Source of the DNA: Nitrobacter winogradskyi
GTDB taxonomy: Bacteria > Pseudomonadota > Alphaproteobacteria > Rhizobiales > Xanthobacteraceae
Reading direction: 5' to 3'
DNA length: 64,000 bases
Assembly: GCF_006539545.1 (NCBI RefSeq)
Contig: NZ_BJNF01000029.1
Coordinates: forward strand, 62,001 to 126,000
Shown here one piece after another: positions 1 to 64,000 of the stretch. Position 1 is the stretch's first letter; each line of letters starts with the position of its first letter. The position numbers were made by a program, and so were the translations under genes. The notes under the pieces were generated by a model, which saw nothing but the letters and a program-made list of their open reading frames with translations, had not been told where the DNA came from and did no database searches.

Positions 1-1
1 C

Positions 2-310
2 CGCGCGCGCGATGCGAATCGGCGACAGGAAGCGAACGCCGCCATGGATCCGACTTCGCAGCGGGAGCTCCGCGCCGAAAGGGCGATCGTCGCCGGTTCG
101 CAGCAGTCGGCCGCCAGGGACGTCCGCGAGGCCGCGGCGGCCGCGGACGCGGCGCGCATGATCGCCGGGCACCCGGAGCAGACAATTCCCGATGCCCTGG
201 TCCAGACGGACGCTCTTGCAAAGCTGCGATCGGAGCAAGAACGGATCGTACAGGAGCTGGAGGCTGCGAAAGGCGACACCCAGTCGATCAAAGGCCAGCG
301 GCAACGGTGA
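2..310 (+). CDS. Partial hypothetical protein, coiled-coil C-terminal end
   Basis: The reading frame is open from the left edge, so only the last ~100 residues are present; the ATG at 44 is probably internal. The sequence is rich in Ala, Glu, Arg and Gln, with a heptad-like stretch at the end (LAKLRSEQERIVQELEA), so a coiled coil is likely. No catalytic motif or signal peptide is visible. The pattern weakly recalls the coiled coil of polysaccharide chain-length determinant proteins, but I cannot assign it. It ends in TGA and is followed by a TspO relic on the other strand. Confidence 0.45.
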   Translation, partial: RARDANRRQEANAAMDPTSQRELRAERAIVAGSQQSAARDVREAAAAADAARMIAGHPEQTIPDALVQTDALAKLRSEQERIVQELEAAKGDTQSIKGQRQR

Positions 311-378
311 CCGGAGTTCGGATGAGGCATGAGGTGAGCCCGATTCATGAGGTCGAGCCTCTGCCTTCTGAGCTCAAA

Positions 379-515
379 TCAGCGGAACGCTATCCGCCGC
401 CAAGCGGTAGCTATGAAGCCGAAGATCGCCGCCAGCATCAGCAGAATAACTACGAGCGCTAGCCCGAGGCGGTGCGCGGCGAAGAACACCGGCGACCACA
501 GGATGAGCGCGAGTT
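379..515 (-). pseudogene. TspO/MBR family protein, C-terminal relic
   Basis: On the minus strand a ~45-residue segment contains QLALILWSPVFFAAHR followed by a hydrophobic helix and a terminal TAWRR, ending in TGA. This matches the fourth and fifth membrane segments of the tryptophan-rich sensory protein TspO (typical motif ALNLxWSPxFFGxHR). The rest of the ~160-residue protein is absent: upstream sequence is out of frame and the last helix is missing. It is a decayed fragment with no expected function. Confidence 0.6.
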
Positions 516-603
516 GCGCTTACCAGACCCACGTCGGCCAGCCACGGCGATTGCATTCGAAGGTGCGCCTGCACTACGGAAAACCAGCCTTGCGCGGGCG
601 TGA

Positions 604-1581
604 TTAGGCGGCCTTCTCGACCTCGATAGTCACATGCGAGAGCTCGTGAATATGGGCCAGCTTTTCCCGGTAAATAGATGGCTCTTGCGGGACAGCTGTG
701 CGAATTGACACGATAGCCCCATGATGGCCGGGGCCAAGCTGCCAGACATGCAGATCGGTAATCCTGTCACCCTCGCCCTCGATGACCTCACGGATTTCCT
801 CCGGCAATTCCTCGTCGGCCGGAACATAGTCGAGCAGCACCCGGCCGGCATCGCGGATGAGGCCCCAAGACCACCGGGCGATAACCAGACCGCCGACAAT
901 GCCCATGGCAGGGTCCATCCAGTCCCAGCCGTAGAGGCTTCCAAGCACCAAGGCGACAATTGCCAGCACAGAGGTTAGGGCGTCCGCCAACACATGGAGA
1001 TAGGCTGCTCGCAGATTGTTGTCGCCTGCATGTTCTCCGTGATCGTGGACATGCGGACGCGCGTGATCGTGATCGGGATCGGGCGAATGCCCATGGTGAT
1101 GGCCATGCCCATGATGCAAGTGGTCATCACGCAAGAGCCATGCGCAAAGGAGGTTCACCCCTAGGCCAATGACGGCAACGTTGATCGCCTGCGGGAAATT
1201 GATCGCCACCGGGCTGTAGAAGCGCAGCAGGCTTTCCCATCCGATCAGCAGGGCAATAAGAGCCAACACAACGGCACTGGCAAAGGCGGCCAGTTCGCCA
1301 AGCTTGCCCGTTCCAAAGGTGAAGCGTGGATTCCTCGCGTTCTTGCGGGCATAGAGATAGGCGAGCGCGGCAATAAGCATCGCGGCGGCATGGGTGGACA
1401 TGTGCCAGCCATCAGCCACAAGGGCCATAGAGCCGTATATCGACCCGGCCGCGATCTCGGCCACCATCATCGTTGCCGTGATCGCAATGACAATCCATGT
1501 CCTGCGCTCGTTGCGCTCGTGATTGTCGCCCAAGAAAATATGCTCGTGTGGGCTCGAAAGCCGCGCGGAATGATCGGTCAT
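604..1581 (-). CDS. dmeF: CDF-family Ni/Co efflux protein DmeF
   Basis: 325 residues, cation diffusion facilitator family, a proton-driven exporter of divalent metals from the cytoplasm. Six membrane segments are predictable. Metal-site motifs are seen in TM2 (VADGWHMSTHA, residues ~55-65) and TM5 (HVLADALTS, H196/D200). A His/Asp-rich cytoplasmic loop lies between TM4 and TM5 (residues ~153-184), and a C-terminal cytoplasmic domain ends the protein (ITDLHVWQLGPGHH). The start codon overlaps the dmeR stop in ATGA, so the two genes form an operon. The partner regulator and long His loop favour Co/Ni (DmeF) over Zn/Cd (CzcD). Intact. Confidence 0.9.
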   Translation of the reverse strand: MTDHSARLSSPHEHIFLGDNHERNERRTWIVIAITATMMVAEIAAGSIYGSMALVADGWHMSTHAAAMLIAALAYLYARKNARNPRFTFGTGKLGELAAFASAVVLALIALLIGWESLLRFYSPVAINFPQAINVAVIGLGVNLLCAWLLRDDHLHHGHGHHHGHSPDPDHDHARPHVHDHGEHAGDNNLRAAYLHVLADALTSVLAIVALVLGSLYGWDWMDPAMGIVGGLVIARWSWGLIRDAGRVLLDYVPADEELPEEIREVIEGEGDRITDLHVWQLGPGHHGAIVSIRTAVPQEPSIYREKLAHIHELSHVTIEVEKAA

Positions 1582-1856
1582 TTTAGATACGCCCTAACGA
1601 CCTCGATCAACTCGGCCGCACCTTGCGCCCGCGCTGCATTGTCGTCTTTGTCGGGGTTGGAAACATGCTCGCGGATATGATCCTCGATCAACTCGGCCGT
1701 CAGGCCGCTGACTGCGCCGCGCACGGAAGCCGCGAGGTTTAGAACCTGGCCGCAGGAGGCGTCGGCCTCCAAGGATCGCTCGATAGCTTCGATCTGCCCT
1801 TTGAGGCGGCGCACACGTGCGAGCAGCTTGGTTTTGTTCTTCGTAGTATGAGACAT
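1578..1856 (-). CDS. dmeR: RcnR/DmeR-type metal-sensing repressor
   Basis: 92 residues, CsoR/RcnR family all-helical DNA-binding repressor. The start at 1856 (MSHTTKNKTK) is chosen because it places H3, C35, H60 and H64 exactly at the four Ni/Co ligand positions known for E. coli RcnR; an upstream in-frame ATG at 1997 would add 47 unrelated residues and run through the operator. It overlaps dmeF by four bases. A G-tract inverted repeat sits 4 nt upstream of the start, so transcription is probably almost leaderless and self-repressed until Ni or Co binds. Confidence 0.9.
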   Translation of the reverse strand: MSHTTKNKTKLLARVRRLKGQIEAIERSLEADASCGQVLNLAASVRGAVSGLTAELIEDHIREHVSNPDKDDNAARAQGAAELIEVVRAYLK

Positions 1857-1859
1857 GAT

Positions 1860-1876
1860 ATAGGGGGGTATCCTAT
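1860..1876 (-). promoter_or_regulatory. G-tract operator of dmeRF
   Basis: ATAGGGGGGTATCCTAT: 5-bp inverted arms (ATAGG/CCTAT) enclosing a run of six G. RcnR/CsoR-family repressors are known to bind inverted repeats with G/C tracts of this sort. It lies immediately upstream of dmeR, as expected for autoregulation. Confidence 0.7.
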
Positions 1877-2098
1877 TATCGGGTAGAAGGCAAACTTCCA
1901 TTACGGGCGATCTGAGCGTGACTTGATGTAATTTGCAGCCAAGAGACTTGAGATAACGTCCGTTGTCCCGCATGGCATCTGCGACGATCCGCAGCATTGC
2001 AAGCCCGCCGGTCGTAAACCCTGCAGCTAGGTTGCGGTGGCCAGGGACCAGATGCCTAGCCTCACAGTCTGGTCATCTGTCTTCATTCAAAATCACGC

Positions 2099-5000
2099 TC
2101 AAGCCGCCTTAGGTATGTCTTGCGGCGTGCCCTTCGGCAGCGCGTCGGCGGCCTTGCCGTCGCGAGGCAATCCGCGCCCCTTCGCGAGGCCGAAGATCGC
2201 CGGTATTACGATGAGGGTGAGGAGCGTGGATGAGGTCATCCCGCCGATCATCGGCACTGCGATGCGCTGCATGATCTCAGATCCATTGCCGGTGCTCCAC
2301 ATGATGGGCAGAAGACCCGCCATAATCGCAACTACCGTCATCACCTTGGGACGGACGCGGTCAACGGCGCCCACGATGATGGCCTCGTGGAGATCTCGCT
2401 TGGTGAGGACGCGGCCATCGCCGCTGCATTTAGCCTTCATCTCGGCTAGAGTATGGTCGAGATAGATCAGCATTACGACGCCGGTCTCGGCGGCGACACC
2501 CGCGAGCGCAATGAACCCGACCACGACGGCTACGGACAGGTTGAATCCGAGCCACCACATCATCCAGATTCCGCCGACCAGCGCAAAGGGCAGCGAGAGC
2601 ATGACGATCAAGGTCTCAGTCATGGCCCTGAAGTTTAGGTACAGCAGCAGGAAGATGATCGTGAGCGTTACGGGGACCACGATTTTCAAGCGAGCGGCAG
2701 CCCTCTGCAAATATTCGTACTGGCCGCTCCAGACCACGTAGTAGCCGGACGGGAACTGGATGGCCTCGGTGACGGCGCGCTGAGCGTCGGCGACGTAGCT
2801 GCCTAAATCCCGATCACGGATGTCGACGTAGATGTAGGTCGCGAGCTGCCCGTTCTCACTCCGGATGGACGTAGGTCCCCGCGTCGGCTCGACCTTGGCG
2901 ACTTCGCCCAACGGGACGGCACCGCCCGCCGGCATCGGCACCAGGATGTCGCTGGCGATGGCCTTTGGATTGTCCCTGAGATCGCGCGGATAGCGCATGT
3001 TTACCGTAAAGCGTTGCCGGCCCTCAACGGTCGTCGTGACCGTCTGGCCGCCGAGCGCGGCCGCAATGGTGTCCTGCACGTCCTGGACCAGAATCCCGTA
3101 GCGGGCGAGTGCCTCGCGGTCTGGCACGATCTCGAGATAGTACCCGCCGACCGCACGCTCCGCGTAGGCCGAGGACGTGCCGGGCACGGTTTTGATGGCG
3201 CTCTCGATTTGCTTGGCTAGGCGATCTATCTCGACCAGATCTGTGCCCATAACCTTGACGCCGACCGGCGTGCGAATGCCGGTCGAGAGCATGTCGATGC
3301 GGGCCTTGATCGGCATCGTCCAGGCATTCGAGACGCCGGGGAATTGCAACGCCCTGTCCATTTCCGCGACCAGGCTGTCGATGGTCACGCCGGGGCGCCA
3401 CTGCTCTTTTGGCTTCAGGTTGACCACGGTCTCGAACATCTCGATCGGCGCAGGGTCGGTTGCGGTCGCAGCCCGTCCCGCCTTGCCATAGACGGAGGCG
3501 ACCTCCGGGAACGCCTTGATGATCCGATCCTGCGTCTGCATCAGTTCGGCCGCCTTCGTGACAGAGATGCCGGGCAGCGTCGTCGGCATGTACAGCAGCG
3601 TGCCCTCGTTAAGCGTCGGCATGAATTCGGTGCCGAGCTGCCGCGCGGGCCAGATCGTTACGGCCAGTACCGCTACGGCGGCGAAGATCACCAGGATCTT
3701 CATTCGCAGCACGGCCTTGATCACGGGCCGGTAGATCCAGATCAGGAAACGGTTGATGAAATTCCTGTCCTCCGGGACGATTCTGCCTCGGACAAAGATC
3801 ACCATCAGCGCCGGCACCAGGGTGACTGACAGCAGGGCCGCAGCGGCCATGGCGAATGTCTTGGTGAACGCCAGCGGGCTGAATAGCCGCCCCTCCTGCG
3901 ATTCCAGCGCGAAGATCGGCATAAACGATACGGTGATGATGAGCAGGCTGAAGAACAGCGCGGGCCCGACCTCGGAGGCCGCATCGATCAGAATCTGCAC
4001 ACGCGACTGATCTGGTTTGGCTCGCTCGAGGTGCTTGTGCGCGTTCTCGATCATGACGATGGCGGCATCCACCATTGCGCCGATCGCGATCGCTATGCCG
4101 CCTAGGCTCATGATGTTGGACCCGAGCCCAAGCAGCTTCATGGCGCCGAACGCCATCAGGACGCCAACCGGCAGCATCAGGATCGCTACCAGCGCGCTGC
4201 GGACGTGCAGTAGGAAGACGATGCAGACAAGCCCGACGACGATGCTTTCTTCGAGCAGGGTGTGCTTGAGCGTGTCGATGGCCGCATAGATAAGGCTGGA
4301 TCGGTCGTAGACGGGCACGATTTCGACGGACTTGGGTAGACTGCTCGCGATTTCCTTGAACCGCTTCTTCACATTCTCAATCACATTGAGGGCATCGACC
4401 CCAAAACGCTGGAGCACGATCCCGCTTGCGACCTCTCCCTCGCCGTTCAGTTCGGCGATTCCGCGTCGCTCGTCCGGGCCCAATTCGACGTGGGCGACGT
4501 GCCGCAGCAGCACGGGCGTGCCGTTGGCGGTCTTCAGGACGATGTTGCCAAGATCGTTGATGCTTTTGACGTAGCCTTTGCCGCGGATGACGTACTCGAA
4601 CTCAGACAACTCCACCGTGCGCCCGCCTACGTCGGCGTTGCTGGCGCGGATGGCGTCGCGGATCTTTTGCAAGCTGATGCCGCGGTCCCGCATCCGCTGA
4701 GGATCGAGAACCACGTTGTACTGCTTAACGAAGCCCCCGATGCTGGCAACCTCGGCGACGCCTTCGGCCTTGGCCAGCGCGAACTTCAAATTCCAGTCCT
4801 GGATTGTACGGGTATCCGCCAAGTTCAATTCCTTGGATATGACGGCGTACTGGTATACCCAGCCAACGCCGGTCGCGTCGGGCCCGATCGTCGGTGTAAC
4901 GGCGGTCGGAAGTCTTGAGGCGGCGCCGTTCAGGAACTCCATAACGCGCGAGCGCGCCCAATAGATGTCGGTGCCGTCTTCGAAGATCACGTAGACGAAT

Positions 5001-5221
5001 GACACGCCGAAGAAGGAAAAGCCCCGCACCACCTTGGACTTCGGCACGGTCAGCATCGCAGTCGTCAGCGGGTACGTGACCTGGTCCTCTATGACCTGAG
5101 GCGCCTGCCCGGGATACTCGGTGTAGACGATGACCTGTGTGTCGGAGAGATCGGGGATCGCGTCTAGCCAAGATGCACATACGGCGTGCCTTCTCGCGCA
5201 GCAACGCCCGAGATGTCCCAT
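2099..5221 (-). pseudogene. CusA-type RND copper/silver pump, N-terminally truncated
   Basis: Heavy-metal efflux RND transporter of the monovalent (Cu/Ag) type. From residue 19 (LDAIPDLSD) to the end it closely matches the intact CusA at 22627-25824, including the TM4 region GAMVDAAIVMIENAHKHLE with its proton-relay Asp/Glu, and MLSTGIRTPVGVKV of the porter domain. The ~35 N-terminal residues that form TM1 (MIARLIAWSARN in the other copy) are replaced by an unrelated 18-residue lead-in (MGHLGRCCARRH). Without TM1 the pump should not assemble normally. The break abuts phaF/phaG relics, so a deletion or rearrangement removed the 5' end and any cusB partner. Confidence 0.85.
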
Positions 5222-5354
5222 CGCCGCGATAAGTTCAAAAACCGCTCGCCGTTAGGTAGGTTCTTGAGATATTCGATGACGACAGGCTCCTCTCCGGTGG
5301 GCGGATCATGGCGAACGTGTTGCGGGACGTACCGCGTCTCTCCTGTCCGACCTG

Positions 5355-5520
5355 ATGAACGTCTACCGGCTGATCATGGGGCCGGACGTGAGTGACCGCA
5401 TCCTCGCTCACGACATCATGATCATCAACGCGATCGGCCTTCTTGTCCTCAGGAATAATGGTCGGCACCACAATGTATTTCGAGGCGGCGTTGTTGTTCG
5501 CAAGGGTCGGATTTGTTTGA
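5355..5520 (+). pseudogene. phaF/mrpF cation antiporter subunit relic
   Basis: The first frame reads VYRLIMGPDVSDRILAHD and then NAIGLLVL, the signature of the F subunit of multisubunit Na+(K+)/H+ antiporters. After a frameshift the next frame continues MYFEAALLFARVGFV and stops. The N-terminal helix and the C-terminus are lost. It is followed directly by a matching phaG relic, keeping the usual F-G gene order. Confidence 0.75.
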
Positions 5521-5693
5521 TCATCTCTGCCTTCATTTGACCGGCGGCGTGTTCCTGTTCGTTGGATCCTTCGGCCTCGCCAAACTGCCCGACACGTTGC
5601 GGCGCCTAGGACCAAGACGACAACGTTCGGCATTGGATCGCTACTCGTCACATCTATGTTCTTTTTGTTTTTCTGCGTCAGGCGTCCGGCATC
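5513..5693 (+). pseudogene. phaG/mrpG cation antiporter subunit relic
   Basis: Reads LTGGVFLFVGSFGLAKLPD then TLRRL, and after a frameshift APRTKTTTFGIGSLL. These match helices 1 and 2 of the ~110-residue PhaG/MrpG subunit (typical GxxGLLRLPDxYTRLHAPTKATTLG). At least one frameshift is needed and the C-terminal end is absent, so it is non-functional. Together with phaF it marks DNA left from an antiporter operon next to the truncated CusA gene. Confidence 0.75.
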
Positions 5694-5837
5694 CATGAAC
5701 TCCTAATCACGCCGTTCCTGTTTCTAACGGCGCCGGTGCGCGAAGATGCTCGCCAAAGCGTATGTCTTTGAAACAAGCAGGGCCGTTAGCTGATAACAGC
5801 AGCTAGTCTAACGCCACCCCATGGACCACGCGTCCGG

Positions 5838-8228
5838 CTAGAACTTCAAATTCGCAAACGCACGTACCCCGATGCCGGGCATGAGGACCACATCCTTGGT
5901 ATAGGAAACGTGGTTCCGGATATTCTCGTTCAGCAGGTTGTTTCCCACGATGCCGACCATCATCTCGCGGGCCCCGAACCAGGAAGAATCGAGCCTTGTC
6001 CTGTAGCTGACCTCCGCCTTCAGCAGGTTATAACCTCCTGTCGGCGTCTCGCCGATTGGCGCGATATCGTTCTGGGCGAAGGCGTGCAGCAGATTGATCC
6101 GCGTCAGCCAGTTGGCATCGCGCCAGAACAGGCCGCCGCCGACGCGCACCGGCGGAATCCGTGGAACATTGGTGCCGTCGCTGAAGGTCGCGCGCACAAC
6201 GTCGAACTGATTTTCAATGCCCCAGATGCCGCCATGGAGCGGCCCGACATCCAACTGGCTCTGGAACTCGCCGCCGCGGAAGGTGGCGTCGCGTTGCGAG
6301 TAGATCGCCTGGTTGAGCTCGAGTGGAAAGGCCGGATCGGCAGAACCAACGCAGGCGACATCCTCGCAGGTGTTGCCTGTGAGACGACGGTAAATAAACC
6401 CATTGAACTTGGTGTAATAGGCCGTCGCTTCGAATCTGAAAGGACCGGTCGCCCGCCGCAATCCCAACTCGATCGTCTTGGCAGTTTCCAGACCGATATT
6501 GGGGTTGCCGATGTCGAAGGTGGCGGTCGCGTCATGCGCGCCGCGCGAAAATAATTCGGCTGGCTTCGGCGCGCGCTCGACATACTGTGCGGTGATGCTG
6601 GCAGCCAGATCGCCCGGAAGATTCTGGATCAAGCCTACGCTCGCGCTCTTCGGCGTGAAGCTTAGATGGCGCGCCGTTGGCGGGCCGATATCCCCGGGGC
6701 TGGGGTTGAGGTTGAATAGCTCCGGAATGAACGCCGGCGTCGTTCCACTGAGGCTGACATGCTCGATGCGGCCGGCGATCTGCGCCTTTGTCGTCTCGGT
6801 GAACTTGAGCTCGTTGAACACGTAACCGGCGACCCTGTTGTTCTTGTTGGGATCCCACAATCCGTTGAGCGGGCTCGTCGGATCGACCGAGTTCGACGCG
6901 GTCAACTCCTGATGCCCGGCCTGCAGGCCGAAGGCGGTCGTAACAGCGGCAAAGCGTGCATTGAACGGCGCCATTTGCACCTCGAAGCGCCCTTCCTGCT
7001 CCCTGTTCGTAAAGGTCTGCAGCACGCCGGTGGATGAGAAGTCGGCGGGATCCGTAAGCCCGATTTCGTTGTGCTTGTAGTTGGTGGCGCCTGCCCAGAA
7101 CCTGATCGCGTCGATCGCCGCCGCATCCGGCCGGTATTCGCCCTTGGCCGTGAACTTGGTCTGTCGCGCGTCCATGCGGATCTGGTGATCCGAGCCCTCG
7201 ATACCCGGAATCCGATAGAGCGAATCGTTCTGCGTGACGGCAGCGCCGATGAAGCCGCCGTGGAAAATATAGGAGCCGCCGATCGAGGCGCCGGTCGCTT
7301 GCGCCGCAGAGTTTGGCTGGTAGCCGTCCACAGGCCGCGTCCGATCGACCAGGTATGGATAGCCGGGGATGCTGTAATCGCCAGCCTTGCGGCCATGGGC
7401 ATCGGCATGAATGGCAAAATTGCCGCCGCCGCCATCGAGCAGGATGCCGCCCTCAAGGCCGCGATCGACCGAACTGACCGCCGTGCGCGTCTCGGCGTTG
7501 ACGCAAGACGACGACTGCACATTCGCCAGCGGCGCCTTGACGGGCAGACCATAGCTTTGGAATGGCGCCGCAGCGCAGGCCGGCAGGGCGTCGGGAATTC
7601 GATTATTGGTCGCGCTGACGACACCGCCGATTGAGGTCGAGCCGTAGCGCAATGCTGCCGGACCGCGCACGACTTCGACCTGATTTGTTGTCAGGGGATC
7701 GATGGGTACGAAGTGATCCTCACCGAGGTCGGAGACGCCGCCGGCACCAACGCCGTTCTCGATGATGCCGACGCGATTGACGTCGAGGCCGCGGATGATC
7801 GGCCGGCTGGCGGCGCCCGGCGCGAAGCTGGAGCCGGTGATGCCGGGTTTGGAGAACAGCAGATCGCCGAGCGTCGCGCCGCCGGTACGGCGGATTTCCT
7901 CGTTAGTCACGACGGTGACGGTTGCGAACTGGTCGGTCACGACGGGCAGCACGCCCTGCTGGGGCGCTGCGGCGAGGGGCGCTGGTTGCGGTTCTGGCGT
8001 GTGCTCGCGATTCTGGCCGGGCGCTGCGCGGGCGACGCGCGTCGGCGTTCGTGCAGGCACGGGTTTGCGCCGCACGATCGGGCTCGGCGCCGTCACGGTG
8101 ATTTCCGGCAGGTGTGTCGACGCAGTTGGCGACGCCGCGCCCTGCGCCAGGGCGCCGTTGCCCGCCGCGCATAGCAACAGCCAACTAGCCCCACCGATGC
8201 GGAACGCACGTTTATTCTTGAATGTCAT
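5838..8228 (-). CDS. TonB-dependent outer-membrane receptor, probably zinc (ZnuD-like)
   Basis: 796 residues. A signal peptide is followed by a TonB-box-like stretch (LPEITVTAP) and a long Pro/Arg-rich linker (residues ~50-95). A plug domain follows (TVVTNEEIRRTGGATLGDLL, PIIRGLDVNRV, QVEVVRGPAALRYG), then a beta-barrel ending in Phe (FANLKF), as required for outer-membrane insertion. It should import a metal or metallophore using TonB energy. The substrate is inferred as zinc: the upstream DUF2946 gene begins next to a perfect Zur-type palindrome and the two genes appear co-transcribed. Copper or a siderophore are alternatives. Intact. Confidence 0.8.
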   Translation of the reverse strand: MTFKNKRAFRIGGASWLLLCAAGNGALAQGAASPTASTHLPEITVTAPSPIVRRKPVPARTPTRVARAAPGQNREHTPEPQPAPLAAAPQQGVLPVVTDQFATVTVVTNEEIRRTGGATLGDLLFSKPGITGSSFAPGAASRPIIRGLDVNRVGIIENGVGAGGVSDLGEDHFVPIDPLTTNQVEVVRGPAALRYGSTSIGGVVSATNNRIPDALPACAAAPFQSYGLPVKAPLANVQSSSCVNAETRTAVSSVDRGLEGGILLDGGGGNFAIHADAHGRKAGDYSIPGYPYLVDRTRPVDGYQPNSAAQATGASIGGSYIFHGGFIGAAVTQNDSLYRIPGIEGSDHQIRMDARQTKFTAKGEYRPDAAAIDAIRFWAGATNYKHNEIGLTDPADFSSTGVLQTFTNREQEGRFEVQMAPFNARFAAVTTAFGLQAGHQELTASNSVDPTSPLNGLWDPNKNNRVAGYVFNELKFTETTKAQIAGRIEHVSLSGTTPAFIPELFNLNPSPGDIGPPTARHLSFTPKSASVGLIQNLPGDLAASITAQYVERAPKPAELFSRGAHDATATFDIGNPNIGLETAKTIELGLRRATGPFRFEATAYYTKFNGFIYRRLTGNTCEDVACVGSADPAFPLELNQAIYSQRDATFRGGEFQSQLDVGPLHGGIWGIENQFDVVRATFSDGTNVPRIPPVRVGGGLFWRDANWLTRINLLHAFAQNDIAPIGETPTGGYNLLKAEVSYRTRLDSSWFGAREMMVGIVGNNLLNENIRNHVSYTKDVVLMPGIGVRAFANLKF

Positions 8229-8331
8229 TGTCCGATCCTGTCCGCCATGAGCGACGGATCGATTCCGATCTTCCCTCAGGAAACCGCGCCTGACGCGTCA
8301 ACCTTGGGAACGGTTTAATTTTGATCGACTG

Positions 8332-8742
8332 TCAGAAGGCGGGTGGTGCGCGAGACTGGAACGCGAGATGGGAAAAGCTGAGATGTGCGAATTCAGCGCT
8401 GGTGACCAGGTACAGAAGTTCGACAGCCCCCGGCAACTCCAGCACGGGCGGCGTGATGAACAGGAAATTCTTTGCCAGGGAGAGGACGGCGCAGACCGCG
8501 CAGACATTGGCAGTGTGCTGGTCGTTAGCGGGGCCAGCAGGCTGCTGCGGCTGCGCGGCTTCGGGGTGCGCTTCTTGTGCGGCAATGGGCGTGGCGGTCG
8601 CGCGACTGGCGCCGGTCAGCCCGATTTGACCGGCCGGTGCGGCTGCCGTGTGAAAATGCCCCCACGACAGCGCAAGCTGGATCGCGATCGCAAACAGCGC
8701 CAGCCGAGAGCCGTGTTTGAGGTGCTTTCGAAGCCAGTTCAC
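8332..8742 (-). CDS. DUF2946-family small exported protein
   Basis: About 136 residues from a GTG at 8742. An in-frame ATG at 8787 is only 3 nt from the Zur palindrome and unlikely to be used, while an AGGAGG lies ~16 nt before the GTG, so the exact start is uncertain. One N-terminal hydrophobic segment is followed by a Pro/Ala-rich stretch, a CAVCAV cysteine motif and a second hydrophobic region. DUF2946 proteins are often found beside TonB metal receptors; their function is not established. It is followed after ~100 nt by the TonB receptor gene in the same direction. Confidence 0.65.
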   Translation of the reverse strand: MNWLRKHLKHGSRLALFAIAIQLALSWGHFHTAAAPAGQIGLTGASRATATPIAAQEAHPEAAQPQQPAGPANDQHTANVCAVCAVLSLAKNFLFITPPVLELPGAVELLYLVTSAEFAHLSFSHLAFQSRAPPAF

Positions 8743-8790
8743 GACGATGACGCCCTGTCCTCCTGGGACGGCACGGGTATCCGCCATCCT

Positions 8791-8807
8791 ATGTTATATT
8801 ATAACAT
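8791..8807 (-). promoter_or_regulatory. Zur box (perfect 17-bp palindrome)
   Basis: ATGTTATATTATAACAT: 8-bp perfect arms around one central T. This matches the proteobacterial Zur operator core (TGTTATANTATAACA as I recall it). It lies just upstream of the DUF2946-TonB receptor pair, where zinc-loaded Zur would repress transcription. Confidence 0.8.
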
Positions 8808-9340
8808 ATCGAGGACCGCGGCGGGAGTGTCAATGAGACACCGGGCTTCCTCCTTCCGCGCCCTGACAATTCCGGAAAGTGTGAGATTCGCGCAACATCG
8901 GCGCGCTTTTACCTCGCGCCGTCTATGTTGCTAATTGACGTTCCTTGGGAGTTGGGAAGACAACTTTGCTATAACATGTGCTGAACGGCCTTGAAGGTAG
9001 CGGTGATTGAGAACCACATAAGCGAGGTCAACATCGACGTCGCCCTCGTGCGCGATTGAGGTGCGAACTATCGCGGACCGACGATGGTTGGTGAGTTCTG
9101 ATCGGTCGCTTTATATGTCTTTTTGTGCGGAGGGTTGTTCCGTTGGCCCTAACGGAAATTCGCAAACAAGATCCCTGGCGTATACGCATTCGCGCTCTCA
9201 TTCTGGGTCGATCAATCTCGCATCACGTTCTGCCGTCACCATTCCTGGATATTTATCGCCTTGCGGCCGGTGCCCGTCAGCCGGCGCCGATCCGGTAAGG
9301 GCTGAACTGCTCCCGAAAAGAGCCTAAGCGATCCGGACGG
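8808..9340. other. Intergenic, no gene recognised
   Basis: About 530 bases. One 88-codon ORF (9061-9327, +) has no recognisable domain, signal peptide or convincing ribosome site. A TATAACATGT half-site near 8970 resembles half a Zur box. I see nothing else. Confidence 0.4.
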
Positions 9341-9344
9341 TCTG

Positions 9345-9760
9345 TTGGCGAAAGCGACCGAGACCAGCCGCAACGGCCTCTTATCCAGCAACGATTGCAG
9401 CCACTAGGTTCTTGGCATCCTTCCTCGATTGTGGCGGATCACTGCCGTGGTGCCGACGACAAGGAGCGGCGAAGATAACGATCTCGCTGCTTCGAGATGC
9501 CGCCGAGACGTTGCCGGTCACTGCTCGAGTTCTGCTTGGGGACGAGGCCGAGCCAGGCTGCGAACTGGCGCCCGGAGCGGAACTGGCTGGGCTTGCTGAC
9601 GGTGGGCCAGGATCGCCGTGACTGTGATCACTCCGATGTCTGGAGAGGCCGCCAACCACCGGGCTCGCGTCGTTCTGGCGATGCCATTCGTGCAAGACCG
9701 TGTCGAGTTCCCGCAGTTTAACCAGCGTCGTCATCGCAATCTTCGGAATCTCCGGAAGAA
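9345..9760 (-). pseudogene. IS110-family transposase relic
   Basis: On the minus strand, pieces in different frames read DIGVITVTAIL, then FRSGRQFAAWLGLVPKQNSS and RLGGISKQRDRYLRR, then LLVVGTTAVIRHNRGR. This is the C-terminal half of IS110/IS116/IS902 transposases (Transposase_20 region). At least two frameshifts are needed and the N-terminal DEDD domain is missing. The flanking sequence to ~9880 is also degenerate. The relic separates the zinc-uptake genes from the copper module. Confidence 0.75.
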
Positions 9761-10019
9761 GGGTCTGTCGATCTCGTGCACAGGGAAGAAAGCGCGCGTC
9801 AGCTTTACGGGGTCACCACACCTGTCAAAGCTAAATCAGCGCCAAAAAGCCACAGTTGTTCACCCGTCAGCCGAGCCATGATATGCTGGGACTAAACACC
9901 TAGGCCACGCGCCGACAGATGTTCAGACAAGCGGCGCTTGCGCGGCCTGATCCGCTGGCTTCCGGACTGCCGCGTTGGGCGGGACATCCATGCGCCGCTG
10001 AAATGACGAGCTTAACCTC

Positions 10020-12467
10020 TCAGTTCTCCAGTTTCGCGACGCGCAGGCGCAGTGCGTTTCCGACCACGCTTACCGACGACAGCGCCATGGCCGCCGCGGC
10101 GATGATCGGCGACAGCAACAGTCCGAATACCGGATACAGCACACCCGCCGCGATCGGTATTCCGGCGGCGTTGTAGATAAAGGCGAAGAACAGGTTTTGG
10201 CGGATGTTGGCCATCGTCGCTTCCGACAGGAGGCGCGCGCGGACGATGCCGCCGAGATCGCCCTTCAGCAGGGTTACGCCCGCACTTTCCATGGCGACGT
10301 CGGTGCCGGTGCCCATCGCGATCCCGACTTCGGCCGCCGCAAGGGCAGGGGCATCGTTGACGCCGTCGCCAGCCATCGCCACGATTCGTCCTTCCTTCTG
10401 TAGCTTCACGACGACGGCGCTCTTTTGATCGGGAAGCACTTCCGCCTCGACATGGGATATGCCCAGCCTCTTTGCTACGGCGCTCGCCGTGGTACGGTTG
10501 TCTCCGGTCAGCATGATGACCTTAATGCCGTCCGCAGCCAGCGCCTCCAAGGCGCCGGGCGTCGATGGTTTGATGGGATCGGCGATCGCGAAGAGTCCGG
10601 CGAGCTTTCCGTCGACCGCGATATTGATGACGGTGGCGCCGTCGCCGCGGAGCGCTTCGGCCTGCGCTTCCATCGGTCGGGTTTCGACGCTGAGCGACTC
10701 CAGGTAGCCGACGTTGCCGAGCAGTATGTTCTTGCCGTCAACCTTACCCGTCACGCCTTTGCCGGTGGGGGAATCGAATTCCTCCACGTTTGCAAGCGCC
10801 AGATCGCGCTCTTTGGCCGCGCGAATGATGGCGTCGGCCAGCGGATGTTCGCTGGCGCGCTCGACGCTCGCTGCGAAACGCAGCAACTCATCCTCCCGGA
10901 ATCCGGCGGACGGTACGATGGAGACGACTTTGGGTTTGCCTTCGGTCAAGGTGCCCGTCTTGTCGACGACGAGCGTGTCGACCTTTTCCATGCGTTCGAG
11001 CGCTTCGGCGTTCTTTATCAGCACACCGACCTGCGCGCCGCGTCCGACGCCGACCATGATCGACATCGGGGTTGCGAGGCCGAGCGCACACGGACATGCG
11101 ATGATCAACACGCTGACGGCCGCCACCAGACCGAACGCCAGGCGGGGCTCGGGGCCGACCATGGCCCAGACCACGAAGGCAACAAACGCGGCCACGATCA
11201 CCGCAGGCACGAACCAGCCCGCGACCTGATCGGCGAGACGCTGGATCGGTGCCCGCGACCGTTGCGCTTGCGCGACCATCTGCACGATTTGCGACAACAC
11301 CGTATCGCGGCCGACCTTCTCGGCCTGCATCACGAAGCTTCCGGATTGATTGAGCGTCCCGGCGATCACCTTGGCACCGGTCTCCTTGTTGACGGGCATG
11401 GACTCTCCGGTCACCAGGGATTCATCGATCGATGAACGCCCCTCCAGAATGACCCCGTCGACCGGGACTTTTTCGCCCGGACGGACGCGCAACGTGTCGC
11501 CGACGTTGAGACCATCGAGCGGGACTTCGCGGTCGGAGTCGTCCTCCGCAACGAGGCGCGCCGTCTTCGGGGCGAGGTTGAGCAGGGCCTTGATCGCGCC
11601 CGACGTTGCCTCGCGGGCACGCAATTCGAGCACCTGCCCCAGCAGCACCAGGACGGTGATCACCGCCGCCGCTTCGAAATAGACGGCGACGGCGCCGTCA
11701 TGGCCGCGAAACGCGGGCGGAAATACCTCCGGGGCAACGGTGGCGACGACGCTGTAGACATAGGCGACACCGGTCCCCATCGCGATCAGGGTGAACATGT
11801 TGAGGTTGCGGGTCACCAGCGACTGCCAGCCGCGCACGAAGAACGGCCAGCCCGCCCAGATGACGACGGGTGTCGCCGAGACCAGTTGAATCTGGTTCGA
11901 CAGCGTTTGGTCGACCCAGCCGTGTCCGCCGAGCAGATGCCCGCCCATTTCGAGAACGACTGCAGGCACAGCGAACACGAGGCCGATCCAGAACCGCCGG
12001 GTCATGTCCGCCAGTTCGGGGTTCGGCGCGGCGTCGAGTGTTACCACTTCGGGCTCCAGAGCCATACCGCAAATGGGGCAACTGCCGGGACCGATCTGTC
12101 GGATCTCCGGATGCATCGGGCATGTGTAAATGGTGCCTTCCGGAACAGGCTCTTTCGGTGTGGCCTTGGACTTGTCGAGATAGGTTTCCGGGGCCCCCGC
12201 GAACTTGGTGCGACAACCTGCCGAACAGAAATGATAGGTGCGACCTTGGTGATCAAACCGGTGCTTGCTCGTCGCCGGGTCGACGGTCATTCCGCAAACC
12301 GGGTCCAGAACCTTGCCGCTTTCCGCGGGAGGTTGATGATGTCCATGGTCGCCGCGGCCATGGCCGCCGTGACCGCCGCAGCAAGCCGATCCGGTTTCGT
12401 GTCCCGGAGCTGCCGTCGAGGAGCGGACCGGCTGGCCCATGGAACTTGCGTTTCGTGTCCCGGTCAT
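10020..12467 (-). CDS. copA: Copper-translocating P1B-type ATPase
   Basis: 815 residues; an ATP-driven exporter of Cu(I) (or Ag) from the cytoplasm. In order: Cys/His-rich tail ([18 protein letters not shown], ~27-44), YHS domain (DPVCGMTV ... FCSAGC, ~51-95), heavy-metal-binding domain (YTCPMHPEI ... CPICGM, ~113-135), transmembrane domain with the CPC ion-site motif ([11 protein letters not shown], ~457-467), actuator TGES (~353), phosphorylation motif DKTGTLT (~502), SEHPLADA, and hinge [10 protein letters not shown] (~700). Instead of the classical N-terminal HMA (CxxC) domains it carries YHS and HMBD modules, as in SilP/CopF-like pumps. A good AGGAG precedes the start. Divergent from csoR across an inverted-repeat operator. 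Confidence 0.93.
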
Positions 12468-12494
12468 TTAGGTCTCCTCATAGGCTTGAAACCG

Positions 12495-12511
12495 ATACCC
12501 AGTAGGGGTAT
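12495..12511. promoter_or_regulatory. CsoR operator between copA and csoR
   Basis: ATACCCAGTAGGGGTAT: perfect 6-bp arms (ATACCC/GGGTAT) with a 5-nt spacer, in the 53-bp divergent intergenic region. CsoR proteins bind C/G-rich inverted repeats of this type, so one site could control both genes. Confidence 0.75.
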
Positions 12512-12520
12512 ATAGGGTAG

Positions 12521-12796
12521 ATGCGAAAAGACATCAAGGCGTCGTGCCAGAAGCGCCTGAGCCGAATTGAGGGACAGGTGCGCGGCCTCGCCAAGATGGT
12601 GGAGGAGGACCGCTACTGCATCGATGTCGTAACGCAGATCTCCGCTGTTCGTGCCGCATTGCGCCGCGTCGAGGAGGAGGTGTTGAAGGACCATGTCGCC
12701 CACTGCGTCGAGCAGGCGATCGCGAGTGGCGACAAGGCGGATCAGCGTCGCAAGATCGCGGAATTGATGGCGGTGGTCGGACGAGCGGAACGATGA
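12521..12796 (+). CDS. csoR: CsoR-family copper-sensing repressor
   Basis: 91 residues, all-helical CsoR/RcnR family. C33, H58 and C62 have the spacing (25 and 4) of the Cu(I) ligands C36-H61-C65 of characterised CsoR proteins, which indicates copper rather than Ni/Co sensing; the RcnR-type His3 is absent. It should leave DNA when Cu(I) binds and so derepress the divergent ATPase gene and itself. The start lies 9 nt after the operator, with only a weak AGGG as ribosome site. Confidence 0.9.
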   Translation: MRKDIKASCQKRLSRIEGQVRGLAKMVEEDRYCIDVVTQISAVRAALRRVEEEVLKDHVAHCVEQAIASGDKADQRRKIAELMAVVGRAER

Positions 12797-12880
12797 ACGC
12801 TCCGGTTCGGTCTTGGCGACACGAAGATTCGCGACTATGATTCGGAGTTCGGGCGACAGATCGAAAGCGGTGACGCATTA

Positions 12881-13357
12881 ATGTTGGTCGGACTTACCAG
12901 GACGCAATGGCGGAGAACAGGGTGGTTCGTCGCCCTGGCTTATCTGTTCTGCGTGCTGGCGCCGACGCTTTCCTTTGCATTGCCCGGCAGTCAGGCTACG
13001 CCTTATTGCCTGAACGACGAGAATCACGTCCCAGGCATGGTCCACGTCCATCATGAAGGCGTCATGCACGTCCAAAAGGACGGACATGCTCATCATCATT
13101 CCGGCGTCCAGGTCCACGCTGATTCATCGGCGGATCATGATGCGAAGCCGCTTGCGCTCAAGAGTGACGCTGGTCCGGTAAAAGCGCCGCATTCGGCGGA
13201 TGGAAAATGCTGTGGCCTCATGTGCGTCACTGCGCTTCCTGCAACCCTCGTCACGGTGGCAAAGCCATCGGTGCTGCACGCCATCCGCGTATCTGACATC
13301 CATCGGAAACTGGCAGATAACGCGCCTCCGCGGCTTTATCGTCCCCCAAATTCCTGA
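12881..13357 (+). CDS. His-rich exported protein, possible periplasmic metal binder
   Basis: 158 residues. An N-terminal hydrophobic segment (FVALAYLFCVLAPTLSFAL) looks like a signal peptide. It is followed by a His-rich region (HVHHEGVMHVQKDGHAHHH, ~54-75) and later a CCGLMC motif (~111-116). No enzymatic domain is recognised. Placed at the head of the lipoprotein-OMF-multicopper oxidase run downstream of csoR, it probably binds copper or another metal in the periplasm; this is inference from composition and context. The ribosome site is weak. Confidence 0.65.
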   Translation: MLVGLTRTQWRRTGWFVALAYLFCVLAPTLSFALPGSQATPYCLNDENHVPGMVHVHHEGVMHVQKDGHAHHHSGVQVHADSSADHDAKPLALKSDAGPVKAPHSADGKCCGLMCVTALPATLVTVAKPSVLHAIRVSDIHRKLADNAPPRLYRPPNS

Positions 13358-13434
13358 CCTGACAACAGCATGACGCGGTGCGTGCCGTGCGAGGCACGTG
13401 AGCCTGTGGTCCATCGTCAATTTAGGGAATTTTT

Positions 13435-13734
13435 ATGTCGGCGCAAATTGGGACGAGTGTCGCCACCGTCGGTTCGGTGGTGCGCGGGATATTCGGAAGA
13501 AGGTTTAGCACATTCGCAGGTATGGCTTTGACGGCCATGACCCTCGGTGGCTGCACGGTACCGCTGGCGCCGCTCGTCAGCGCGGACCCCGCTGATCCGG
13601 GGGCAAAGGTCGCGGGTGTCAGCTACCGGTCGACCATCGCCCCGTACGACAGCCTTCGTCCGACGACACCCTCCGGCTGGAAGGAACAGAACCAGAGCGT
13701 CGCGCGGCCACCCAAATCGGGGCATGAGCATTAG
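13435..13734 (+). CDS. Small lipoprotein of the copper cluster
   Basis: 99 residues. The hydrophobic N-terminus ends in a lipobox (MTLGGC), so the mature protein would be lipid-anchored at the Cys. The rest is short and Pro-rich, ending KSGHEH, a possible weak metal site. No known domain recognised. AGGGAA precedes the ATG. Only 9 bases separate it from the TolC-type factor, so co-transcription is likely and it may be an accessory to that export channel. Confidence 0.65.
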   Translation: MSAQIGTSVATVGSVVRGIFGRRFSTFAGMALTAMTLGGCTVPLAPLVSADPADPGAKVAGVSYRSTIAPYDSLRPTTPSGWKEQNQSVARPPKSGHEH

Positions 13735-13743
13735 GAGCACGTC

Positions 13744-15204
13744 GTGAAAATCATCAGTGGCGTGTCGTCGCGTCAGAGCCGCTTCCGACACCATCGGTCG
13801 GCTTTGGCGCTCACCGTTTCCATTCTTCTTTCCGGTTGTGCGACGTTTTCGCCGGATCGAGGAATGGGCGTCGTGTCCAATATCGCCGGTCATACGATTA
13901 AGAAGGACGTGGTCGCGATCCGCTCCGTGGAAGAAGCCCAGCATGCGGACGATACCGTCAAGCGGCTACTGCGCCGCGCTCTCAACGTTGACACCGCCGT
14001 CCAGGTCGGGCTGCTCAACAATCGTGGCTTGCAGGCCGCTTACAACGAATTGGCGTTGGCGGAAACAGACCTCGTCCAGGAAAGCCTTCCGCCCAATCCG
14101 GTTTTTTCTATTTCTAGAATCGGGGGTGGCGGCGCGGTCGAAATCGAGCGTCAGGTCGTCGGGGACATTCTGGCGCTGGCGACGTTGCCCTTCCGCTCCG
14201 AGATCGCGCGGAGACGATTCCGTCAGGCGCAATTGCGGGCGGCATTGGAGACCTTGAGACTCGCGTCCGATGTGCGGCGATCCTACTACCGCGCTGTCGG
14301 CGCCAACGAAATGGTCGGGCTTCTGACAGACACCAAGTCCATGGCGCAAGCGACCGCGAAATTGGCTGCGAAGCTGGGTGAAACCGGTTCGCTCAACAAG
14401 CTCGATCAGGCTCGTGAGCAAGTCTTCTACGCGGAGACGACAGCCGATCTGGCCTCGGCGCGGCAGGAGGCGATGAGCTCGCGTGAACGTCTCGCTCGGT
14501 TGTTGGGTCTTTGGGATGGCGACCTCACGTTCCGCCTTCCGAAAACGCTCCCTGCGCTGCCGCGGCGTCCCTCTGCGTTGCCGTCGATCGAAGTGGATGC
14601 GGTAACGCATCGGATCGATCTTCAGATCGCTCGCATCGAACTGGATGCGTTGGCGAAAGCACTCGACCTCACGGAAGCAAGCCGTTTCGTCACGCTGCTC
14701 GACGTGGCCGGTATTGACCGCAAAACGCGCGATCCGGAAGGCGCGCCATTTCGGGAACGCGGTTTCGACATCCAATTTCAGATTCCGATCTTCGGCGGCG
14801 GCGAGGTCCGGGTGCGGCAAGCGACCGAAATCTACGATCAGGCGTTCAATCGCCTGACCGAGAAGGCAGTTAACGTCCGTTCGGAGGCAAGAAACGCCTA
14901 CCGCGTCTATCGCTCCACTTATGACATCGCCACCCAATACCAGCGTGAAGTCTTGCCGCTGCGCAAGATCATCATCGAGGAAATGCAGCTGCGGTTCTCC
15001 AGCATGCAGGCGGGCGTCTTCGCTCTGTTGATCGAGACACGGCAGCGGATCGCCGCTCTGCGCGCATCAATCGCGGCCAAGCGCGCCTTTTGGCTGGCGC
15101 AATCGGACCTGCAATCGGCCGTCAACGGTGGCGGCACCGCAGACGCCCAAAATGAAACCCGTCTGACCACGACCGCCCAGGCGGGCGGTGGCGGTGGCCA
15201 GTGA
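13744..15204 (+). CDS. TolC-family outer-membrane efflux lipoprotein
   Basis: 486 residues from a GTG start 9 nt after the previous stop with AGGAG in front. The signal sequence ends in a lipobox (LLSGC), typical of CusC/NodT-like outer-membrane factors. Long Ala/Leu/Arg-rich helices follow (e.g. LNNRGLQAAYNELALAETD near residue 100), giving the two repeated coiled-coil hairpins of the family. It would form the outer-membrane exit duct for an RND pump. No periplasmic adaptor is adjacent; the CusBA set at 22-27 kb lacks its own outer-membrane component, so it may serve that pump (inference). The Gly-rich tail overlaps the signal for the oxidase gene. Confidence 0.85.
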   Translation: MKIISGVSSRQSRFRHHRSALALTVSILLSGCATFSPDRGMGVVSNIAGHTIKKDVVAIRSVEEAQHADDTVKRLLRRALNVDTAVQVGLLNNRGLQAAYNELALAETDLVQESLPPNPVFSISRIGGGGAVEIERQVVGDILALATLPFRSEIARRRFRQAQLRAALETLRLASDVRRSYYRAVGANEMVGLLTDTKSMAQATAKLAAKLGETGSLNKLDQAREQVFYAETTADLASARQEAMSSRERLARLLGLWDGDLTFRLPKTLPALPRRPSALPSIEVDAVTHRIDLQIARIELDALAKALDLTEASRFVTLLDVAGIDRKTRDPEGAPFRERGFDIQFQIPIFGGGEVRVRQATEIYDQAFNRLTEKAVNVRSEARNAYRVYRSTYDIATQYQREVLPLRKIIIEEMQLRFSSMQAGVFALLIETRQRIAALRASIAAKRAFWLAQSDLQSAVNGGGTADAQNETRLTTTAQAGGGGGQ

Positions 15205-15215
15205 AGGAGAGAGAC

Positions 15216-16577
15216 ATGCTATCGCGAAGAGGATTTCTCGGAACGGCGGCGCTGGTCAGCGCGAGTGCCGTCAGCGGCCGCGTGCAGGCGGCCAGCATTC
15301 CGGAAGCACCGCTCATGGATAAGATGACGATGCAGCCGCCGTTGCACCCGACCAGCGGACCGGACTATCGGCCTGTCGTGACGCTCAACGGCTGGACCTT
15401 GCCATGGCAGACGAACGGCGACTGGAAGGAGTTTCACCTTGTCGCCGAACCGGTGGTTCGCGAATTCGCCGAAGGCATGAGGGCAAATTTATGGGGTTAC
15501 AACGGCCAGGCCCCGGGTCCGACAATTGAGGCTGTGGAAGGCGACAAGGTTCGCATCTTCGTCACCAACAAGCTGCCCGAACACACCACGGTTCATTGGC
15601 ATGGGATGCTGGTACCGAATGGTATGGACGGAGTGGGGGGAGTGACTCAGCCTCATATTCCTCCGGGGAAAACCTTCGTATACGAGTTTGAATTGAAGAC
15701 GAGCGGAACGTTTATGTACCATCCGCACTCAGACGAGATGGTGCAGATGGCGATGGGCATGATGGGAATGTTCGTGGTGCACCCGCGCGACTCGTCCTTC
15801 CGCCCGGTCGATCGCGACTTCGTCTTCGTCATGAGTTCGTACCTGATCGACCCCGGCACTTACCTTCCTCAGGTCAGCGAGATGACCGACTTCAATATGT
15901 GGACTTGGAATAGTCGCGTGTTTCCGGGTATAGATTCACTGCCGGTGCGGCTTGGCGACAAGGTGCGCGTTCGCATGGGCAATCTCACCATGACCAATCA
16001 TCCGATTCATCTGCACGGCCACCACTTCGCGGTGAGTTGCACTGATGGCGGCTGGGTGCCGGAGAGCGCGCAGTGGCCCGAAACGACGATTGATGTCCCG
16101 GTCGGGGCCATTCGCGCCTTCGACCTCATCGCCGACAATCCGGGTGACTGGGCATTCCATTGTCACAAGACGCATCATGCTATGAACTCGATGGGTCACG
16201 AGGTCCAAAATTTGATCGGAGTATCCAAGAAGGATTTGGCGAAGGCGGTCGGCAAACTCGCTCCGGATGCAATGGTGATGGGTTCGACCGGAATGGCGAT
16301 GGGTGCAATGGAAATGCCGATGCCTGATAACACACTGATGATGATGACGGGATCCGGCCAATTCGGCCCCATCGAGATGGGCGGTATGTTCACGGTGATG
16401 AAGATCCGCAAAGGGATGGCGCGCGATGACTATCGCGATCCAGGGCCATACAAGAACCCCGAAGGCACGGTTGCTTACGAGGTCGATGCGACGGGCGATC
16501 CGATTCCTTCGTCGTCAAAGCCCAAGGCAATGCCCCACGATATGGAAGGCATGAAAGGAATGGAAATGAAAGAATGA
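15216..16577 (+). CDS. Multicopper oxidase, periplasmic copper oxidase
   Basis: 453 residues. The start at 15216 is preceded by GAAGGAGAG; an in-frame ATG at 15201 overlaps the previous gene. A Tat signal (SRRGFLGTAALV) directs export of the folded protein. Copper-site motifs are all present: HWHG (~130), YHPHSDE (~174), HPIHLHGHHF (~265), and FHCHKTHHAMNSM (~315) for the T1/T2/T3 sites. A Met-rich C-terminal region (GMAMGAMEMPMP, MEGMKGMEM) is typical of oxidases acting on Cu(I). It probably oxidises toxic periplasmic Cu(I), next to the efflux genes. Confidence 0.9.
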   Translation: MLSRRGFLGTAALVSASAVSGRVQAASIPEAPLMDKMTMQPPLHPTSGPDYRPVVTLNGWTLPWQTNGDWKEFHLVAEPVVREFAEGMRANLWGYNGQAPGPTIEAVEGDKVRIFVTNKLPEHTTVHWHGMLVPNGMDGVGGVTQPHIPPGKTFVYEFELKTSGTFMYHPHSDEMVQMAMGMMGMFVVHPRDSSFRPVDRDFVFVMSSYLIDPGTYLPQVSEMTDFNMWTWNSRVFPGIDSLPVRLGDKVRVRMGNLTMTNHPIHLHGHHFAVSCTDGGWVPESAQWPETTIDVPVGAIRAFDLIADNPGDWAFHCHKTHHAMNSMGHEVQNLIGVSKKDLAKAVGKLAPDAMVMGSTGMAMGAMEMPMPDNTLMMMTGSGQFGPIEMGGMFTVMKIRKGMARDDYRDPGPYKNPEGTVAYEVDATGDPIPSSSKPKAMPHDMEGMKGMEMKE

Positions 16578-17028
16578 AACGATACGAGGAATGTAGCAGA
16601 TTCGACATTCTTCGTGCCATCCTTAACGAGGGCCTCGTGAGAGCGGATCAGCCTTGTCGTTACGGCGGTGGGCAAAGGTTGTGAAGTTTTAAGCCAGAAC
16701 GCTGTGCTGCCGCCTTTTGCTTGAGGTGTTCAGTATGATGTTTTCTCTTCGTTTATCGTTCACTTTGTTGGTTGAGTTGATCGAGGATGCAGATCGACGC
16801 CAGCGTCGGCGGAATAGTGCTGGTGACAATCGTGACCCGGATTAGTCGTGGTCAGTTGACCCGGAAAATCTGCCTACGCGAGAATTTTCATGGCCCATTT
16901 CTGACAATGGACTTGGCACAGCCATGTGAAGCAAACATTGAAAAGCTCTCCGACTGACAAGCGCCGACAAGGTGTTCTCGAGCTCAATCATAACTGAGGT
17001 GCAAAGCAGGGCGTATGGAGATCCATAA
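16578..17028. other. Intergenic, nothing recognised
   Basis: About 450 bases between the oxidase and cytochrome genes. All frames are short or shadows; no repeat, RNA gene or clear promoter could be identified. Confidence 0.4.
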
Positions 17029-17664
17029 ATGAATCGAATTATACTCGGGGCTGTCCTTCTCGGCATGATACTGCTTCTCGGAGCCGGTGCATTCATCTTC
17101 TCTGGAACTTACAACATTGGCGCGGACGTTCCGCATTGGAATTTGACCAGCAAAATCCTGGAAGTTGCCCGCGACAGGGCCATTATGGTTCGTGCACGCG
17201 AAATCAAGGTGCCAGACCTGACCGGCGATCGGCTAATTCTGAAGGGAGCGGGACAGTATGCCGCGATGTGTGTGGGCTGCCATCTTGCACCTGGCAGAAA
17301 GGATTCAGAGATCCGGTCCGGTCTTTATCCGCAGCCGCCAAATCTCTCGCGGGTTAAGATTGATCCGCAGAGGACCTTTTGGGTGACGAAGCACGGCTTG
17401 AAGATGAGCGGAATGCCGGCATGGGGGTTGGGGCATGATGATGAAACGATCTGGAGCATTGTTGCCTTCGTTCAGAAATTGCCGGATATGTCGCCGCAGG
17501 AGTACAAGGACATTGTGGCCAAGGCACCACCGGACGAAGAGATGGAATCCATGGATCAAGATGGCGCCGGCCACGAACATCAGCACGTTAACGAGTTACA
17601 TCAGCACGGCGCCGAACCCGAGTCCTCAAAGGATGCGCGACGGCCGCCTGATCATTCTCGCTAG
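17029..17664 (+). CDS. Membrane-anchored c-type cytochrome
   Basis: 211 residues. One N-terminal membrane helix (LGMILLLGAGAFIF), then a cytochrome c fold with the heme attachment site CVGCH (~82-86) and a likely axial Met in KMSGMPAWG (~125-133). The C-terminus is His/Glu-rich (HEHQHVNELHQH), a possible metal-binding tail. GGAG lies 8 nt before the ATG. The heme faces the periplasm and would pass electrons, perhaps from the adjacent multicopper oxidase system (inference). Copper clusters of this family often carry such a cytochrome. Intact. Confidence 0.8.
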   Translation: MNRIILGAVLLGMILLLGAGAFIFSGTYNIGADVPHWNLTSKILEVARDRAIMVRAREIKVPDLTGDRLILKGAGQYAAMCVGCHLAPGRKDSEIRSGLYPQPPNLSRVKIDPQRTFWVTKHGLKMSGMPAWGLGHDDETIWSIVAFVQKLPDMSPQEYKDIVAKAPPDEEMESMDQDGAGHEHQHVNELHQHGAEPESSKDARRPPDHSR

Positions 17665-17773
17665 TGCTCGTTGGCCAGAGATGGGCACGCGAGTAGTCGC
17701 GACAGGCCGGAAGGACTGCGATGAGCCCTGCCATGGCCCGTCCGCCCGTATCGATGTAATGCTGTCTCAATAA

Positions 17774-18466
17774 TCATCGCAGGTTCAATCTGAAAACGAG
17801 GCTTCCTCCGACGTGAGGAAGTTCGGGATGCCACTGTATCATTGCGCTACCATCGATCCGGAAGCCACGTTCCTGATAGAACGCGATCGCATCGGCGTTG
17901 TCCGCCCAGACATGAAGTGTTATCGAAGAAAAATACTGCTGCCGTGCCTCCTCAACAACGGCTTCGAGAAGTCGAGTGCCGACGCCTCTCCTATGATGTG
18001 CGGGATCCACGGCGATGTTGTTAAGCAAATAGCTGTGAGGGTCGTTCAAACGGGTTCGTGCCTCAAGGTGTTCCTCGCGCGCCGTCAATTTTATTCCCAT
18101 CCTATCATTCTCAATGGCTTTCGCCGGAAACCCGTTTGCAAGGCCGACGATCCTGCCATCCAACTCAGCGACAAAGCAGTTCTGGTACGAAAAGAGTCCT
18201 GTGGGGCTTGCGATCATGTCGCGATAAATTAAGCGAGCGTCCGAGGTCGGATCGATGCCCTTCGCAATGAACGAAAGCGTGTCTCCGCCCGCGAGATTCG
18301 CCAAATCGGCAAGCTCACTGTAATCCGCCGCAGTGGCCTTTCGGACAACAAAGCCCCATACGTTGCGCTGCGCGCGGCCTTCAGATTGACCTCCGCTGAC
18401 TAGCGGACCATCCAGTTTGCGTTCTGTTTCAGCCGCCCTCGCCGCAGAGAGCGCACCGAACATCAT
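17774..18466 (-). CDS. GNAT-family N-acetyltransferase
   Basis: 230 residues as an ORF, though the first ~40 residues look unlike the family and the true start may be further in, near VVRKATAADYSEL. Motif A of the GNAT fold, which binds acetyl-CoA, is clear: NNIAVDPAHHRRGVGTRLL. Motif B follows with AIAFYQERGFRIDG. Substrate unknown; it is not obviously tied to metals. It stands alone, with a degraded IS3 element on the other strand directly beyond its 5' end, which may have altered its promoter. Confidence 0.75.
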   Translation of the reverse strand: MMFGALSAARAAETERKLDGPLVSGGQSEGRAQRNVWGFVVRKATAADYSELADLANLAGGDTLSFIAKGIDPTSDARLIYRDMIASPTGLFSYQNCFVAELDGRIVGLANGFPAKAIENDRMGIKLTAREEHLEARTRLNDPHSYLLNNIAVDPAHHRRGVGTRLLEAVVEEARQQYFSSITLHVWADNADAIAFYQERGFRIDGSAMIQWHPELPHVGGSLVFRLNLR

Positions 18467-18489
18467 CGTAGCCTTTCAAAGGAACGAAG

Positions 18490-19278
18490 ATGAGACAGAA
18501 ATCCGGAACCGGGAAAGCACCAGCCGAACAGATTATCAAGGACATCCGCCGAGCGACCCGCAAGCAGTATTCAGCGGAAGAGAAGATCGGCATCGTGCTC
18601 GAGGGCTTGCGCGGCGAGGAGTCGATTGCAGCGCTGTGCTGCCGCGAAGGGATCGCCGAGAGCCTGTATACAACTGGTCGAAGGAATTCCTCGAAGCTGG
18701 CAAGAAGCGGCTCGCCGGCGACACGGCGCGCGCCGCCACCAGCGACGAGGTGAAGATGCTGCGCAAGGATCATCGCCTGGAAACTCTGCACCACGATGAA
18801 GGCTGAAGACGTCACCGACACACTGACCCTGGCGCTGCGGGCCTCCGGCTGTGACAGCGCCAAGGTGGTGCAGCGGCCACGGCTGCTGTCCGACAATGGC
18901 CGTCCTACGTGTCTTCCGACCTGGCCGCCTGGCTATCCGACAAAGGCATGGACCACACCCGCGGAGCGCCCTGCCACCCCCAGACTCAGGGCAAGATCGA
19001 ACGATGGCACCAGACGCTGAAGAACCGCATCCTGCTGGAAAACTACTTTCTGCCGGGTGATATCCAACGGCAGGTCGCGGCGTTCGTCGATCATTACGAC
19101 CACCGCCGCTACCACGAGAGCCTCAGCAATCTCACACCCGCCGACATCTACTTCGGGCGCGGGCGACATCATCATGCTGGAAAGGGAAAGGATCAAACGC
19201 GAAACCATCAAACAGCGCCGCTTGCTTCATCGAGAAGCGGCTAAAATGACAACCCTAATGGGCCGGAGCCTCCGTTAG
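18490..19278 (+). pseudogene. IS3-family insertion sequence relic (orfA-orfB)
   Basis: The first part reads QIIKDIRRATRKQYSAEEK and GLRGEESIAALC, the orfA helix-turn-helix protein, which then shifts frame (WSKEFLEAGKKRLAGDTAR). Most of orfB is deleted. Its C-terminal third survives as SDLAAWLSDKGMDHTRGAP, HPQTQGKIERWHQTLKN (with the catalytic Glu) and LTPADIYFGRG. The element is therefore internally deleted and frameshifted. It abuts a copD gene whose 5' end is missing, suggesting insertion or deletion through copD. Confidence 0.85.
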
Positions 19279-19299
19279 CTCACGCAGCCAGAGGTCTCA

Positions 19300-20055
19300 A
19301 AAAACCTGACGACGGACAGTGGCCGCGAACATGAGCGGCAGCATGACCTATCTGATCGATGCGGAGACGGTGTGGGCGGTCGTCCACGTACCGGTTTCGG
19401 TACCGTTTGGACGCTGCGCATGCTCCTTGCGGCCCTCACCGTTGGTGTGGCGGTCTGGGGTCTCCGTTCAAAGGTGGCGGCGCATCACCAGAATTGGATG
19501 ACCCCGCTCCTGGCCGCCGTCCTTTTGGCATCGCTCGCCGGGACGGTTCACGCCCAGATTGAGGAAGACTGGGCTGGCGTCATGCATATTGTTGCCGATG
19601 CCGTACCTCTTCTTGCCGCCGGAGCTTGGCTCGGCGACCTCATTCCGCTGGCGTTGATCCTGCATCGCTATCTCGGAATGGACCTGAACGTCGGACCGAA
19701 GGACATCGAATTCTGATGCGGTTCTCCGGCATGGGATATCTTGCGGTCGCTGCGTTGATCGGGCGGGCCTCGTCAACGGCTGGTTCCTAATCGGATCGCT
19801 GTCTAGATTGCTGAACACGCCGTACGGCCAAATCCTTCTCGAGAAGCTTGCCCTGTTTGGTGGAATGCTCGCGCTCGCGGCGCGAACCGATTCTGGCTCG
19901 CTCCGTCGAACGGGCTTCGAACAACGGATGCGGGATTGGCGAGGTCGTCCGCAAGGCTGCGCAACCAATGTGCTCGGGGAGCAGGTCTTGGGATGGATAG
20001 TTCTCCTGGTTCGGTCAGCATCCTCGGCACGATGCAGCCGGCGGTGTGGCATTGA
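19300..20055 (+). pseudogene. copD copper-resistance membrane protein relic
   Basis: Successive frames give TGFGTVWTLRMLLAALTVGV, AVPLLAAGAWLGDLIPLAL, RFSGMGYLAVAALI, then GWFLIGSLSRLLNTPYGQIL and LLEKLALFGGMLALAA, and finally NVLGEQVLGWIVLLV with ILGTMQPA. This order matches the membrane helices of CopD (PcoD), which is linked to copper uptake or handling. The N-terminal half is lost at the IS3 relic and at least three frameshifts occur. Non-functional. Confidence 0.8.
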
Positions 20056-20471
20056 TTGCTCCGACGGTTTCCGAGGCTGCACAGAGCACCACTATTCGTG
20101 TTCACAAGGATCCGAGTTGCGGTTGCTACTCAGGCTGGGTGCGGCATCTGGAATCTGCGGGGTTCAGCGTCGCGGTTCAAGAAGACAGAAACCTTCAGGG
20201 CATCCGACAGCGCTTGGGCGTCCCGACCGATCTCGCCGCATGCCATACGGCCGAGGCGGGCGGGTACGTCATCGAGGGTCATGTTCCGGCGCCGGCCATT
20301 CTGCGCCTATCGAAAGGGCGCCCCGTTGCGACAAGCATAGCGCTCCCGGGAATGCCAGTGGGTCGCCCCGGCTTGGAGGGCGGCACACCCGAAAAGTATG
20401 CTATCATTTTGTTCGGGCCGAATGGTCGGCGCGCCTACATGGAATTCGAAAGCGTGCGTTCCGTCGGGTGA
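20046..20471 (+). CDS. DUF411 copper-associated protein
   Basis: 141 residues from a GTG; the N-terminus (LIAPTVSEAA) looks like the end of a signal peptide whose start was lost or uses another codon. The DUF411 core is complete: HKDPSCGCYSGW, then HTAEAGGYVIEGHVPA and ALPGMPVGRPGLEGG. The usual paired Cys (CGCC) reads CGCY here, so the metal site may be altered. DUF411 proteins are periplasmic and occur in copper clusters. It overlaps the copD relic; a second DUF411 gene is at 46469. Confidence 0.7.
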   Translation: MALIAPTVSEAAQSTTIRVHKDPSCGCYSGWVRHLESAGFSVAVQEDRNLQGIRQRLGVPTDLAACHTAEAGGYVIEGHVPAPAILRLSKGRPVATSIALPGMPVGRPGLEGGTPEKYAIILFGPNGRRAYMEFESVRSVG

Positions 20472-20501
20472 AGTGGTGCGAGCAGTCAAAACCCAGCTGA
20501 C

Positions 20502-21647
20502 CTACTTGTCGGTAATTGGCTGCACCGACCTTGTATGTTGTGCCATCTCATGCATGGGTTTTGATTTCAATCGCTGACGCAGACGTTCAATGCGCGCTTC
20601 AATCGAGATCGAGATGGGTTTGCGCGCGCGCATGGCAGGCCGCTCAATTAACAGCCACGATGGAAGTGCGACAGCCATGGCCAACACAAGCGAAAGCAGT
20701 GTTAGCGACCAAACGCTGATGCTTGGTTGCACTAACATCAATGTTTGTGTGATTGGCCAGCCGAATATGTAAATGCCATAGGAAAGATCAATGCGATTGG
20801 TGAGACTGCGCAGATGACCGGTGGGCAGCTTGCCAAGCCAGACAATTGCGTACCCTGTCGCAAAAAGCGAAACGATGCGCTCGAGAGGAGATCCAATCGT
20901 GAACCAAAACAAAACGGATACTGCGGCCACGGCGAAGGCGGACAAAACGATCTGGTTCCGGAAAACATAAAATCCGACGCCTAGAGAAAAACACAACCAA
21001 AAGCGCGCCGCTTGATCGAGTGGGGTTGTGTCGTGTCCAGAACGAACGAACAGAATTCCTCCCGCAATGGTCCACGAGATGCCGAACAGCCAAGTAAACC
21101 GACGTTTGGTTACAAACCCAAACCACGCGATAAATGCGAGCAACAAATAGCATGCGGCCTCATACTTCAGTGTCCAGATTGACGCATTCATCACGGAAGG
21201 ATGAGGGTTTCCGCCGAACACGCCGGGCAATCCGGTGGCCGCGGAATTCAGAAGCAGGGTACTCACGCCGTATCGCCAAACACGGGTGTCCGAAAGGAAT
21301 TGCGTCGGTGTGCAAGTCGTAACGATCGCTCCTACGAGGACCAGGAGCAGTGCGCAGGCCCCGAGTGCAGGAAATATTCTGAGGCCGCGCGCCACCATAA
21401 ACTCAGTGGTAGAGGGCGATTTAGCGAGACTTCCGGCAACCGTTAAGCCGGACAGAACGAAAAACACATTGACTGCGTGATCACCGAGATTGAAGTAGGT
21501 GATGCTGGAAAGGATTTCATCGGCCTTGTGACCAGAGTGTAAGAAGACGGCATGAGAAATGACCACGGCCGAGGCGGCCAGTAGACGTAATAGGGTAAAG
21601 TTGTTCTGTTTCGGATCAAGAATGTCTCCGACTCGGGTTAGTGCCAT
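20502..21647 (-). CDS. Acyltransferase family 3 (OafA/YrhL-like) membrane protein
   Basis: 381 residues with about ten membrane segments. The N-terminal signature is present: LRLLAASAVVISHAVFLHS with the catalytic His, NVFFVLSGLTVAGSL, and FMVARGLRIFPAL. These enzymes move acyl groups, usually acetyl, to extracytoplasmic sugars such as O-antigen or exopolysaccharide. The C-terminal ~45 residues are a charged tail. It stands alone between the copper genes, so the substrate cannot be inferred. Intact. Confidence 0.85.
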   Translation of the reverse strand: MALTRVGDILDPKQNNFTLLRLLAASAVVISHAVFLHSGHKADEILSSITYFNLGDHAVNVFFVLSGLTVAGSLAKSPSTTEFMVARGLRIFPALGACALLLVLVGAIVTTCTPTQFLSDTRVWRYGVSTLLLNSAATGLPGVFGGNPHPSVMNASIWTLKYEAACYLLLAFIAWFGFVTKRRFTWLFGISWTIAGGILFVRSGHDTTPLDQAARFWLCFSLGVGFYVFRNQIVLSAFAVAAVSVLFWFTIGSPLERIVSLFATGYAIVWLGKLPTGHLRSLTNRIDLSYGIYIFGWPITQTLMLVQPSISVWSLTLLSLVLAMAVALPSWLLIERPAMRARKPISISIEARIERLRQRLKSKPMHEMAQHTRSVQPITDK

Positions 21648-22078
21648 CTTCCCACCTATTTGAAGAACGGCGTGATGTGCCGGATTGTTACGACATGAAC
21701 TGCAGTTTCAATCATCAGCAAGGAGTGCGCCAACGGTATGACTCTACGGGGAACCCGAGCGAGGCTAAGAGACCGAATCGGAAGCTGGTCGCCGACTTTA
21801 CTCATCGGAAAGGCGACGACCGAGCCCCTTGAAACCTTAACCGACGGGCGTTTCTGAAAAGTTGAATTGGAGGCACGCCTGTCCAGGCAGTCATTTGTCA
21901 AATATTCACTTTGGGCTTTCCAGCCCAGCGTCGTTCCTGGCTTCGTGCGATTGTCACAATTTACTGCCTCTGATCGAAGCAGGTTTTCGACAACCGCAGC
22001 CATGGCCGCGGTTTCTCGATTACGTCTCCTCTTTTGCGGCCAGGGCCGTGTATGATCTGATTCCGTCCGCCGCGTGCG
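21648..22078. other. Intergenic, no gene recognised
   Basis: About 430 bases downstream of cusF. A 115-codon minus-strand ORF (21656-22003) shows no known domain, signal or ribosome site and is probably spurious. Confidence 0.4.
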
Positions 22079-22480
22079 TCAAGGCGCCGGCGTGATCGAC
22101 TGGACGGTATAGGTGCCGCCGGAGCTGCTCAGGGTGAAATTGACCTTATCGCCAGTCTTCACCTTGGCGAGATCGACGGACGGCGCAACGGCGAACTCCA
22201 TCTTCATGGCGGGCCAGTTGATGGCCGGAATTGGACCGTGATCGAAGGTGATCTTGTGATCCGCCGCGTTCAGCGCCGTGACAGTACCGGAGGCGGTCGC
22301 CGTCTTCGCGGCCTTCTTGTCGCTCATTGGCGGCACCTTCTTCATGTCCTTCATATCGGACATGCCCGCGTCTCCCTGAGCGAGCGCGGTGCCCGCCTGC
22401 AGCGTCAATGCCGCGCCGAGCAGCGTGGCAGCAAGAACTCCGGCACGCTGGGCCCGGCGATAGTTATCGACAAAGTGCAT
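22079..22480 (-). CDS. cusF: CusF-like periplasmic copper-binding protein
   Basis: 133 residues. The start at 22480 has AGGAG at good spacing; a longer frame reading upstream is a shadow of cusA. Signal peptide (LGAALTLQAGTALAQG), a Met/Lys/Asp linker (MSDMKDMKKVPPMSD), then the small OB-fold. The Cu(I)/Ag(I)-site residues of CusF are visible: Trp and two Met in INWPAMKMEF, with an upstream His (ITFDHG). It delivers Cu(I) to the CusB adaptor. Third gene of cusB-cusA-cusF, 146 nt after cusA. Confidence 0.9.
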   Translation of the reverse strand: MHFVDNYRRAQRAGVLAATLLGAALTLQAGTALAQGDAGMSDMKDMKKVPPMSDKKAAKTATASGTVTALNAADHKITFDHGPIPAINWPAMKMEFAVAPSVDLAKVKTGDKVNFTLSSSGGTYTVQSITPAP

Positions 22481-22626
22481 AGATATTCTCCTGTTTGGCA
22501 TGATGGTTGGCAACACCACGGCGGGCGTGGATTGCTGGGTGATGAACGATTGAACGGGAGGGGCTAAATCGCCCTCGCGCCACAGCCGCCGTTTCCGGCT
22601 CGCGATCCTTGTGTGGCCGCTCGGCG

Positions 22627-25600
22627 TCACTGCACGTTCTCCGCACGATGCAGGTCGAACGTCGGCGTCAAATTCCGATGCTTGCCGTCTTTCTCTTCGC
22701 CGTCCCACGGCGAGGCGGGCAATCCAATTCCTTTTACCACCGCGAAGATCGCTGGAATGACAACGAGCGTCAGTACCGTCGACGAAACCATGCCGCCGAT
22801 CATCGGCACGGCAATTCGCTGCATGACCTCTGAGCCGGTCCCCGTACTCCAGAGAATCGGCACCAAGCCCGCCATGATCGCGACGACGGTCATCATCTTG
22901 GGTCGCACCCGGTCCACCGCGCCGAGCATGATCGCATTGTAAAGATCGGCTCGCGTGAATGGCTCTCCAGTGGCCGAGCGTTCCGCCTTCAATTCGGCCA
23001 TGGCCTGTTCGAGGTAGATCAGCATGACGACGCCGGTCTCGGCCGCGACGCCGGCCAGCGCGATGAAGCCGACGGCGACGGCGACCGACATGTTGAATCC
23101 GAGCCACCACATCAGCCAGATGCCGCCGACCAGCGAAAACGGCAGTGACAGCATCACGATCAGGGTTTCGGCCAGTGCCCGGAAATTCAGATAGAGCAGC
23201 AGGAAGATGATCAGCAAGGTGACCGGAACGACGATCTTGAGCCGCGCTTCGGCGCGCTGCAGGTACTCGAACTGTCCGCTCCAGGAGACGTAATAGCCCG
23301 GCGGAAACTTGACTTTCTCCGCGACCGCCTGCTGTGCTTCTGCGACGTACCCGCCCAGATCGCGACCGGTGATATCGACGAAGATGTAGACTGCGAGTTG
23401 ACCGTTCTCGGTGCGGATCGACGTGGGGCCGCGGGTCAATTTCACGCTGGCGACCTGGCCGAGCGGCACGCTCCCGCCGGACGCCAGCGGCACCTGGACG
23501 TCGGTGCTGATCGTTTGCGGGTTGGAACGCAACGCGCGGGGATACCGGATGTTGACGGAATAGCGTTCCCGGCCCTCGACCGTCGTGGTTACGGTTTCAC
23601 CGCCGAGTGCCATGGAGATCACGTCCTGGATATCGCTGATCGTGAGTCCGTAGCGGCCCAACGCCAAACGATCGGGGATGATCTCCAAATAGTATCCGCC
23701 AATCACGCGCTCCGCGTAGGCACTTGAGGTGCCGGGCACCGATCTAACCACCCGTTCGACTTCGCGGGCGATCTTCTCCATTTCCCCAAGGTCCTTGCCG
23801 AAAATCTTGATCCCGACGGGGGTACGTATTCCGGTCGACAGCATGTCGATGCGAGCGCGGATCGGCATCGTCCAGGCATTCGAAACGCCGGGAAACTGCA
23901 GTGCTTTGTCCATCTCGGCCTTGAGACTGTCAATCGTCACGCCGGGCCGCCATTCCGACTTCGGCTTCAAATTGATGATGGTCTCGAACATTTCGGTCGG
24001 CGCCGGATCGGTGGCGGTCGAGGCGCGGCCCGCCTTGCCATAGACCGATGCTACTTCGGGGAATGACTTGATGATGCGATCCTGAGTCTGCAACAGCTCC
24101 GCAGCCTTGGTGATGGACAGCCCGGGCAGCGTCGTCGGCATGTACATCAAAGTGCCTTCATTGAGGCTCGGCATGAACTCGCTGCCGAGTTGGCGGGCAG
24201 GCCAGATCGTGATCGCAAGTGCAATCAGTGCAAGCATGATCGTCAATGTCTTGGCGTTGAGAACCCACCGGATCACCGGTCGATACACCCAGATCAGGAA
24301 TCGGTTCACGGGATTCTTGTGTTCCGAGATGATGCGCCCGCGGACGAAGATGACCATCAGGGCAGGCACCAGCGTGATCGAGAGCAGGGCGGCCGCGGCC
24401 ATCGAAAAGGTCTTGGTGTAGGCGAGCGGCCCGAACATGCGTCCTTCCTGCGCCTCCAGGGTAAAGATCGGCAGGAACGAGACGGTGATTACCAACAAAC
24501 TGAAGAACAGCGACGGTCCGACCTCGCTCGCCGCATTGATCAAAATCTGCGTCCGCGGCGTTCCGGGCTTCGCGCGCTCCAGGTGCTTGTGCGCATTTTC
24601 GATCATGACGATCGCCGCGTCGATCATGGCACCGACCGCGATGGCGATGCCGCCAAGGCTCATGATGTTGGCGCCGAGCCCCATGAATTTCATGGCGGCG
24701 AAGGCCATTAGGATTCCTACGGGGAGCATCAGAATGGCGACGAGCGCACTGCGCAGGTGAAGCAGGAAGACAAAGCAAACCAAGGCAACGATGATGCTTT
24801 CTTCGAGCAGGGTGCCCTTGAGCGTTTCGATGGCCGCCTTGATCAGTTCGGAACGATCGTAGACCGAGATGATCTCGACGCCCTTGGGCAGGCTTGAGGC
24901 GATCTCCGTAAGACGCGCCTTGACGTTGTCGATGACGGTGAGGGCGTTGGCGCCGAAACGCTGCAGCGCGATGCCGCTGACGACCTCGCCGTCGCCGTTG
25001 AGTTCGGTAATTCCTCGCCGCTCGTCCGGACCGAGTTCGACGCGAGCAACGTCCCGCAATCGAAGCGGAGCTCCCGCGTCGGTCTTCAGAACGATGTTCT
25101 CGATGTCCTCGATGCTCCTGAGATAGCCGCGGCCGCGGACGATGAATTCAAACTCGGACAGCTCCACGGTGCGTCCACCGACGTCCGTGTTGCTCGCCCG
25201 CACGGCACTGCGGAGCTTGCCCAGTGAGATGCCTTGGGCGCGCAGTTTTTGCGGGTCGACGACGATGTTGTACTGCTTGACGAAGCCGCCGACGCTAGCC
25301 ACTTCCGCGACGCCTCCGGCTTTGGAAATGCCGTACCGCACAATCCAGTCCTGCACCGACCGGAGTTCGGCAAGGGTCATGTCCTTGGCCACGACGGCGT
25401 ACTGATAGACCCACCCGACACCAGTGGCATCGGGCCCAAGGCTTGGCGTGACCCCCGTGGGCAATCGTCGCGCGGCGGTGTTGAGATATTCCAGCACGCG
25501 GCTTCGCGCCCAGTAGGGATCCGTGCCGTCTTCGAAGATGACGTAGACGAAGGACACGCCGAAGAACGAGAAGCCGCGCACGACCTTCGATTTCGGAACC

Positions 25601-25824
25601 GTCAGCATCGCCGTGGTCAACGGATAGGTCACCTGATCCTCGACGACCTGGGGCGCCTGCCCGGGATATTCGGTGTAGACGATGACCTGCACGTCGGAGA
25701 GATCGGGGATGGCGTCGAGCGGCAGGGTGCGCAATGCATAGATGCCCGCCGTGACCGCGAACACCGTCCCGATCAGGACCAACATCAGATTCCGCGCCGA
25801 CCATGCGATCAGGCGGGCGATCAT
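22627..25824 (-). CDS. cusA: CusA-type RND copper/silver efflux pump
   Basis: 1065 residues, full length. Proton-driven inner-membrane RND pump of the heavy-metal monovalent branch. TM1 begins MIARLIAWSARNLMLV; LPLDAIPDLSDVQVIVYTEY follows. TM4 carries GAMIDAAIVMIENAHKHLE with the proton-relay acidic residues, lacking the DFGxxxDG pattern of divalent (CzcA) pumps. The porter domain contains ARIDMLSTGIRTPVGIK, with Met residues like those of E. coli CusA. A short extension follows the last helix. The start codon overlaps the cusB stop by ATGA. A near-identical but truncated paralogue lies at 2099. Confidence 0.93.
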   Translation of the reverse strand: MIARLIAWSARNLMLVLIGTVFAVTAGIYALRTLPLDAIPDLSDVQVIVYTEYPGQAPQVVEDQVTYPLTTAMLTVPKSKVVRGFSFFGVSFVYVIFEDGTDPYWARSRVLEYLNTAARRLPTGVTPSLGPDATGVGWVYQYAVVAKDMTLAELRSVQDWIVRYGISKAGGVAEVASVGGFVKQYNIVVDPQKLRAQGISLGKLRSAVRASNTDVGGRTVELSEFEFIVRGRGYLRSIEDIENIVLKTDAGAPLRLRDVARVELGPDERRGITELNGDGEVVSGIALQRFGANALTVIDNVKARLTEIASSLPKGVEIISVYDRSELIKAAIETLKGTLLEESIIVALVCFVFLLHLRSALVAILMLPVGILMAFAAMKFMGLGANIMSLGGIAIAVGAMIDAAIVMIENAHKHLERAKPGTPRTQILINAASEVGPSLFFSLLVITVSFLPIFTLEAQEGRMFGPLAYTKTFSMAAAALLSITLVPALMVIFVRGRIISEHKNPVNRFLIWVYRPVIRWVLNAKTLTIMLALIALAITIWPARQLGSEFMPSLNEGTLMYMPTTLPGLSITKAAELLQTQDRIIKSFPEVASVYGKAGRASTATDPAPTEMFETIINLKPKSEWRPGVTIDSLKAEMDKALQFPGVSNAWTMPIRARIDMLSTGIRTPVGIKIFGKDLGEMEKIAREVERVVRSVPGTSSAYAERVIGGYYLEIIPDRLALGRYGLTISDIQDVISMALGGETVTTTVEGRERYSVNIRYPRALRSNPQTISTDVQVPLASGGSVPLGQVASVKLTRGPTSIRTENGQLAVYIFVDITGRDLGGYVAEAQQAVAEKVKFPPGYYVSWSGQFEYLQRAEARLKIVVPVTLLIIFLLLYLNFRALAETLIVMLSLPFSLVGGIWLMWWLGFNMSVAVAVGFIALAGVAAETGVVMLIYLEQAMAELKAERSATGEPFTRADLYNAIMLGAVDRVRPKMMTVVAIMAGLVPILWSTGTGSEVMQRIAVPMIGGMVSSTVLTLVVIPAIFAVVKGIGLPASPWDGEEKDGKHRNLTPTFDLHRAENVQ

Positions 25825-27338
25825 TTGGCCTTCTCTGCGTCCGTAAACGCCCGCAACGCGGATTTCAGGTTGCTTTCGGCATCGATCAGGAAGTTGGCGG
25901 CGACGACGACGCGGTCGCTTTCGCCGACGCCCTCGCGGATTTCGCTGTAATCCTCGCCGCGCGTGCCGACCTTGACTTCACGCGGCTCGAAACGGCCTTC
26001 GCCCTTGTCGATGAAAACGATCTGCCGCGCTCCGGTATCAATCACCGCGCCGTTGGGTACCGCGATCACGGGCTTTTTCGCACCGAACGCGATTTCAACG
26101 TCGGCAAACATGTCGGGAATAAGCACGTCGTCCGGATTGGGTAGTTCGATACGTACCTTGGTGGTGCGCGTCTCGGTGTTGACCTGGGGATAGATCAAGG
26201 CGACGGATCCCTTGAATTCACGCCCCGGCAGGCTGCGGACCTTGATGGTTGCTGCCGAGCCGACCTTCACTGCGTCGATATCCCGTTCGGCGACGTCGGC
26301 GGTCACCCAGATCACGGAGGTGTCGGCCAGCCGAAACAACACTTCGCCCGGCATCGCCCGCATGCCCTCGACGGCCATTCGCTCCAGAATCACGCCGTCG
26401 CGCGGGGCCGTCCAGGTGATGGTCAGCGGGACCGTTTTGGTACGATCGAGGTCGGCGATTACGTCGGCGGGCACCGCCAGATTTTCGAGCCGCCGCCGCG
26501 CGCCGTCGATCAGTTGTTTGCGTCCCCCCAGATTGGCCACGCGCGCATTGTCCCCGACAGTGGACAGATACTGGGCGCTCGCCGATGCAATGTCCGGCGA
26601 ATAAAGCTTGAACAAGGGTTGTCCCTTAGTGACATGATCGCCTGTCGTGACGTTCTCGACGGTTTCGATGAATGCCTGGGCCCGCAAGGAAATCACAGCC
26701 ACGCGCCGCTCATCGAGCTTGATCGTTCCGGGCGCGCGGATGGGCCGCGTCACGGTGCGCAGAGCGGCGGGCTCGGAGCGCACACCGGTGCGCTGCAGCT
26801 TGCCCGGTGAAATCTGGATTGTTGAGGCGGCATCCTCGCCTTCGTAGACGGGAATGTAATCCATCCCCATCGAATCCTTTTTCGGGACGGGAGAGGTGTC
26901 GGGCAAGCCCATTGGATTGCGATAGAAGAGAATTCGTTTGGGTCCGGAGTTGTCCTGGGCCGGCGCCGCAGTTTCTGGAGGATTGTCGAAGCTGACGTCT
27001 TCGCTGGCATGGACTGCGGTATACGGACGCCCGTCCGGCGTGGTCTTGGCATCGGTTGAATAGAGCGGTTTGCCGTCGGGATCGCGGTAGTAAATGACCG
27101 GACCGGTTGCCGTAGGCTTGGCGGGCTGGGATCCGAGGAGGGCTGCGACACGAAGCGGAACCCAGCCAGGCAACGTTTGGTTAGAGTGGCCGAGTCGATA
27201 GCCAACTCCCAGCGTTACCGCGAGCGCGCTTATCGTGAACACAATGAGCACGATCCGTCTCGCGGCAGATCTTCCGGTTTGGGCGCGGGGCCTCACGCGT
27301 CCATCCTCGAATGGACGGTGTTCAGTCAACTTATCCAT
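25821..27338 (-). CDS. cusB: CusB-type periplasmic adaptor with tandem metal-binding motifs
   Basis: 505 residues; links CusA to the outer-membrane channel and binds Cu(I)/Ag(I). N-terminal membrane anchor (~28-50). Then two related motifs: YYRDPDGKPLYS ... DGRPYTAVH (~82-110) and FYRNPMGLPDTSPVPKKDSM ... MDYIPVYE (~135-165); the second is the usual heavy-metal-binding segment and the first a degenerate copy. Barrel-sandwich (lipoyl) and beta-barrel domains follow (GDHVTKGQPLFKLYSPDI, FRLADTSVIWVTADV). AGGGG precedes the start. First gene of the operon, ~220 nt downstream of a SigF-type promoter. Confidence 0.9.
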   Translation of the reverse strand: MDKLTEHRPFEDGRVRPRAQTGRSAARRIVLIVFTISALAVTLGVGYRLGHSNQTLPGWVPLRVAALLGSQPAKPTATGPVIYYRDPDGKPLYSTDAKTTPDGRPYTAVHASEDVSFDNPPETAAPAQDNSGPKRILFYRNPMGLPDTSPVPKKDSMGMDYIPVYEGEDAASTIQISPGKLQRTGVRSEPAALRTVTRPIRAPGTIKLDERRVAVISLRAQAFIETVENVTTGDHVTKGQPLFKLYSPDIASASAQYLSTVGDNARVANLGGRKQLIDGARRRLENLAVPADVIADLDRTKTVPLTITWTAPRDGVILERMAVEGMRAMPGEVLFRLADTSVIWVTADVAERDIDAVKVGSAATIKVRSLPGREFKGSVALIYPQVNTETRTTKVRIELPNPDDVLIPDMFADVEIAFGAKKPVIAVPNGAVIDTGARQIVFIDKGEGRFEPREVKVGTRGEDYSEIREGVGESDRVVVAANFLIDAESNLKSALRAFTDAEKAK

Positions 27339-27376
27339 CGGTGTACCCCTGGCGCTGCTGCGGACTGCCGCAACTG

Positions 27377-27423
27377 AACCGGATTATGTCTTTCCGGCAG
27401 AACCGATTATGTCTTTCCGGCAG
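27377..27423. repeat. Tandem 23/24-bp direct repeat
   Basis: Two adjacent near-identical units containing GATTATGTCTTTCCGGCAG, followed by a partial third (AACCGAT). Only one base differs, so the duplication is recent or maintained. Multiple terminal repeats of this size occur at the ends of IS21-family elements, but no transposase gene is adjacent; the identity is a guess. It lies between cusB and its SigF-type promoter, so it would be in the 5' leader. Confidence 0.7.
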
Positions 27424-27560
27424 AACCGATGTCAGTCTGGGAAGCGATCGCAAGTGGGTCGCCCGTTTCTGGCGATCCCTCCGTACCCGACCGAGCCGTG
27501 CCGGGCACATCAGTCCGTCCACCGGTCGAAGATCCTACTTGCAGACGAACCACCGATTAG

Positions 27561-27586
27561 TTCGCACCGGACGGCGGACCGGTTAC
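27561..27586 (-). promoter_or_regulatory. SigF-type ECF promoter of cusBAF
   Basis: Minus strand: GTAACC (27586-27581), 16-nt spacer, CGAA (27564-27561), continuing CTAA. Upstream is GCGTGAGCCT, shared with the other copies. It points at cusB, giving a ~215-nt leader. The rest of the 27339-27745 gap holds only the tandem repeat. Confidence 0.8.
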
Positions 27587-27745
27587 AGGCTCACGCCGAT
27601 GTGAAAAACCCACTTGAGTGGTCGTTCGATGCCCCGAAAGCCGATTGATGCCGAGGCCGCACGATTCATGGACGCCCTTCCGAATGCGCAAAGTTCATCG
27701 ATCGGCATGATGATCGGACGGTGGCTGTTTCAGCCGTGACGGTCT

Positions 27746-28000
27746 TTATTGTTTCGGTGCATTTTGCTTGTCGTGACGCTCGTTGCTGGCCTTCATCATT
27801 TGATTACAGCTTTCCATCATCTGCTTCATTTGACTCATCATGCCCATCATTTCCTGCATGCCTTGTGAGCCGTTGCCCATCATGGGTTGATTGGTTTCCG
27901 TCGGCCTCTTCGGTGGCGTGGACGTTTCGTCCGCCTGGACGGCGGCGGAAGCCGCTAACGACGCAATCAATGCGAGCGGGATGAGAGTGGTGATCTTCAT
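27746..28000 (-). CDS. Small Met-rich periplasmic protein
   Basis: 84 residues; the start at 28000 is preceded by AAGGG, and an ATG 39 nt upstream lacks a site. Signal peptide (LIPLALIASLAASAAVQA), then a Pro/Thr stretch and a Met-rich segment: MMGNGSQGMQEMMGMMSQM and KQMMESCNQMMK, a pattern suited to Cu(I)/Ag(I) binding. No named family is certain. A SigF-type promoter lies upstream. A frameshifted paralogue occurs at 43790-44070 in the second cluster, with the same MxxMMExCxxMM core. Probably a periplasmic copper buffer (inference). Confidence 0.75.
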   Translation of the reverse strand: MKITTLIPLALIASLAASAAVQADETSTPPKRPTETNQPMMGNGSQGMQEMMGMMSQMKQMMESCNQMMKASNERHDKQNAPKQ

Positions 28001-28114
28001 TTGGTTGCCCTTCAAAGAATGGCGCGCGTCGGTGGTCAACGCGTGCTGCGGTGCGGTTTGGAGCAGACTGCGACGCTTGGGCGCTCACCCAGGAAAGCGA
28101 GCGTCATCTGTTAG

Positions 28115-28140
28115 TTCGGAAAGAGAGTATGTTCGGTTAC
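28115..28140 (-). promoter_or_regulatory. SigF-type ECF promoter of the Met-rich gene
   Basis: Minus strand: GTAACC (28140-28135), 16-nt spacer, CGAA (28118-28115), continuing CTAAC. Upstream TCGTGAGCTT matches the other sites. About 110 nt before the Met-rich start. Confidence 0.8.
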
Positions 28141-28370
28141 AAGCTCACGATTTCGTTAAATCAGGCGGTCGACAGGAAAAGTCCATCGGCGTCAACTAAC
28201 CCGAGGTCAGGTATCGTCTTCCGCACTTACGTCCGCCGATGGCACGGCTTTCCGTCTCGAGATGAAGCCAAGCTGGAATCCAAACACGCGGCCGATCTTG
28301 TCGAAGGTTTCCGCGGGTCGGATTCGCGCCTTCATTGCGAGTTCCGCGATCTGGCGGGTGGTCAGTCGGT

Positions 28371-29012
28371 TTACCAATGCAGCAATTTGGGCCCGAGTAC
28401 GGCGCCGGCGACCGTACATAAAACGATTGTGCCACCGTACCAGAGCGCAATGAAGGGAAACAGGTCATCCATGCAATGCAAAGCGTAGGCGGTTGCACTG
28501 ACGCCGCCCGCGACGAGTCCTGCAAGCGCGCCGGTGCGGACCAGGTCCGTAGGCGCGGCAAGGCGGACCGCCGACATGATGGCGGCGAACGGCACGACCG
28601 CGACCGTTGGGATGGCGATCAGACACTCAAGCCAATAGCTGCCGAACACGATGGTTTCCCAGTGCGACCGCGGTGCCGTGGCCAGGCTGATGGCCGCGAT
28701 GATCATGATCGCGAGAAATGGTAGGACAGTGAGGGCGAACCGGACCCGAAATTCGCCGCCGGGACGGATGTACTTGACCAGGTAATGCGAGGCCAAAATC
28801 ACGACCGACAAGCTGAAGGCGAGTTTCGCGATCAAGAAGACCTGGGCATGTATTTCGTTAAGGTCAGTGCGAACGCCGAGGACAAAGACGACCGCCAACA
28901 GGGACGCCGCGGCGCCAACCAAGATTGCAATCCGGACGTTCCGGACAACTTCCCGCGTATCGACCGGGTCGACCTGCGAACTGAGCATGGAAATCAATTC
29001 ATTGGTTTTCAC
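28371..29012 (-). CDS. nrsF: NrsF (DUF1109) membrane anti-sigma factor
   Basis: 213 residues with six predicted membrane helices. This family sequesters SigF-type ECF sigma factors at the inner membrane; in Caulobacter two conserved cysteines near positions 131 and 181 sense heavy metals. Here cysteines are at 130 (SYWLECLIA), 180 (AYALHCMDD) and 199, so the sensing pair is kept. Its ATG overlaps the sigF stop by four bases, giving the standard sigF-nrsF order. It probably releases the sigma factor when metal such as copper (inferred from the targets) reacts with the thiols. Confidence 0.88.
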   Translation of the reverse strand: MKTNELISMLSSQVDPVDTREVVRNVRIAILVGAAASLLAVVFVLGVRTDLNEIHAQVFLIAKLAFSLSVVILASHYLVKYIRPGGEFRVRFALTVLPFLAIMIIAAISLATAPRSHWETIVFGSYWLECLIAIPTVAVVPFAAIMSAVRLAAPTDLVRTGALAGLVAGGVSATAYALHCMDDLFPFIALWYGGTIVLCTVAGAVLGPKLLHW

Positions 29013-29563
29013 GCTTTGGTCTCCCGTGCAATCAATGCGGTGAGGATCTTCAGCCCACGGTGAATGTTGACCTTGACGGCGGATGGCGACATCCCGCTAC
29101 GATCGGCGGCCTCGGCCACGCTCAGGCCGTCGAGCTTCACGTATTGGAGCGAAAGTCTCATTCGTTCCGGTAACCTTTCAAAGAGCTTGGCGAGATCGAG
29201 TTGGCTTTCGGCGGCGGCGTTGTCGTCGGATGCCAGGATGTATTCGGCGTTATCCAAGGGCACGTCCGCCGTCGTGGTCCTGGTGCGCCGCAAATGGTCG
29301 ATAAGCTTGTAGCGTGCAATGGCGTAAACCCAAGGTGTCAGCGGCTGCTCCGGATCGTAAGTATGCCGCTGCGTATGGATGACAATTAGGGCCTCCTGCA
29401 CGAGGTCTTCAGTTTCCTCTGCCGGGCGTCCGGATCGCAAAAGTCTGCTCTTGTAGTAGCTCCGCAGATGTCCGCTCAAAGCCGTCAGCAGCGATCGATG
29501 CGCGTTGGAGTCGCCTTGGAGACTCGCCGTCATGAGCGCTTTGAGGTCGAACTCCTTCGTCAT
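29009..29563 (-). CDS. sigF: ECF sigma factor, SigF type (ECF16-like)
   Basis: 184 residues. Sigma region 2 contains ETEDLVQEALIVIHTQRHTY and PWVYAIARYKLIDHLRR, which melt the -10 region; sigma region 4 contains LPERMRLSLQYVKLDGLSVA and the helix-turn-helix MSPSAVKVNIHRGLK for the -35. The pairing with NrsF identifies the group. Its own promoter (GTAACC-16-CGAA) lies 16 nt before the start, indicating autoregulation. Five more copies of that promoter in the window mark its likely regulon. A pseudogene paralogue lies at 44440-44874. Confidence 0.9.
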   Translation of the reverse strand: MTKEFDLKALMTASLQGDSNAHRSLLTALSGHLRSYYKSRLLRSGRPAEETEDLVQEALIVIHTQRHTYDPEQPLTPWVYAIARYKLIDHLRRTRTTTADVPLDNAEYILASDDNAAAESQLDLAKLFERLPERMRLSLQYVKLDGLSVAEAADRSGMSPSAVKVNIHRGLKILTALIARETKA

Positions 29564-29578
29564 TTCTCCCTCTTTGAA

Positions 29579-29604
29579 TTCGAATGAAGAATGCCCACGG
29601 TTAC
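29579..29604 (-). promoter_or_regulatory. SigF-type autoregulatory promoter of sigF-nrsF
   Basis: Minus strand: GTAACC (29604-29599), 16-nt spacer, CGAA (29582-29579). Directly upstream lies an inverted repeat CTCACG-AGAT-CGTGAG (29608-29623), the remains of the larger palindrome seen at 44909-44944; the rightward promoter arm is not preserved here. From there to 29987 I see no gene. Confidence 0.85.
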
Positions 29605-29987
29605 ACGCTCACGAGATCGTGAGGTCCGCGCCCAATCGCGAAGTGGGGGTCGAATGGAAATGCGTCCATTGATCAAACCGTTCCGGACTTCGAAAAGTCA
29701 GATGCGAGTATAGGTTGCATCTGACTGCGCGGGGGTTGCGGATTCGCAATGTCTCTGTCCGTCACAAGAACCGACCTACGTTAACACCATCTTCCATCTC
29801 ACAGACCAAGTCAGGCGACTAGTCTCTAGATGACGCATCGATCGACTTCGCATCCGAGCGAAAGCTGCTAATCCGGCGTCAGTCGGGACGGCGTGTTGAA
29901 TGCAGGTGTGGATGCGAAGTCGTTTCCGAATTCATTCATGTCCGGTCCATTCAGGATCGGACGGCTGAGGAATCGTGGGAGTTAAAA

Positions 29988-30450
29988 ATGCGCAGATCGA
30001 GCTTGGTTGCATTGTCGTCGTTGTTAATGGTCGCTTCAGTATCGCCAAGCTTTGCGCACGCGACGGGGACCGAGGCACGTTTGGGTCCTCAGAGGACCAC
30101 GACCCGGAGCGGATGGCACCTGCGGTGCCCCGCACCGATCGGGCCGCTGCTCCACGTCCGCGCCGAAAACTTGCAACTATCGTGGAGGACCCAAAACGGG
30201 CATCTGGTCGTGCGAATAATTTTCCCGGCCTCACAAGGGCAAGGCTACGCGCAGCACGGGGCAGGCTGCCTGACTGTTCCGGGAGAAGCGATCGATCGGT
30301 GCGATCCCGACCAAAAGACGCGCGTCCTTTTTGAGAACATGCGGCAACACCGCGCAGGGCATCAAACCAATGCGATGGGATCATCGCACTCGGGTCTTAA
30401 CGATCGAGAACCTGATTCAATATCCGCTCTTTCGCGCAACCACTCGTGTC
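29988..30450 (+). pseudogene. Degenerate exported-protein gene, 5' end only
   Basis: An ATG with GGAG in front starts a clean signal peptide (MRRSSLVALSSLLMVASVSP, then SFAHA). After ~30 residues the frame becomes Arg/Gln/His-rich and resembles no protein; another frame near 30375 reads RVLTIENLIQYPLFRATT. It sits to the right of the sigF promoter in the same relative place as the broken oxidase gene beside the second sigma locus, whose signal peptide is similar, so both may derive from one ancestral gene (inference). Confidence 0.4.
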
Positions 30451-30454
30451 GCAA

Positions 30455-31734
30455 TCATCTGATTTTGAACGGGATGATGATGTCGCCGCCGAACGTGAAT
30501 GCGAACGCTTCGTTCCGGCGCCGAATGGCGTCGTTCCGTTCAACGAAGTATCGTAACGAACTCGGGCCTGACAACCAGGCCGTCGAGTTCTTTGGGTACG
30601 GGGGCTTGATCGCGAGTCCGACCGGCAGTGCGCCGTAGGTTGTCGCTCTGCCGCCGATCGCCGGCCCCAACGGATTACCATGCTCGACCCTGACAAAGTC
30701 CAGGTTGCCGGGGAATGCAGCAACGAAAAAACCACTGTTGTCGCGCCAGACTTCTCCGCGTCCGGTGATCTTGAGCCAATCGTTGAAGGCATAGGTGACG
30801 TATTGCGTGACGCCGCCCCCCGACCGCATTGAAGCCTTCCTCACGAATATAGTTCAGGTCGGTGGTGAGCGTGAGCTTGTCGGTTGCCTTCCAGACGACT
30901 GTCACATCGTTGAGATAACGCAGAGCACTATTCGGATTGACACCCGCAAGCACGACCGACGAGACATTGGGATTTTCCGGGCCGATGTGGGTCGTCGCCA
31001 GCACAGTCAGCGCGCCGTCCATCAAATTGAGTCCAATCCTACCGTGGAACGCCGCAGCCGCGTTGTTGTCGCCGCCATTGAAGCGGTCGAACCTGTTGCC
31101 GAAGGTCGTATTCACGCTGGTGTCGACGCCAGCATAAACATCGAGGAGGGGGGTTAGATGGGTAGTCGTCATGATCCCGGTGTGCTTGAACGGAATGCCG
31201 AAATTGAAGATGTAGGAGTGCGAGTAGAGCGCATTGTCCGGCGCGTAAATAATTTCGGCACCTCCAAGGTTACGTATTGTTCGACCTTGACATCCACGCC
31301 GCCCGAGGTGAGCCACGGCAAATGAAACAGAGCGTGGGCCTCGACGATGTCAAACTGATTGCGACCGCTGATCGACTGATCGAACTCACCCAGAAAGTGC
31401 GTGTACCGTGCATCCGAGCCGTACATCGCCTGGAACTTGAAGCCGAAATCGTATCCGCTCGCTTTGGGATCGAGCGGACGGGAACCGTCAGCAGCGCCTG
31501 GTTCATCAACGGGGAATTGGCCTTATCGGTGAAGAGGTGGCCAAAGTTAGTGCCGCCGGAAGGCCCCTCGTTGAAGGTGATCCCCGCTTGCACATGGCCG
31601 GTTATGGTGACGGTATCCCACCAGGACGGCAACGCAGGCACGGGATTGCGCACCTTCGTAGTCAAATCTGCAGCCGCCGCGCCGCCGACCGAAAAAACCA
31701 AAACGACCAGTCTGAACAGTACGCCCTTCCGCAT
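30455..31734 (-). pseudogene. Outer-membrane beta-barrel porin (OmpL/BBP2-like), frameshifted
   Basis: Starts MRKGVLFRLVVLVF with a signal peptide ending GGAAAADL, then WWDTVTITGHVQAGITFNEG. In other frames it continues YGSDARYTHFLGEFDQSISG, IFNFGIPFKHTGIMTTTHLT, DVYAGVDTSVNTTFG and YVTYAFNDWLKITGRGEVW, ending FGGDIIIPFKIR. Alternating amphipathic strands and repeated aromatic residues fit the putative beta-barrel porin-2 family (~420 residues). At least three frameshifts are required, so it is inactive unless these are sequencing errors. Confidence 0.75.
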
Positions 31735-31808
31735 TGTAGGCCCCCGCGCAACTACTGCTTGCAATTTCGTCCTGTCTTGGAATTCGTCAAAGCCGTATCA
31801 GGCCCCTT

Positions 31809-32169
31809 TTATGCGGGGCGGTGATGCATCACCCAGAGTTCGACCGCGGCAACGGTTGCGACGACGAGCCCCACCACGAGATGCACCTGCATCGCCATGG
31901 TATCGTCGTCATATTGCCAACCAGGTACCGATCGTCAGATTGATCCATTCTTCCGATTCGAAGAAGGCCGGAACTGAAACGGAGTCGAAAAAGTCGGCAA
32001 TCGAAAAGATCGCGACTATGCTGATGGCGTTGCCGGCCATCCAGGATGTATGCCATCCGAGTTGCGATTTGAATCCGAATAACCAGGGCGACAAGACCAG
32101 AAACCCGCCCAATGCGAGATTGATGATGAAATCGACGAAAGCTTCGGTTTTCCGGTTTCGCTGGAACAT
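31809..32169 (-). pseudogene. SPW-repeat membrane protein, frameshifted
   Basis: Starts MFQRNRKTEAFVDFI with GCGAGG upstream, then a helix with the SPW signature (LVLSPWLFGF) and WHTSWMAGNAISIVAIFSI; a second repeat begins INLTIGTWLAI. There the frame stops at TGA; the next frame supplies YDDDTMAMQVHLVVGLVV and AAVELWVMHHRPA. A frameshift or small deletion near 31915 therefore splits the ~120-residue four-helix protein. SPW domains recur in the fusion protein at 36523. Confidence 0.75.
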
Positions 32170-32399
32170 GGCGACCTCGCTTCGTGAAGGCCAGACCACA
32201 CTATTGTAACGACGTATAGTCTCGTTCGACGGAAATGTGCCAGCGGTTTCTGCTTGGGAGCCCAGAGGACAACGCCATGTGGCTGCTCCACGCCCTAACC
32301 GTTCGCGGGGCTGGAGAGGCCGACATGAGCCAAGCCAGTGCGGGGGGTTCCTGCGATGACGGGTTTGAAGCCGATGTTCAAAGAATCCGACGACGGCCT

Positions 32400-32425
32400 G
32401 TAACCATGCGTTCGCTCTGTTCGAA
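32400..32425 (+). promoter_or_regulatory. SigF-type ECF promoter of the methyltransferase gene
   Basis: Plus strand: GTAACC (32400-32405), 16-nt spacer, CGAA (32422-32425), continuing CTAAC. The upstream CGTGAG block is not conserved here. The methyltransferase starts ~280 nt downstream; nothing else is seen between 32170 and 32703. Confidence 0.75.
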
Positions 32426-32703
32426 CTAACTTAATAACAGGCGCGCGAGGAGAGATCGAGGTTCGCGAAAAGACGCGGCCCCGAGCGGTGAGGGCGCATA
32501 GCTTTGTCGTTTCGGGCGGCAGCCGAGAAAAGAAATGATATGCACTGTTTCTATTGTTCCGACTCATTGATTGAAATGCGAGGTCGAGCATCGCGTTGAG
32601 GCCATCGGATGGCCGTCCACAAACGCGGCGATTGCAGAGACAAACGCGCGCGTCAGGAGACGCAGGCGTTTTGGCCGATCAAGTATCGGTACGAGGCAAA
32701 CAA

Positions 32704-33354
32704 ATGAACGAAAGTATACTTTGGGGAGGTGCCACGATTTCAATCGTTGTCGTATCGTGGTGTTTCTACCGCCTTGTCGTGCCGAAGGGCTGGCGGGAGT
32801 GGACTCGCGCTGGAATCGTGCAGGCATTCGTCATCGCATTTTATGCCGAGATGTATGGATTTCCCCTCACGATTTACCTATTAGCCCGAGTCTTCAATCT
32901 GGACGTCGCGGGAAATCTTTGGGATGGCAATCTCTGGGTTTATCTGACGGGCAGTTGGTGGGTAATGCCAGCTTCCATGGCTCTCGGTTACACAGTTGTC
33001 TTTTTTGGAGCCGCTCTGATCATCGCCGGCTGGCGTGAAGTGTATCGAGCGAGAGCGAGAGGGCGGCTCGCCAGGGGTGGCCCTTACAGTTTGATGCGCC
33101 ATCCACAATACGCTGGCATCTTTCTGGCGCTGTTTGGCGAAAGTGTTGTGCATTGGCCAACGCTATTCTCACTGACGGCCTTCCCTATCATCGTCGGCGC
33201 GTACTGGCTCCTGGCCAGAATGGAGGAGAAGCAGATGATCCAACAGTACGGTGATAAATATCGGAGCTACCAAAGACGGGTGCCGATGTTCTGGCCGGAT
33301 CACCGCGGTTGGCGCGTAGCCTTTAGAAACTACTCGTTTCGACGGATGCTTTGA
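32704..33354 (+). CDS. Isoprenylcysteine-carboxyl-methyltransferase-like membrane protein
   Basis: 216 residues; the start at 32704 has GAGG 8 nt upstream and a longer frame to 32596 is unsupported. About five membrane helices; AEMYGFPLTIYLL in the middle; the SAM-binding signature of the ICMT/PEMT group, LMRHPQYAGIFLALFGE (~140-156); then RMEEKQMIQQYGDKYRSYQ, as in bacterial homologues. It probably methylates a membrane lipid or small molecule; the substrate is unknown. It follows a SigF-type promoter, and a frameshifted paralogue lies at 42895-43541. Confidence 0.8.
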   Translation: MNESILWGGATISIVVVSWCFYRLVVPKGWREWTRAGIVQAFVIAFYAEMYGFPLTIYLLARVFNLDVAGNLWDGNLWVYLTGSWWVMPASMALGYTVVFFGAALIIAGWREVYRARARGRLARGGPYSLMRHPQYAGIFLALFGESVVHWPTLFSLTAFPIIVGAYWLLARMEEKQMIQQYGDKYRSYQRRVPMFWPDHRGWRVAFRNYSFRRML

Positions 33355-33417
33355 TGGGGGCAAAGGACCGCTCAATCTGACCAGTGTTTGGAGTGGGCCC
33401 CCGGTTCTGGACAGGGA

Positions 33418-34215
33418 TCAGGCTACTGATTTGACCATGAGCCGGGTATGTTGCTCCTCGAACTGCGCCGGGCTGAGATAGCCGAGCGCGGAATGCAGGC
33501 GACGCTGATTGTAGACGTCGTCGATGAACCTGGGCAATTGTTCAGCGACATTATCGAATGTCTCGAACGCCATCGGATAGACCGCCTCGACCTTGAGTGT
33601 CTTCATGAAGCTCTCCGCCTTGGCGTTATCGTATGGATTGCCGCGCCGGCTCATCGAGCCAACCATGCCGTGGCCGGCAAGCAATGCGCGATAGATCCCG
33701 GACGCGTATTGCGAGCCACGATCCGAATGATGAACGCATCCTGGTCGCGGGCACCGTCGCTCGATCGCCACCTTCAGTGCCGCAACCGCGAGCCGCGCGT
33801 CGATCGATCTACCGATCGCATAGCCGACGACGCGGCGCGACCAGGCGTCGAGGATGATCGCGACATAAGCAAAGCCGCCGATGATGGCGATGTAGGTCAG
33901 GTCCGCTACCCAGAGCTGGTCGGGGCCAGCGAGGATCATATCCTTCGAACGATCCGGGAAGATGGGCTGATCATGGTCGCTGTCCGTGGTGGCGATATAG
34001 CGCCTGCGGCATCGTGGCTGAAGATCGTGCTCGCGCATCAGGCGCTTGATCCGCTTGTGGTTGGCAACCACGCCTTGATGACGGAGCGCCGCGCGCACGC
34101 GGCGCCAGCCATAGGCTTCGAACTCATCGCAGATCGCGGTGATCGCGCTCAACAACTCGGCATCGCCAGTGCGCGCCGCAGGCACATCGTAGTAGGTCGA
34201 TCGCGTGATGCCCAT
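33418..34215 (-). CDS. IS3-family transposase OrfB, DDE integrase
   Basis: 265 residues. HTH_21 region ([14 protein letters not shown]) then an rve integrase core with the DDE triad: D in [20 protein letters not shown] in [13 protein letters not shown] in [17 protein letters not shown]. Ends [15 protein letters not shown]. Normally made as an OrfAB fusion by programmed frameshift from orfA. Appears intact, so the element may still be mobile. Confidence 0.9.
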
Positions 34216-34565
34216 CAGCCGGCATCCTTCAGCGACGGACAGGCCGCGGGGCCGGTGATCACGGATGTAGTCGCGCTTCTCGGCCGGGGTGCGTTTTTCA
34301 GAGCCCCCTTTAAAAACTCCAGTTCGAGGGCCTGCCGGCCGACCAACCGCTCAAGCGCGGCGATGCGCGCTTCATACTCCTGGACCAGATCCGCCGCACC
34401 CGCGTCACCGTCCAGCGCGCCCGCCTCATACTTGTCGACCCAGATGCGGATCAGGTTACGCGAAAGGTCGTGGCGCTTGGCCAGCCCGTGAAGCGTCTCG
34501 CCGCCAAGAAACTCCTGGGCGACCTGACGCTTGAACTCGACGCTGTGGGATCGGTGTCTCGGCAT
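34215..34565 (-). CDS. IS3-family transposase OrfA, DNA-binding subunit
   Basis: 116 residues. N-terminal helix-turn-helix of the transposase_8 family ([20 protein letters not shown], then [12 protein letters not shown]), followed by a leucine-zipper-like helix ([20 protein letters not shown]). It recognises the terminal inverted repeats. Its end overlaps orfB in another frame, the usual arrangement for -1 frameshifting. Confidence 0.88.
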
Positions 34566-34735
34566 GGGCTTTTCTCCAAAAGCCCGGCTGCCCGGTCAAT
34601 CCAACTCCGCTTCCTTGTCTGGCCCAAGGGGTCCACTCCAGTTGTCGTCCAATGGAGCGTCGAGGCCGAGAACCAGCACCCTGACCTTCCAATTGTTGGA
34701 GAGATTACATTGTCCTCTTGAAAGGAGATGAAACA

Positions 34736-35035
34736 ATGGAACTGAATAGAAATCTGACGACCCGATCTTCTGGCTCTCCGGCGGCCGGCAGAAAGCGAGG
34801 TTGGCTCAGTCGATGGAGCGGGCTTGCGGTCTGCGCGGTCGCTTTCGTCGGCGCGATCCTTGTGTTCGGTGGCGCGTTCGGCACGCAGAGCACTGGAAAA
34901 CTGCTGCCACTGCTGTTCTTGCTGCCGTGTGCAATCATGATGTTCATGTGCATGAAAAATATGGGTGGCAATCAGAAAGACACGGGCAGTTCAAATGTCA
35001 AAACTGGTTTTCACAAAACCGATTCTGACGACTGA
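34736..35035 (+). CDS. Small two-helix membrane protein (DUF2933-like)
   Basis: 99 residues; AAAGGAG precedes the ATG at 34736. Two membrane helices: GLAVCAVAFVGAILVFGGAF and LPLLFLLPCAIMMFMCMKNM, the second with two Cys and several Met, ending in a polar tail. The LLPCAIM-xx-MCM pattern recurs in decayed genes near 42485 and 44092 and is typical of short proteins beside copper clusters (DUF2933-like); function unknown. The IS element now separates it from its probable promoter. Confidence 0.65.
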   Translation: MELNRNLTTRSSGSPAAGRKRGWLSRWSGLAVCAVAFVGAILVFGGAFGTQSTGKLLPLLFLLPCAIMMFMCMKNMGGNQKDTGSSNVKTGFHKTDSDD

Positions 35036-35449
35036 CATTGACCCTGAGGCTCAGGAAAAACGTTGCCGGGTAAAAGTGTGGCTGTCGGTCCGGAGAGAAG
35101 GCGTCGTGTCTCGTGAACGCGCGATCCGAGTGTCGTTTGCGAGGATTGCATGAACCCACTTTCCTCAAGCCGCTTTAAGACCGGGCAGGGCGTGCGTTCT
35201 GCGCAATCCGACGTTGACATTGTGCTACGTGCTTATCATGCGCGTCTACAACCACACGGCGTCCGGGCTCGCGTTGACCAACGCACGTCGCCTATGCGGC
35301 TGCAGCTTCAACGTCTGGTTTGGTCATTGGACCTCCTGCGAATGCGTTCGCTGAGGCCACTATCTCCTCGCGAAAAATCGGCCCAAACCAGGCGCTCTGG
35401 ACGGCTTTTAAGACGGAACGAGGCATCGAATATGCAACTTAGCCATTTT
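35036..35449. other. Intergenic, no gene recognised
   Basis: About 410 bases; frames here do not resemble any protein. The 5' part of the decayed Rieske gene may have lain in this stretch. Confidence 0.35.
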
Positions 35450-35615
35450 GGATTGGACTTACGCATCTCGGCTGCATCCCGCTCTCCCGTCAGGGTGACT
35501 ATGACGGCTGGTTCTGCCAGTGCTACGGCTCGCAATACGACAGCGCTGGCCGGGTCCAGCGCCTTTGCCCTTCTGTCGGCGTACCAGTTTCTCGTCAGCG
35601 ACGAAGATCCGGATC
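35450..35615 (+). pseudogene. Rieske iron-sulfur protein, C-terminal relic
   Basis: Reads [20 protein letters not shown] then [12 protein letters not shown], the cluster-binding half of a bc1-type Rieske protein, and closely matches the intact copy at 41805-42332 (CTHLGCIPL ... CPCHGSQYD). The first-box Cys is Leu here and the second-box His is Tyr, so two of the four 2Fe-2S ligands are gone. The following frame (ATKIRIS) matches the Rieske C-terminus and runs into the MBL gene without a stop. Confidence 0.8.
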
Positions 35616-36392
35616 AGCCAAGGTACGCCCATCGTCGCCGGGTTCTTCGAAAAGCACACCTCAAGAGTTCAGTACGTTGTGTCAGATCCTAAGATCAAGA
35701 AGTGCGCGATCATCGATCCTGTTCTGGACTTTGATCCGAACTCCGGAGCCACGGCAACGCATTCCGCTGATGAGTTGCTGGACCATATCAAGCAGGAAAA
35801 ATGTCAACTGCAGTGGATTCTCGACACCCCCCCCCACGCCGATCATTTCTCGGCGGCTGGCTACCTTAAGGATAAGACCGGAGTACCCACAGGCATTGGC
35901 GAGAAAGTGATCGAGGTTCAGAAGCTCTGGAAGGACATCTATAACCTCGGGGATGCTTTCCCGACCGACGGATCCCAGTGGGACAAGCTGTTCCGCGATG
36001 GAGAGCGGTTCAAGATCGGCAATATGAGTGTCGAAGTCCTGCTCACACCAGGACATACGCTGGCATCCATTGCCTTTCTCGTGGGCGATGCTGTTTTCAT
36101 ACACGACACCATATTAATGCCGGACGGCGGCACGGCTCGCACCGACTTTGCGGGCGGCAGCGCACGCGTTCTCTGGAACTGCATCCAACGGATGATGGCG
36201 CTTCCTGATGGCACTCGCCTGTTAACGGGGCACGATTACCGCCCTGCTGGACGTAAAAACCCCCTGTGGGAAAGCACCGTTGCTCAGCAACGCGCCGAAA
36301 ATATCCATCTGCAAAGGCTAAAGACGGAAGACGCGTTCGTGAAGCTTCGCGAAGAGCGCGATCGGGAACTGCCGATGCCCATCTTGCATTAG
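35520..36392 (+). CDS. MBL-fold metallohydrolase (persulfide dioxygenase-like), altered active site
   Basis: Homology runs from about 35613 ([11 protein letters not shown]) to the end; the first ~30 codons belong to the Rieske relic and no normal start codon is seen at the junction. ETHE1/Blh-like features: [37 protein letters not shown] and a C-terminal QRAENIHL helix. The metal motif HxHxDH should read HPHADH but is PPHADH within a run of nine C (35830 region): the first His is Pro. Either the enzyme is damaged or one base is miscalled. Relatives oxidise glutathione persulfide. Confidence 0.7.
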
Positions 36393-36522
36393 CTGCAAGT
36401 GAATATCCGTGGTGGGGTGACCGACTCCCAGAACCGGAAGGAAACGGCAAGCGCTATCTCGCAGAGGCACCCTTATGCCTGGGAATTAACGATGCAGGGA
36501 AAATTTCTCGCGGGAGATCCGA

Positions 36523-39078
36523 ATGGCTCAACGTGACGTGGTGATTATCACCGGCAGCAGCGGCTTTATTGGCTCCGCCCTGATAAACAGTTTCGCGGGC
36601 CAATTTTCGTTGGTCGGCTTCGATCGGATGGCGTCTCACGCGCCGCCGCCTGCTGCGGAATGCGTGTGCATCGACCTCACCTCGGAACCCGGTGCCAAAG
36701 GCGCATTCGAGCGCATCCGAATTGCGTACGGAAACCGCATTGCCTCTGTGATCCATCTCGCCGCTTATTACGATCTCTCGGGCGAACCAAGCCCGCTGTA
36801 CGAACAGATCACTGTGCGCGGCACCGAACGGCTCTTGCAACACCTCCAAGAATTCCAGGTCGAACAATTCATTTTCACCAGTACGATGCTAGTCCATGCG
36901 CCGGTCGAGCCGGGGCAACGCATTAATGAGGATTCGCCGATTGATCCGAAATGGCCTTATCCATTGTCGAAGGTCGAAACCGAGTCGCTAATCCGAAAGC
37001 AACACGGCGAGATCCCTATTGTTCTGCTTCGTCTCGCCGGCGTGTACGACGACAGATGTCGCAATGCATTTTTGTCGCAGCAGATCGCGCGAATTTATGA
37101 ACGGCAAATTCTGAGTCACCTCTATCCCGGCGACCTCAAGCGCGGTCAGGCATTCGTGCACCTCGACGATGTAGGCGAGGCGCTTTTCCGCATCATAGAG
37201 AAGCGAAACGAATTGCCTCCTGAGCTCTCATTGCTAGTCGGGGAGCCGGAGACGCTGAGCTACGACGAAGTACAACGCACCAGCGGCCGCCTGTTGCATG
37301 GTGAGGAATGGGAAACGCACGAAATCCCGAAGGCTGCGGCGAAAACGGGAGCATGGATTCAAGGCGATCTTTTGCAGGAAGAGCCGTTCATCAAGCCATG
37401 GATGGTGGATTTTGCGGACGATCACTACGAGCTCGACCTCACTCGGGCGCGAACCTTGGTGGGGTGGGAACCCAAACACTTGCTGCGGGCCACACTGCCC
37501 GTCATCATCGGTGCCCTAAAGTCAGATCCGGTCGCCTGGTACCGCGACAACAAGCTCAATCCGGCGCTTGTCGCGGGAGAAGCAGCTTCCGCTCCCGAGC
37601 ACAAGCAGGCCGGCGATTCCCGACAAAGGACCGAGGAGATGCTGGCGGAAAAGCGGATGCTGCGGGGGCACGACGAATTGATGCTTGCCGAACATCGGCA
37701 GACCGCCTGGACGCATTTCGCGAACATCGCTCTCGGAGCTTGGCTAGCCACCAGCCCGACAATTTTCGGATTGTTCGAACCTGCTTTCTTCAGCGAAGCG
37801 ATCCTTCGGGTCACGGCGGAGCGGGGACTTCCCTCGCCGGAATGGCGGAACTGGGCGCTCGGCTGGAGCGACGTCGGCGCGGGCGCGCTGATCATGCTCT
37901 TCGGCCTGCTCTCGCTTTCGCGCCGGACCAGCTGGGCTCAATGGGCCAACACATTCGTCGGGTTGTGGCTGCTGTTCGCACCCCTGCTGTTTTGGGCGCC
38001 AAGCGCGGCCTCCTATGCAAACGATACGCTCGTTGGCGCGCTTGTGATTACATTCGCCGTTCTCGTGCCCATGATGCCGGGCATGAGCATGGAGGGAATG
38101 ATGGGCGGGCCGGATATACCGCCGGGATGGACCTATTGTCCATCGACGTGGGCGCAACGCCTTCCCATCATCGTTATGGGAGCAGTGGGATTTCTGATCG
38201 CGCGCTATCTCGCGGCCTATCAGATGGGCCACGTCGACTCAGTTTGGGATCCGTTCTTTGGCGGCACCGGTGACCGCAACGGGACCGAGACGATCATCAC
38301 CTCGGACGTTTCGAAAGCTTGGCCGATCCCGGACGGCGGCCTCGGTGCCGTCGCCTACATGCTGGAAATCCTGATGGGCGCCATGGGCGACAAGCGCCGC
38401 TGGCGGACCATGCCGTGGATGGTGACATTCTTCGGGATCCTGGTCGTGCCGCTGGGCGTAGTGAGCATCTACTTCATCATCATCCAACCGATCGCCATCG
38501 GGACCTGGTGCACGCTGTGTCTTCTGGCCGCGCTCGCGATGCTAATCATGATCCCGTTCGCACTCGACGAACTCGTGGCCATGGGCCAGTTCCTGGTCTG
38601 GAGCCGGCGCGCCGGCAAGTCCCTGTTGCGCATGTTCTTCATGGGAGGAGCTCTCGTCGAGGGCGGGAAGGAAGACAAGGGCGTCGAGATGGATTCGTTC
38701 CGATCCGCCCTAACGGCGATGCTGCCAGGCGTGACGCTGCCGTGGACGCTTGTCGTCAGTGTCGTTTTGGGCATCTGGCTGATGTTCACGCGCCTGACGT
38801 TCGGCACTATCCCGCCGATGGCGGACAGCGATCATCTCGTCGGTGCGCTAATAGTGACGACGGCGGTGATCGCGATGGCGGAGGTTGGGCGACCGCTGCG
38901 TTTTGTGAACGTGCTGTTCGGCGCTTGGCTGGTGCTTGCTGCCTGGTTCCTCGATGGCGCGTCGCCCACGGCGCGCTGGTCGGACGCCGCTATCGGGATT
39001 GTCTTGATCGGCCTGAGCCTGCCGCGTGGCACCCGCAGCCGGGATCATTACGCGGGCTGGGATCGGTTCGTGGTCTGA
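36523..39078 (+). CDS. Epimerase - SPW repeat - VKOR multidomain membrane protein
   Basis: 851 residues. N-terminal NAD(P)-dependent epimerase/dehydratase (~1-335): IITGSSGFIGSALI nucleotide motif, STMLVHAP and YPLSKVETE with the catalytic Tyr-Lys. Then a charged linker and membrane region with SPW-like pairs (ALGAWLATSPTIFGLF; VGLWLLFAPLLFW, ~400-510). A vitamin K epoxide reductase-like part follows, with GTWCTLCLLAALAMLI (CxxC, ~660) in a helix. A last SPW-like pair (VLGIWLMFTRLTFG; GAWLVLAAWFLDG) ends the chain. It may couple a cytosolic reductase to membrane thiol redox; this is speculation. No frame break. Confidence 0.8.
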   Translation: MAQRDVVIITGSSGFIGSALINSFAGQFSLVGFDRMASHAPPPAAECVCIDLTSEPGAKGAFERIRIAYGNRIASVIHLAAYYDLSGEPSPLYEQITVRGTERLLQHLQEFQVEQFIFTSTMLVHAPVEPGQRINEDSPIDPKWPYPLSKVETESLIRKQHGEIPIVLLRLAGVYDDRCRNAFLSQQIARIYERQILSHLYPGDLKRGQAFVHLDDVGEALFRIIEKRNELPPELSLLVGEPETLSYDEVQRTSGRLLHGEEWETHEIPKAAAKTGAWIQGDLLQEEPFIKPWMVDFADDHYELDLTRARTLVGWEPKHLLRATLPVIIGALKSDPVAWYRDNKLNPALVAGEAASAPEHKQAGDSRQRTEEMLAEKRMLRGHDELMLAEHRQTAWTHFANIALGAWLATSPTIFGLFEPAFFSEAILRVTAERGLPSPEWRNWALGWSDVGAGALIMLFGLLSLSRRTSWAQWANTFVGLWLLFAPLLFWAPSAASYANDTLVGALVITFAVLVPMMPGMSMEGMMGGPDIPPGWTYCPSTWAQRLPIIVMGAVGFLIARYLAAYQMGHVDSVWDPFFGGTGDRNGTETIITSDVSKAWPIPDGGLGAVAYMLEILMGAMGDKRRWRTMPWMVTFFGILVVPLGVVSIYFIIIQPIAIGTWCTLCLLAALAMLIMIPFALDELVAMGQFLVWSRRAGKSLLRMFFMGGALVEGGKEDKGVEMDSFRSALTAMLPGVTLPWTLVVSVVLGIWLMFTRLTFGTIPPMADSDHLVGALIVTTAVIAMAEVGRPLRFVNVLFGAWLVLAAWFLDGASPTARWSDAAIGIVLIGLSLPRGTRSRDHYAGWDRFVV

Positions 39079-39080
39079 TC

Positions 39081-39902
39081 ATGGAAGATGCGCTCGCCTT
39101 TGATGCCGGCGTTCTTTTGCAAGGACAGAAAGGTCTGATCACCGGCGCGAGTTCTGGTATTGGTGAAGCCATCGCCCGGCGATTTCGCCGCTGGGGCGCA
39201 GCAGTCGGCGTGAACTATCGCTCCGGTGCCGATGCGGCACGGAAAGTTGTCGAAGAGATCCGGGCGACGGGCGCCGAAACCATACCGCTACAGGCTTGTG
39301 GCGAGCGAGCAGGAAGTGCAGTCTATGTTCCGCATCTTCCATGACGCCTTCGGCCATATTGACATTCTAGTCGCGAATCCTGGAATTCAGATGGACGCGG
39401 CCGCAAGCAATATGACCCTCGAACAATGGCGGCGCGTGATCGATGTGAACCTGACCGGACAGTTTCTCTGCGCGCGGGAGGCGATCCGCTGCTTCTCGGA
39501 ACAAGAGGCGAGTCCTTATTCCAGGCCGTCGGCAAGATCGTCTGCATGAGCTCGGTGCATCAGGTCATTCCCTGGAAGGGCCACGTCAACTATGCGGCCT
39601 CGAAAGGCGGAGTCATGTTGATGATGAAGAGCTTGGCGCAGGAGGTTGCGGAGAAGCGCATCCGCGTCAATGCCATTGCTCCCGGCGCGATCAAAACGCC
39701 GATCAATCGTGCCGCCTGGGATACGCCGGAGGCGGAGAGCAAGCTTCTGCGGCTCATTCCCTATGGACGCATTGGAGAGCCGGCGGATGTCGCTGAGGTA
39801 GCCATCTGGCTGGCGTCCGATCAATCCGACTACGTCACCGGAACGACGCGTGTGGTGGATGGAGGCATGACGCTTTGTCCAGCCTTCCCGGAAGGCGGAT
39901 AG
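39081..39902 (+). pseudogene. SDR-family oxidoreductase (glucose 1-dehydrogenase-like), frameshifted
   Basis: Starts 3 nt after the preceding gene. Frame 1: GLITGASSGIGEAIARRF (cofactor motif TGxxxGIG) and GVNYRSGADAARKV. Frame 2: MFRIFHDAFGHIDILVANPG and VIDVNLTGQFLCAREAI. Frame 3: KIVCMSSVHQVIPWKGHVNY, AASKGGVMLMMKSL with catalytic Ser-Tyr-Lys, IAPGAIKTPIN and TGTTRVVDGGMTL. Two frameshifts, near 39295 and 39500, break an otherwise complete ~270-residue enzyme; both spots should be checked for sequencing error. Same strand as its neighbours, so the three form a unit. Confidence 0.85.
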
Positions 39903-39927
39903 CGGTCGGATCTCGCCGGGAGCATGC

Positions 39928-41706
39928 ATGGGCGGTCGTATCGAAGATTATGCGCTCATCGACGATTGCCGGAGCGCGGCGCTCGTCGGGCGCGACGGCT
40001 CGATCGATTGTTGTGTTGACCACGGTTCGATTCACAGGCTTGCTTCGCTGCGCTGCTTGGTACGCCCGACCACGGCCGTTGGCTGATCGAGCCCGCAAGC
40101 GGCAAGACCGCGACGCGGCGGCGCTATCGCGGCAAGACGTTCATCCTTGAGACCGATTTCGAGACCGGCGATGGCGCCGTGACGTTGATTGATTTCATGT
40201 CCATGGACGGGGAACGCCAGGATCTGATCCGCGTGGTCGTGGGAAGAAGCTGCCGGGTCGCGATGCGATCGGAGCTGGTCATCCGGTTCGGCTACGGCCA
40301 CGTGATTCCCTGGGTGAATCGGCTGGAAGACGGAACCCTGCGCGCCATCGCAGGACCGGACCAACTGGCGCTGCGGACGACCGCACCCCTTCGCGGAGAT
40401 GATTTCAAAACAATTTCCGAATTCACGGTCAGCGACGGCGAGACAGTCCCGTTTGTGTTGAGCTACGCGACGTCACACCTCCCATTGCCGAAGCCGATTG
40501 ATGCTGATGCGACACTCGCCAAGACGGAGGCGTTCTGGACAGAGTGGGCAGAGCGCTGTCGTTATAAAGGTCCCTGGGCCGACGCGGTCGTCCGCTCGCA
40601 TCTCGTTCTCAAGGCGTTGACCTATGAGCCGACCGGGGGCATCGTCGCGGCGCCTACGACCTCGTTGCCCGAGCTGCCGGGTGGCCCGCGCAACTGGGAT
40701 TACCGCTTTTGCTGGTTGCGCGACTCCACATTTTCCCTCCTCTCGCCGATGAACGCCGGTTACTTCGATGGGGCGCGGGCTTGGCGCGATTGGCTGCTGC
40801 GCGCAGTGGCCGGCAGCCCGAGCCGCATCCAGATCATATACGGGCTCGCAGGCGAATGTGACCTGACGGAACGGGAGCTCGCCTGGCTACCGGGCTACCA
40901 ACGCTCGCTGCCGGTGCGCATCGGCAATGCGGCGCATCGCCAGCTTCAGCTGGACGTGTATGGTGAGGTCATGGATACCTTCCATCATGCCCGGCGGGGC
41001 GGATTGGAACACAGCGAAGCGGTTGGGGGCAGCGCGCGCTCGTTTCGCATCTGGAGACGATTTGGCAGCGGCCCGACGAAGGCATCTGGAAATGCGCAGC
41101 GGGAGCCGCCACTTCACGCACTCCAAAGTAATGGCCTGGGTGGCGTTCGACCGCGCCATTCGCAGCGCCGAGCAGTTCACCTCGAAGCCCCGCTGGAGCG
41201 CTGGCGCGGCATACGCAGCCAAATTCACGAGGAGGTTTGTCGAAGAGGATTCAATGCTAAAATTGGCTCTTTCGTGCAGTGCTACGGCGGGAAAACCCTG
41301 GACGCCAGTCTGCTCCTGATCCCTCTCGTCGGGTTTCTTCCCGCCGGTGACCCGCGGAGCCACTGTCGAGACCGTCGAGCGCCAGCTGATGGTCGATGGC
41401 TTTGTCCTTCGCTACGATTCTTCGGCTACAGAGGATGTGATTGTCACCCGGCGAAGGAGCGTTTCTCGCTTGCAGTTTTTGGCTCGCCGACAATTTAGTC
41501 CTGCTTGGGCGCCATAACGATGCCCAAAGACTTTGCGAGCGCTTGCTTGAATGCGCAACGATGTCGGTCTCTTGGCGGAAGAATACGATCCGCGTCATCG
41601 GCGTCAGTTGGGCAACTTCCCGCACGTGTTCAGTCACGTGGCGCTCGCCGATACCGCTCGGAACCTGACAGAAGCAACGAAGCCGGCGCGACAGCGCTCA
41701 GCACGA
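39928..41706 (+). pseudogene. Glycoside hydrolase family 15 (glucoamylase/trehalase), frameshifted
   Basis: Begins MGGRIEDYALIDDCRSAALV and GRDGSIDW-like sequence; after a shift near 40012, FILETDFETGDGAVTLIDFM, then GGPRNWDYRFCWLRDSTFSL, the catalytic-domain signature. QIIYGLAGECDLTERELAWL and DVYGEVMDTFHHARR follow, later FVQCYGGKTLDASLLLIPLV and GFLPAGDPR. The end is in another frame (AFSHVALADTARNLTEA). Several frameshifts after 41010 rule out a functional product. Normal length is ~600 residues. Substrate would be an alpha-glucan or trehalose. Confidence 0.85.
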
Positions 41707-41804
41707 TGACGCAACTCGGCTCCCGAACCGAGGCCGTTGATAGCAAATCCCTTTTGGTGAAAGGTCGGGAAGAGATCCTGCCAAGCGCACATCACTCGGA
41801 CTCA

Positions 41805-42332
41805 TCAGCCGATGCGGATCTTTGTCTCCGAGAGAAACTCGTACGGCGGCAAATACAAATTGGCTGGCGCCGGCCCGCGACGTACCCGACCCGCTGTATC
41901 ATATTGCGAGCCATGGCAGGGGCAGAACCAACCGCCATAGTCGCCTTGATGAGGAAGCGGAATGCAGCCGAGATGGGTGCAAATACCAATAACCACGAGC
42001 CATTGATCACGCCCCTCCTTTACCCGCGCCTGATCGGACTCCGGGTCGATTAGATTGTGCCAGTTGATGGAACGTGCGTCGTCGATCTCCTTCTTGGTGC
42101 GGTGGCTGATGAAGATCGGTTTACTGCGCCAGAACACCTTGATCACTTGGCCTTCGGCGATCGGGGCGAGATCGACATCGATGGGGGCGCCGGCGGCGAT
42201 GGTCGAGGCGTCGGGATTCATCTGTGAGATCAAGGGCACCGCCGCCGCGGTGACGCCCACCGCACCGACGGCACCCGTGGCAATATAAAGGAAGTCGCGT
42301 CTATTGGGCTGCGCCCAGGAAACCGCTGTCAT
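41805..42332 (-). CDS. petA: Rieske iron-sulfur protein of a cytochrome bc1 complex
   Basis: 175 residues; start at 42332, ahead of the Tat motif NRRDFLYIATGAVGAVG, which is also the membrane anchor. The 2Fe-2S ligands are complete: CTHLGC (box 1) and CPCHGS (box 2), in [40 protein letters not shown] is typical of the bc1 Rieske subunit. Cytochrome b/c1 genes (petB/petC) are not adjacent, so this is an extra, stand-alone copy. It lies at the end of the decayed sigma cluster, where its relative at 35450 has lost two ligands. Confidence 0.9.
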   Translation of the reverse strand: MTAVSWAQPNRRDFLYIATGAVGAVGVTAAAVPLISQMNPDASTIAAGAPIDVDLAPIAEGQVIKVFWRSKPIFISHRTKKEIDDARSINWHNLIDPESDQARVKEGRDQWLVVIGICTHLGCIPLPHQGDYGGWFCPCHGSQYDTAGRVRRGPAPANLYLPPYEFLSETKIRIG

Positions 42333-42484
42333 TTTGCGCACCCGCTCTTTGTTCTTCGCTACCGCGGGCCAGCTCCCAATTGTTCGCTTGCGATGCTGTC
42401 GGTCCGCGCCCTGATTTTTGGCGATAGACGGCGGCCGCCCACCTGTTTGGCCGGGCCCTTCTCGTTTCCCGCAGTCTGCTTCGC

Positions 42485-42738
42485 CGTACCGTTTCATGCA
42501 GAAGGGGAGAGCGCACATGATGGCGCAAGGCAGCAGCAAGACGAGTCTCGGCGCGAGGCCAGCCGCGACTAGCCAGCCCCAGTTGAGTGCAACGCCACCG
42601 GTTATGAACGACAATTGCAAGCACCATCCACACACGCCGGTCACTGGGATAATAGCGCTCGGCCTGCAGCAGCTCGCGTAGCAACGATTTCTGCTCCTGC
42701 TTGCGTTCGGCAGTCGACGAAGTGATCCCAGTCATCAT
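42485..42738 (-). pseudogene. Small membrane protein of the cluster, frameshifted
   Basis: One frame starts MTGITSSTAERKQEQKSLLR (ATG 42735); another gives ALNWGWLVAAGLAPRLVLLL then PCAIMCALPFCMKRYG, the hydrophobic Cys/Met motif also seen at 34736. The two parts are in different frames, and the second runs on in frame into the Rieske gene, so the stop has been lost too. Function unknown; probably one of the small copper-cluster proteins. Confidence 0.5.
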
Positions 42739-42894
42739 CTACCTCCACTCGCGCGCAGCACTGAGATGGCAGCCGGCCTCCGCCGTACGGTGATTCGCCC
42801 TAAGATCGGGCATGCCAACGTTGGTTATGTAGTCACGGCAAAGCCAACTAATCGACAGCGCGACAATCCGTCCACGCCGCTTTCCCGTCGCACA

Positions 42895-43541
42895 TCATGA
42901 AATAGTCCGCGCTCGCGCTCTGCGCATGTCGCGCCAACGAGGTAAGAACATCGGCACCCGCCGCATGTATTTTCGGTATGCCTCACCGAACTGCTTGATC
43001 AGCCGCGCCTCCTCGCGCCGCGCGAGGCGCACATAGGTCAGGACGATCACTGGTGCGAGCACGAGTGTCAGAATGGTCGGCCAATGCACAAGCTGGCCAA
43101 AGATAACTAGAAATATCCCGGTGTATTGGGGATGACGAACTATGCCGCAGAGACCGCCGGTCTGAAGGCGGTCGCCGTAAAATAGATTCTGGTCCATCCC
43201 TTGATGACGAGAAGCAGCCCTATGACGATGAACACTGAGCCGATTGCCATCTCGACGACCGCACCGACCGGCCCATAGCCCAGCAGCGTGGCCCAGAGGT
43301 GACCGGTTAAATGCGCGAGCGGAATGTTGAGAGGCAGCGCTGACGTCAAAAGATAGATCGTGAGCGGAAATCCATACATCTCCGCGTACAGGGCAATGAT
43401 GAAGGCCTGCAACAGTCCCGCGCCAGTCCATTCGCGCCAGCTCGCGGGAGCGAGGAAATGATAGAACGCCCACGAAGCGATCACGATCATCAACAGGGCG
43501 TAGGGCCATAACCCGAGCCATTTCTGGAAGCCAGTTTCCAT
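42895..43541 (-). pseudogene. ICMT-like membrane methyltransferase, frameshifted
   Basis: The first frame (43541 down) reads METGFQKWLGLWPYALLMIV and AEMYGFPLTIYLLTSALPL; near 43180 it shifts and continues CGIVRHPQYTGIFLVIFGQL and RREEARLIKQFGEAYRKYM. These match the intact paralogue at 32704-33354 in order and length. A single frameshift separates the two halves; the SAM-binding RHPQYTG motif is in the second. Part of the second, decayed sigma cluster. Confidence 0.8.
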
Positions 43542-43674
43542 TTTAACCCGATCCCACGCTCGGTATTTTTCGATTCATTATTGCGGCGGACCACATCCAA
43601 GCAAGCTCTGGTGTGCGCCATTCTCAGATGAGTTGTAGCAATAACAACCAACCCTGCGGCGGCGAGATGACGAT

Positions 43675-43703
43675 GGCCGTCGGGCGGAGGATACCCGACG
43701 GCC
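43675..43703. repeat. Perfect 10-bp stem-loop
   Basis: GGCCGTCGGG (43675-43684), 9-nt loop, CCCGACGGCC (43694-43703). It lies between the Met-rich pseudogene and the methyltransferase pseudogene on the minus strand. No T-run follows on either strand, so it is not a classic intrinsic terminator; it could be an RNA-stability hairpin. Confidence 0.6.
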
Positions 43704-43789
43704 GGGCGCGTAATCTCGGTGGGGCATACCGAACTGAGTTTACGCGCCGAGAGGTGGACCGAAATCCTGCCGGCCGCCAGCTTCGTTAA

Positions 43790-44070
43790 TTGCCGAGTGC
43801 GGCCGGTGCTTACCACGACCGTCTTTCTTCCGTGGGTCCGTGTTCTGGCGTCGTCTCTGGTCTGCATCATGCGAATGCAGTTTTCCATCATCTTGTTCAT
43901 CTCACCCATCATGTTCATCATACCACGCATGTCATCTCATCTCCCATCATGCGATGGTCGCCGGCGGCCCGGGCGTGGCTGGGATCTCTTGGGCGCGAAG
44001 TGCGGGCGTAAACATCAGCGCACCACCGACCGCGAGCAGCGCCAGTGACAAATGTTGCAGTCGTTTTCAT
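43790..44070 (-). pseudogene. Met-rich periplasmic protein, frameshifted copy
   Basis: ATG at 44070 with AAAGGAT in front gives MKTTATFV, then after a shift SLALLAVGGALMFTPALRAQ, a signal peptide. Further shifts lead to RGMMNMMGEMNKMMENCIRM and MQTRDDARTR. The Met-rich core MMxEMxxMMExCxxMM matches the intact protein at 27746-28000. No SigF-type promoter was found directly upstream. Inactive relic of the second cluster. Confidence 0.7.
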
Positions 44071-44091
44071 CCGAGTAGATCCTTTTTCCAT

Positions 44092-44320
44092 TTGTTTACC
44101 TTTGCGAAATCCACCCCATGATCTGCCGCTTCGCTTGTCCCGTGGTGCCTCGGCAATTCACGCCGTCGGCTTCGTATTCCGCCCGTCGCCCTGACCCATC
44201 TTTCCGGATGCAAAGATGCAGGGCGCACATTGCCACGCGTGGAGGCGAAGCGAAAGGAATGGGGAGCACTCCCGCAGCGACGAGCCAACTCCAACCCGAT
44301 CAACGAAACGGCTCCCAAGA
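44092..44320 (-). pseudogene. Small membrane protein relic (copper-cluster type)
   Basis: One frame reads WSWLVAAGVLPIPFASPPRV and AMCALHLCIRK, resembling WGWLVAAGLAPRL ... MCALPFCMK at 42485 and the LLPCAIMMFMCMK protein at 34736. The rest is degenerate and no start is evident. It lies between the Met-rich and sigma pseudogenes. Confidence 0.45.
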
Positions 44321-44439
44321 CCAACCACGGCCAGCGGTTGCGCCAAAACGAATTGCCGCGGCTGCAACTGGCTGACTCCGCTATTCGAGAAGCTCCTAAT
44401 GATAATTTCGTCAGCTGCCCTTCGTGGGTTACATGTTCA

Positions 44440-44874
44440 CGGACACGTGAAAATCGGCGCGACTCCTATACGGTCGCTGCGGGGAAGCGCAAACGTTGAC
44501 GTTCAGCTTCAGGTAAGCGCGCCAATCGAGAGCGCTTTCAGCCGCGACATGATCGTCGCGCGCAATGAAGTGTCCGGCATCCTCGATCGGAACGTCAGCC
44601 ATGGAGGCACGTGTGCGGCGCAGATAATCGATGAGCTTTTAGCGTCGCCGAGGCGTCAGTGGTTCGCCCGGATCGTAAGTGTGCCGCTGCATATGGACGG
44701 CCATCAACGCGTCATGCACGAGATCCTCGGTTTCGTCGGCTTTGCGGCCGGCCCGCACCAGCTGCTCCTGTAGTAGGCCCGCAATGCCCCGGCTAACGCT
44801 CCAAGCAGCACCCGGTTTAGCGTCGCCCTTGAGCCGGCAATCATCAGCGCTCTAAGTTCAGCCTGCTCATTCAT
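44440..44874 (-). pseudogene. ECF sigma factor (SigF type), decayed second copy
   Basis: Starts MNEQAELRALMIAGS; in shifted frames continues GALAGALRAYYRSS, LVRAGRKADETEDLVHDALM, AVHMQRHTYDPGEPLTP and KLIDYLRRTRASMADVP. These match region 2 of the intact SigF (ETEDLVQEALIVIHTQRHTY; YKLIDHLRR). Region 4 and the nrsF partner are missing and several frameshifts occur. It still has a perfect SigF-type promoter upstream, so it may be transcribed to no purpose. Confidence 0.82.
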
Positions 44875-44889
44875 TTGCCTCAACGTTAC

Positions 44890-44915
44890 TTCGCAGGCAG
44901 GGCACTCCCGGTTAC
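44890..44915 (-). promoter_or_regulatory. SigF-type ECF promoter, leftward
   Basis: Minus strand: GTAACC (44915-44910), 16-nt spacer, CGAA (44893-44890), continuing GTAA. It reads into the decayed sigma gene 16 nt later. Its -35 lies in the left arm of the 44909-44944 palindrome. Confidence 0.8.
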
Positions 44916-44944
44916 ACGTTCACGTAGCCGTGAACGTGTAACCG
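44909..44944. repeat. 36-bp palindrome joining two divergent SigF-type promoters
   Basis: Left arm CGGTTACACGTTCACG, loop TAGC, right arm CGTGAACGTGTAACCG: 16-bp perfect arms. Each arm contains one promoter -35 (GTAACC), so RNA polymerase with the same sigma could start in both directions. The sequence beside the intact sigF promoter (29599-29623) is a shorter version of the same palindrome. Confidence 0.9.
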
Positions 44945-44963
44945 GCGTGGCCTCTCCCTCGAA
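44938..44963 (+). promoter_or_regulatory. SigF-type ECF promoter, rightward
   Basis: Plus strand: GTAACC (44938-44943), 16-nt spacer, CGAA (44960-44963), continuing CTGA. It reads into the oxidase relic and the copper/cytochrome gene series from 45016 to about 51 kb, all on the plus strand with short gaps. Confidence 0.82.
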
Positions 44964-45015
44964 CTGACGTTGTGAGACACCGCCAAAGGAGGCTGCCTCG
45001 TTAGTTGTGTGCAAG

Positions 45016-45230
45016 ATGATCCGCAGATTAAGTCCCTTGGTCCTTTCGTCGTTCTTGCTCGTATCAGCTGCGGCGGAGAGTTATGCCGGAACCACTTCAA
45101 GAGATACTCGCTTGGACGCTCGAAAGACACGGCCTGCAGGTCAAGCGGTGCCTACGGCTACTGGATGATCCACTGCCACATCACCGATCATCAGGTCTCA
45201 GGACTGATGGCCGTCATTCGTATTGCGTGA
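45016..45230 (+). pseudogene. Multicopper oxidase relic: signal peptide plus C-terminal end
   Basis: The ATG at 45016 begins a signal peptide (IRRLSPLVLSSFLLVSAAAE, then SYAG). After ~25 residues homology is lost; in another frame the sequence ends GYWMIHCHITDHQVSGLMAV, the T1/T3 copper motif (HCHxxxH...M) at the C-terminus of multicopper oxidases. Almost the whole enzyme (~400 residues) has been deleted. First gene after the rightward SigF-type promoter. Confidence 0.75.
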
Positions 45231-45241
45231 GCGGGAATCAG

Positions 45242-45964
45242 ATGAAGATAATCTCACAATTCTTTGGACTTGCCGCCGCCGTGATTTTCGTCTCGGCGGC
45301 TCTTAATGCGGCGCATGCGGGCGGCGATCCTCGACGCGGCGCTAAGATCTATGGTGCTTGCGCCGTCTGCCATTCGCTTGAACCCAATATGAATCTGACC
45401 GGGCCGAGCCTTGCCGGTCTGTGGGGCAAGAAGGCGGCTTCGGTACCGGACTTCCCTAGATATTCGAGCGCTCTCAAGGCGAAGGATTTTGTCTGGGACG
45501 AGAACACGCTTTATGCCTGGCTCGCGGATCCGAGCGCATTCGTTCGCGGCACCTACATGACGTTTCGTGGAATCCGTGACGACAAGGCGCGAGGCGATCT
45601 CATCGCGTTTCTAAAAATCGCTTTGGTGCCAGACGGGGCCAAGACGGTCGTTGCGCAGGGATTGGTTCCCGCCGAAGAAGCGCGCGGTCAGGCGCCCGAA
45701 CCGCTCAAAATTGCCGCACCCGATGAGCGGGTCACGGCGATACGGCACTGCAAGAACACCTTCTTCGTGACAACGGCGGACGGAAAGGAACGGCCTTTCT
45801 GGGAGATGAACCTGCGCCTCAAAGTGGATTCCAGCGCGACCGGTCCGCTGGGCGGCAAGCCCGTGCTCTTACCAGCGGGCATGCAAGGAGACCGCGCTTC
45901 GCTCGTCTTCTCCACGGCCGCCGAGATCGGAAATTTGATTAAGCAAACGTGCCCGGAGCAATAG
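45242..45964 (+). CDS. Cytochrome c with an unassigned C-terminal domain
   Basis: 240 residues; start at 45242 before a signal peptide (FFGLAAAVIFVSAALNAAHA). Class I cytochrome c: GAKIYGACAVCHSLEPN (CAVCH heme site), NLTGPSLAGLWGKKA, and likely axial Met in FVRGTYMTFRG. From ~residue 150 a separate ~85-residue domain follows: ITAxRHCKNTFFVTTADGK-like start (VTAIRHCKNTFFVTTADGK), EMNLRLKVDSSATGPLGGKP, VLLPAGMQGDRASLVFS. The next gene encodes this domain alone, so it is a true module; its function is unknown. Second gene of the operon. Confidence 0.8.
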   Translation: MKIISQFFGLAAAVIFVSAALNAAHAGGDPRRGAKIYGACAVCHSLEPNMNLTGPSLAGLWGKKAASVPDFPRYSSALKAKDFVWDENTLYAWLADPSAFVRGTYMTFRGIRDDKARGDLIAFLKIALVPDGAKTVVAQGLVPAEEARGQAPEPLKIAAPDERVTAIRHCKNTFFVTTADGKERPFWEMNLRLKVDSSATGPLGGKPVLLPAGMQGDRASLVFSTAAEIGNLIKQTCPEQ

Positions 45965-46019
45965 GTCAAAACAGAAGGCCGCGTTAATCGCCGCAAGCCC
46001 AACGAAAGGATAACTGCCA

Positions 46020-46433
46020 ATGTCTTTTGTGCGACGACGCAGTGTTCATCGCCGCTCGTTCCTGGTCACGACGGTGGGTCTGGTAGGGGCTCTATCGGTT
46101 GCTCGCCGGGCTCAAGCAAGCGAGTTGGCTGCAACACGTTCTCAGCCAGAAGCATCCTTGGGACAAAGAGGCGCCCCATCTTTGAATCTCAAAACGATTG
46201 GCCCGATGCACGAAGTGGTATCGATCCGATCATCGAACAACGGATATCGCCTGACGATGGCTTCCGGCGCAACGGTCTCGCTCTCGGAATTCAATCTGCA
46301 TTTCAAAACCGATTCAAGCGAACGCGGACCCGTTAAAGGCCGGCCGGTGTTGCTGCGGACCGGCATGCAAGGCGACAGAGCAACGATCATTTTTTCCGAT
46401 CCGTCTGAGATTGGTCCAGCGATTAGCATGTGA
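46020..46433 (+). CDS. Exported single-domain paralogue of the cytochrome's C-terminal domain
   Basis: 137 residues. Tat-like signal (VHRRSFLVTTVGLVGALS). The mature part aligns to the C-terminal domain of the gene before it: YRLTMASGATVSLSEFNLHF, KTDSSERGPVKGRPVLLRTG, MQGDRATIIFSDPSEIG. Conserved core: x-F/Y-x-LTxxxG ... NLxxKxDSSxxGPxxGxPVLLxxGMQGDRA. No known family is recognised. The mature protein lacks Cys and heme motifs, so a periplasmic binding or partner role to the cytochrome is possible (inference). Confidence 0.7.
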   Translation: MSFVRRRSVHRRSFLVTTVGLVGALSVARRAQASELAATRSQPEASLGQRGAPSLNLKTIGPMHEVVSIRSSNNGYRLTMASGATVSLSEFNLHFKTDSSERGPVKGRPVLLRTGMQGDRATIIFSDPSEIGPAISM

Positions 46434-46468
46434 CAAATGGAACGCACCTATTCAAGTGGAGAATGCAC

Positions 46469-46960
46469 ATGAACCGCAGGACGATGATGATCTCGACGGC
46501 TTTGGTCACGCTCACAGCGCTGAGTGACCGGGCATTCGCCGACAGCAAACCCACCGCCACTCTCTACCGGAATCCGAACTGCGATTGCTGCCTGGAGTAC
46601 GCCAAATATCTCCGCAGCAACGGCTTCGACGTGACGGTGGATGCGAAGCAAGATCTCGCTTTGATCAGAAAGCAGATGCACATTTCTGAAAAATACGAGG
46701 GCTGCCACGTGATGGTCATCGGCCATTATGCGGTCGAAGGACACGTTCCGGTCCACACGCTCAACAAGCTGCTTACCGAAAAACCGAACATCATCGGCAT
46801 CTCCTTGCCGGGCATGCCAACGGGCACGCCGGGCATGATGGGTCCGAAAGTGGGACCGTTCACGATTTATGAGATCGCAAGCGGATCTGTTCCGGAGAAG
46901 GTCTTTGCAGTCGAACAGGGGCCGGGCGGCATGATGCCGATGCGAGAGTTCAATCTATGA
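46469..46960 (+). CDS. DUF411 periplasmic copper-associated protein
   Basis: 163 residues; the start at 46469 has GGAG upstream and begins a signal peptide (MMISTALVTLTALSDRAFA). The DUF411 core is complete: LYRNPNCDCCLEYAKYL with the Cys pair, YEGCHVMVIGHYAVEGHVPV, and GISLPGMPTGTPGMMGPKVG. The Met-rich end (GPGGMMPMREFNL) supports copper binding. Members occur in copper-resistance clusters; the precise role is unsettled. The stop overlaps the next start in ATGA. Confidence 0.85.
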   Translation: MNRRTMMISTALVTLTALSDRAFADSKPTATLYRNPNCDCCLEYAKYLRSNGFDVTVDAKQDLALIRKQMHISEKYEGCHVMVIGHYAVEGHVPVHTLNKLLTEKPNIIGISLPGMPTGTPGMMGPKVGPFTIYEIASGSVPEKVFAVEQGPGGMMPMREFNL

Positions 46961-47530
46961 CGAGTGCCGAACCGGTCGTCGCAAGACCTAGTTCCGTTGT
47001 TGGCGAAACGATGCCGTGGACGCGTCGGTTGATCCTCGTCGTCCCTCTGATTGGGTTCCTGGGCCTCGCGCTCGCGCTTGCCTGGGGCATGTCGCGCAAT
47101 CCGACGGCGATCCCGTCTGCGCTGATCGGGAAGGCCGTGCCACAGTTCAGCCTGCCGCCGGTCAAGGGACGCACACTGGGGCTGTCGAGCGCCGACCTCA
47201 ACGGCCAAGTCTCGCTCATAAATGTTTTTGCCTCGTGGTGCGTCGCATGCCGCGAGGAACACCCGGTATTGATGCAAATGAAAGCCGATAACGTCGTGCC
47301 CATTCGCGGTCTCAGCTACAAGGACCTGCCTGATAACGCGGCGCGCTGGCTCAACACGATGGGCGATCCCTACACGCGCACGGGCGCCGATATGGATGGC
47401 CGCGTGGCGATCGATTGGGGGTGTCTACGGCGTGCCCGAGACCTTCGTGGTCACCAAGGACGGCCGCATTGCGTACAAGCAAATCTGCGCGGTGATGCCG
47501 AAAACTCTTGATGAAAAAATCTCCCGTTGA
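46957..47530 (+). pseudogene. CcmG/DsbE-like thiol-disulfide oxidoreductase, frameshifted
   Basis: One N-terminal membrane helix (LILVVPLIGFLGLALALAWG), then a thioredoxin fold with LPPVKGRTLGLSSADLNGQ and the active site FASWCVACREEHPVL (CVAC). KDLPDNAARWLNTMGDPYT is typical of CcmG, which reduces apocytochrome c for heme attachment. At a run of five G near 47417 the frame shifts; removing one G restores WGVYGVPETFVVTKDGRIAY and AVMPKTLDEKIS. A single base therefore decides whether it is functional; a sequencing error is possible. Confidence 0.82.
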
Positions 47531-48085
47531 TCCGAAAGCTGCAACGGCAATGACACGAACAAAAGAACAAAATTCCCGACGCATCCGCTGCCGGATCGCC
47601 ATAATCGCGGCGATTGCTGCGGTTTCGACGACGGCCGCTGCGAAGCCTCTGGAAGAGAAGATCATTCTGCGTGACAAGCCGAAGCCCGTTCAAGCGTTCC
47701 AGTTTGTGGACGGAGAAGGAAAGTCGCGCGGCCTTTCGGATTTCCACGGCAAATCCGTTCTCCTCAACATCTGGACGACCTGGTGCGTCCCGTGCCGCAA
47801 GGAGATGCCGGCGCTCGACCGTCTGCAGGCCGCCTTGGGCGGGCCCAATTTCCAGGTGGTGCCGCTGTCGATCGACCGCGGCGGAGCGAATGTGGTGCGC
47901 AACTTCTTCGATCGGGATCAAGACGCTTGAAATATATCGACGTTTCGGGAGTCCCGACGCGCAAGCTGAGCGTCGTCGGGCTTCCGACCACGCTCATTAT
48001 CGATCGCGAGGGTCGTGAAATCGGCCGGCTCATCGGACCCGCGGAGTGGGACGAGCCCGCAAATATAGAGTTCGTCGCCCGATGA
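47511..48085 (+). pseudogene. TlpA-like thioredoxin protein, frameshifted
   Basis: Signal or anchor region (AIIAAIAAVSTTAAAKPL), then FQFVDGEGKSRGLSDFHGKS and the active site WTTWCVPCRKEMPALDRL (CVPC). VVPLSIDRGGANVVRNFF follows; near 47925 the frame shifts, and the rest, VSGVPTRKLSVVGLPTTLII and DREGREIGRLIGPAEWD, is in another frame. The pattern is that of TlpA-type periplasmic reductases for cytochrome oxidase copper centres. One frameshift; check the reads. Confidence 0.8.
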
Positions 48086-48169
48086 GCGGGAAGCAGGCCA
48101 CCGCCGCCGAAGTGCCGCCGCTTAACGGGAGCCCTTCGAATTGATCACTTGCGTGAGGACAAAACTGAA

Positions 48170-49042
48170 ATGAGCCGCCTTGATCGGTTTGCGCGTGGCT
48201 TCGGCGCAGCGACGGTGTTGATCGCGCTGCTCTTTGGCATTGGGGCGGCACCAGCCGCCGCGGAGAAGTCGGCGCAAGGACGCGTTGTTGCGCTCGCCTA
48301 CGATTCCCACTCGGACGCTTTGCTGAAGGCGTATCCGCACGCACTCTACCGAAGCGACGATGGCGGAAAGAGCTGGCGGAAAATTGCGGTCCCCGCTGTG
48401 GAAGATGGCGAGATCGCCAGCTTAGCGGACTCTCCGGCGATCAAGGGGGTAATGTATATCGCCGGCCGAGGTCTCGGCGTGCTCTTGACGGATGACAGAG
48501 GCAAGACCTGGGTCGAACGCAACGACGGACTTCCAAACCGCGCCGTCATTTCGATTGCCGCACATACCACACAGCCAGAAACGGTCTACGCTGTCGTACA
48601 GGACAGCGGCGTCTATCGTAGCCAGGACGGCGGCAAAAGCTGGCGCTTAATGGATCGCAGCTCCCAAGGCGGGATACACCAGCTGATCCACTCCAATATG
48701 GCCGGAAGCATGCAGACCGGCTGGCTGTTTGCCGCGACGCCAAAGGGCGTTCGGCGAGTCATGGATTGCTTCTGCTTGTGGCAGGACGCCGGAGCACTCG
48801 GCAGCCCTGCGCGCAGTGTCGCTTTTGACCCGCGACAGCCGGCGCACATTTTTGTCGCCACCGAGAAGGGACTCTTTCGCAGCGCTGACGGCGGCGAAAA
48901 TTGGACTCAGATGAAGTCTCCAAACTCCAAGATTTCTGCGCTCGCGTTTGCTCCGTCCGGGATTCTTTACGCCATAACCGAAGACGGCGCCCTGTTCCAG
49001 AGCGCGGATCAAGGCGACGCCTGGAACCAGGTGAATGCATAA
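48170..49042 (+). CDS. Exported BNR/sortilin-type beta-propeller protein
   Basis: 290 residues from the ATG at 48170 (GAGG upstream; an earlier TTG is unlikely). A signal peptide (VLIALLFGIGAAPAAAE) is followed by repeated Asp-box/BNR motifs: LYRSDDGGKSWRK, LLTDDRGKTWVER, VYRSQDGGKSWRL, LFRSADGGENWTQ, LFQSADQGDAWNQ. Five S/T-x-D-x-G-x-x-W boxes imply a beta-propeller. Such proteins resemble plant photosystem II assembly factor HCF136 and sortilin; its place among cytochrome and copper genes suggests a periplasmic assembly factor (inference). Overlaps the next gene by 8 bases. Confidence 0.78.
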   Translation: MSRLDRFARGFGAATVLIALLFGIGAAPAAAEKSAQGRVVALAYDSHSDALLKAYPHALYRSDDGGKSWRKIAVPAVEDGEIASLADSPAIKGVMYIAGRGLGVLLTDDRGKTWVERNDGLPNRAVISIAAHTTQPETVYAVVQDSGVYRSQDGGKSWRLMDRSSQGGIHQLIHSNMAGSMQTGWLFAATPKGVRRVMDCFCLWQDAGALGSPARSVAFDPRQPAHIFVATEKGLFRSADGGENWTQMKSPNSKISALAFAPSGILYAITEDGALFQSADQGDAWNQVNA

Positions 49043-49484
49043 GCTCATGATTGGCGCGATGATCGCTGCGGCAGGTCACATTGCAATAGCCCGGGCGGCA
49101 GACGATTTGCCGCCGCTCGATCCTCACGTCGTCAACTTCGGCCGCGAGGTTTACCAGCAGTATTGCGCCTCGTGTCATGGCGCCAAAGCAGAGGGGACAC
49201 CGAACTGGCAAAAGCGTGACGAGCGTGGAGAACTCCCCGCCCCTCCGCACAATGAGGAAGGGCACACGTGGCGGCACTCAGATGCAATGCTCTACGACAT
49301 GATCAGCAAAGGTCTGCGCGATCCGTTCAACAAGACCACACGGTTGACCATGCCTGCCTTCGCCGACGTGCTCTCGCCCGAGCAAATCCGTGCCGTCATC
49401 ACGTATCTGAAGACGCTTTGGACTCCGGAACAACGCCAATTTCAAGCAGAGGAAAGCCGTAGCCAATCACCGATGAAGCCGTAG
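49035..49484 (+). CDS. Periplasmic c-type cytochrome
   Basis: 149 residues. Signal peptide (LMIGAMIAAAGHIAIARA), then one heme site YQQYCASCHGAKAEG (CASCH) and a likely axial Met in TRLTMPAFADVLS. TWRHSDAMLYDMISKGLRDP and QIRAVITYLKTLW are usual in small diheme-oxidase-related cytochromes. It should be a soluble electron carrier. Starts within the end of the BNR gene, so translation is probably coupled. Confidence 0.85.
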   Translation: MHKLMIGAMIAAAGHIAIARAADDLPPLDPHVVNFGREVYQQYCASCHGAKAEGTPNWQKRDERGELPAPPHNEEGHTWRHSDAMLYDMISKGLRDPFNKTTRLTMPAFADVLSPEQIRAVITYLKTLWTPEQRQFQAEESRSQSPMKP

Positions 49485-49553
49485 CTGGGTGGTGGTCGGT
49501 TTCGGTCACAGGGGAATGGAAGATCAAATCATGAAGTGCGCGAAAGCATCCCG

Positions 49554-49736
49554 ATGAAACTCCGGTTCAAGCCGCTCATAGCTGTAATGCTCGCGCTTAC
49601 GGGAGCGAGCGCCGTTGCGGCGGGGCTTGCGTTGTTCGTATCGGAGCCGGCGCTGGTCGTCACCACATCGGGCGACATCGGCGGGCCGTTTACGCTGGTT
49701 TCGACCAGAGCGCGCGAAGTCGTAGGGAGATGTTAA
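49554..49736 (+). pseudogene. SCO1/SenC copper chaperone, N-terminal fragment
   Basis: A membrane anchor (LIAVMLALTGASAVAAGLAL) is followed by GDIGGPFTLVSTRAREV, the beginning of the SCO1 thioredoxin-like domain. The frame then ends; the CxxxC copper site and the remaining ~150 residues are absent, replaced directly by the PCuAC gene. A deletion has removed the enzyme body. SCO1 and PCuAC normally act together to load the CuA centre of cytochrome oxidase. Confidence 0.65.
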
Positions 49737-50245
49737 TGAGGCTCGCAGGTCATTGGATTGCAGCCGTCTTGATCGCGTTCGTTGTGAGTGGTCATGCGCA
49801 AGCGCAAACGTCTGCCCCGAGCACGATTCGTGTGGAGAATGCCTGGGCGCGGGCCACGCCTGCGCGGGCGAAAACGGGCGCAGCCTATGTGACCGTGATC
49901 AACGATGGCAGCTCCGCGGATAGCTTGTTGAGCGCAACGACGCCATTGGCGCAAAAAGTCCAATTTCATAGGGAAACCGAAGATAACGGCATCTCGCGCA
50001 TGCGCGAACTGCGCACCGTGGAAATCGATCGCGGAGCAAAAGTTATCTTCAAGCCGGGAGACATGCACATGATGATGGTCGGACTGAAACAACCGCTGAA
50101 GGAAGGCGAGACGTTTCCGCTTACTCTGACCTTCGAAAAAGCCGGCAAGATCGACGTGACGGTTTCCGTGGCGAAGGTCGGCGCCATGCAATCCGGCGAT
50201 ATGAAATCAATGATGCACGGAGCGGGCGGCCCAACGAAGAAATAA
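49736..50245 (+). CDS. PCuAC-type periplasmic copper chaperone
   Basis: 169 residues; start at 49736, 6 nt after AGGGAG. Signal peptide (WIAAVLIAFVVSGHAQAQ), then the domain VENAWARATPARAKTGAAYV, a copper site with His in VQFHRE, Met in SRMRELR and HM in KPGDMHMMMVGLKQPLKEG, which fits H(M)x10Mx21HxM. It binds Cu(I)/Cu(II) in the periplasm and delivers it to oxidase CuA, usually with SCO1 (broken here). A Met/Gly tail (MQSGDMKSMMHG) may add binding. Intact. Confidence 0.9.
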   Translation: MRLAGHWIAAVLIAFVVSGHAQAQTSAPSTIRVENAWARATPARAKTGAAYVTVINDGSSADSLLSATTPLAQKVQFHRETEDNGISRMRELRTVEIDRGAKVIFKPGDMHMMMVGLKQPLKEGETFPLTLTFEKAGKIDVTVSVAKVGAMQSGDMKSMMHGAGGPTKK

Positions 50246-50276
50246 CCTTATCGAAACCGACCTGCGAAAGACCGGA

Positions 50277-51150
50277 ATGAGCCCAACGCGCCGCAAGAAT
50301 CTCAAGATCATAGTCCCGTGCATTGCCGTCATCGGCATCATGCTCGGCCTCGTTGCTTATTCGCCGACGCTCTACCGGCTGTTCTGCGCGGCCACAGGCT
50401 ATGGAGGCACAACGCAACGGACGGCCTCCGGCTCGGATGCGGGATCGCAGCGGATGATCACGGTGCGGTTCGACGCAAATGTCGCTCCGGGCTTGCCGTG
50501 GCGCTTTGAGCCGGAGCAGAATGAGGTGAAGGTCCGGCTGGGAGAAACAAACTCGTGTTTTTCTCGGCCGAGAACTTCGGCGATCAAGCGATCGTCGGTC
50601 ACGCGACCTTCAACGTGACGCCGGGAACTGCTGGCATCTTTTCAACAAGATCCGGTGTTTCTGCTTCGACGAGGAGCGGCTGGACGCGCGCCAAAAGGTC
50701 GATATGCCGGTCGTGTTCTTTGTCGATCCGGCTCTGGCGACCGACCGAGACACGCGGGACATCAATACGAATACGCTTTCTTACACGTTCTTCCGCTCAA
50801 CGAACCCCGGCAACGCGAAAGACTTGTCCCGGTTCGTCGCAAGCGCCGAACCCAATCCGGTGCGGGGGCAGCAGCTCTTCAGTGAAACATGCGCCGCCTG
50901 CCATGGGCTCGACAAGAATAAGGCAGGCCCGAACCTCGCTGGCGTCTTTGAACGGAAGGCGGGATCGGCTGCCCGATACAAGTACTCTTCGGCATTGGCG
51001 CAATCGGGCATCCACTGGTCCGCTGACAATCTCGATCGGTGGCTTACCAATCCGCGCAAATTCATTGCTGGGGTAAGAATGCCGGCCCGCGTTCCGAACG
51101 CTTCGGCTCGGCGGGACATCATCGCCTTTCTGAAGCAGGAAAGCCTGGCG
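50277..51150 (+). pseudogene. Cox11/CtaG joined to a cytochrome c domain, frameshifted
   Basis: Cox11 part: membrane helix (IIVPCIAVIGIMLGLVAYSP), YRLFCAATGYGGTTQR with the copper Cys, then VRFDANVAPGLPWRFEPEQ; a frameshift near 50550; [20 protein letters not shown]; another shift near 50640; [20 protein letters not shown] and FFVDPALA. The last frame runs on without a stop into a cytochrome c ([33 protein letters not shown]), so it was a Cox11-cytochrome c fusion. Cox11 inserts CuB into cytochrome oxidase. Two frameshifts disable it as read. Confidence 0.8.
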
Positions 51151-51256
51151 CGAACGCGGCCGTGGTCGGCATTCTCGGCGCCGCCCTCTACAACCCGGTC
51201 TGGACGAGTGCAGTCCTCACGCCACGCGATTTTGCCCTGGCGCTTGCCGGAGTTCT
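51146..51256 (+). pseudogene. chrA chromate transporter fragment
   Basis: In the +2 frame: [20 protein letters not shown] then [16 protein letters not shown], which matches the last-helices region of ChrA (GVNAAVVGLLxAALYxPVWT). Only ~37 residues remain, fused to the end of the cytochrome domain: an illegitimate junction that removed the cytochrome stop and the rest of chrA. Confidence 0.75.
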
Positions 51257-51464
51257 CCATCCCGTCGGCAATCCGATACGAGCTATTCGAGCCACCAGAA
51301 AATCGATGGATGCGCAGAGTCGAAAACGGTGCGAACGCCGACGCAACGCCTCAACTGCTGGCAAAAGACTGGCGTGGCTCCGTCAGAGCTCGCTACCATT
51401 TCGGTGTCGCGCGCTAAAGCTCCGACTCCCGGTCTGCTTTTGGAGGAAAGGCTTTACCGAGGTC

Positions 51465-51559
51465 GTTCTTACGAACGCCTCAAGCCGGCATCTCAGGCGC
51501 GTGATGGTTCAAACGGGAGCAGGTGGGGGCCCGGTCGGCGCCTCTGACGTCGTAAGAAC
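51465..51559. repeat. Inverted repeat, possible transposon-end scar
   Basis: GTTCTTACGA (51465-51474) and its exact complement TCGTAAGAAC (51550-51559), 75 nt apart. The right side reads from a GGGG run to TAAG, reminiscent of Tn3-family ends, and a resolvase scrap lies 1.4 kb further on. No gene is seen in 51257-51579. Assignment tentative. Confidence 0.35.
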
Positions 51560-51579
51560 TAAATTGCCTTTGCCGCGAG

Positions 51580-51963
51580 CTGGAGCGTCCGGTAGAGCAA
51601 GCTGCGACGACAAGCGCGCCTCGCCATGGCAAAGGCAATGCGCGTGGTGAACAACCCCGCTTTCCTCTGCTCGTTACAACGGTGTAGTTCTGGCACGGAG
51701 TAATACCTTGCGCTGTATCCTTCAGTAGATCGTCGGCAAGCGCCAGTAAGTGAGCAATTCGGGGGTCGCTCAGGCGGTAGTGGACGAAGCGCCCGAGTTG
51801 CTCGCCCGTAGCGAGGCCACACTCGCTCAGACAGCGCAGATGGTTTGAAGCGTTAGGCTGAGTAAGCCCGGTCGCCGCGACGATCTCTCCGACGGCCAGT
51901 GTTCTCCGCGTGGAGCGTTCAGGATTGAGAGGATGATATCTTTCTCGGTAAGGAAAGATGGTC
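51580..51963 (-). pseudogene. ArsR-family metal-responsive regulator, frameshifted
   Basis: Clear part: LAVGEIVAATGLTQPNASNH then LRCLSECGLATGEQLGRFVH and YRLSDPRIAHLLALADDLL, a winged helix-turn-helix of the ArsR/CmtR type, with a C-terminal Cys in ITPCQNYT. The first helices are in another frame (KDIILSILNAPRG), so a frameshift lies near 51920. Divergent from the HMA-CDF gene, which it probably controlled. An inverted repeat (ATCTTTC, 8 nt, GAAAGAT; 51938-51959) overlaps its start and could be the operator. Confidence 0.7.
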
Positions 51964-52813
51964 ATGAATGTAACGGCTTCGACGGACAAGCCTCAAGGAC
52001 AGCGCGATATCGCGTCACCGGCATGGACTGCGCCTCGTGTGCCGCCGAGATTGAGAAAGCGGTTCGGTCGGTCGGCGTGGATGGCGTGGATAATGTGAAG
52101 GTCTCGACGGCCACCCAGATCATGACCCTGCATACCGTCACGGCGCGGTTGCGGGAGGTTGAACGGGCTGTGAACGGGATCGGCTACAAGCTCGAGCGGC
52201 TGGACCGACCAGAGGCGGAGACCGGAGACGATGACGACGATTTGCCAAAAGACTTGTCCCACATCACCTCGGCCTACAAGCGGGCGCTCTGGATCGTTGT
52301 GCTACTCAACGTAGGTTATGGCGTGGTGGAGATGGTCGGGGGCTTTATCTCGGGGTCGCAGGCCTTGAAAGCCGATGCGCTCGACTTCGCTGGCGACGGT
52401 CTGATTACCTTACTCGGCCTGCTGGCGGTCGGCTGGAGTCTGCTCTGGCGCGCCCGGTCGGCGCTTATTCAGGGCCTGTTCCTCGGTGCGCTCGGGCTGG
52501 GCGTCGTCGTCCCGACGGCCTACCGGGTGCTTGTTCTGAAACAGCCCGAGGCAGAGTTGATGGGCCTGTTCGGCGTGATCGCATTGGTGTTCAACGTGGC
52601 GGCGGCGCTCGTGCTGATCCCGCATCGGAGGGGGATGCGAACGTGCGCGCTGTCTGGCTGTTCTCGCGCAACGACGCTATTGGCAACGCTGCGGTCGTGG
52701 CTGCGGCCGGTCTGGTCGCATTGACCGGCACCGCATGGCCTGATCTGGTCGTGGCGTTCGTGATCGCCGTTGATTGTTCTGGATGCGAGGGCCGATTTGC
52801 GGGAGGCTGCGTG
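51963..52813 (+). pseudogene. CDF metal exporter with N-terminal HMA domain, frameshifted
   Basis: Starts MNVTASTDKPQGQ in one frame and shifts near 52000 into an HMA domain (YRVTGMDCASCAAEIEKAV, CxxC). Then the CDF membrane domain: YGVVEMVGGFISGSQALKAD and ALDFAGDGLITLLGLLA. A shift near 52640 leads to VRAVWLFSRNDAIGNAAVV, and a last shift to ARADLREAA. Three breaks disable it. The membrane part resembles the intact CzcD-like protein at 57682 (SRNDAIGN motif). Substrate probably Zn/Cd/Co. Confidence 0.8.
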
Positions 52814-52972
52814 AACGGTCGCCGCATCGGTATAGTCTCCGCTATGGTGGCGTTCGCTCTCGATCACGGCACGAAGGCGCTCGCCCTGAACGCCTCGCGC
52901 TCGCCAGGGCGTTGAAGTCCTGCCGGTTTCTGAATTCGTTCTCGTACCCAATCAGGGGGGCAACAACGCCGC

Positions 52973-53053
52973 TAGGCCTTGGCTCGTCTTGAAGCCGCCG
53001 AACCGCATCGCGAGATCGCCCGCACGTTCAATATTGCTCGCAGCACGATAGCG
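52973..53053 (+). pseudogene. Tn3-family resolvase, C-terminal scrap
   Basis: ALARLEAAEPHREIARTFNI then ARSTIARLANG: the C-terminal helix-turn-helix of serine resolvases (typical REIARTFNVSxSTISRL). Only ~27 residues survive and the catalytic domain is absent. It marks a lost transposon next to the czc genes. Confidence 0.6.
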
Positions 53054-53063
53054 AGACTCGCCA

Positions 53064-53312
53064 ATGGCCGCTGAATTGCTTTATCGGATCGATGCTGATC
53101 GCAACATGGCAACCTTCTATAAGCTCGATGTAGAGCCTACGTTGTTTGGTGAATGGGCTTTCGTCGGAGAGAGAGGTCGCATTGGCCGTGCTGACACGTT
53201 CGCAGCACACTATGATACTGTCGCCGCCGGTCAGGTTGCGCGTTCCAAGCAAATCCAACTCAAAGAGCATCGGGGCTACTCTGCTGCGTGGCGCAGTGTC
53301 GTCTCATCTTGA
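53064..53312 (+). CDS. WGR-domain protein, short
   Basis: 82 residues. LYRIDADRNMATFYKLDVEP, TLFGEWAFVGERGRIGRADT and QIQLKEHRGY match the WGR domain (NMxRFY ... LFGxWxLxRxWGRIG ... KxRRGY), though the central WGR reads ERGRIG, with Trp lost. Stand-alone WGR proteins are frequent on rhizobial plasmids; function unknown. The last codons overlap the czcA end on the other strand, so the original C-terminus may be altered. Confidence 0.6.
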   Translation: MAAELLYRIDADRNMATFYKLDVEPTLFGEWAFVGERGRIGRADTFAAHYDTVAAGQVARSKQIQLKEHRGYSAAWRSVVSS

Positions 53313-56300
53313 GCAGCGTCCGTCTGATTGCTTTGGCCGAATCGCGCGAACAGTGCTGGCAGTACAAACAATGTCAGCAGAGTCGCGCTAATCAGCCCGC
53401 CGATCACGACCGTGGCGATCGGACGCTGGACCTCGGCGCCCGTGCCCGTTGCCAACGCCATCGGCACGAAGCCCAGCGATGCGACCAGTGCCGTCATGCT
53501 TACCGGACGCAAACGGGTTAAGGCACCCTCGCTTATCGCTTCAAGCTTCCCGTAGCCCCGTGCCATCAGTTGTTTGATGTAAGTAAGCATGACCAGACCG
53601 TTTAGAACGGCGATGCCGGATAAGGCGATAAAACCCACTGCCGCCGAGATCGAAAACGGCAAGCCGCGCAGCCAGAGCGCCAAAACGCCGCCTGTCAGCG
53701 CCAGCGGCACGGCGCTGAATACCAGCAACGCATCGCGCGCCGAGCCCAGGGCGCCCATGAGCAGAAGAAAAATCAGCACGAAGCATGCCGGCACCACCAG
53801 TAAGAGCCTCTGCCGCGCCGCGATCAGGTTTTCAAATTGTCCGCCCCAGGTCATCCAGTAGCCGGCCGGTAGCTTCACCTGCGCTTCAATTTTCGCCTGC
53901 GCCTCGTTTACGACAGAGGCGATATCCCGGTCGCGCATATTGGCGGTTACGACGATCCGTCGCTTGCCGTTCTCGCGGCTGATCATATTTGGACCTTCAC
54001 CCAGACTCAAGGCTGCCAGTTCACCGAGTGGTACTGTTGAGGCAGCATTCCCGGCGCCGGGCAGCGCAACCGGCAGAGCGCGGATCGCGTCTAAGTCATT
54101 GCGTTTGGACTCCGCCAAGCGCACCACTATTTCAAAGTAGCGGTCTCCGTGGAATACCACGCCGGCATCCCGGCCGCCTATCGCCGTGCCGATGACATCC
54201 TGCACGGCCGCCAGGTTCAAGCCGCGGCGAGCGATAGCTGCCTTATCCACGCTGATCTCGAGAACCGAAAGGCCGCCCGCCTGCTCGACTTTGACGTCAG
54301 CTGCCCCTTTCGTGCTGCGCAGGATCTCCGCGACCTGGTTGGCCGCGCGCAACAACGGCTCGAACTCTTCGCCGAAAACTTTAACGGCTATATCGCCTCT
54401 GACGCCGGCCAGCAGCTCGTTGAAGCGCATCTGGATCGGCTGGGTGAATTCATAATTGTTGCCGGGCAGTTCACGCGCTTTGGCTTCGATTTGCTCGAGC
54501 AGCTCGGCCTTGGACAAGTTCGCGTCGGGCCACTGCGAGCGCGGCTTGAGAATGACGAACGTATCGGATTGGTTGGGGGGCATCGGGTCGGACGCAATTT
54601 CGGCCGTGCCGGTCTTCGAGAACACCAGGGCCACCTCGGGCAGGACGCCGATCTTCCGCTCAAGTTCGAGCTGCATCGCCTGCGCCTGCCCAAGGCTTGC
54701 GCTGGGAATGCGAATGGCCGTCAGGAGGACGTTTTTTTCGTCCAGCGTGGGGATGAACTCCTGGCCCAAGCGCAAAAACAGAAAGATGGCGGCGACAGAC
54801 AAGGCGAGCGCGCCGGCAAGCGATGGGAGGGGTCGCCTAAGGACGCTGGCCAGTGCGGGCCGGTAGACGGCCTTTAATCGCCGCATAGCGACGTTGTCGC
54901 CTTCGCTCACGCGTCCTGTAATGCATATCGCAAGCAAAGCCGGGACGAAGGTCAGCGAGAGCACGAAAGCCGCCATAAGCGCCAGAATGACGGTCAGCGC
55001 CATCGGCTCGAACATCTTGGCCTCCATCCCGCTGAAGGTCAGGAGCGGCACGTAAACCAAGATGATGATGGCCTGGCCGTAGACGCTGGGCCCGATCATC
55101 TCCTCAGCGGCTTCCTGTACGGCTTGCAGCCGGTCCGCAATAGTAAGGCCTCGTCCGGCGGCATGCTGCTTTTCAGCCAAATGCCGTAAGGTGTTTTCCG
55201 TGATAATCACTGCACCATCAACGATAAGTCCGAAATCGAGCGCGCCGAGGCTCATCAGGTTGGCGCTCACGCGTGCCTGGAGCATACCCGCCGCGGTCAT
55301 CAGCATTGTCAGCGGGATCACCAGCGCCGTGATGAAAGCCGCGCGGAAATTGCCGAGCATGGCAAACAGCACCATGATCACCAGCAGGGCGCCTTCTCCG
55401 AGGTTAGTGGCGACGGTTTCTACCGTCTCCTCAACCAGCTGGGTCCGATCGAGGACGGTCTGTATCTGAATGCCGGGCGGCAAAGTCCGACGAACCAAGT
55501 TCATCCGGGCATCGACTGCCTTGGCAACGATGCGGCTGTTGCTGCCGATCAGCATCAATGCCGTGCCGACCACTACTTCACGGCCGTTTTCGCTGGCGCT
55601 GCCGGTCCTGATCTCCCCTCCGACTGCTACTTGCGCGACGTCGCGGATATAAATCGGCACGCCTCCACGCGTGCTGACCACCACTGCGCCGATATCAGAA
55701 AGGCTTTCGAGCCGGCCGCCTGTCCGGACCACAATGCCCTCGCCGTTCCGCTCAATCACGCTGGCGCCACGGCTGGCATTGTTGGCCTCGAGCGCCTTGC
55801 CCACTTCGGCGAAGGACAGCCCGAAAGCGATGAGTTTCATTGGGTCGGGCTGGACTTGATACTGCTTGACATATCCTCCAATGGAATCGACGCCGGCGAC
55901 GCCCGGCACGCTCTTGATCTGCGGCTTTACGATCCAATCCTGGACCGTGCGCAAGTAGGCGGAGCGCTCTAGCTCGCTTGTGAGTTGGGCGCCTTCCGGC
56001 GTGAAATAGGGGCTTTCTTTCAGCGCCTCGGCTGTGAACATTACGGACCACATGTAGATTTCGCCGAGGCCTGTGGCTACTGGCCCCATTTTGGGATCGA
56101 CGCCAGGCGGCAGCCGAGGCCGTAGCTCGAGCAGCCTTTCATTCACCTGCTGGCGCGCGAAGTAGATATCGGTTTTTTCCGAGAAAACCGCAGTAACCTG
56201 GGAAAAGCCATTGCGCGAGATCGAGCGGGTGTTCTCAAGGCCTGGAATCCCGGCAAGAGCGGTTTCGATCCGGAAGGTCACCTGCTTTTCTATTTCCGCC

Positions 56301-56485
56301 GGCGACAACGCCAGGGCCGTCGTATTGACCTGCACCTGGTTATTGGTGATGTCCGGCACGGCATCGATCGGCAGGCTCGCCATCGACCAGACACCCAGCG
56401 CGATGATGGCAAAGCCCGCCAAAACGACCAGCCAACGCTTCCGGATGGAGAAGGCGAGAACGCGGCTAATCACGTTCGCTCTCAA
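53276..56485 (-). CDS. czcA: CzcA-type RND divalent-metal efflux pump
   Basis: 1069 residues, full length. Begins VISRVLAFSIRKRWLVVLAG; DAVPDITNNQVQVNTTALAL follows, typical of the divalent heavy-metal RND group. TM4 shows LDFGLIVDGAVIITENTLRH: the DFGxxxDGxxxxxEN pattern of CzcA (Zn/Co/Cd), unlike CusA. QEFIPTLDEKNVLLTAIRIP is in the periplasmic domain. It exports Zn, Cd or Co with CzcB. The ATG overlaps the czcB stop by four bases. No outer-membrane factor is encoded in this operon. Intact. Confidence 0.92.
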   Translation of the reverse strand: MRANVISRVLAFSIRKRWLVVLAGFAIIALGVWSMASLPIDAVPDITNNQVQVNTTALALSPAEIEKQVTFRIETALAGIPGLENTRSISRNGFSQVTAVFSEKTDIYFARQQVNERLLELRPRLPPGVDPKMGPVATGLGEIYMWSVMFTAEALKESPYFTPEGAQLTSELERSAYLRTVQDWIVKPQIKSVPGVAGVDSIGGYVKQYQVQPDPMKLIAFGLSFAEVGKALEANNASRGASVIERNGEGIVVRTGGRLESLSDIGAVVVSTRGGVPIYIRDVAQVAVGGEIRTGSASENGREVVVGTALMLIGSNSRIVAKAVDARMNLVRRTLPPGIQIQTVLDRTQLVEETVETVATNLGEGALLVIMVLFAMLGNFRAAFITALVIPLTMLMTAAGMLQARVSANLMSLGALDFGLIVDGAVIITENTLRHLAEKQHAAGRGLTIADRLQAVQEAAEEMIGPSVYGQAIIILVYVPLLTFSGMEAKMFEPMALTVILALMAAFVLSLTFVPALLAICITGRVSEGDNVAMRRLKAVYRPALASVLRRPLPSLAGALALSVAAIFLFLRLGQEFIPTLDEKNVLLTAIRIPSASLGQAQAMQLELERKIGVLPEVALVFSKTGTAEIASDPMPPNQSDTFVILKPRSQWPDANLSKAELLEQIEAKARELPGNNYEFTQPIQMRFNELLAGVRGDIAVKVFGEEFEPLLRAANQVAEILRSTKGAADVKVEQAGGLSVLEISVDKAAIARRGLNLAAVQDVIGTAIGGRDAGVVFHGDRYFEIVVRLAESKRNDLDAIRALPVALPGAGNAASTVPLGELAALSLGEGPNMISRENGKRRIVVTANMRDRDIASVVNEAQAKIEAQVKLPAGYWMTWGGQFENLIAARQRLLLVVPACFVLIFLLLMGALGSARDALLVFSAVPLALTGGVLALWLRGLPFSISAAVGFIALSGIAVLNGLVMLTYIKQLMARGYGKLEAISEGALTRLRPVSMTALVASLGFVPMALATGTGAEVQRPIATVVIGGLISATLLTLFVLPALFARFGQSNQTDAAQDETTLRHAAE

Positions 56486-57636
56486 TCGTCATGGTCGATC
56501 TCGGCTTTGCCGAGCTCGGACTTGAGCGTGAACGTGTTGAAGGTTGCGACCCGTTCCCCCGCGGTCAGGCCCGAAAAGATTTCCGCCATCCGCCCATCGC
56601 GGCGGCCGACGCTGACCTTGCGTGCTTCAAAGCCTTCCTTGTTGCGCACGAACACCACGGGCTCGCCTTTGATTGATTGCAATGCTGTGACCGGTACGAC
56701 CAAGTCGGCCCGCTGCTGATCGATCGGAATATCTGCCGTGACGAAGGCACCAGGCCGCCACCTACCGGCGGCGTTGTCGACCGAGGCAATGACTCGGGCC
56801 GCTCGCGTGTCTTTGTCCAGCAATGGACTGATAAACATGATGGTGGCCGGCGCGGGTTCAGCACCCGTGCCGGCGCTGATCGTGATCTGCTGGCCTTCTT
56901 GGATGTTGGCTAGTTGGCTCGTTGGGATGGCTAGATCCGCCCACATCACGCCGAGGTCTGCGATGACATACAGCTCGCTTTCCTGGCCTTCGCGGCCGAC
57001 CAGCGAGCCAATCTCCACGCGGCGTTCCGCGATGCGGCCACTGATAGGCGCGCGCAGCTCCTGCAAGCGGAGGGTTTCGACAGGCTGTTGAGGCAGGGCC
57101 TCGATTTGCTCAGCATTGAGGTTCAGGGCGAACAGCTTTTGGCGGGCTGTTTCAAACTTGACGCGCGCATCCTCAAAGGTGGTACGCTCCCGCAGATAAT
57201 TGTTTTCGCTAAGCACCTTGCCCTCGAATAGCTTGGTGGCGCGGTTGAACAGGGTTTGCTGCAGGTCGAAGACCAGGCGCGCCGCCAAATATTCACTATT
57301 TGCATCGGCGACCTCGCGGCTCTCAATCACCGCCACGACCTCGCCCGCTTCCACGCTGTCGCCCAAGCGCTTGCGTAGCTCCCGGACCGTGCCGAGCAAC
57401 TTCACGGCTACGCGGGCGATGCGATCGCCGCTCGGGATGATCGAACCCGGCACCTTGATGCGCTTGCTCAGATCGCCAGGATGCGCGTCGTGGACCCCAA
57501 AGCGGCCGGCCTCGACCTGTTCGTCTGAGAGCTTGACCGTGGCGTTTGCTGAGTCCGCGTCTTTCTCTTCATGCGCGACGGCAGAGAAGCACAGCCCGAG
57601 CGTCAGCACGACAACGACTGGAAACAGCCGGATCAT
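56482..57636 (-). CDS. czcB: CzcB-type periplasmic adaptor
   Basis: 384 residues. Signal peptide (FPVVVVLTLGLCFSAVAHEE), then the membrane-fusion fold: ARVAVKLLGTVRELRKRLGD and SVEAGEVVAVIESREVADAN (lipoyl half), a helical hairpin (~115-190), LRAPISGRIAERRVEIG, a beta-barrel (VMWADLAIPTSQLANIQEGQ) and a membrane-proximal domain. It lacks the long His-rich N-terminus of Cupriavidus CzcB. It connects CzcA to an outer-membrane channel. Lies between czcD and czcA, same strand. Confidence 0.9.
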   Translation of the reverse strand: MIRLFPVVVVLTLGLCFSAVAHEEKDADSANATVKLSDEQVEAGRFGVHDAHPGDLSKRIKVPGSIIPSGDRIARVAVKLLGTVRELRKRLGDSVEAGEVVAVIESREVADANSEYLAARLVFDLQQTLFNRATKLFEGKVLSENNYLRERTTFEDARVKFETARQKLFALNLNAEQIEALPQQPVETLRLQELRAPISGRIAERRVEIGSLVGREGQESELYVIADLGVMWADLAIPTSQLANIQEGQQITISAGTGAEPAPATIMFISPLLDKDTRAARVIASVDNAAGRWRPGAFVTADIPIDQQRADLVVPVTALQSIKGEPVVFVRNKEGFEARKVSVGRRDGRMAEIFSGLTAGERVATFNTFTLKSELGKAEIDHDD

Positions 57637-57681
57637 TGCAATGGTCCTTGGCGGCCCTCGGTCGGCCGTCGCTGCGGCGAC

Positions 57682-58425
57682 TTAGCCGCGCATTCCGATA
57701 TCTTTGAGCGCAATGCGCGGTTGGGCTGAATTTTGGCTGTACTCCGCCCGGGCTTGCCGCAGGATCTGCGCCGAAGACATCAGGAAGATACCCACCATGA
57801 AGCCGGCAACGGCGAGGTCAGGCCAGGGGCTTGCCGTACCCCAGACCGCAACGGCCGCCCCTATCACCACGACGTTGCCGATCGCGTCATTGCGCGAGCA
57901 CAGCCAGACCGAGCGCACGTTGGCGTCGCCGTCCTTGTAGCGCATCAGCAGCAACACAGATGAAAGGTTGGCGGCAAGTGCAAGGAAGCCGATTGCGCCC
58001 ATCAGGTCGGCCCGCGGAAGCCCCAGCATGAGCGTTTGATAGACGGTTGAGCCGAACACCCACAGCGACATGGCGCTCAGCGACATCCCCTTGAACAACG
58101 CAGCGACAGCGCGGGTTTTCAGGCTAGCGCCAATGACAGCCAGGCTGAGGCCATAGGTGACGGTATCGGCAAGGAAGTCGAGCGCGTCGGCTTGCAGAGC
58201 CTGCGAGCCGGCGACTTGGCCGGCGAACATCTCAGCCAGGAACATCAGGCCATTGATGCCGATCACGGTCCACAGCACCCGCTTGTAGCGCGGGTCTATG
58301 CCATCAAACAGCGGCAAGTCGCCTGAACAACAGCTTTCCGCGCACCCGGCAGCAGCGAGCGCGATGTGTTCTTTGAGGTGGTGGCTTGAGCCGCAACACT
58401 GATCGGACATCGGAGGCTTTCCCAT
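57682..58425 (-). CDS. CDF-like divalent metal exporter (CzcD type)
   Basis: 247 residues from 58425, or 242 from the ATG at 58410, which has a better ribosome site (GGGAAAG) and the usual MSDQCC start. An N-terminal Cys/His cluster (MSDQCCGSSHHLKEH; CAESCC) is followed by six membrane helices: LAEMFAGQVAGSQALQADAL and DFLADTVTYGLSLAV carry the acidic site, later SVWLCSRNDAIGNVVVIGA. There is no large C-terminal cytoplasmic domain. It would export Zn/Cd/Co from the cytoplasm and is transcribed from the MerR-type promoter. czcB starts 45 nt beyond. Confidence 0.85.
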   Translation of the reverse strand: MGKPPMSDQCCGSSHHLKEHIALAAAGCAESCCSGDLPLFDGIDPRYKRVLWTVIGINGLMFLAEMFAGQVAGSQALQADALDFLADTVTYGLSLAVIGASLKTRAVAALFKGMSLSAMSLWVFGSTVYQTLMLGLPRADLMGAIGFLALAANLSSVLLLMRYKDGDANVRSVWLCSRNDAIGNVVVIGAAVAVWGTASPWPDLAVAGFMVGIFLMSSAQILRQARAEYSQNSAQPRIALKDIGMRG

Positions 58426-58436
58426 TTTCTCGAAAG

Positions 58437-58467
58437 AGGCTACAACCTCTAGCGACTAGAGGTTCAA
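58437..58467 (-). promoter_or_regulatory. MerR/CadR-type promoter and operator of czcD-czcB-czcA
   Basis: Minus strand: -35 TTGAAC (58467-58462), 19-nt spacer, -10 TAGCCT (58442-58437). The spacer holds the perfect dyad ACCTCTAGCGACTAGAGGT (58445-58463; 8-bp arms). An over-long spacer with a central dyad is the hallmark of MerR-family activation by DNA distortion. Confidence 0.85.
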
Positions 58468-58474
58468 GCGAAAA

Positions 58475-58888
58475 ATGGATGTATCGATAGGAGAACTGTC
58501 GCGGCAAACCGGCGTGAAGGTGCCAACCATCCGCTATTACGAGCAGGTAGGTCTACTTCCAGCTCCTGTCCGCACTGAAGGCAAGCAGCGACGCTATGGT
58601 CCTGGCGACATTATGCGGCTCAATTTTATCAAACATGGCCGCGAGCTGGGTTTCGAAGTCAATGATATTCGGGAGCTTCTTGCCTTGAGCGCCCAGCCTG
58701 AACGCCCTTGCGAGAACGCCGACAGGATTACCCGACGCCATCTGACCGCGGTCGATCAACGAATTGCGCAGCTGGCCGCGCTGCAGGCTGAACTGACGCG
58801 CATGCTTGGCTCTTGTAGCGGCGGCTGCGTGGCAGATTGCCAGATCCTTGAAAGCCTGAGCACGCCAACCGGCGAGAAGGTTCCATAA
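58475..58888 (+). CDS. cadR: CadR/PbrR-type MerR-family metal regulator
   Basis: 137 residues. N-terminal helix-turn-helix (VSIGELSRQTGVKVPTIRYY, then EQVGLLPAP), second DNA-binding helix (RRYGPGDIMRLNFIKHGREL), dimerisation helix, and metal-site cysteines C79 (ERPCENAD), C114, C118 and C122 (CSGGCVADC), fitting the Cd/Pb/Zn-sensing branch. It would activate the divergent czcD-czcB-czcA genes through the dyad between -35 and -10. The ATG is 12 nt from the dyad. Intact. Confidence 0.9.
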   Translation: MDVSIGELSRQTGVKVPTIRYYEQVGLLPAPVRTEGKQRRYGPGDIMRLNFIKHGRELGFEVNDIRELLALSAQPERPCENADRITRRHLTAVDQRIAQLAALQAELTRMLGSCSGGCVADCQILESLSTPTGEKVP

Positions 58889-59500
58889 GATACATTATGC
58901 GAATTTAAATTCTTCAATTTGTACAATATGTTGTGGCGTTCGGCCTATTTCGAGTCTGCTTCAGTCTATTTTGAGTCCCGCGTTTAGATTTTGAGTCCCG
59001 CAGGCCCCACTTGTGAGGCACTTAGGGTCCAGTCTGGCGGTTTGTATTTGTCCAATGACGGGCACGCGTCTCCGATAGCAACAAGGCTGGCATTTTCGCA
59101 AGATGGCTGCAATTCAGTCCTGAATCGCGCCGCCTCAGAGGATGACGATTTCGAAGAACGGCACGACGGTGAAAAACCGGTGCAAGACGCCGATACCGAC
59201 TAGACTTTTGTTCCCCTTACGTTTCGTATGGTCGCTCGGGTATATTGAAACCGCAGATTGATTTTGCTTTTGTGATTGCGAGCGCGCCGCTCGATTTCGC
59301 GACGGCAGACCTCTTCGACGTCTCCCGAGAATTATCAAATCGCCGCGCGGGTTCCTGATGTGATCAGATCGCCATGCGGAGAGAGTGAAAAGACAGAACG
59401 AACGTATCGTGAATCAATCACGGACGAGCATTCACGCTATGAAGTTCATGCGGTTCTGCGCAGCCCATTCGGCAAAGAATCAAGGCAGTGATGGTGAGAA
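58889..59500. other. Intergenic with a short direct repeat
   Basis: About 610 bases without a supported gene. ATTTTGAGTCCCGC occurs twice (58968-58981 and 58988-59001), 20 nt apart, with a related TTTCGAGTCTGC just before; this looks like the multiple repeats at some insertion-sequence ends. A 70-codon ORF at 58991 has no recognisable features. This marks the boundary between the metal genes and the caspase-helicase locus. Confidence 0.5.
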
Positions 59501-60097
59501 ATGCCGGACCTAAAGAACATCGAGTCGATCTATCTGGTTCTCGGTTTCGTCGTGCCGGGGATGATCGTCGCCTATGTCCGCGCCCAATTCTTGACCGGCC
59601 GCATCCGAACGTTGAGCGAGAACGTTCTCGCCTACATAGTGCTGACGGTCCTCTATTACGGCGTCGCCGCCCCGTTCGTGGAGTTTGTCCTCACATTCCG
59701 CGAGCCCGGCCGCCCGAAGATCTTCGCATGGCTCGGACTGATCATCGTCCTGCCGGCGTTCGTCGGTCTGGTTCTTGGAATTCTCGGACAGAACGAGTTC
59801 TTCCGAAGATTCCTGCAGTTGTGCAGGACCAACCCCATTCACGCCACGCCATCCGCCTGGGACTACACGTTCGCCAAGATCCGAGGCGACCAATTCATCA
59901 TGGTCATTCTTTCGGACGGCGCGACCGTCTCCGGCATCTTCGGCAGTCAGTCGTTTGCATCTTCGGACCCGGCTGAACGCGATCTGCTCATCCAGGAGGT
60001 CTACGACGAGGAATGCGGCTCCTGGACGAAGCGTACCGAACAAACCGCCATCCTCATTCCCGCGAAAGAGATCAAGCACGTCCAGATCTGGACATAA
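59501..60097 (+). CDS. DUF6338-family membrane protein
   Basis: 198 residues. The N-terminal half has about three membrane helices (ESIYLVLGFVVPGMIVAYVR; VLAYIVLTVLYYGVAAPFVE; LGLIIVLPAFVGLVLGIL). The cytoplasmic C-terminal half includes AWDYTFAKIRGDQFIMVILS, DGATVSGIFGSQSFASSDP and QTAILIPAKEIKHVQIW, an SH3-like barrel pattern. This is DUF6338, whose function is unknown. It is 12 nt upstream of the small proline-rich gene and heads the caspase-helicase locus, so it may be a membrane component of that system (inference). Start at 59501 has only a weak ribosome site. Confidence 0.75.
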   Translation: MPDLKNIESIYLVLGFVVPGMIVAYVRAQFLTGRIRTLSENVLAYIVLTVLYYGVAAPFVEFVLTFREPGRPKIFAWLGLIIVLPAFVGLVLGILGQNEFFRRFLQLCRTNPIHATPSAWDYTFAKIRGDQFIMVILSDGATVSGIFGSQSFASSDPAERDLLIQEVYDEECGSWTKRTEQTAILIPAKEIKHVQIWT

Positions 60098-60109
60098 AAG
60101 GAGTCCGAC

Positions 60110-60292
60110 ATGACCCGCACCAACGATGGATACAAGCCGCCTACTCCTCCCAACATCAGCAACAAGGGCTATCAGCCCTCGTCGATCCATCAGCCGCTCA
60201 AGCCGCAAGGCGGGCACCAGCCGACTGGCGGCTCAAGCCCCAAGGTGCCGACGACCGGAAGCGGCGTGAAGCCGCCGCCTTCGAAACCGTGA
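60110..60292 (+). CDS. Small proline-rich disordered protein
   Basis: 60 residues with an excellent AAGGAG before the ATG. Rich in Pro, Gly, Ser, Lys and Gln (PPTPPNISNKGYQPSS; GGHQPTGGSSPKVPT), ending KPPPSKP; no hydrophobic or catalytic element. Most likely intrinsically disordered. Its tight spacing to the DUF6338 gene and strong ribosome site argue that it is real. It could be a partner or adaptor of the neighbouring proteins; no family is recognised. Confidence 0.65.
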   Translation: MTRTNDGYKPPTPPNISNKGYQPSSIHQPLKPQGGHQPTGGSSPKVPTTGSGVKPPPSKP

Positions 60293-60390
60293 TCGGTCCA
60301 AGAATTCCCGCTGCCTATGAGTGATGGCGCAGCGGGCGCCAGTCCGAGGCCTCGCAGAAAGCTTGCTTATCGAATTTCAGGGACGAGAAC

Positions 60391-63300
60391 ATGTCTTTCC
60401 GAGGATTGTTCGTTGGCATCGACCGCTATGAATCGCCGACGATCAGCGATCTGAGTTGTGCGCGGCGCGATGCCACCACGCTGGACGCGCTGTTCGCCGA
60501 TACACTCGGCGGGGCGTCCCGGCTGTTGACGGAAGACCAAGCCACGCGAGCGAACATCGAAGCTGAGTTCGCTGCCTTGGCCGGCTGCGATCCCGAGGAC
60601 ACGGTGGTGATCGGCTTTTCCGGGCACGGTTCCGAAACCCACGAACTCATCCCGTTCGACGCCGACCCCGCGAACCTCGGCACGACGGCGATCCCGCTCG
60701 ATCTGCTTCAGGATTGTTTCACGCGGATTCCCGCAAAGCGGCTGGTGTTCTTTCTCGACTGCTGTTTTTCCGGCGGGTTGGGCTCGAAGGTGCTGCAGAC
60801 GGAGGTCAAGCCGCGTGATCTGAGGTCGGCCGAGGCGAAGTTGGAAAGCATTGCCGGCAACGGCCGGCTGATCTTCACGGCATCGCGCGCCGACCAACCG
60901 GCTTTCGAGAACACCAAGCAGGGACACGGCTTCCTCACATTGTATCTGATCGAGGCACTGAGGGGCGCCGAGGAAGTCGTCCAGGCGGCGCGTATTCCGA
61001 TATACCGCCTGCTCGAACACGTCTCCGCGCGCGTAGCGTCGGCGGCAGCGCAGTTCGGACTGCAGCAGCACCCGACGATGAAGGGCAACATCGATGGCGA
61101 TCTGCATTGGCCGGTCTTCATTGAAGGTCCCCGCTTCGCCGCTGCCTTTCCGGATCGCCGCAATGTGACGGTGACGAGCGAATTGGGAAGCCTGGCGGCC
61201 GCAGGTTTTCCCGAGCAACTGATCGCTTCCTGGGCGACCGCCATCCCGTCGCTCAATTCGCTGCAGGTTACGGCGATCAACGAGTATGGCATTCTGAAAG
61301 GCGATCATCTTGTCGTCTCCGCTCCCACGTCGAGCGGAAAGACCATGGTCGGCGAGCTTGCAGCACTCCGCACCGTGCTTGATCGCCGGCGCGCGATCTT
61401 CCTGTTGCCGCTGAAAGCTCTCGTTGCGGACAAGCGGAGACATTTCAACGCCGTCTACGGTCCATTCGGGATCCGGACCATCGAAGCGACAGGAGAGACG
61501 GACGACATTTCGCCAATCCTGCGGGGCAAATACGATATCGCTCTTCTGACCTACGAAAAATTTGCGGCGATTGCCCTCACCTTCCCGCACGTGCTCGCCG
61601 GCGCCGGCGTGATCGTCGTCGACGAAGCCCAGATGATCGCGGACAAGGGTCGAGGCGCCAACCTCGAATTTCTGCTGACCCTGATCCGAATGCGTCGGCG
61701 CGAAGGCATAGAGCCTCAGACGATCGCGCTGTCCGCCGTCATTGGCGACACCAATGGCCTCGAAAGCTGGCTCGGTGGCCGATTACTTAGGCAGACCGAA
61801 CGACCGGTTCCTCTCGACGAAGGCGTCCTGCGGGGAGACGGCACGTTCCGTTTTATCGATTCCACCAACGGTCAGGAGAAGATCGAGGGCCCGATCATTC
61901 GTCAGGAATACCGCAAAGGATCGAGCCAGGATTGGGTCGTACCGTTGGTTAGACATCTGGTCGGCCAAGGCCAGCAGGTCATCGTCTTCAGGGAAGTGAA
62001 GGGAGAAGCGCGAGGCACGGCGGGATATCTAGCCGAGTCAATCGGGCTTCCTCCTGCCCGCACCGCCATGGATCGGCTGCCGATTGCCGACGCGTCTTTG
62101 GCAAATCAGGATCTCCGCAAAGCCATGGCGGGAGGCGTGGCTTTTCACCACGCCGACCTCACGCCGGAGGAACGCCGGGTCGTCGAGGAGGAGTTTCGCC
62201 GTCCTAATTCAGGCCTCCGCGTGATCGCGGCGACAACGACGCTCGCGATGGGTGTGAACACGCCTGCCTCGTCCGTCGTGATCGTCGGACTTATGCACCC
62301 TGTTGACCAGCCATATTCGGTTGCCGAATACAAGAACCTCGTCGGACGTGCAGGTCGCCTGGGATTTTCGGAAAAAGGATCTTCCTACATTTTGGCCACG
62401 GACGGTCATGCCGAATACGGGTATTGGAGCAACTACGTCACCAAGACTCCGGAAGACCTCGCCTCCAGGTTTCTGGACGACACCACGGATGCGAGGTCCC
62501 TCATCGTGCGGGTCGTGACCTCCTTAAGCAGGCTGAATCCGAAAGGGGTCGGCAGCGAAGCCATCGTCGAGTTTCTGGAGGCCAGCTTCGGAGCATTCCA
62601 GGCCGCAAGGACGCGTTCCGGCTGGAATTGGGACAGGAACGATCTGCTCACGGCCCTTCAGGATCTTGAGCGCAATGGGCTGCTCTTGCAGGCAGAAGGC
62701 CTTTATACTCTCACGGATCTGGGTCGCTTGGCCGGCGAGAGCGCCACTGAAGTCACATCGATCGTCCGCCTGGTCGAATGTTTGCGGAAGATACCGGCCA
62801 ACCAATTGACCGATCCGAATCTCATCGCGGCGACTCAGATCACCTCCGAACTGGACGACTTGGGTTTTCCGATCAACAAGAAGTCGACTCAGAAAGAGCC
62901 CCAGGCCTGGATCGGCGAACTTCGGCCCCAAGTTTCCGGCGCGGTGCTCAATGCTTTCCAGAGAGAACTCATCGACAATCACACCGCAACAATCCGCGCG
63001 AAGAAATCCGTTTCGTGCCTGATGTTCGTCTCCGGCCGCCCTATGTCCAAGATCGAAAAGATTATCGGGCAATTCGGTGGTGCGTTCGGCGGCGCATCCG
63101 GACCGATCAGAAGCGTCGCAAATCGCACGTCGGACCTGGTGACGACCACCGCAAAGGTGGCGCAGATACTTCATCCGGATCTTGATCTGGGCGATCGGGT
63201 CGGCAAGCTGGTGCTGCGCCTGACCCACGGCATTCCGGGTGCCGCGACCGATCTCGCGCGGGAGTGCGGATCCGAACTTCTCCGCGGGGAATACTGCGCG

Positions 63301-63486
63301 CTTGTGAATGCGAACGTGTGCGAGGCCGAGGCCATCGAGGCGGCCTCGGACGCAGCTATTCTCGACTGCGTGGGCGGCAACAGAGAGAAATTGTCGGCGA
63401 TACGTGACGCGGCCGCTGCGATGAAGCGTCGAAAGCAGGCGATGATGATCCTCGCTGCGCCGATCCTCGAACCCTACGTCGCATGA
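60391..63486 (+). CDS. Caspase-like protease fused to a Ski2-type helicase
   Basis: 1031 residues. N-terminal peptidase C14 caspase domain (~1-245): GLFVGIDRYESPTI, His in VIGFSGHGSETHE (H79) and Cys in FFLDCCFSGGLG (C125), the catalytic dyad. Then an SF2 helicase: Walker A APTSSGKT (311-318), DEAQ box (VVDEAQMI, 411), SAVIGD, TTTLAMGVNTPAS and motif VI YKNLVGRAGRLGF, as in Ski2/Hel308-like proteins. A helical region with a winged-helix-like part (~700-790) and a C-terminal domain complete it. Possibly the helicase senses foreign or aberrant nucleic acid and triggers proteolysis (inference). Intact. Confidence 0.9.
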   Translation: MSFRGLFVGIDRYESPTISDLSCARRDATTLDALFADTLGGASRLLTEDQATRANIEAEFAALAGCDPEDTVVIGFSGHGSETHELIPFDADPANLGTTAIPLDLLQDCFTRIPAKRLVFFLDCCFSGGLGSKVLQTEVKPRDLRSAEAKLESIAGNGRLIFTASRADQPAFENTKQGHGFLTLYLIEALRGAEEVVQAARIPIYRLLEHVSARVASAAAQFGLQQHPTMKGNIDGDLHWPVFIEGPRFAAAFPDRRNVTVTSELGSLAAAGFPEQLIASWATAIPSLNSLQVTAINEYGILKGDHLVVSAPTSSGKTMVGELAALRTVLDRRRAIFLLPLKALVADKRRHFNAVYGPFGIRTIEATGETDDISPILRGKYDIALLTYEKFAAIALTFPHVLAGAGVIVVDEAQMIADKGRGANLEFLLTLIRMRRREGIEPQTIALSAVIGDTNGLESWLGGRLLRQTERPVPLDEGVLRGDGTFRFIDSTNGQEKIEGPIIRQEYRKGSSQDWVVPLVRHLVGQGQQVIVFREVKGEARGTAGYLAESIGLPPARTAMDRLPIADASLANQDLRKAMAGGVAFHHADLTPEERRVVEEEFRRPNSGLRVIAATTTLAMGVNTPASSVVIVGLMHPVDQPYSVAEYKNLVGRAGRLGFSEKGSSYILATDGHAEYGYWSNYVTKTPEDLASRFLDDTTDARSLIVRVVTSLSRLNPKGVGSEAIVEFLEASFGAFQAARTRSGWNWDRNDLLTALQDLERNGLLLQAEGLYTLTDLGRLAGESATEVTSIVRLVECLRKIPANQLTDPNLIAATQITSELDDLGFPINKKSTQKEPQAWIGELRPQVSGAVLNAFQRELIDNHTATIRAKKSVSCLMFVSGRPMSKIEKIIGQFGGAFGGASGPIRSVANRTSDLVTTTAKVAQILHPDLDLGDRVGKLVLRLTHGIPGAATDLARECGSELLRGEYCALVNANVCEAEAIEAASDAAILDCVGGNREKLSAIRDAAAAMKRRKQAMMILAAPILEPYVA

Positions 63487-63499
63487 TCGGAGGTCCAGC

Positions 63500-64000
63500 G
63501 TGCCCAAGAATATCGTGATCTTCTCGGACGGGACCGGCCAGGACGGCGGCGCCCGTCCGGAGCAGCGCATTTCCAACATCTACAAGATGTACCGGATTTC
63601 GCGCGACCACGCCGAGAGCGGACCTCGCCGGTTCGTATCGTCCAGAAGCTCATGGGATCCGTCACCGGTGCGGGCATAAAGCGCAACATCGCGGACTGCT
63701 ACGAATTCATCATCAACCATTATGAGGAAGGCGACAGGATATTTCTGTTCGGGTTCAGCCGAGGTGCCTACACGGTCCGCAGTCTCGCCAATCTGCTGAT
63801 GCTCTGCGGCGTACCGACAAAGATGCCGGACGGGCCTTTGCACCGATACCGCAAGGCAGTTAAAGACATCGCATGGGAGGCCGTGGACACCGTCCTTGAA
63901 CACGGCGCAGGCCATCCGCGGGAAGACTTCGAGGGTGAGCGCCTAGAGCTCGCCCGCCGTTTCCAGACCAAATACGGCTCTGGCGACGGGACTGACGCCA
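63500..64000 (+). pseudogene. DUF2235 alpha/beta hydrolase, frameshifted and cut by the window end
   Basis: GTG start with GGAGG 6 nt upstream. Frame 1: VPKNIVIFSDGTGQDGGARP and RISNIYKMYRISRDHAES, then a stop at 63678. The second frame picks up IVQKLMGSVTGAGIKRNIAD and DRIFLFGFSRGAYTVRSLAN, with the nucleophile elbow GFSRGAY, to the window edge. Normally ~40 residues (a YDPGVGT-type segment) lie between, so a deletion with frameshift is likely. DUF2235 includes Tle1 phospholipases of type VI secretion. Only 13 nt after the caspase-helicase gene. Confidence 0.75.

Follow-up and report, generated by a model that had tools for sequence, protein, structure and literature searches.

Four closely spaced genes on the forward strand close a 64,000-nucleotide stretch of the Nitrobacter winogradskyi genome (hereafter the window, the whole stretch analysed). 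They were described as genes for a DUF6338 membrane protein, a short proline-rich peptide, a caspase fused to a helicase and a DUF2235 hydrolase. The original prediction read them as a defence-type locus, which raises the question of whether they act as one system or are separable parts that meet here. The defence-type assignment was well supported by genomic context, as set out below; the idea of four genes forming one fixed system was not.

Gene order and decay of the DUF2235 gene

The first gene (59501–60097, + strand) encodes 198 aa and matched PF19865 as had been claimed (E 9e-34, 117.3 bits against a cut-off of 26.5). A Shine-Dalgarno-like AAAGGAG (60097–60103, +) lies ahead of the ATG of the 60-aa proline-rich peptide gene (60110–60292, +) and is kept at two homologous loci, L004 and L020. 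This 'GYxP' peptide was assigned as the DUF6338 partner from its position 3' of that gene and from its dN/dS, which was 0.04–0.12 among the window, L004 and L020 and indicated purifying selection (a short gene, with dS saturated). The expected small protein with its ribosome site was thus confirmed. The caspase-helicase gene (60391–63486, +) encodes 1031 aa and gave Peptidase_C14, DEAD and PRK02362 matches. All gene calls were made by a simple length and GC-position rule rather than by a gene finder, and the neighbour and orientation counts given here depend on them.

The order DUF6338, peptide, caspase-helicase and DUF2235 was found in three genomes including that of the window, the other two being L004 and L020, both from Bradyrhizobium (2 of the 23 loci with a homologue of the fusion). 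Since the identical order recurs there, a chance assembly of the four genes was ruled out, and the original prediction, which had staked itself on co-occurrence in other genomes, was not refuted. Nucleotide similarity between the window contig and L004 starts at 59494, 7 bp 5' of DUF6338, and stops within DUF2235.

That last gene had been taken for a working one, which it is not in this genome: only the other three are intact. Its first frame (63500–63679, +; 59 codons) matched PF09994 profile positions 1–40 below the cut-off (E 3.8e-5), and its second frame (63652–64000, +, running on to contig position 126611) matched positions 70–133 (E 2.1e-22). Compared with the intact 540-aa gene of L004 (PF09994 E 9.1e-63), about 70 bp are missing and a frameshift is present. 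Homology to L004 ends near 64553 in window numbering, beyond the window itself, and roughly the last third of the gene, including its end, is therefore gone. The gene is intact in both L004 and L020; its decay here was probably recent. The four genes therefore cannot all be needed in this genome, and either the core works without DUF2235 or the locus is failing. PF09994 is shared with the Tle1-like alpha/beta hydrolases (PMC3482391, in its available part), from which the DUF2235 protein of this locus differs by possible mid-protein membrane helices, seen by eye, and by its breakage in the window genome; no type VI secretion gene was noticed next to it. Six plasmid relatives of DUF2235 were opened, and no caspase was found within 4.5 kb in the five that carried annotation. 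Among the neighbours in these five, dsr1 was seen in one and RES-Xre toxin-antitoxin genes in one.

The caspase-Hel308 fusion and its surroundings

Peptidase_C14 (PF00656) was matched at residues 6–232 of the fusion (E 6.7e-15, 55.8 bits against a cut-off of 21.4), and DEAD (E 8.9e-21) and Helicase_C were also matched in Pfam. The Hel308 profile PRK02362 / NF002654 covered residues 283–995, which is most of the profile (E 1.3e-71). Since the score of 242 bits fell far below the equivalog cut-off of 887, the motor was treated as a Hel308 relative and not as an orthologue. The closest PDB relatives were likewise Hel308 (2zj2, 3.7e-82), and the top Foldseek match was 2va8. The caspase with H79 and C125 thus stood as described, and 'Ski2-like' is better replaced by Hel308-type. 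The predicted catalytic His79 (codon 60625–60627, +) and Cys125 (codon 60763–60765, +, in DCCFSG) and the Walker A, DExQ and motif VI residues were invariant in all 18 aligned homologues, which came from Alphaproteobacteria and Bacteroidota and were 36–82% identical to the window copy. The dN/dS of the fusion was 0.07–0.10 (dS saturated), and frames were broken in two of the 23 homologues (L025, L026). A sequence search with the caspase part found no resembling chain among solved structures. The predicted model of the whole protein was only fair (pLDDT 67.0, pTM 0.36) and was therefore not used to infer contacts between domains. Judged by its sequence, the window protein is a predicted caspase joined to a Hel308-type helicase.

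The fusion is rare and patchy, being present in 1 of 385 sampled genomes of the class and 10 of 248 of the family (the window's own counted in both), and in none of the eight other genomes listed for the genus. It occurs at near full length on 12 plasmids. Ten homologues, about 66% identical and similar in their surroundings, adjoin a tyrosine integrase in Bradyrhizobium, Sphingomonas, Xanthobacter and others (identified by Pfam for L007). A Shango system lies just outside the window (SngC 6.7e-249, SngB 7.5e-176, SngA 9.2e-83). Among chosen neighbours, defence or abortive-infection genes were found near at least 10 of the 19 non-redundant homologues. TIR and caspase genes adjoin L005, L022, L041 and L042; Mokosh was found at L042, a ThsA-like SIR2 at L022, a Fic candidate at L015, type I restriction at L023, HamB at L021, an LmuB-like protein at L013 and an AbiE antitoxin at L018. 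Preceding HamB in L021 is a 263-aa gene that appeared HamA-like by eye and gave no profile match. In a PADLOC scan of 15 of the 19 loci, the nearest gene of at least 200 aa matched in four and did not match in 11, some of the chosen proteins having been scanned before the nearest-gene rule was fixed. The corresponding count beside recA was 0 of 18 (20 loci, less two near contig ends), a weak control since one neighbour gene, alaS, dominates it by eye.

The exchange of partners can be seen at one site. Both L004 and L005 adjoin the housekeeping gene nrdJ, and besides nrdJ itself they share the caspase-helicase and a 162-bp leader. L004 carries DUF6338 and the peptide upstream and DUF2235 downstream, whereas L005 has neither and carries a TIR-TIR-caspase downstream. 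Furthermore, DUF6338 and the peptide are missing from 21 of the 23 homologue loci. The caspase-helicase is thus the constant part, and its partners are exchangeable.

Based on this context and architecture, we propose, with confidence about evenly divided, that a mobile anti-phage system of the abortive-infection type is built around the fusion, with the motor triggering the caspase. The Hel308-type motor would load onto abnormal or replicating DNA of an invader, and ATP-driven movement or clustering on that DNA would turn the attached caspase on, which would then cut a target and arrest the cell. The small upstream partner may be swapped among DUF6338 with the peptide, a DUF2158 protein and a protein of 203–239 aa. 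The downstream effector set may likewise be either the DUF2235 membrane hydrolase, as effector or possibly as substrate, or the TIR-TIR-caspase.

As the original prediction had stated, no named system of such composition was found in the literature and databases searched. Hel308/Hjm (and the helicase part of DNA polymerase theta) matches the motor over most of the Hel308 length; the fusion differs by its N-terminal caspase and its bacterial, rare and mobile settings. Hachiman (HamA and HamB) likewise combines a superfamily-2 motor with an effector, and HamB was the best PADLOC match (1.7e-34). However, the motor is nearer to Hel308 than to HamB (3.7e-82 versus 1.1e-30), and no separate HamA exists among the four genes of the window, a protease being fused instead. 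Type IV Thoeris consists of TIR and caspase and so has the caspase in common with this locus, and TIR-caspase sets adjoin four homologues, but no TIR occurs among the four genes. According to the available part of one report (PMC12799240), a bacterial caspase triggers defence in the canu caspase-nuclease, which is described with a protease-nuclease Hachiman, and protease-effector pairs are exchanged between systems, the proteases activating partner proteins. In contrast to canu, the fusion holds caspase and motor in one protein, and no MBL-fold nuclease was matched by Pfam among the four genes.

DUF6338 and its proline-rich peptide

The AlphaFold2 model of DUF6338 (mean pLDDT 79.5) has long N-terminal helices at residues 7–32, 38–64 and 71–97 and an Sm/LSm-like barrel at about residues 115–198. 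The top structural match of this last region was the SmAP 1i8f (Z 9.1 over 71 residues, 2.3 A), for a tool whose best chance matches reach Z 7–8, and Foldseek gave a best E of 7.7e-3. The N-terminal helix and small beta barrel superposed on Sm proteins, and 49 of the 50 matches listed were titled as snRNP/spliceosome assemblies or as Sm, LSm, SmAP or Hfq; MscS is absent among the 50, which carries no weight as evidence. Hence DUF6338 is predicted from the model to have three membrane helices and an Sm/LSm-like barrel. With an MscS-like channel the likeness is one of layout only; hhalign found nothing against small alignments of 10 MscS-type and 9 Hfq sequences.

To place the peptide, 68 DUF6338 loci were reduced to 50 non-redundant ones, and 49 were used after L154, at a contig end, was dropped. 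A proline-rich peptide lies directly 3' of DUF6338 in 30 of these, 5' in none and on the opposite strand in two. Some of the 19 misses hold a peptide that the rule passes over because it has little proline, starts early or carries a different motif (e.g. L150, L071, L093, L090 and L091), and others hold none by the rule. A looser and noisier rule (proline at least 12% alone) gave 38 downstream, seven upstream and nine on the opposite strand of 49. Only peptides with one motif or more entered the set of 52 compared for motifs, and motif counts depend on that choice. It has been reported for Pseudomonas stutzeri that DUF6338 and three proline-rich small proteins form a predicted operon, and these short proteins were detected by mass spectrometry (PMC10433244). 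The available part of that report calls the three not conserved beyond P. stutzeri, whereas GYxP-pattern peptides follow DUF6338 in most loci examined here.

DUF6338 with its peptide is a portable pair in its own right, mostly found without the caspase-helicase, in viral contigs, plasmids and chromosomes. In viral contigs (24 loci chosen of 39, of which 23 had genes on both sides), opposite-strand genes flank both sides of the pair in 15 of 23; a scan for phage families covered 77 of 142 listed neighbours. DUF6338 had no match in a collection of phage records, and the peptide alone had none in a plasmid collection. This independence, together with the 21 fusion loci that lack the pair and with L005, which keeps leader and caspase-helicase without it, favours the view that unrelated neighbours with no joint function have met: a 'moron' of a mobile element, perhaps for phage exclusion or a toxin-antitoxin, and a caspase-helicase defence gene. 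We regard this as a serious rival, if a somewhat improbable one, for in every one of the three cassettes where DUF2235 directly follows the fusion, the pair stands just 5' of it in the same orientation. The pair likewise precedes a TIR-caspase pair in Proteus and, in L092, BREX pglX and brxC. Such placements hint that the pair may recur as the leading part of defence operons. One of 5,426 E. coli genomes matched the Proteus locus, there in its caspase part and over just 5% of the query sequence.

It is unlikely that killing or exclusion is carried out by DUF6338 itself, in the form of a peptide-gated Sm ring bound to the membrane or a ring-shaped pore through it. The three long helices with the Sm-like domain and the placement in viral contigs would agree with it, and Sm-type barrels usually assemble into rings; against it, the hhalign comparisons with MscS and Hfq showed no profile similarity.

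Alternative roles and significance

Hel308 relatives work at stalled forks, and the caspase-helicase might accordingly be an enzyme of DNA repair or plasmid maintenance rather than a defence protein. This is quite improbable. The adjoining nrdJ in L004 and L005 and the near full-length copies on 12 plasmids would fit, but the fusion is rare, patchy, integrase-linked and repeatedly beside defence genes, and no repair helicase fused to a caspase is known to us. The caspase could also have the peptide as its substrate, or be inhibited by it, as canu and Craspase, with their proteolytically activated partners, would suggest. The peptide is conserved and encoded after DUF6338 and before the caspase, and in other systems partner proteins are activated by proteases (PMC12799240, available part). 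Even so, this role is highly doubtful and was set aside because the peptide follows DUF6338 and not the fusion: such peptides occur after DUF6338 where no fusion was found, and the 21 fusion loci that lack DUF6338 yielded none.

Returning to the caspase-Hel308 fusion as core, a wider reading is offered tentatively and as less than probable. The caspase-armed Hel308 would be the constant core of an immune locus in which the membrane module upstream and the effector module downstream are exchanged at a fixed site, and DUF6338-GYxP would be a widespread two-gene module forming a membrane-anchored Sm-like ring. With the same reserve, the cytosolic face of that ring may bind, or be gated by, the disordered proline-rich peptide. 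Just as tentatively, the module would belong to prophages, plasmids and defence loci, its peptide being of a kind earlier regarded as a new gene confined to one species.

Should the proposed core mechanism hold, a DNA motor and a caspase would be directly tied together in one protein, short-circuiting sensing and executing, for which two or more proteins are needed elsewhere. The DUF6338-peptide pair would make the reported orphan micropeptides a conserved kind with a fixed partner. Through this pair, mobile elements would also bring an Sm-like domain to the bacterial membrane, which is unexpected for a fold known from RNA-binding rings.

The caspase-helicase gene and its window locus

On the plus strand of the window (contig C29, 62001-126000, of a 3.96 Mb genome in 172 contigs), a run of four genes starts at 59501. 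DUF6338 (59501-60097) is followed by a proline-rich ORF of 60 aa (60110-60292) and then by a fusion protein of 1031 aa (60391-63486), in which Pfam recognises a caspase domain (residues 6-232) and two stretches of helicase domain (residues 291-452 and 581-658). A Hel308 match in NCBIfam spans residues 283-995, at 242 bits and thus below the family cut-off of 887. The closest solved structures were those of Hel308 (2zj2, 3.7e-82), with HamB of Hachiman far behind (8vx9, 1.1e-30), so the motor is nearer to Hel308 than to HamB; Foldseek with an AlphaFold2 model of fair quality likewise pointed to Hel308. The predicted caspase pair H79 and C125 and the motor residues K317, D411, E412, Q414, R653 and R656 were unchanged across 18 aligned homologues, which share 36-82% identity with the window protein.

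The fourth gene, originally predicted to be a DUF2235 hydrolase, is broken in the window genome, a defect that this first prediction had no means of seeing. A first plus-strand frame opens at 63500 and closes after 59 codons, and a second runs in a different reading frame from 63652 to contig position 126611. Compared with the Bradyrhizobium viridifuturi locus (L004), about 70 bp are deleted internally, and homology ends near window position 64553, so that roughly the last third is gone. The surviving part has a dN/dS of 0.07-0.08 against relatives (dS being saturated), which suggests that the loss was recent. DUF2235 has been described as a toxin-type alpha/beta hydrolase and grouped with lipid-acting toxins (PMC3482391).

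By eye, positions 1-58888 form a long metal-resistance region with cation efflux and MerR genes, including RND-type pumps (2099-5221, 22627-25824 and 53276-56485) and an IS3-type transposase (33418-34565).

Recurrence and exchange of partners

Scanning a single genome for each species yielded 36 loci: 23 (L004-L026) held homologues of the fusion and 13 matched part of the helicase only; among the 23, L024 is truncated by a contig end and the frames of L025 and L026 are broken. All four genes co-occur, in the same order, in two of these loci, L004 and L020 (Bradyrhizobium sp. Rc3b), where DUF2235 is intact (540 and 530 aa, respectively). In the other 21, neither DUF6338 nor a window-like peptide was detected; in two of them (L014 and L018) a more divergent DUF2235 lies several kilobases off.

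Other partners were observed at the remaining loci. Just upstream of the fusion, 12 loci carry a gene of 74-78 aa, and these genes form one cluster; 11 of the loci belong to the 23 and the twelfth is plasmid locus L044, with L014 as a thirteenth by eye. The gene in L007 was identified as DUF2158. Four loci, two from the 23 (L015 and L022) and two on plasmids (L041 and L042), have a gene called at 203-239 aa that ends within 8 bp of the fusion start. The caspase-helicase gene is rare: it was present in 10 of 248 genomes sampled from the family and in 1 of 385 from the class, namely the window's own, and was absent from all eight other same-genus genomes listed. Among 145 plasmid records with a match, 12 relatives reached at least 80% query coverage, and a pattern scan of viral contigs gave one relative. 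Ten loci (L006-L012, L016, L017 and L019), in Bradyrhizobium, Sphingomonas, Xanthobacter and other hosts, share a similar island of an integrase, the caspase-helicase and a 78-aa DUF2158-type gene, with a UvrD-type helicase also in view in nine; judged from these sequences, the island has apparently been transferred recently and widely. Beside distant caspase-helicases (L044:12072-16901, L007:1-7060), genes of 285 aa and about 192 aa recur with a UvrD-type helicase and may be part of a larger system.

The exchange of partners was observed at a common site. L004 and L005 both have nrdJ, a 162-bp leader and the fusion. In L004 the DUF6338-peptide pair separates the leader from the fusion, with DUF2235 downstream; L005 has no such pair, and its fusion is followed by TIR, TIR, caspase, a 92-aa gene and a metallophosphoesterase. 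Within the stretches compared, similarity between the window contig and L004 was limited to the region from 59494 to inside DUF2235. Taken together, these comparisons indicate that the fusion is the constant part and that both its upstream and downstream flanks are exchangeable.

The DUF6338-peptide module

DUF6338 and the peptide form a module in their own right. With the window's genome counted in both samples, DUF6338 scored above the threshold of its family in 4 of 397 genomes at order level and 18 of 398 at phylum level; it also occurred in 8 plasmid records and 39 viral-contig loci. Downstream of it, most loci carry a short proline-rich ORF, either singly or as two or three tandem copies. 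A fixed rule defined such a peptide by at least 12% proline together with one GYxP-type motif or more. Among 49 non-redundant DUF6338 loci, 30 had one downstream, none upstream and two on the opposite strand (Fisher 2.6e-12 and 6.9e-10); proline share alone (at least 12%) gave 38, 7 and 9, respectively. Two or more motifs were present in 42 of the 52 distinct peptides, all chosen for having at least one, and a PPxK-type tail closes 41 of them. GYxP-type peptides (one to three) follow DUF6338 in most of the loci L127-L165, L063-L066, L068 and L073-L089.

In 15 of 23 viral loci of the pair, both flanks are opposite-strand genes, which is how a self-contained cargo cassette is arranged. Among 77 viral-locus neighbours scanned, matches numbered up to seven for an integrase family, six for a DNA polymerase and five for a DNA helicase. 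On a Proteus plasmid the module also lies 5' of paired TIR and caspase genes, next to genes for Tn7-like transposition, and in L092:4645-12850 it lies directly 5' of BREX pglX and brxC. On an Acinetobacter plasmid (L065:4995-6952), DUF6338 and two peptides adjoin a gene for DUF4062, which the abstract of a preprint calls an antiphage NADase (PMC13174449).

The only paper naming DUF6338 found in our literature search reported three proline-rich small proteins of Pseudomonas stutzeri, in a predicted operon with DUF6338, that were detected by mass spectrometry and described as possible new genes not conserved beyond that species (PMC10433244). The present loci, set against that description, speak against such peptides being confined to P. 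stutzeri.

In the DUF6338 model (pLDDT 79.5), three long helices at the N terminus precede a barrel at the C terminus. Among the 50 structural matches shown, 49 bore titles of Sm, LSm, archaeal SmAP or Hfq proteins or of snRNP or spliceosome assemblies, and one was a hypothetical protein; the top match reached Z 9.1 (71 residues, 2.3 A), whereas by the tool's own warning the best Z from chance is 7-8. The best Foldseek E-value was no lower than 7.7e-3, and comparing profiles with small alignments of Hfq and of MscS revealed no similarity. On these results DUF6338 is fairly likely a membrane-anchored Sm-like domain, which might form a ring.

Defence neighbourhood and proposed mode of action

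Just past the window on the same contig, a minus-strand Shango system (L040:6591-12521; SngC 6.7e-249, SngB 7.5e-176, SngA 9.2e-83) is convergent with the broken DUF2235 gene. When chosen neighbours of 19 non-redundant homologues were scanned, at least 10 had defence or abortive-infection genes within about 6.5 kb. Besides Shango, these were TIR plus caspase (L005, L022, L041 and L042), with a ThsA-like SIR2 in L022 and MkoA and MkoB in L042, an LmuB-like gene (L013), a Fic candidate (L015), an AbiE antitoxin (L018), HamB (L021) and type I restriction (L023). Under a rule fixed after part of the scans (closest gene of at least 200 aa, partner genes excluded), the nearest gene matched PADLOC in 4 of 15 scanned homologue loci (the 19 less L005, L042, L043 and L045), compared with 0 of 18 beside recA. 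The nearest gene was a tyrosine integrase in L007, L015 and L023. The 11 loci that had no PADLOC match, and the position of L004 and L005 beside nrdJ, speak against a defence neighbourhood.

The TIR, TIR, caspase set recurs in L005 (13115-16705), L022, L041 and L042, accompanied in three of the four by the 92-aa protein and the metallophosphoesterase; by gene content this appears to be a type IV Thoeris-like system with two extra genes. In L021:13117-17065 the caspase-helicase is directly followed by a 263-aa unknown gene and then by a HamB-type helicase.

The analysis shows the components, their conservation, what surrounds them and that partners are swapped. In the most economical reading, whose trigger, activation and killing we infer, the motor part would encounter abnormal DNA, its engagement would release the caspase, and the released caspase would halt the cell, either directly or via a downstream effector. 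There is precedent for proteases that switch on a nuclease partner, namely in the Hachiman, AVAST and canu (caspase-nuclease) systems (PMC12799240), and helicase activity domains were noted in 2012 in 12 of 671 putative bacterial metacaspases (PMC3501461). In searches of mostly open-access literature, by name or combined terms, no description of a defence system built on a caspase-helicase was found. The caspase-helicase locus would belong to caspase-based bacterial immunity, a known kind, and the DUF6338-peptide pair is the part furthest from anything described.
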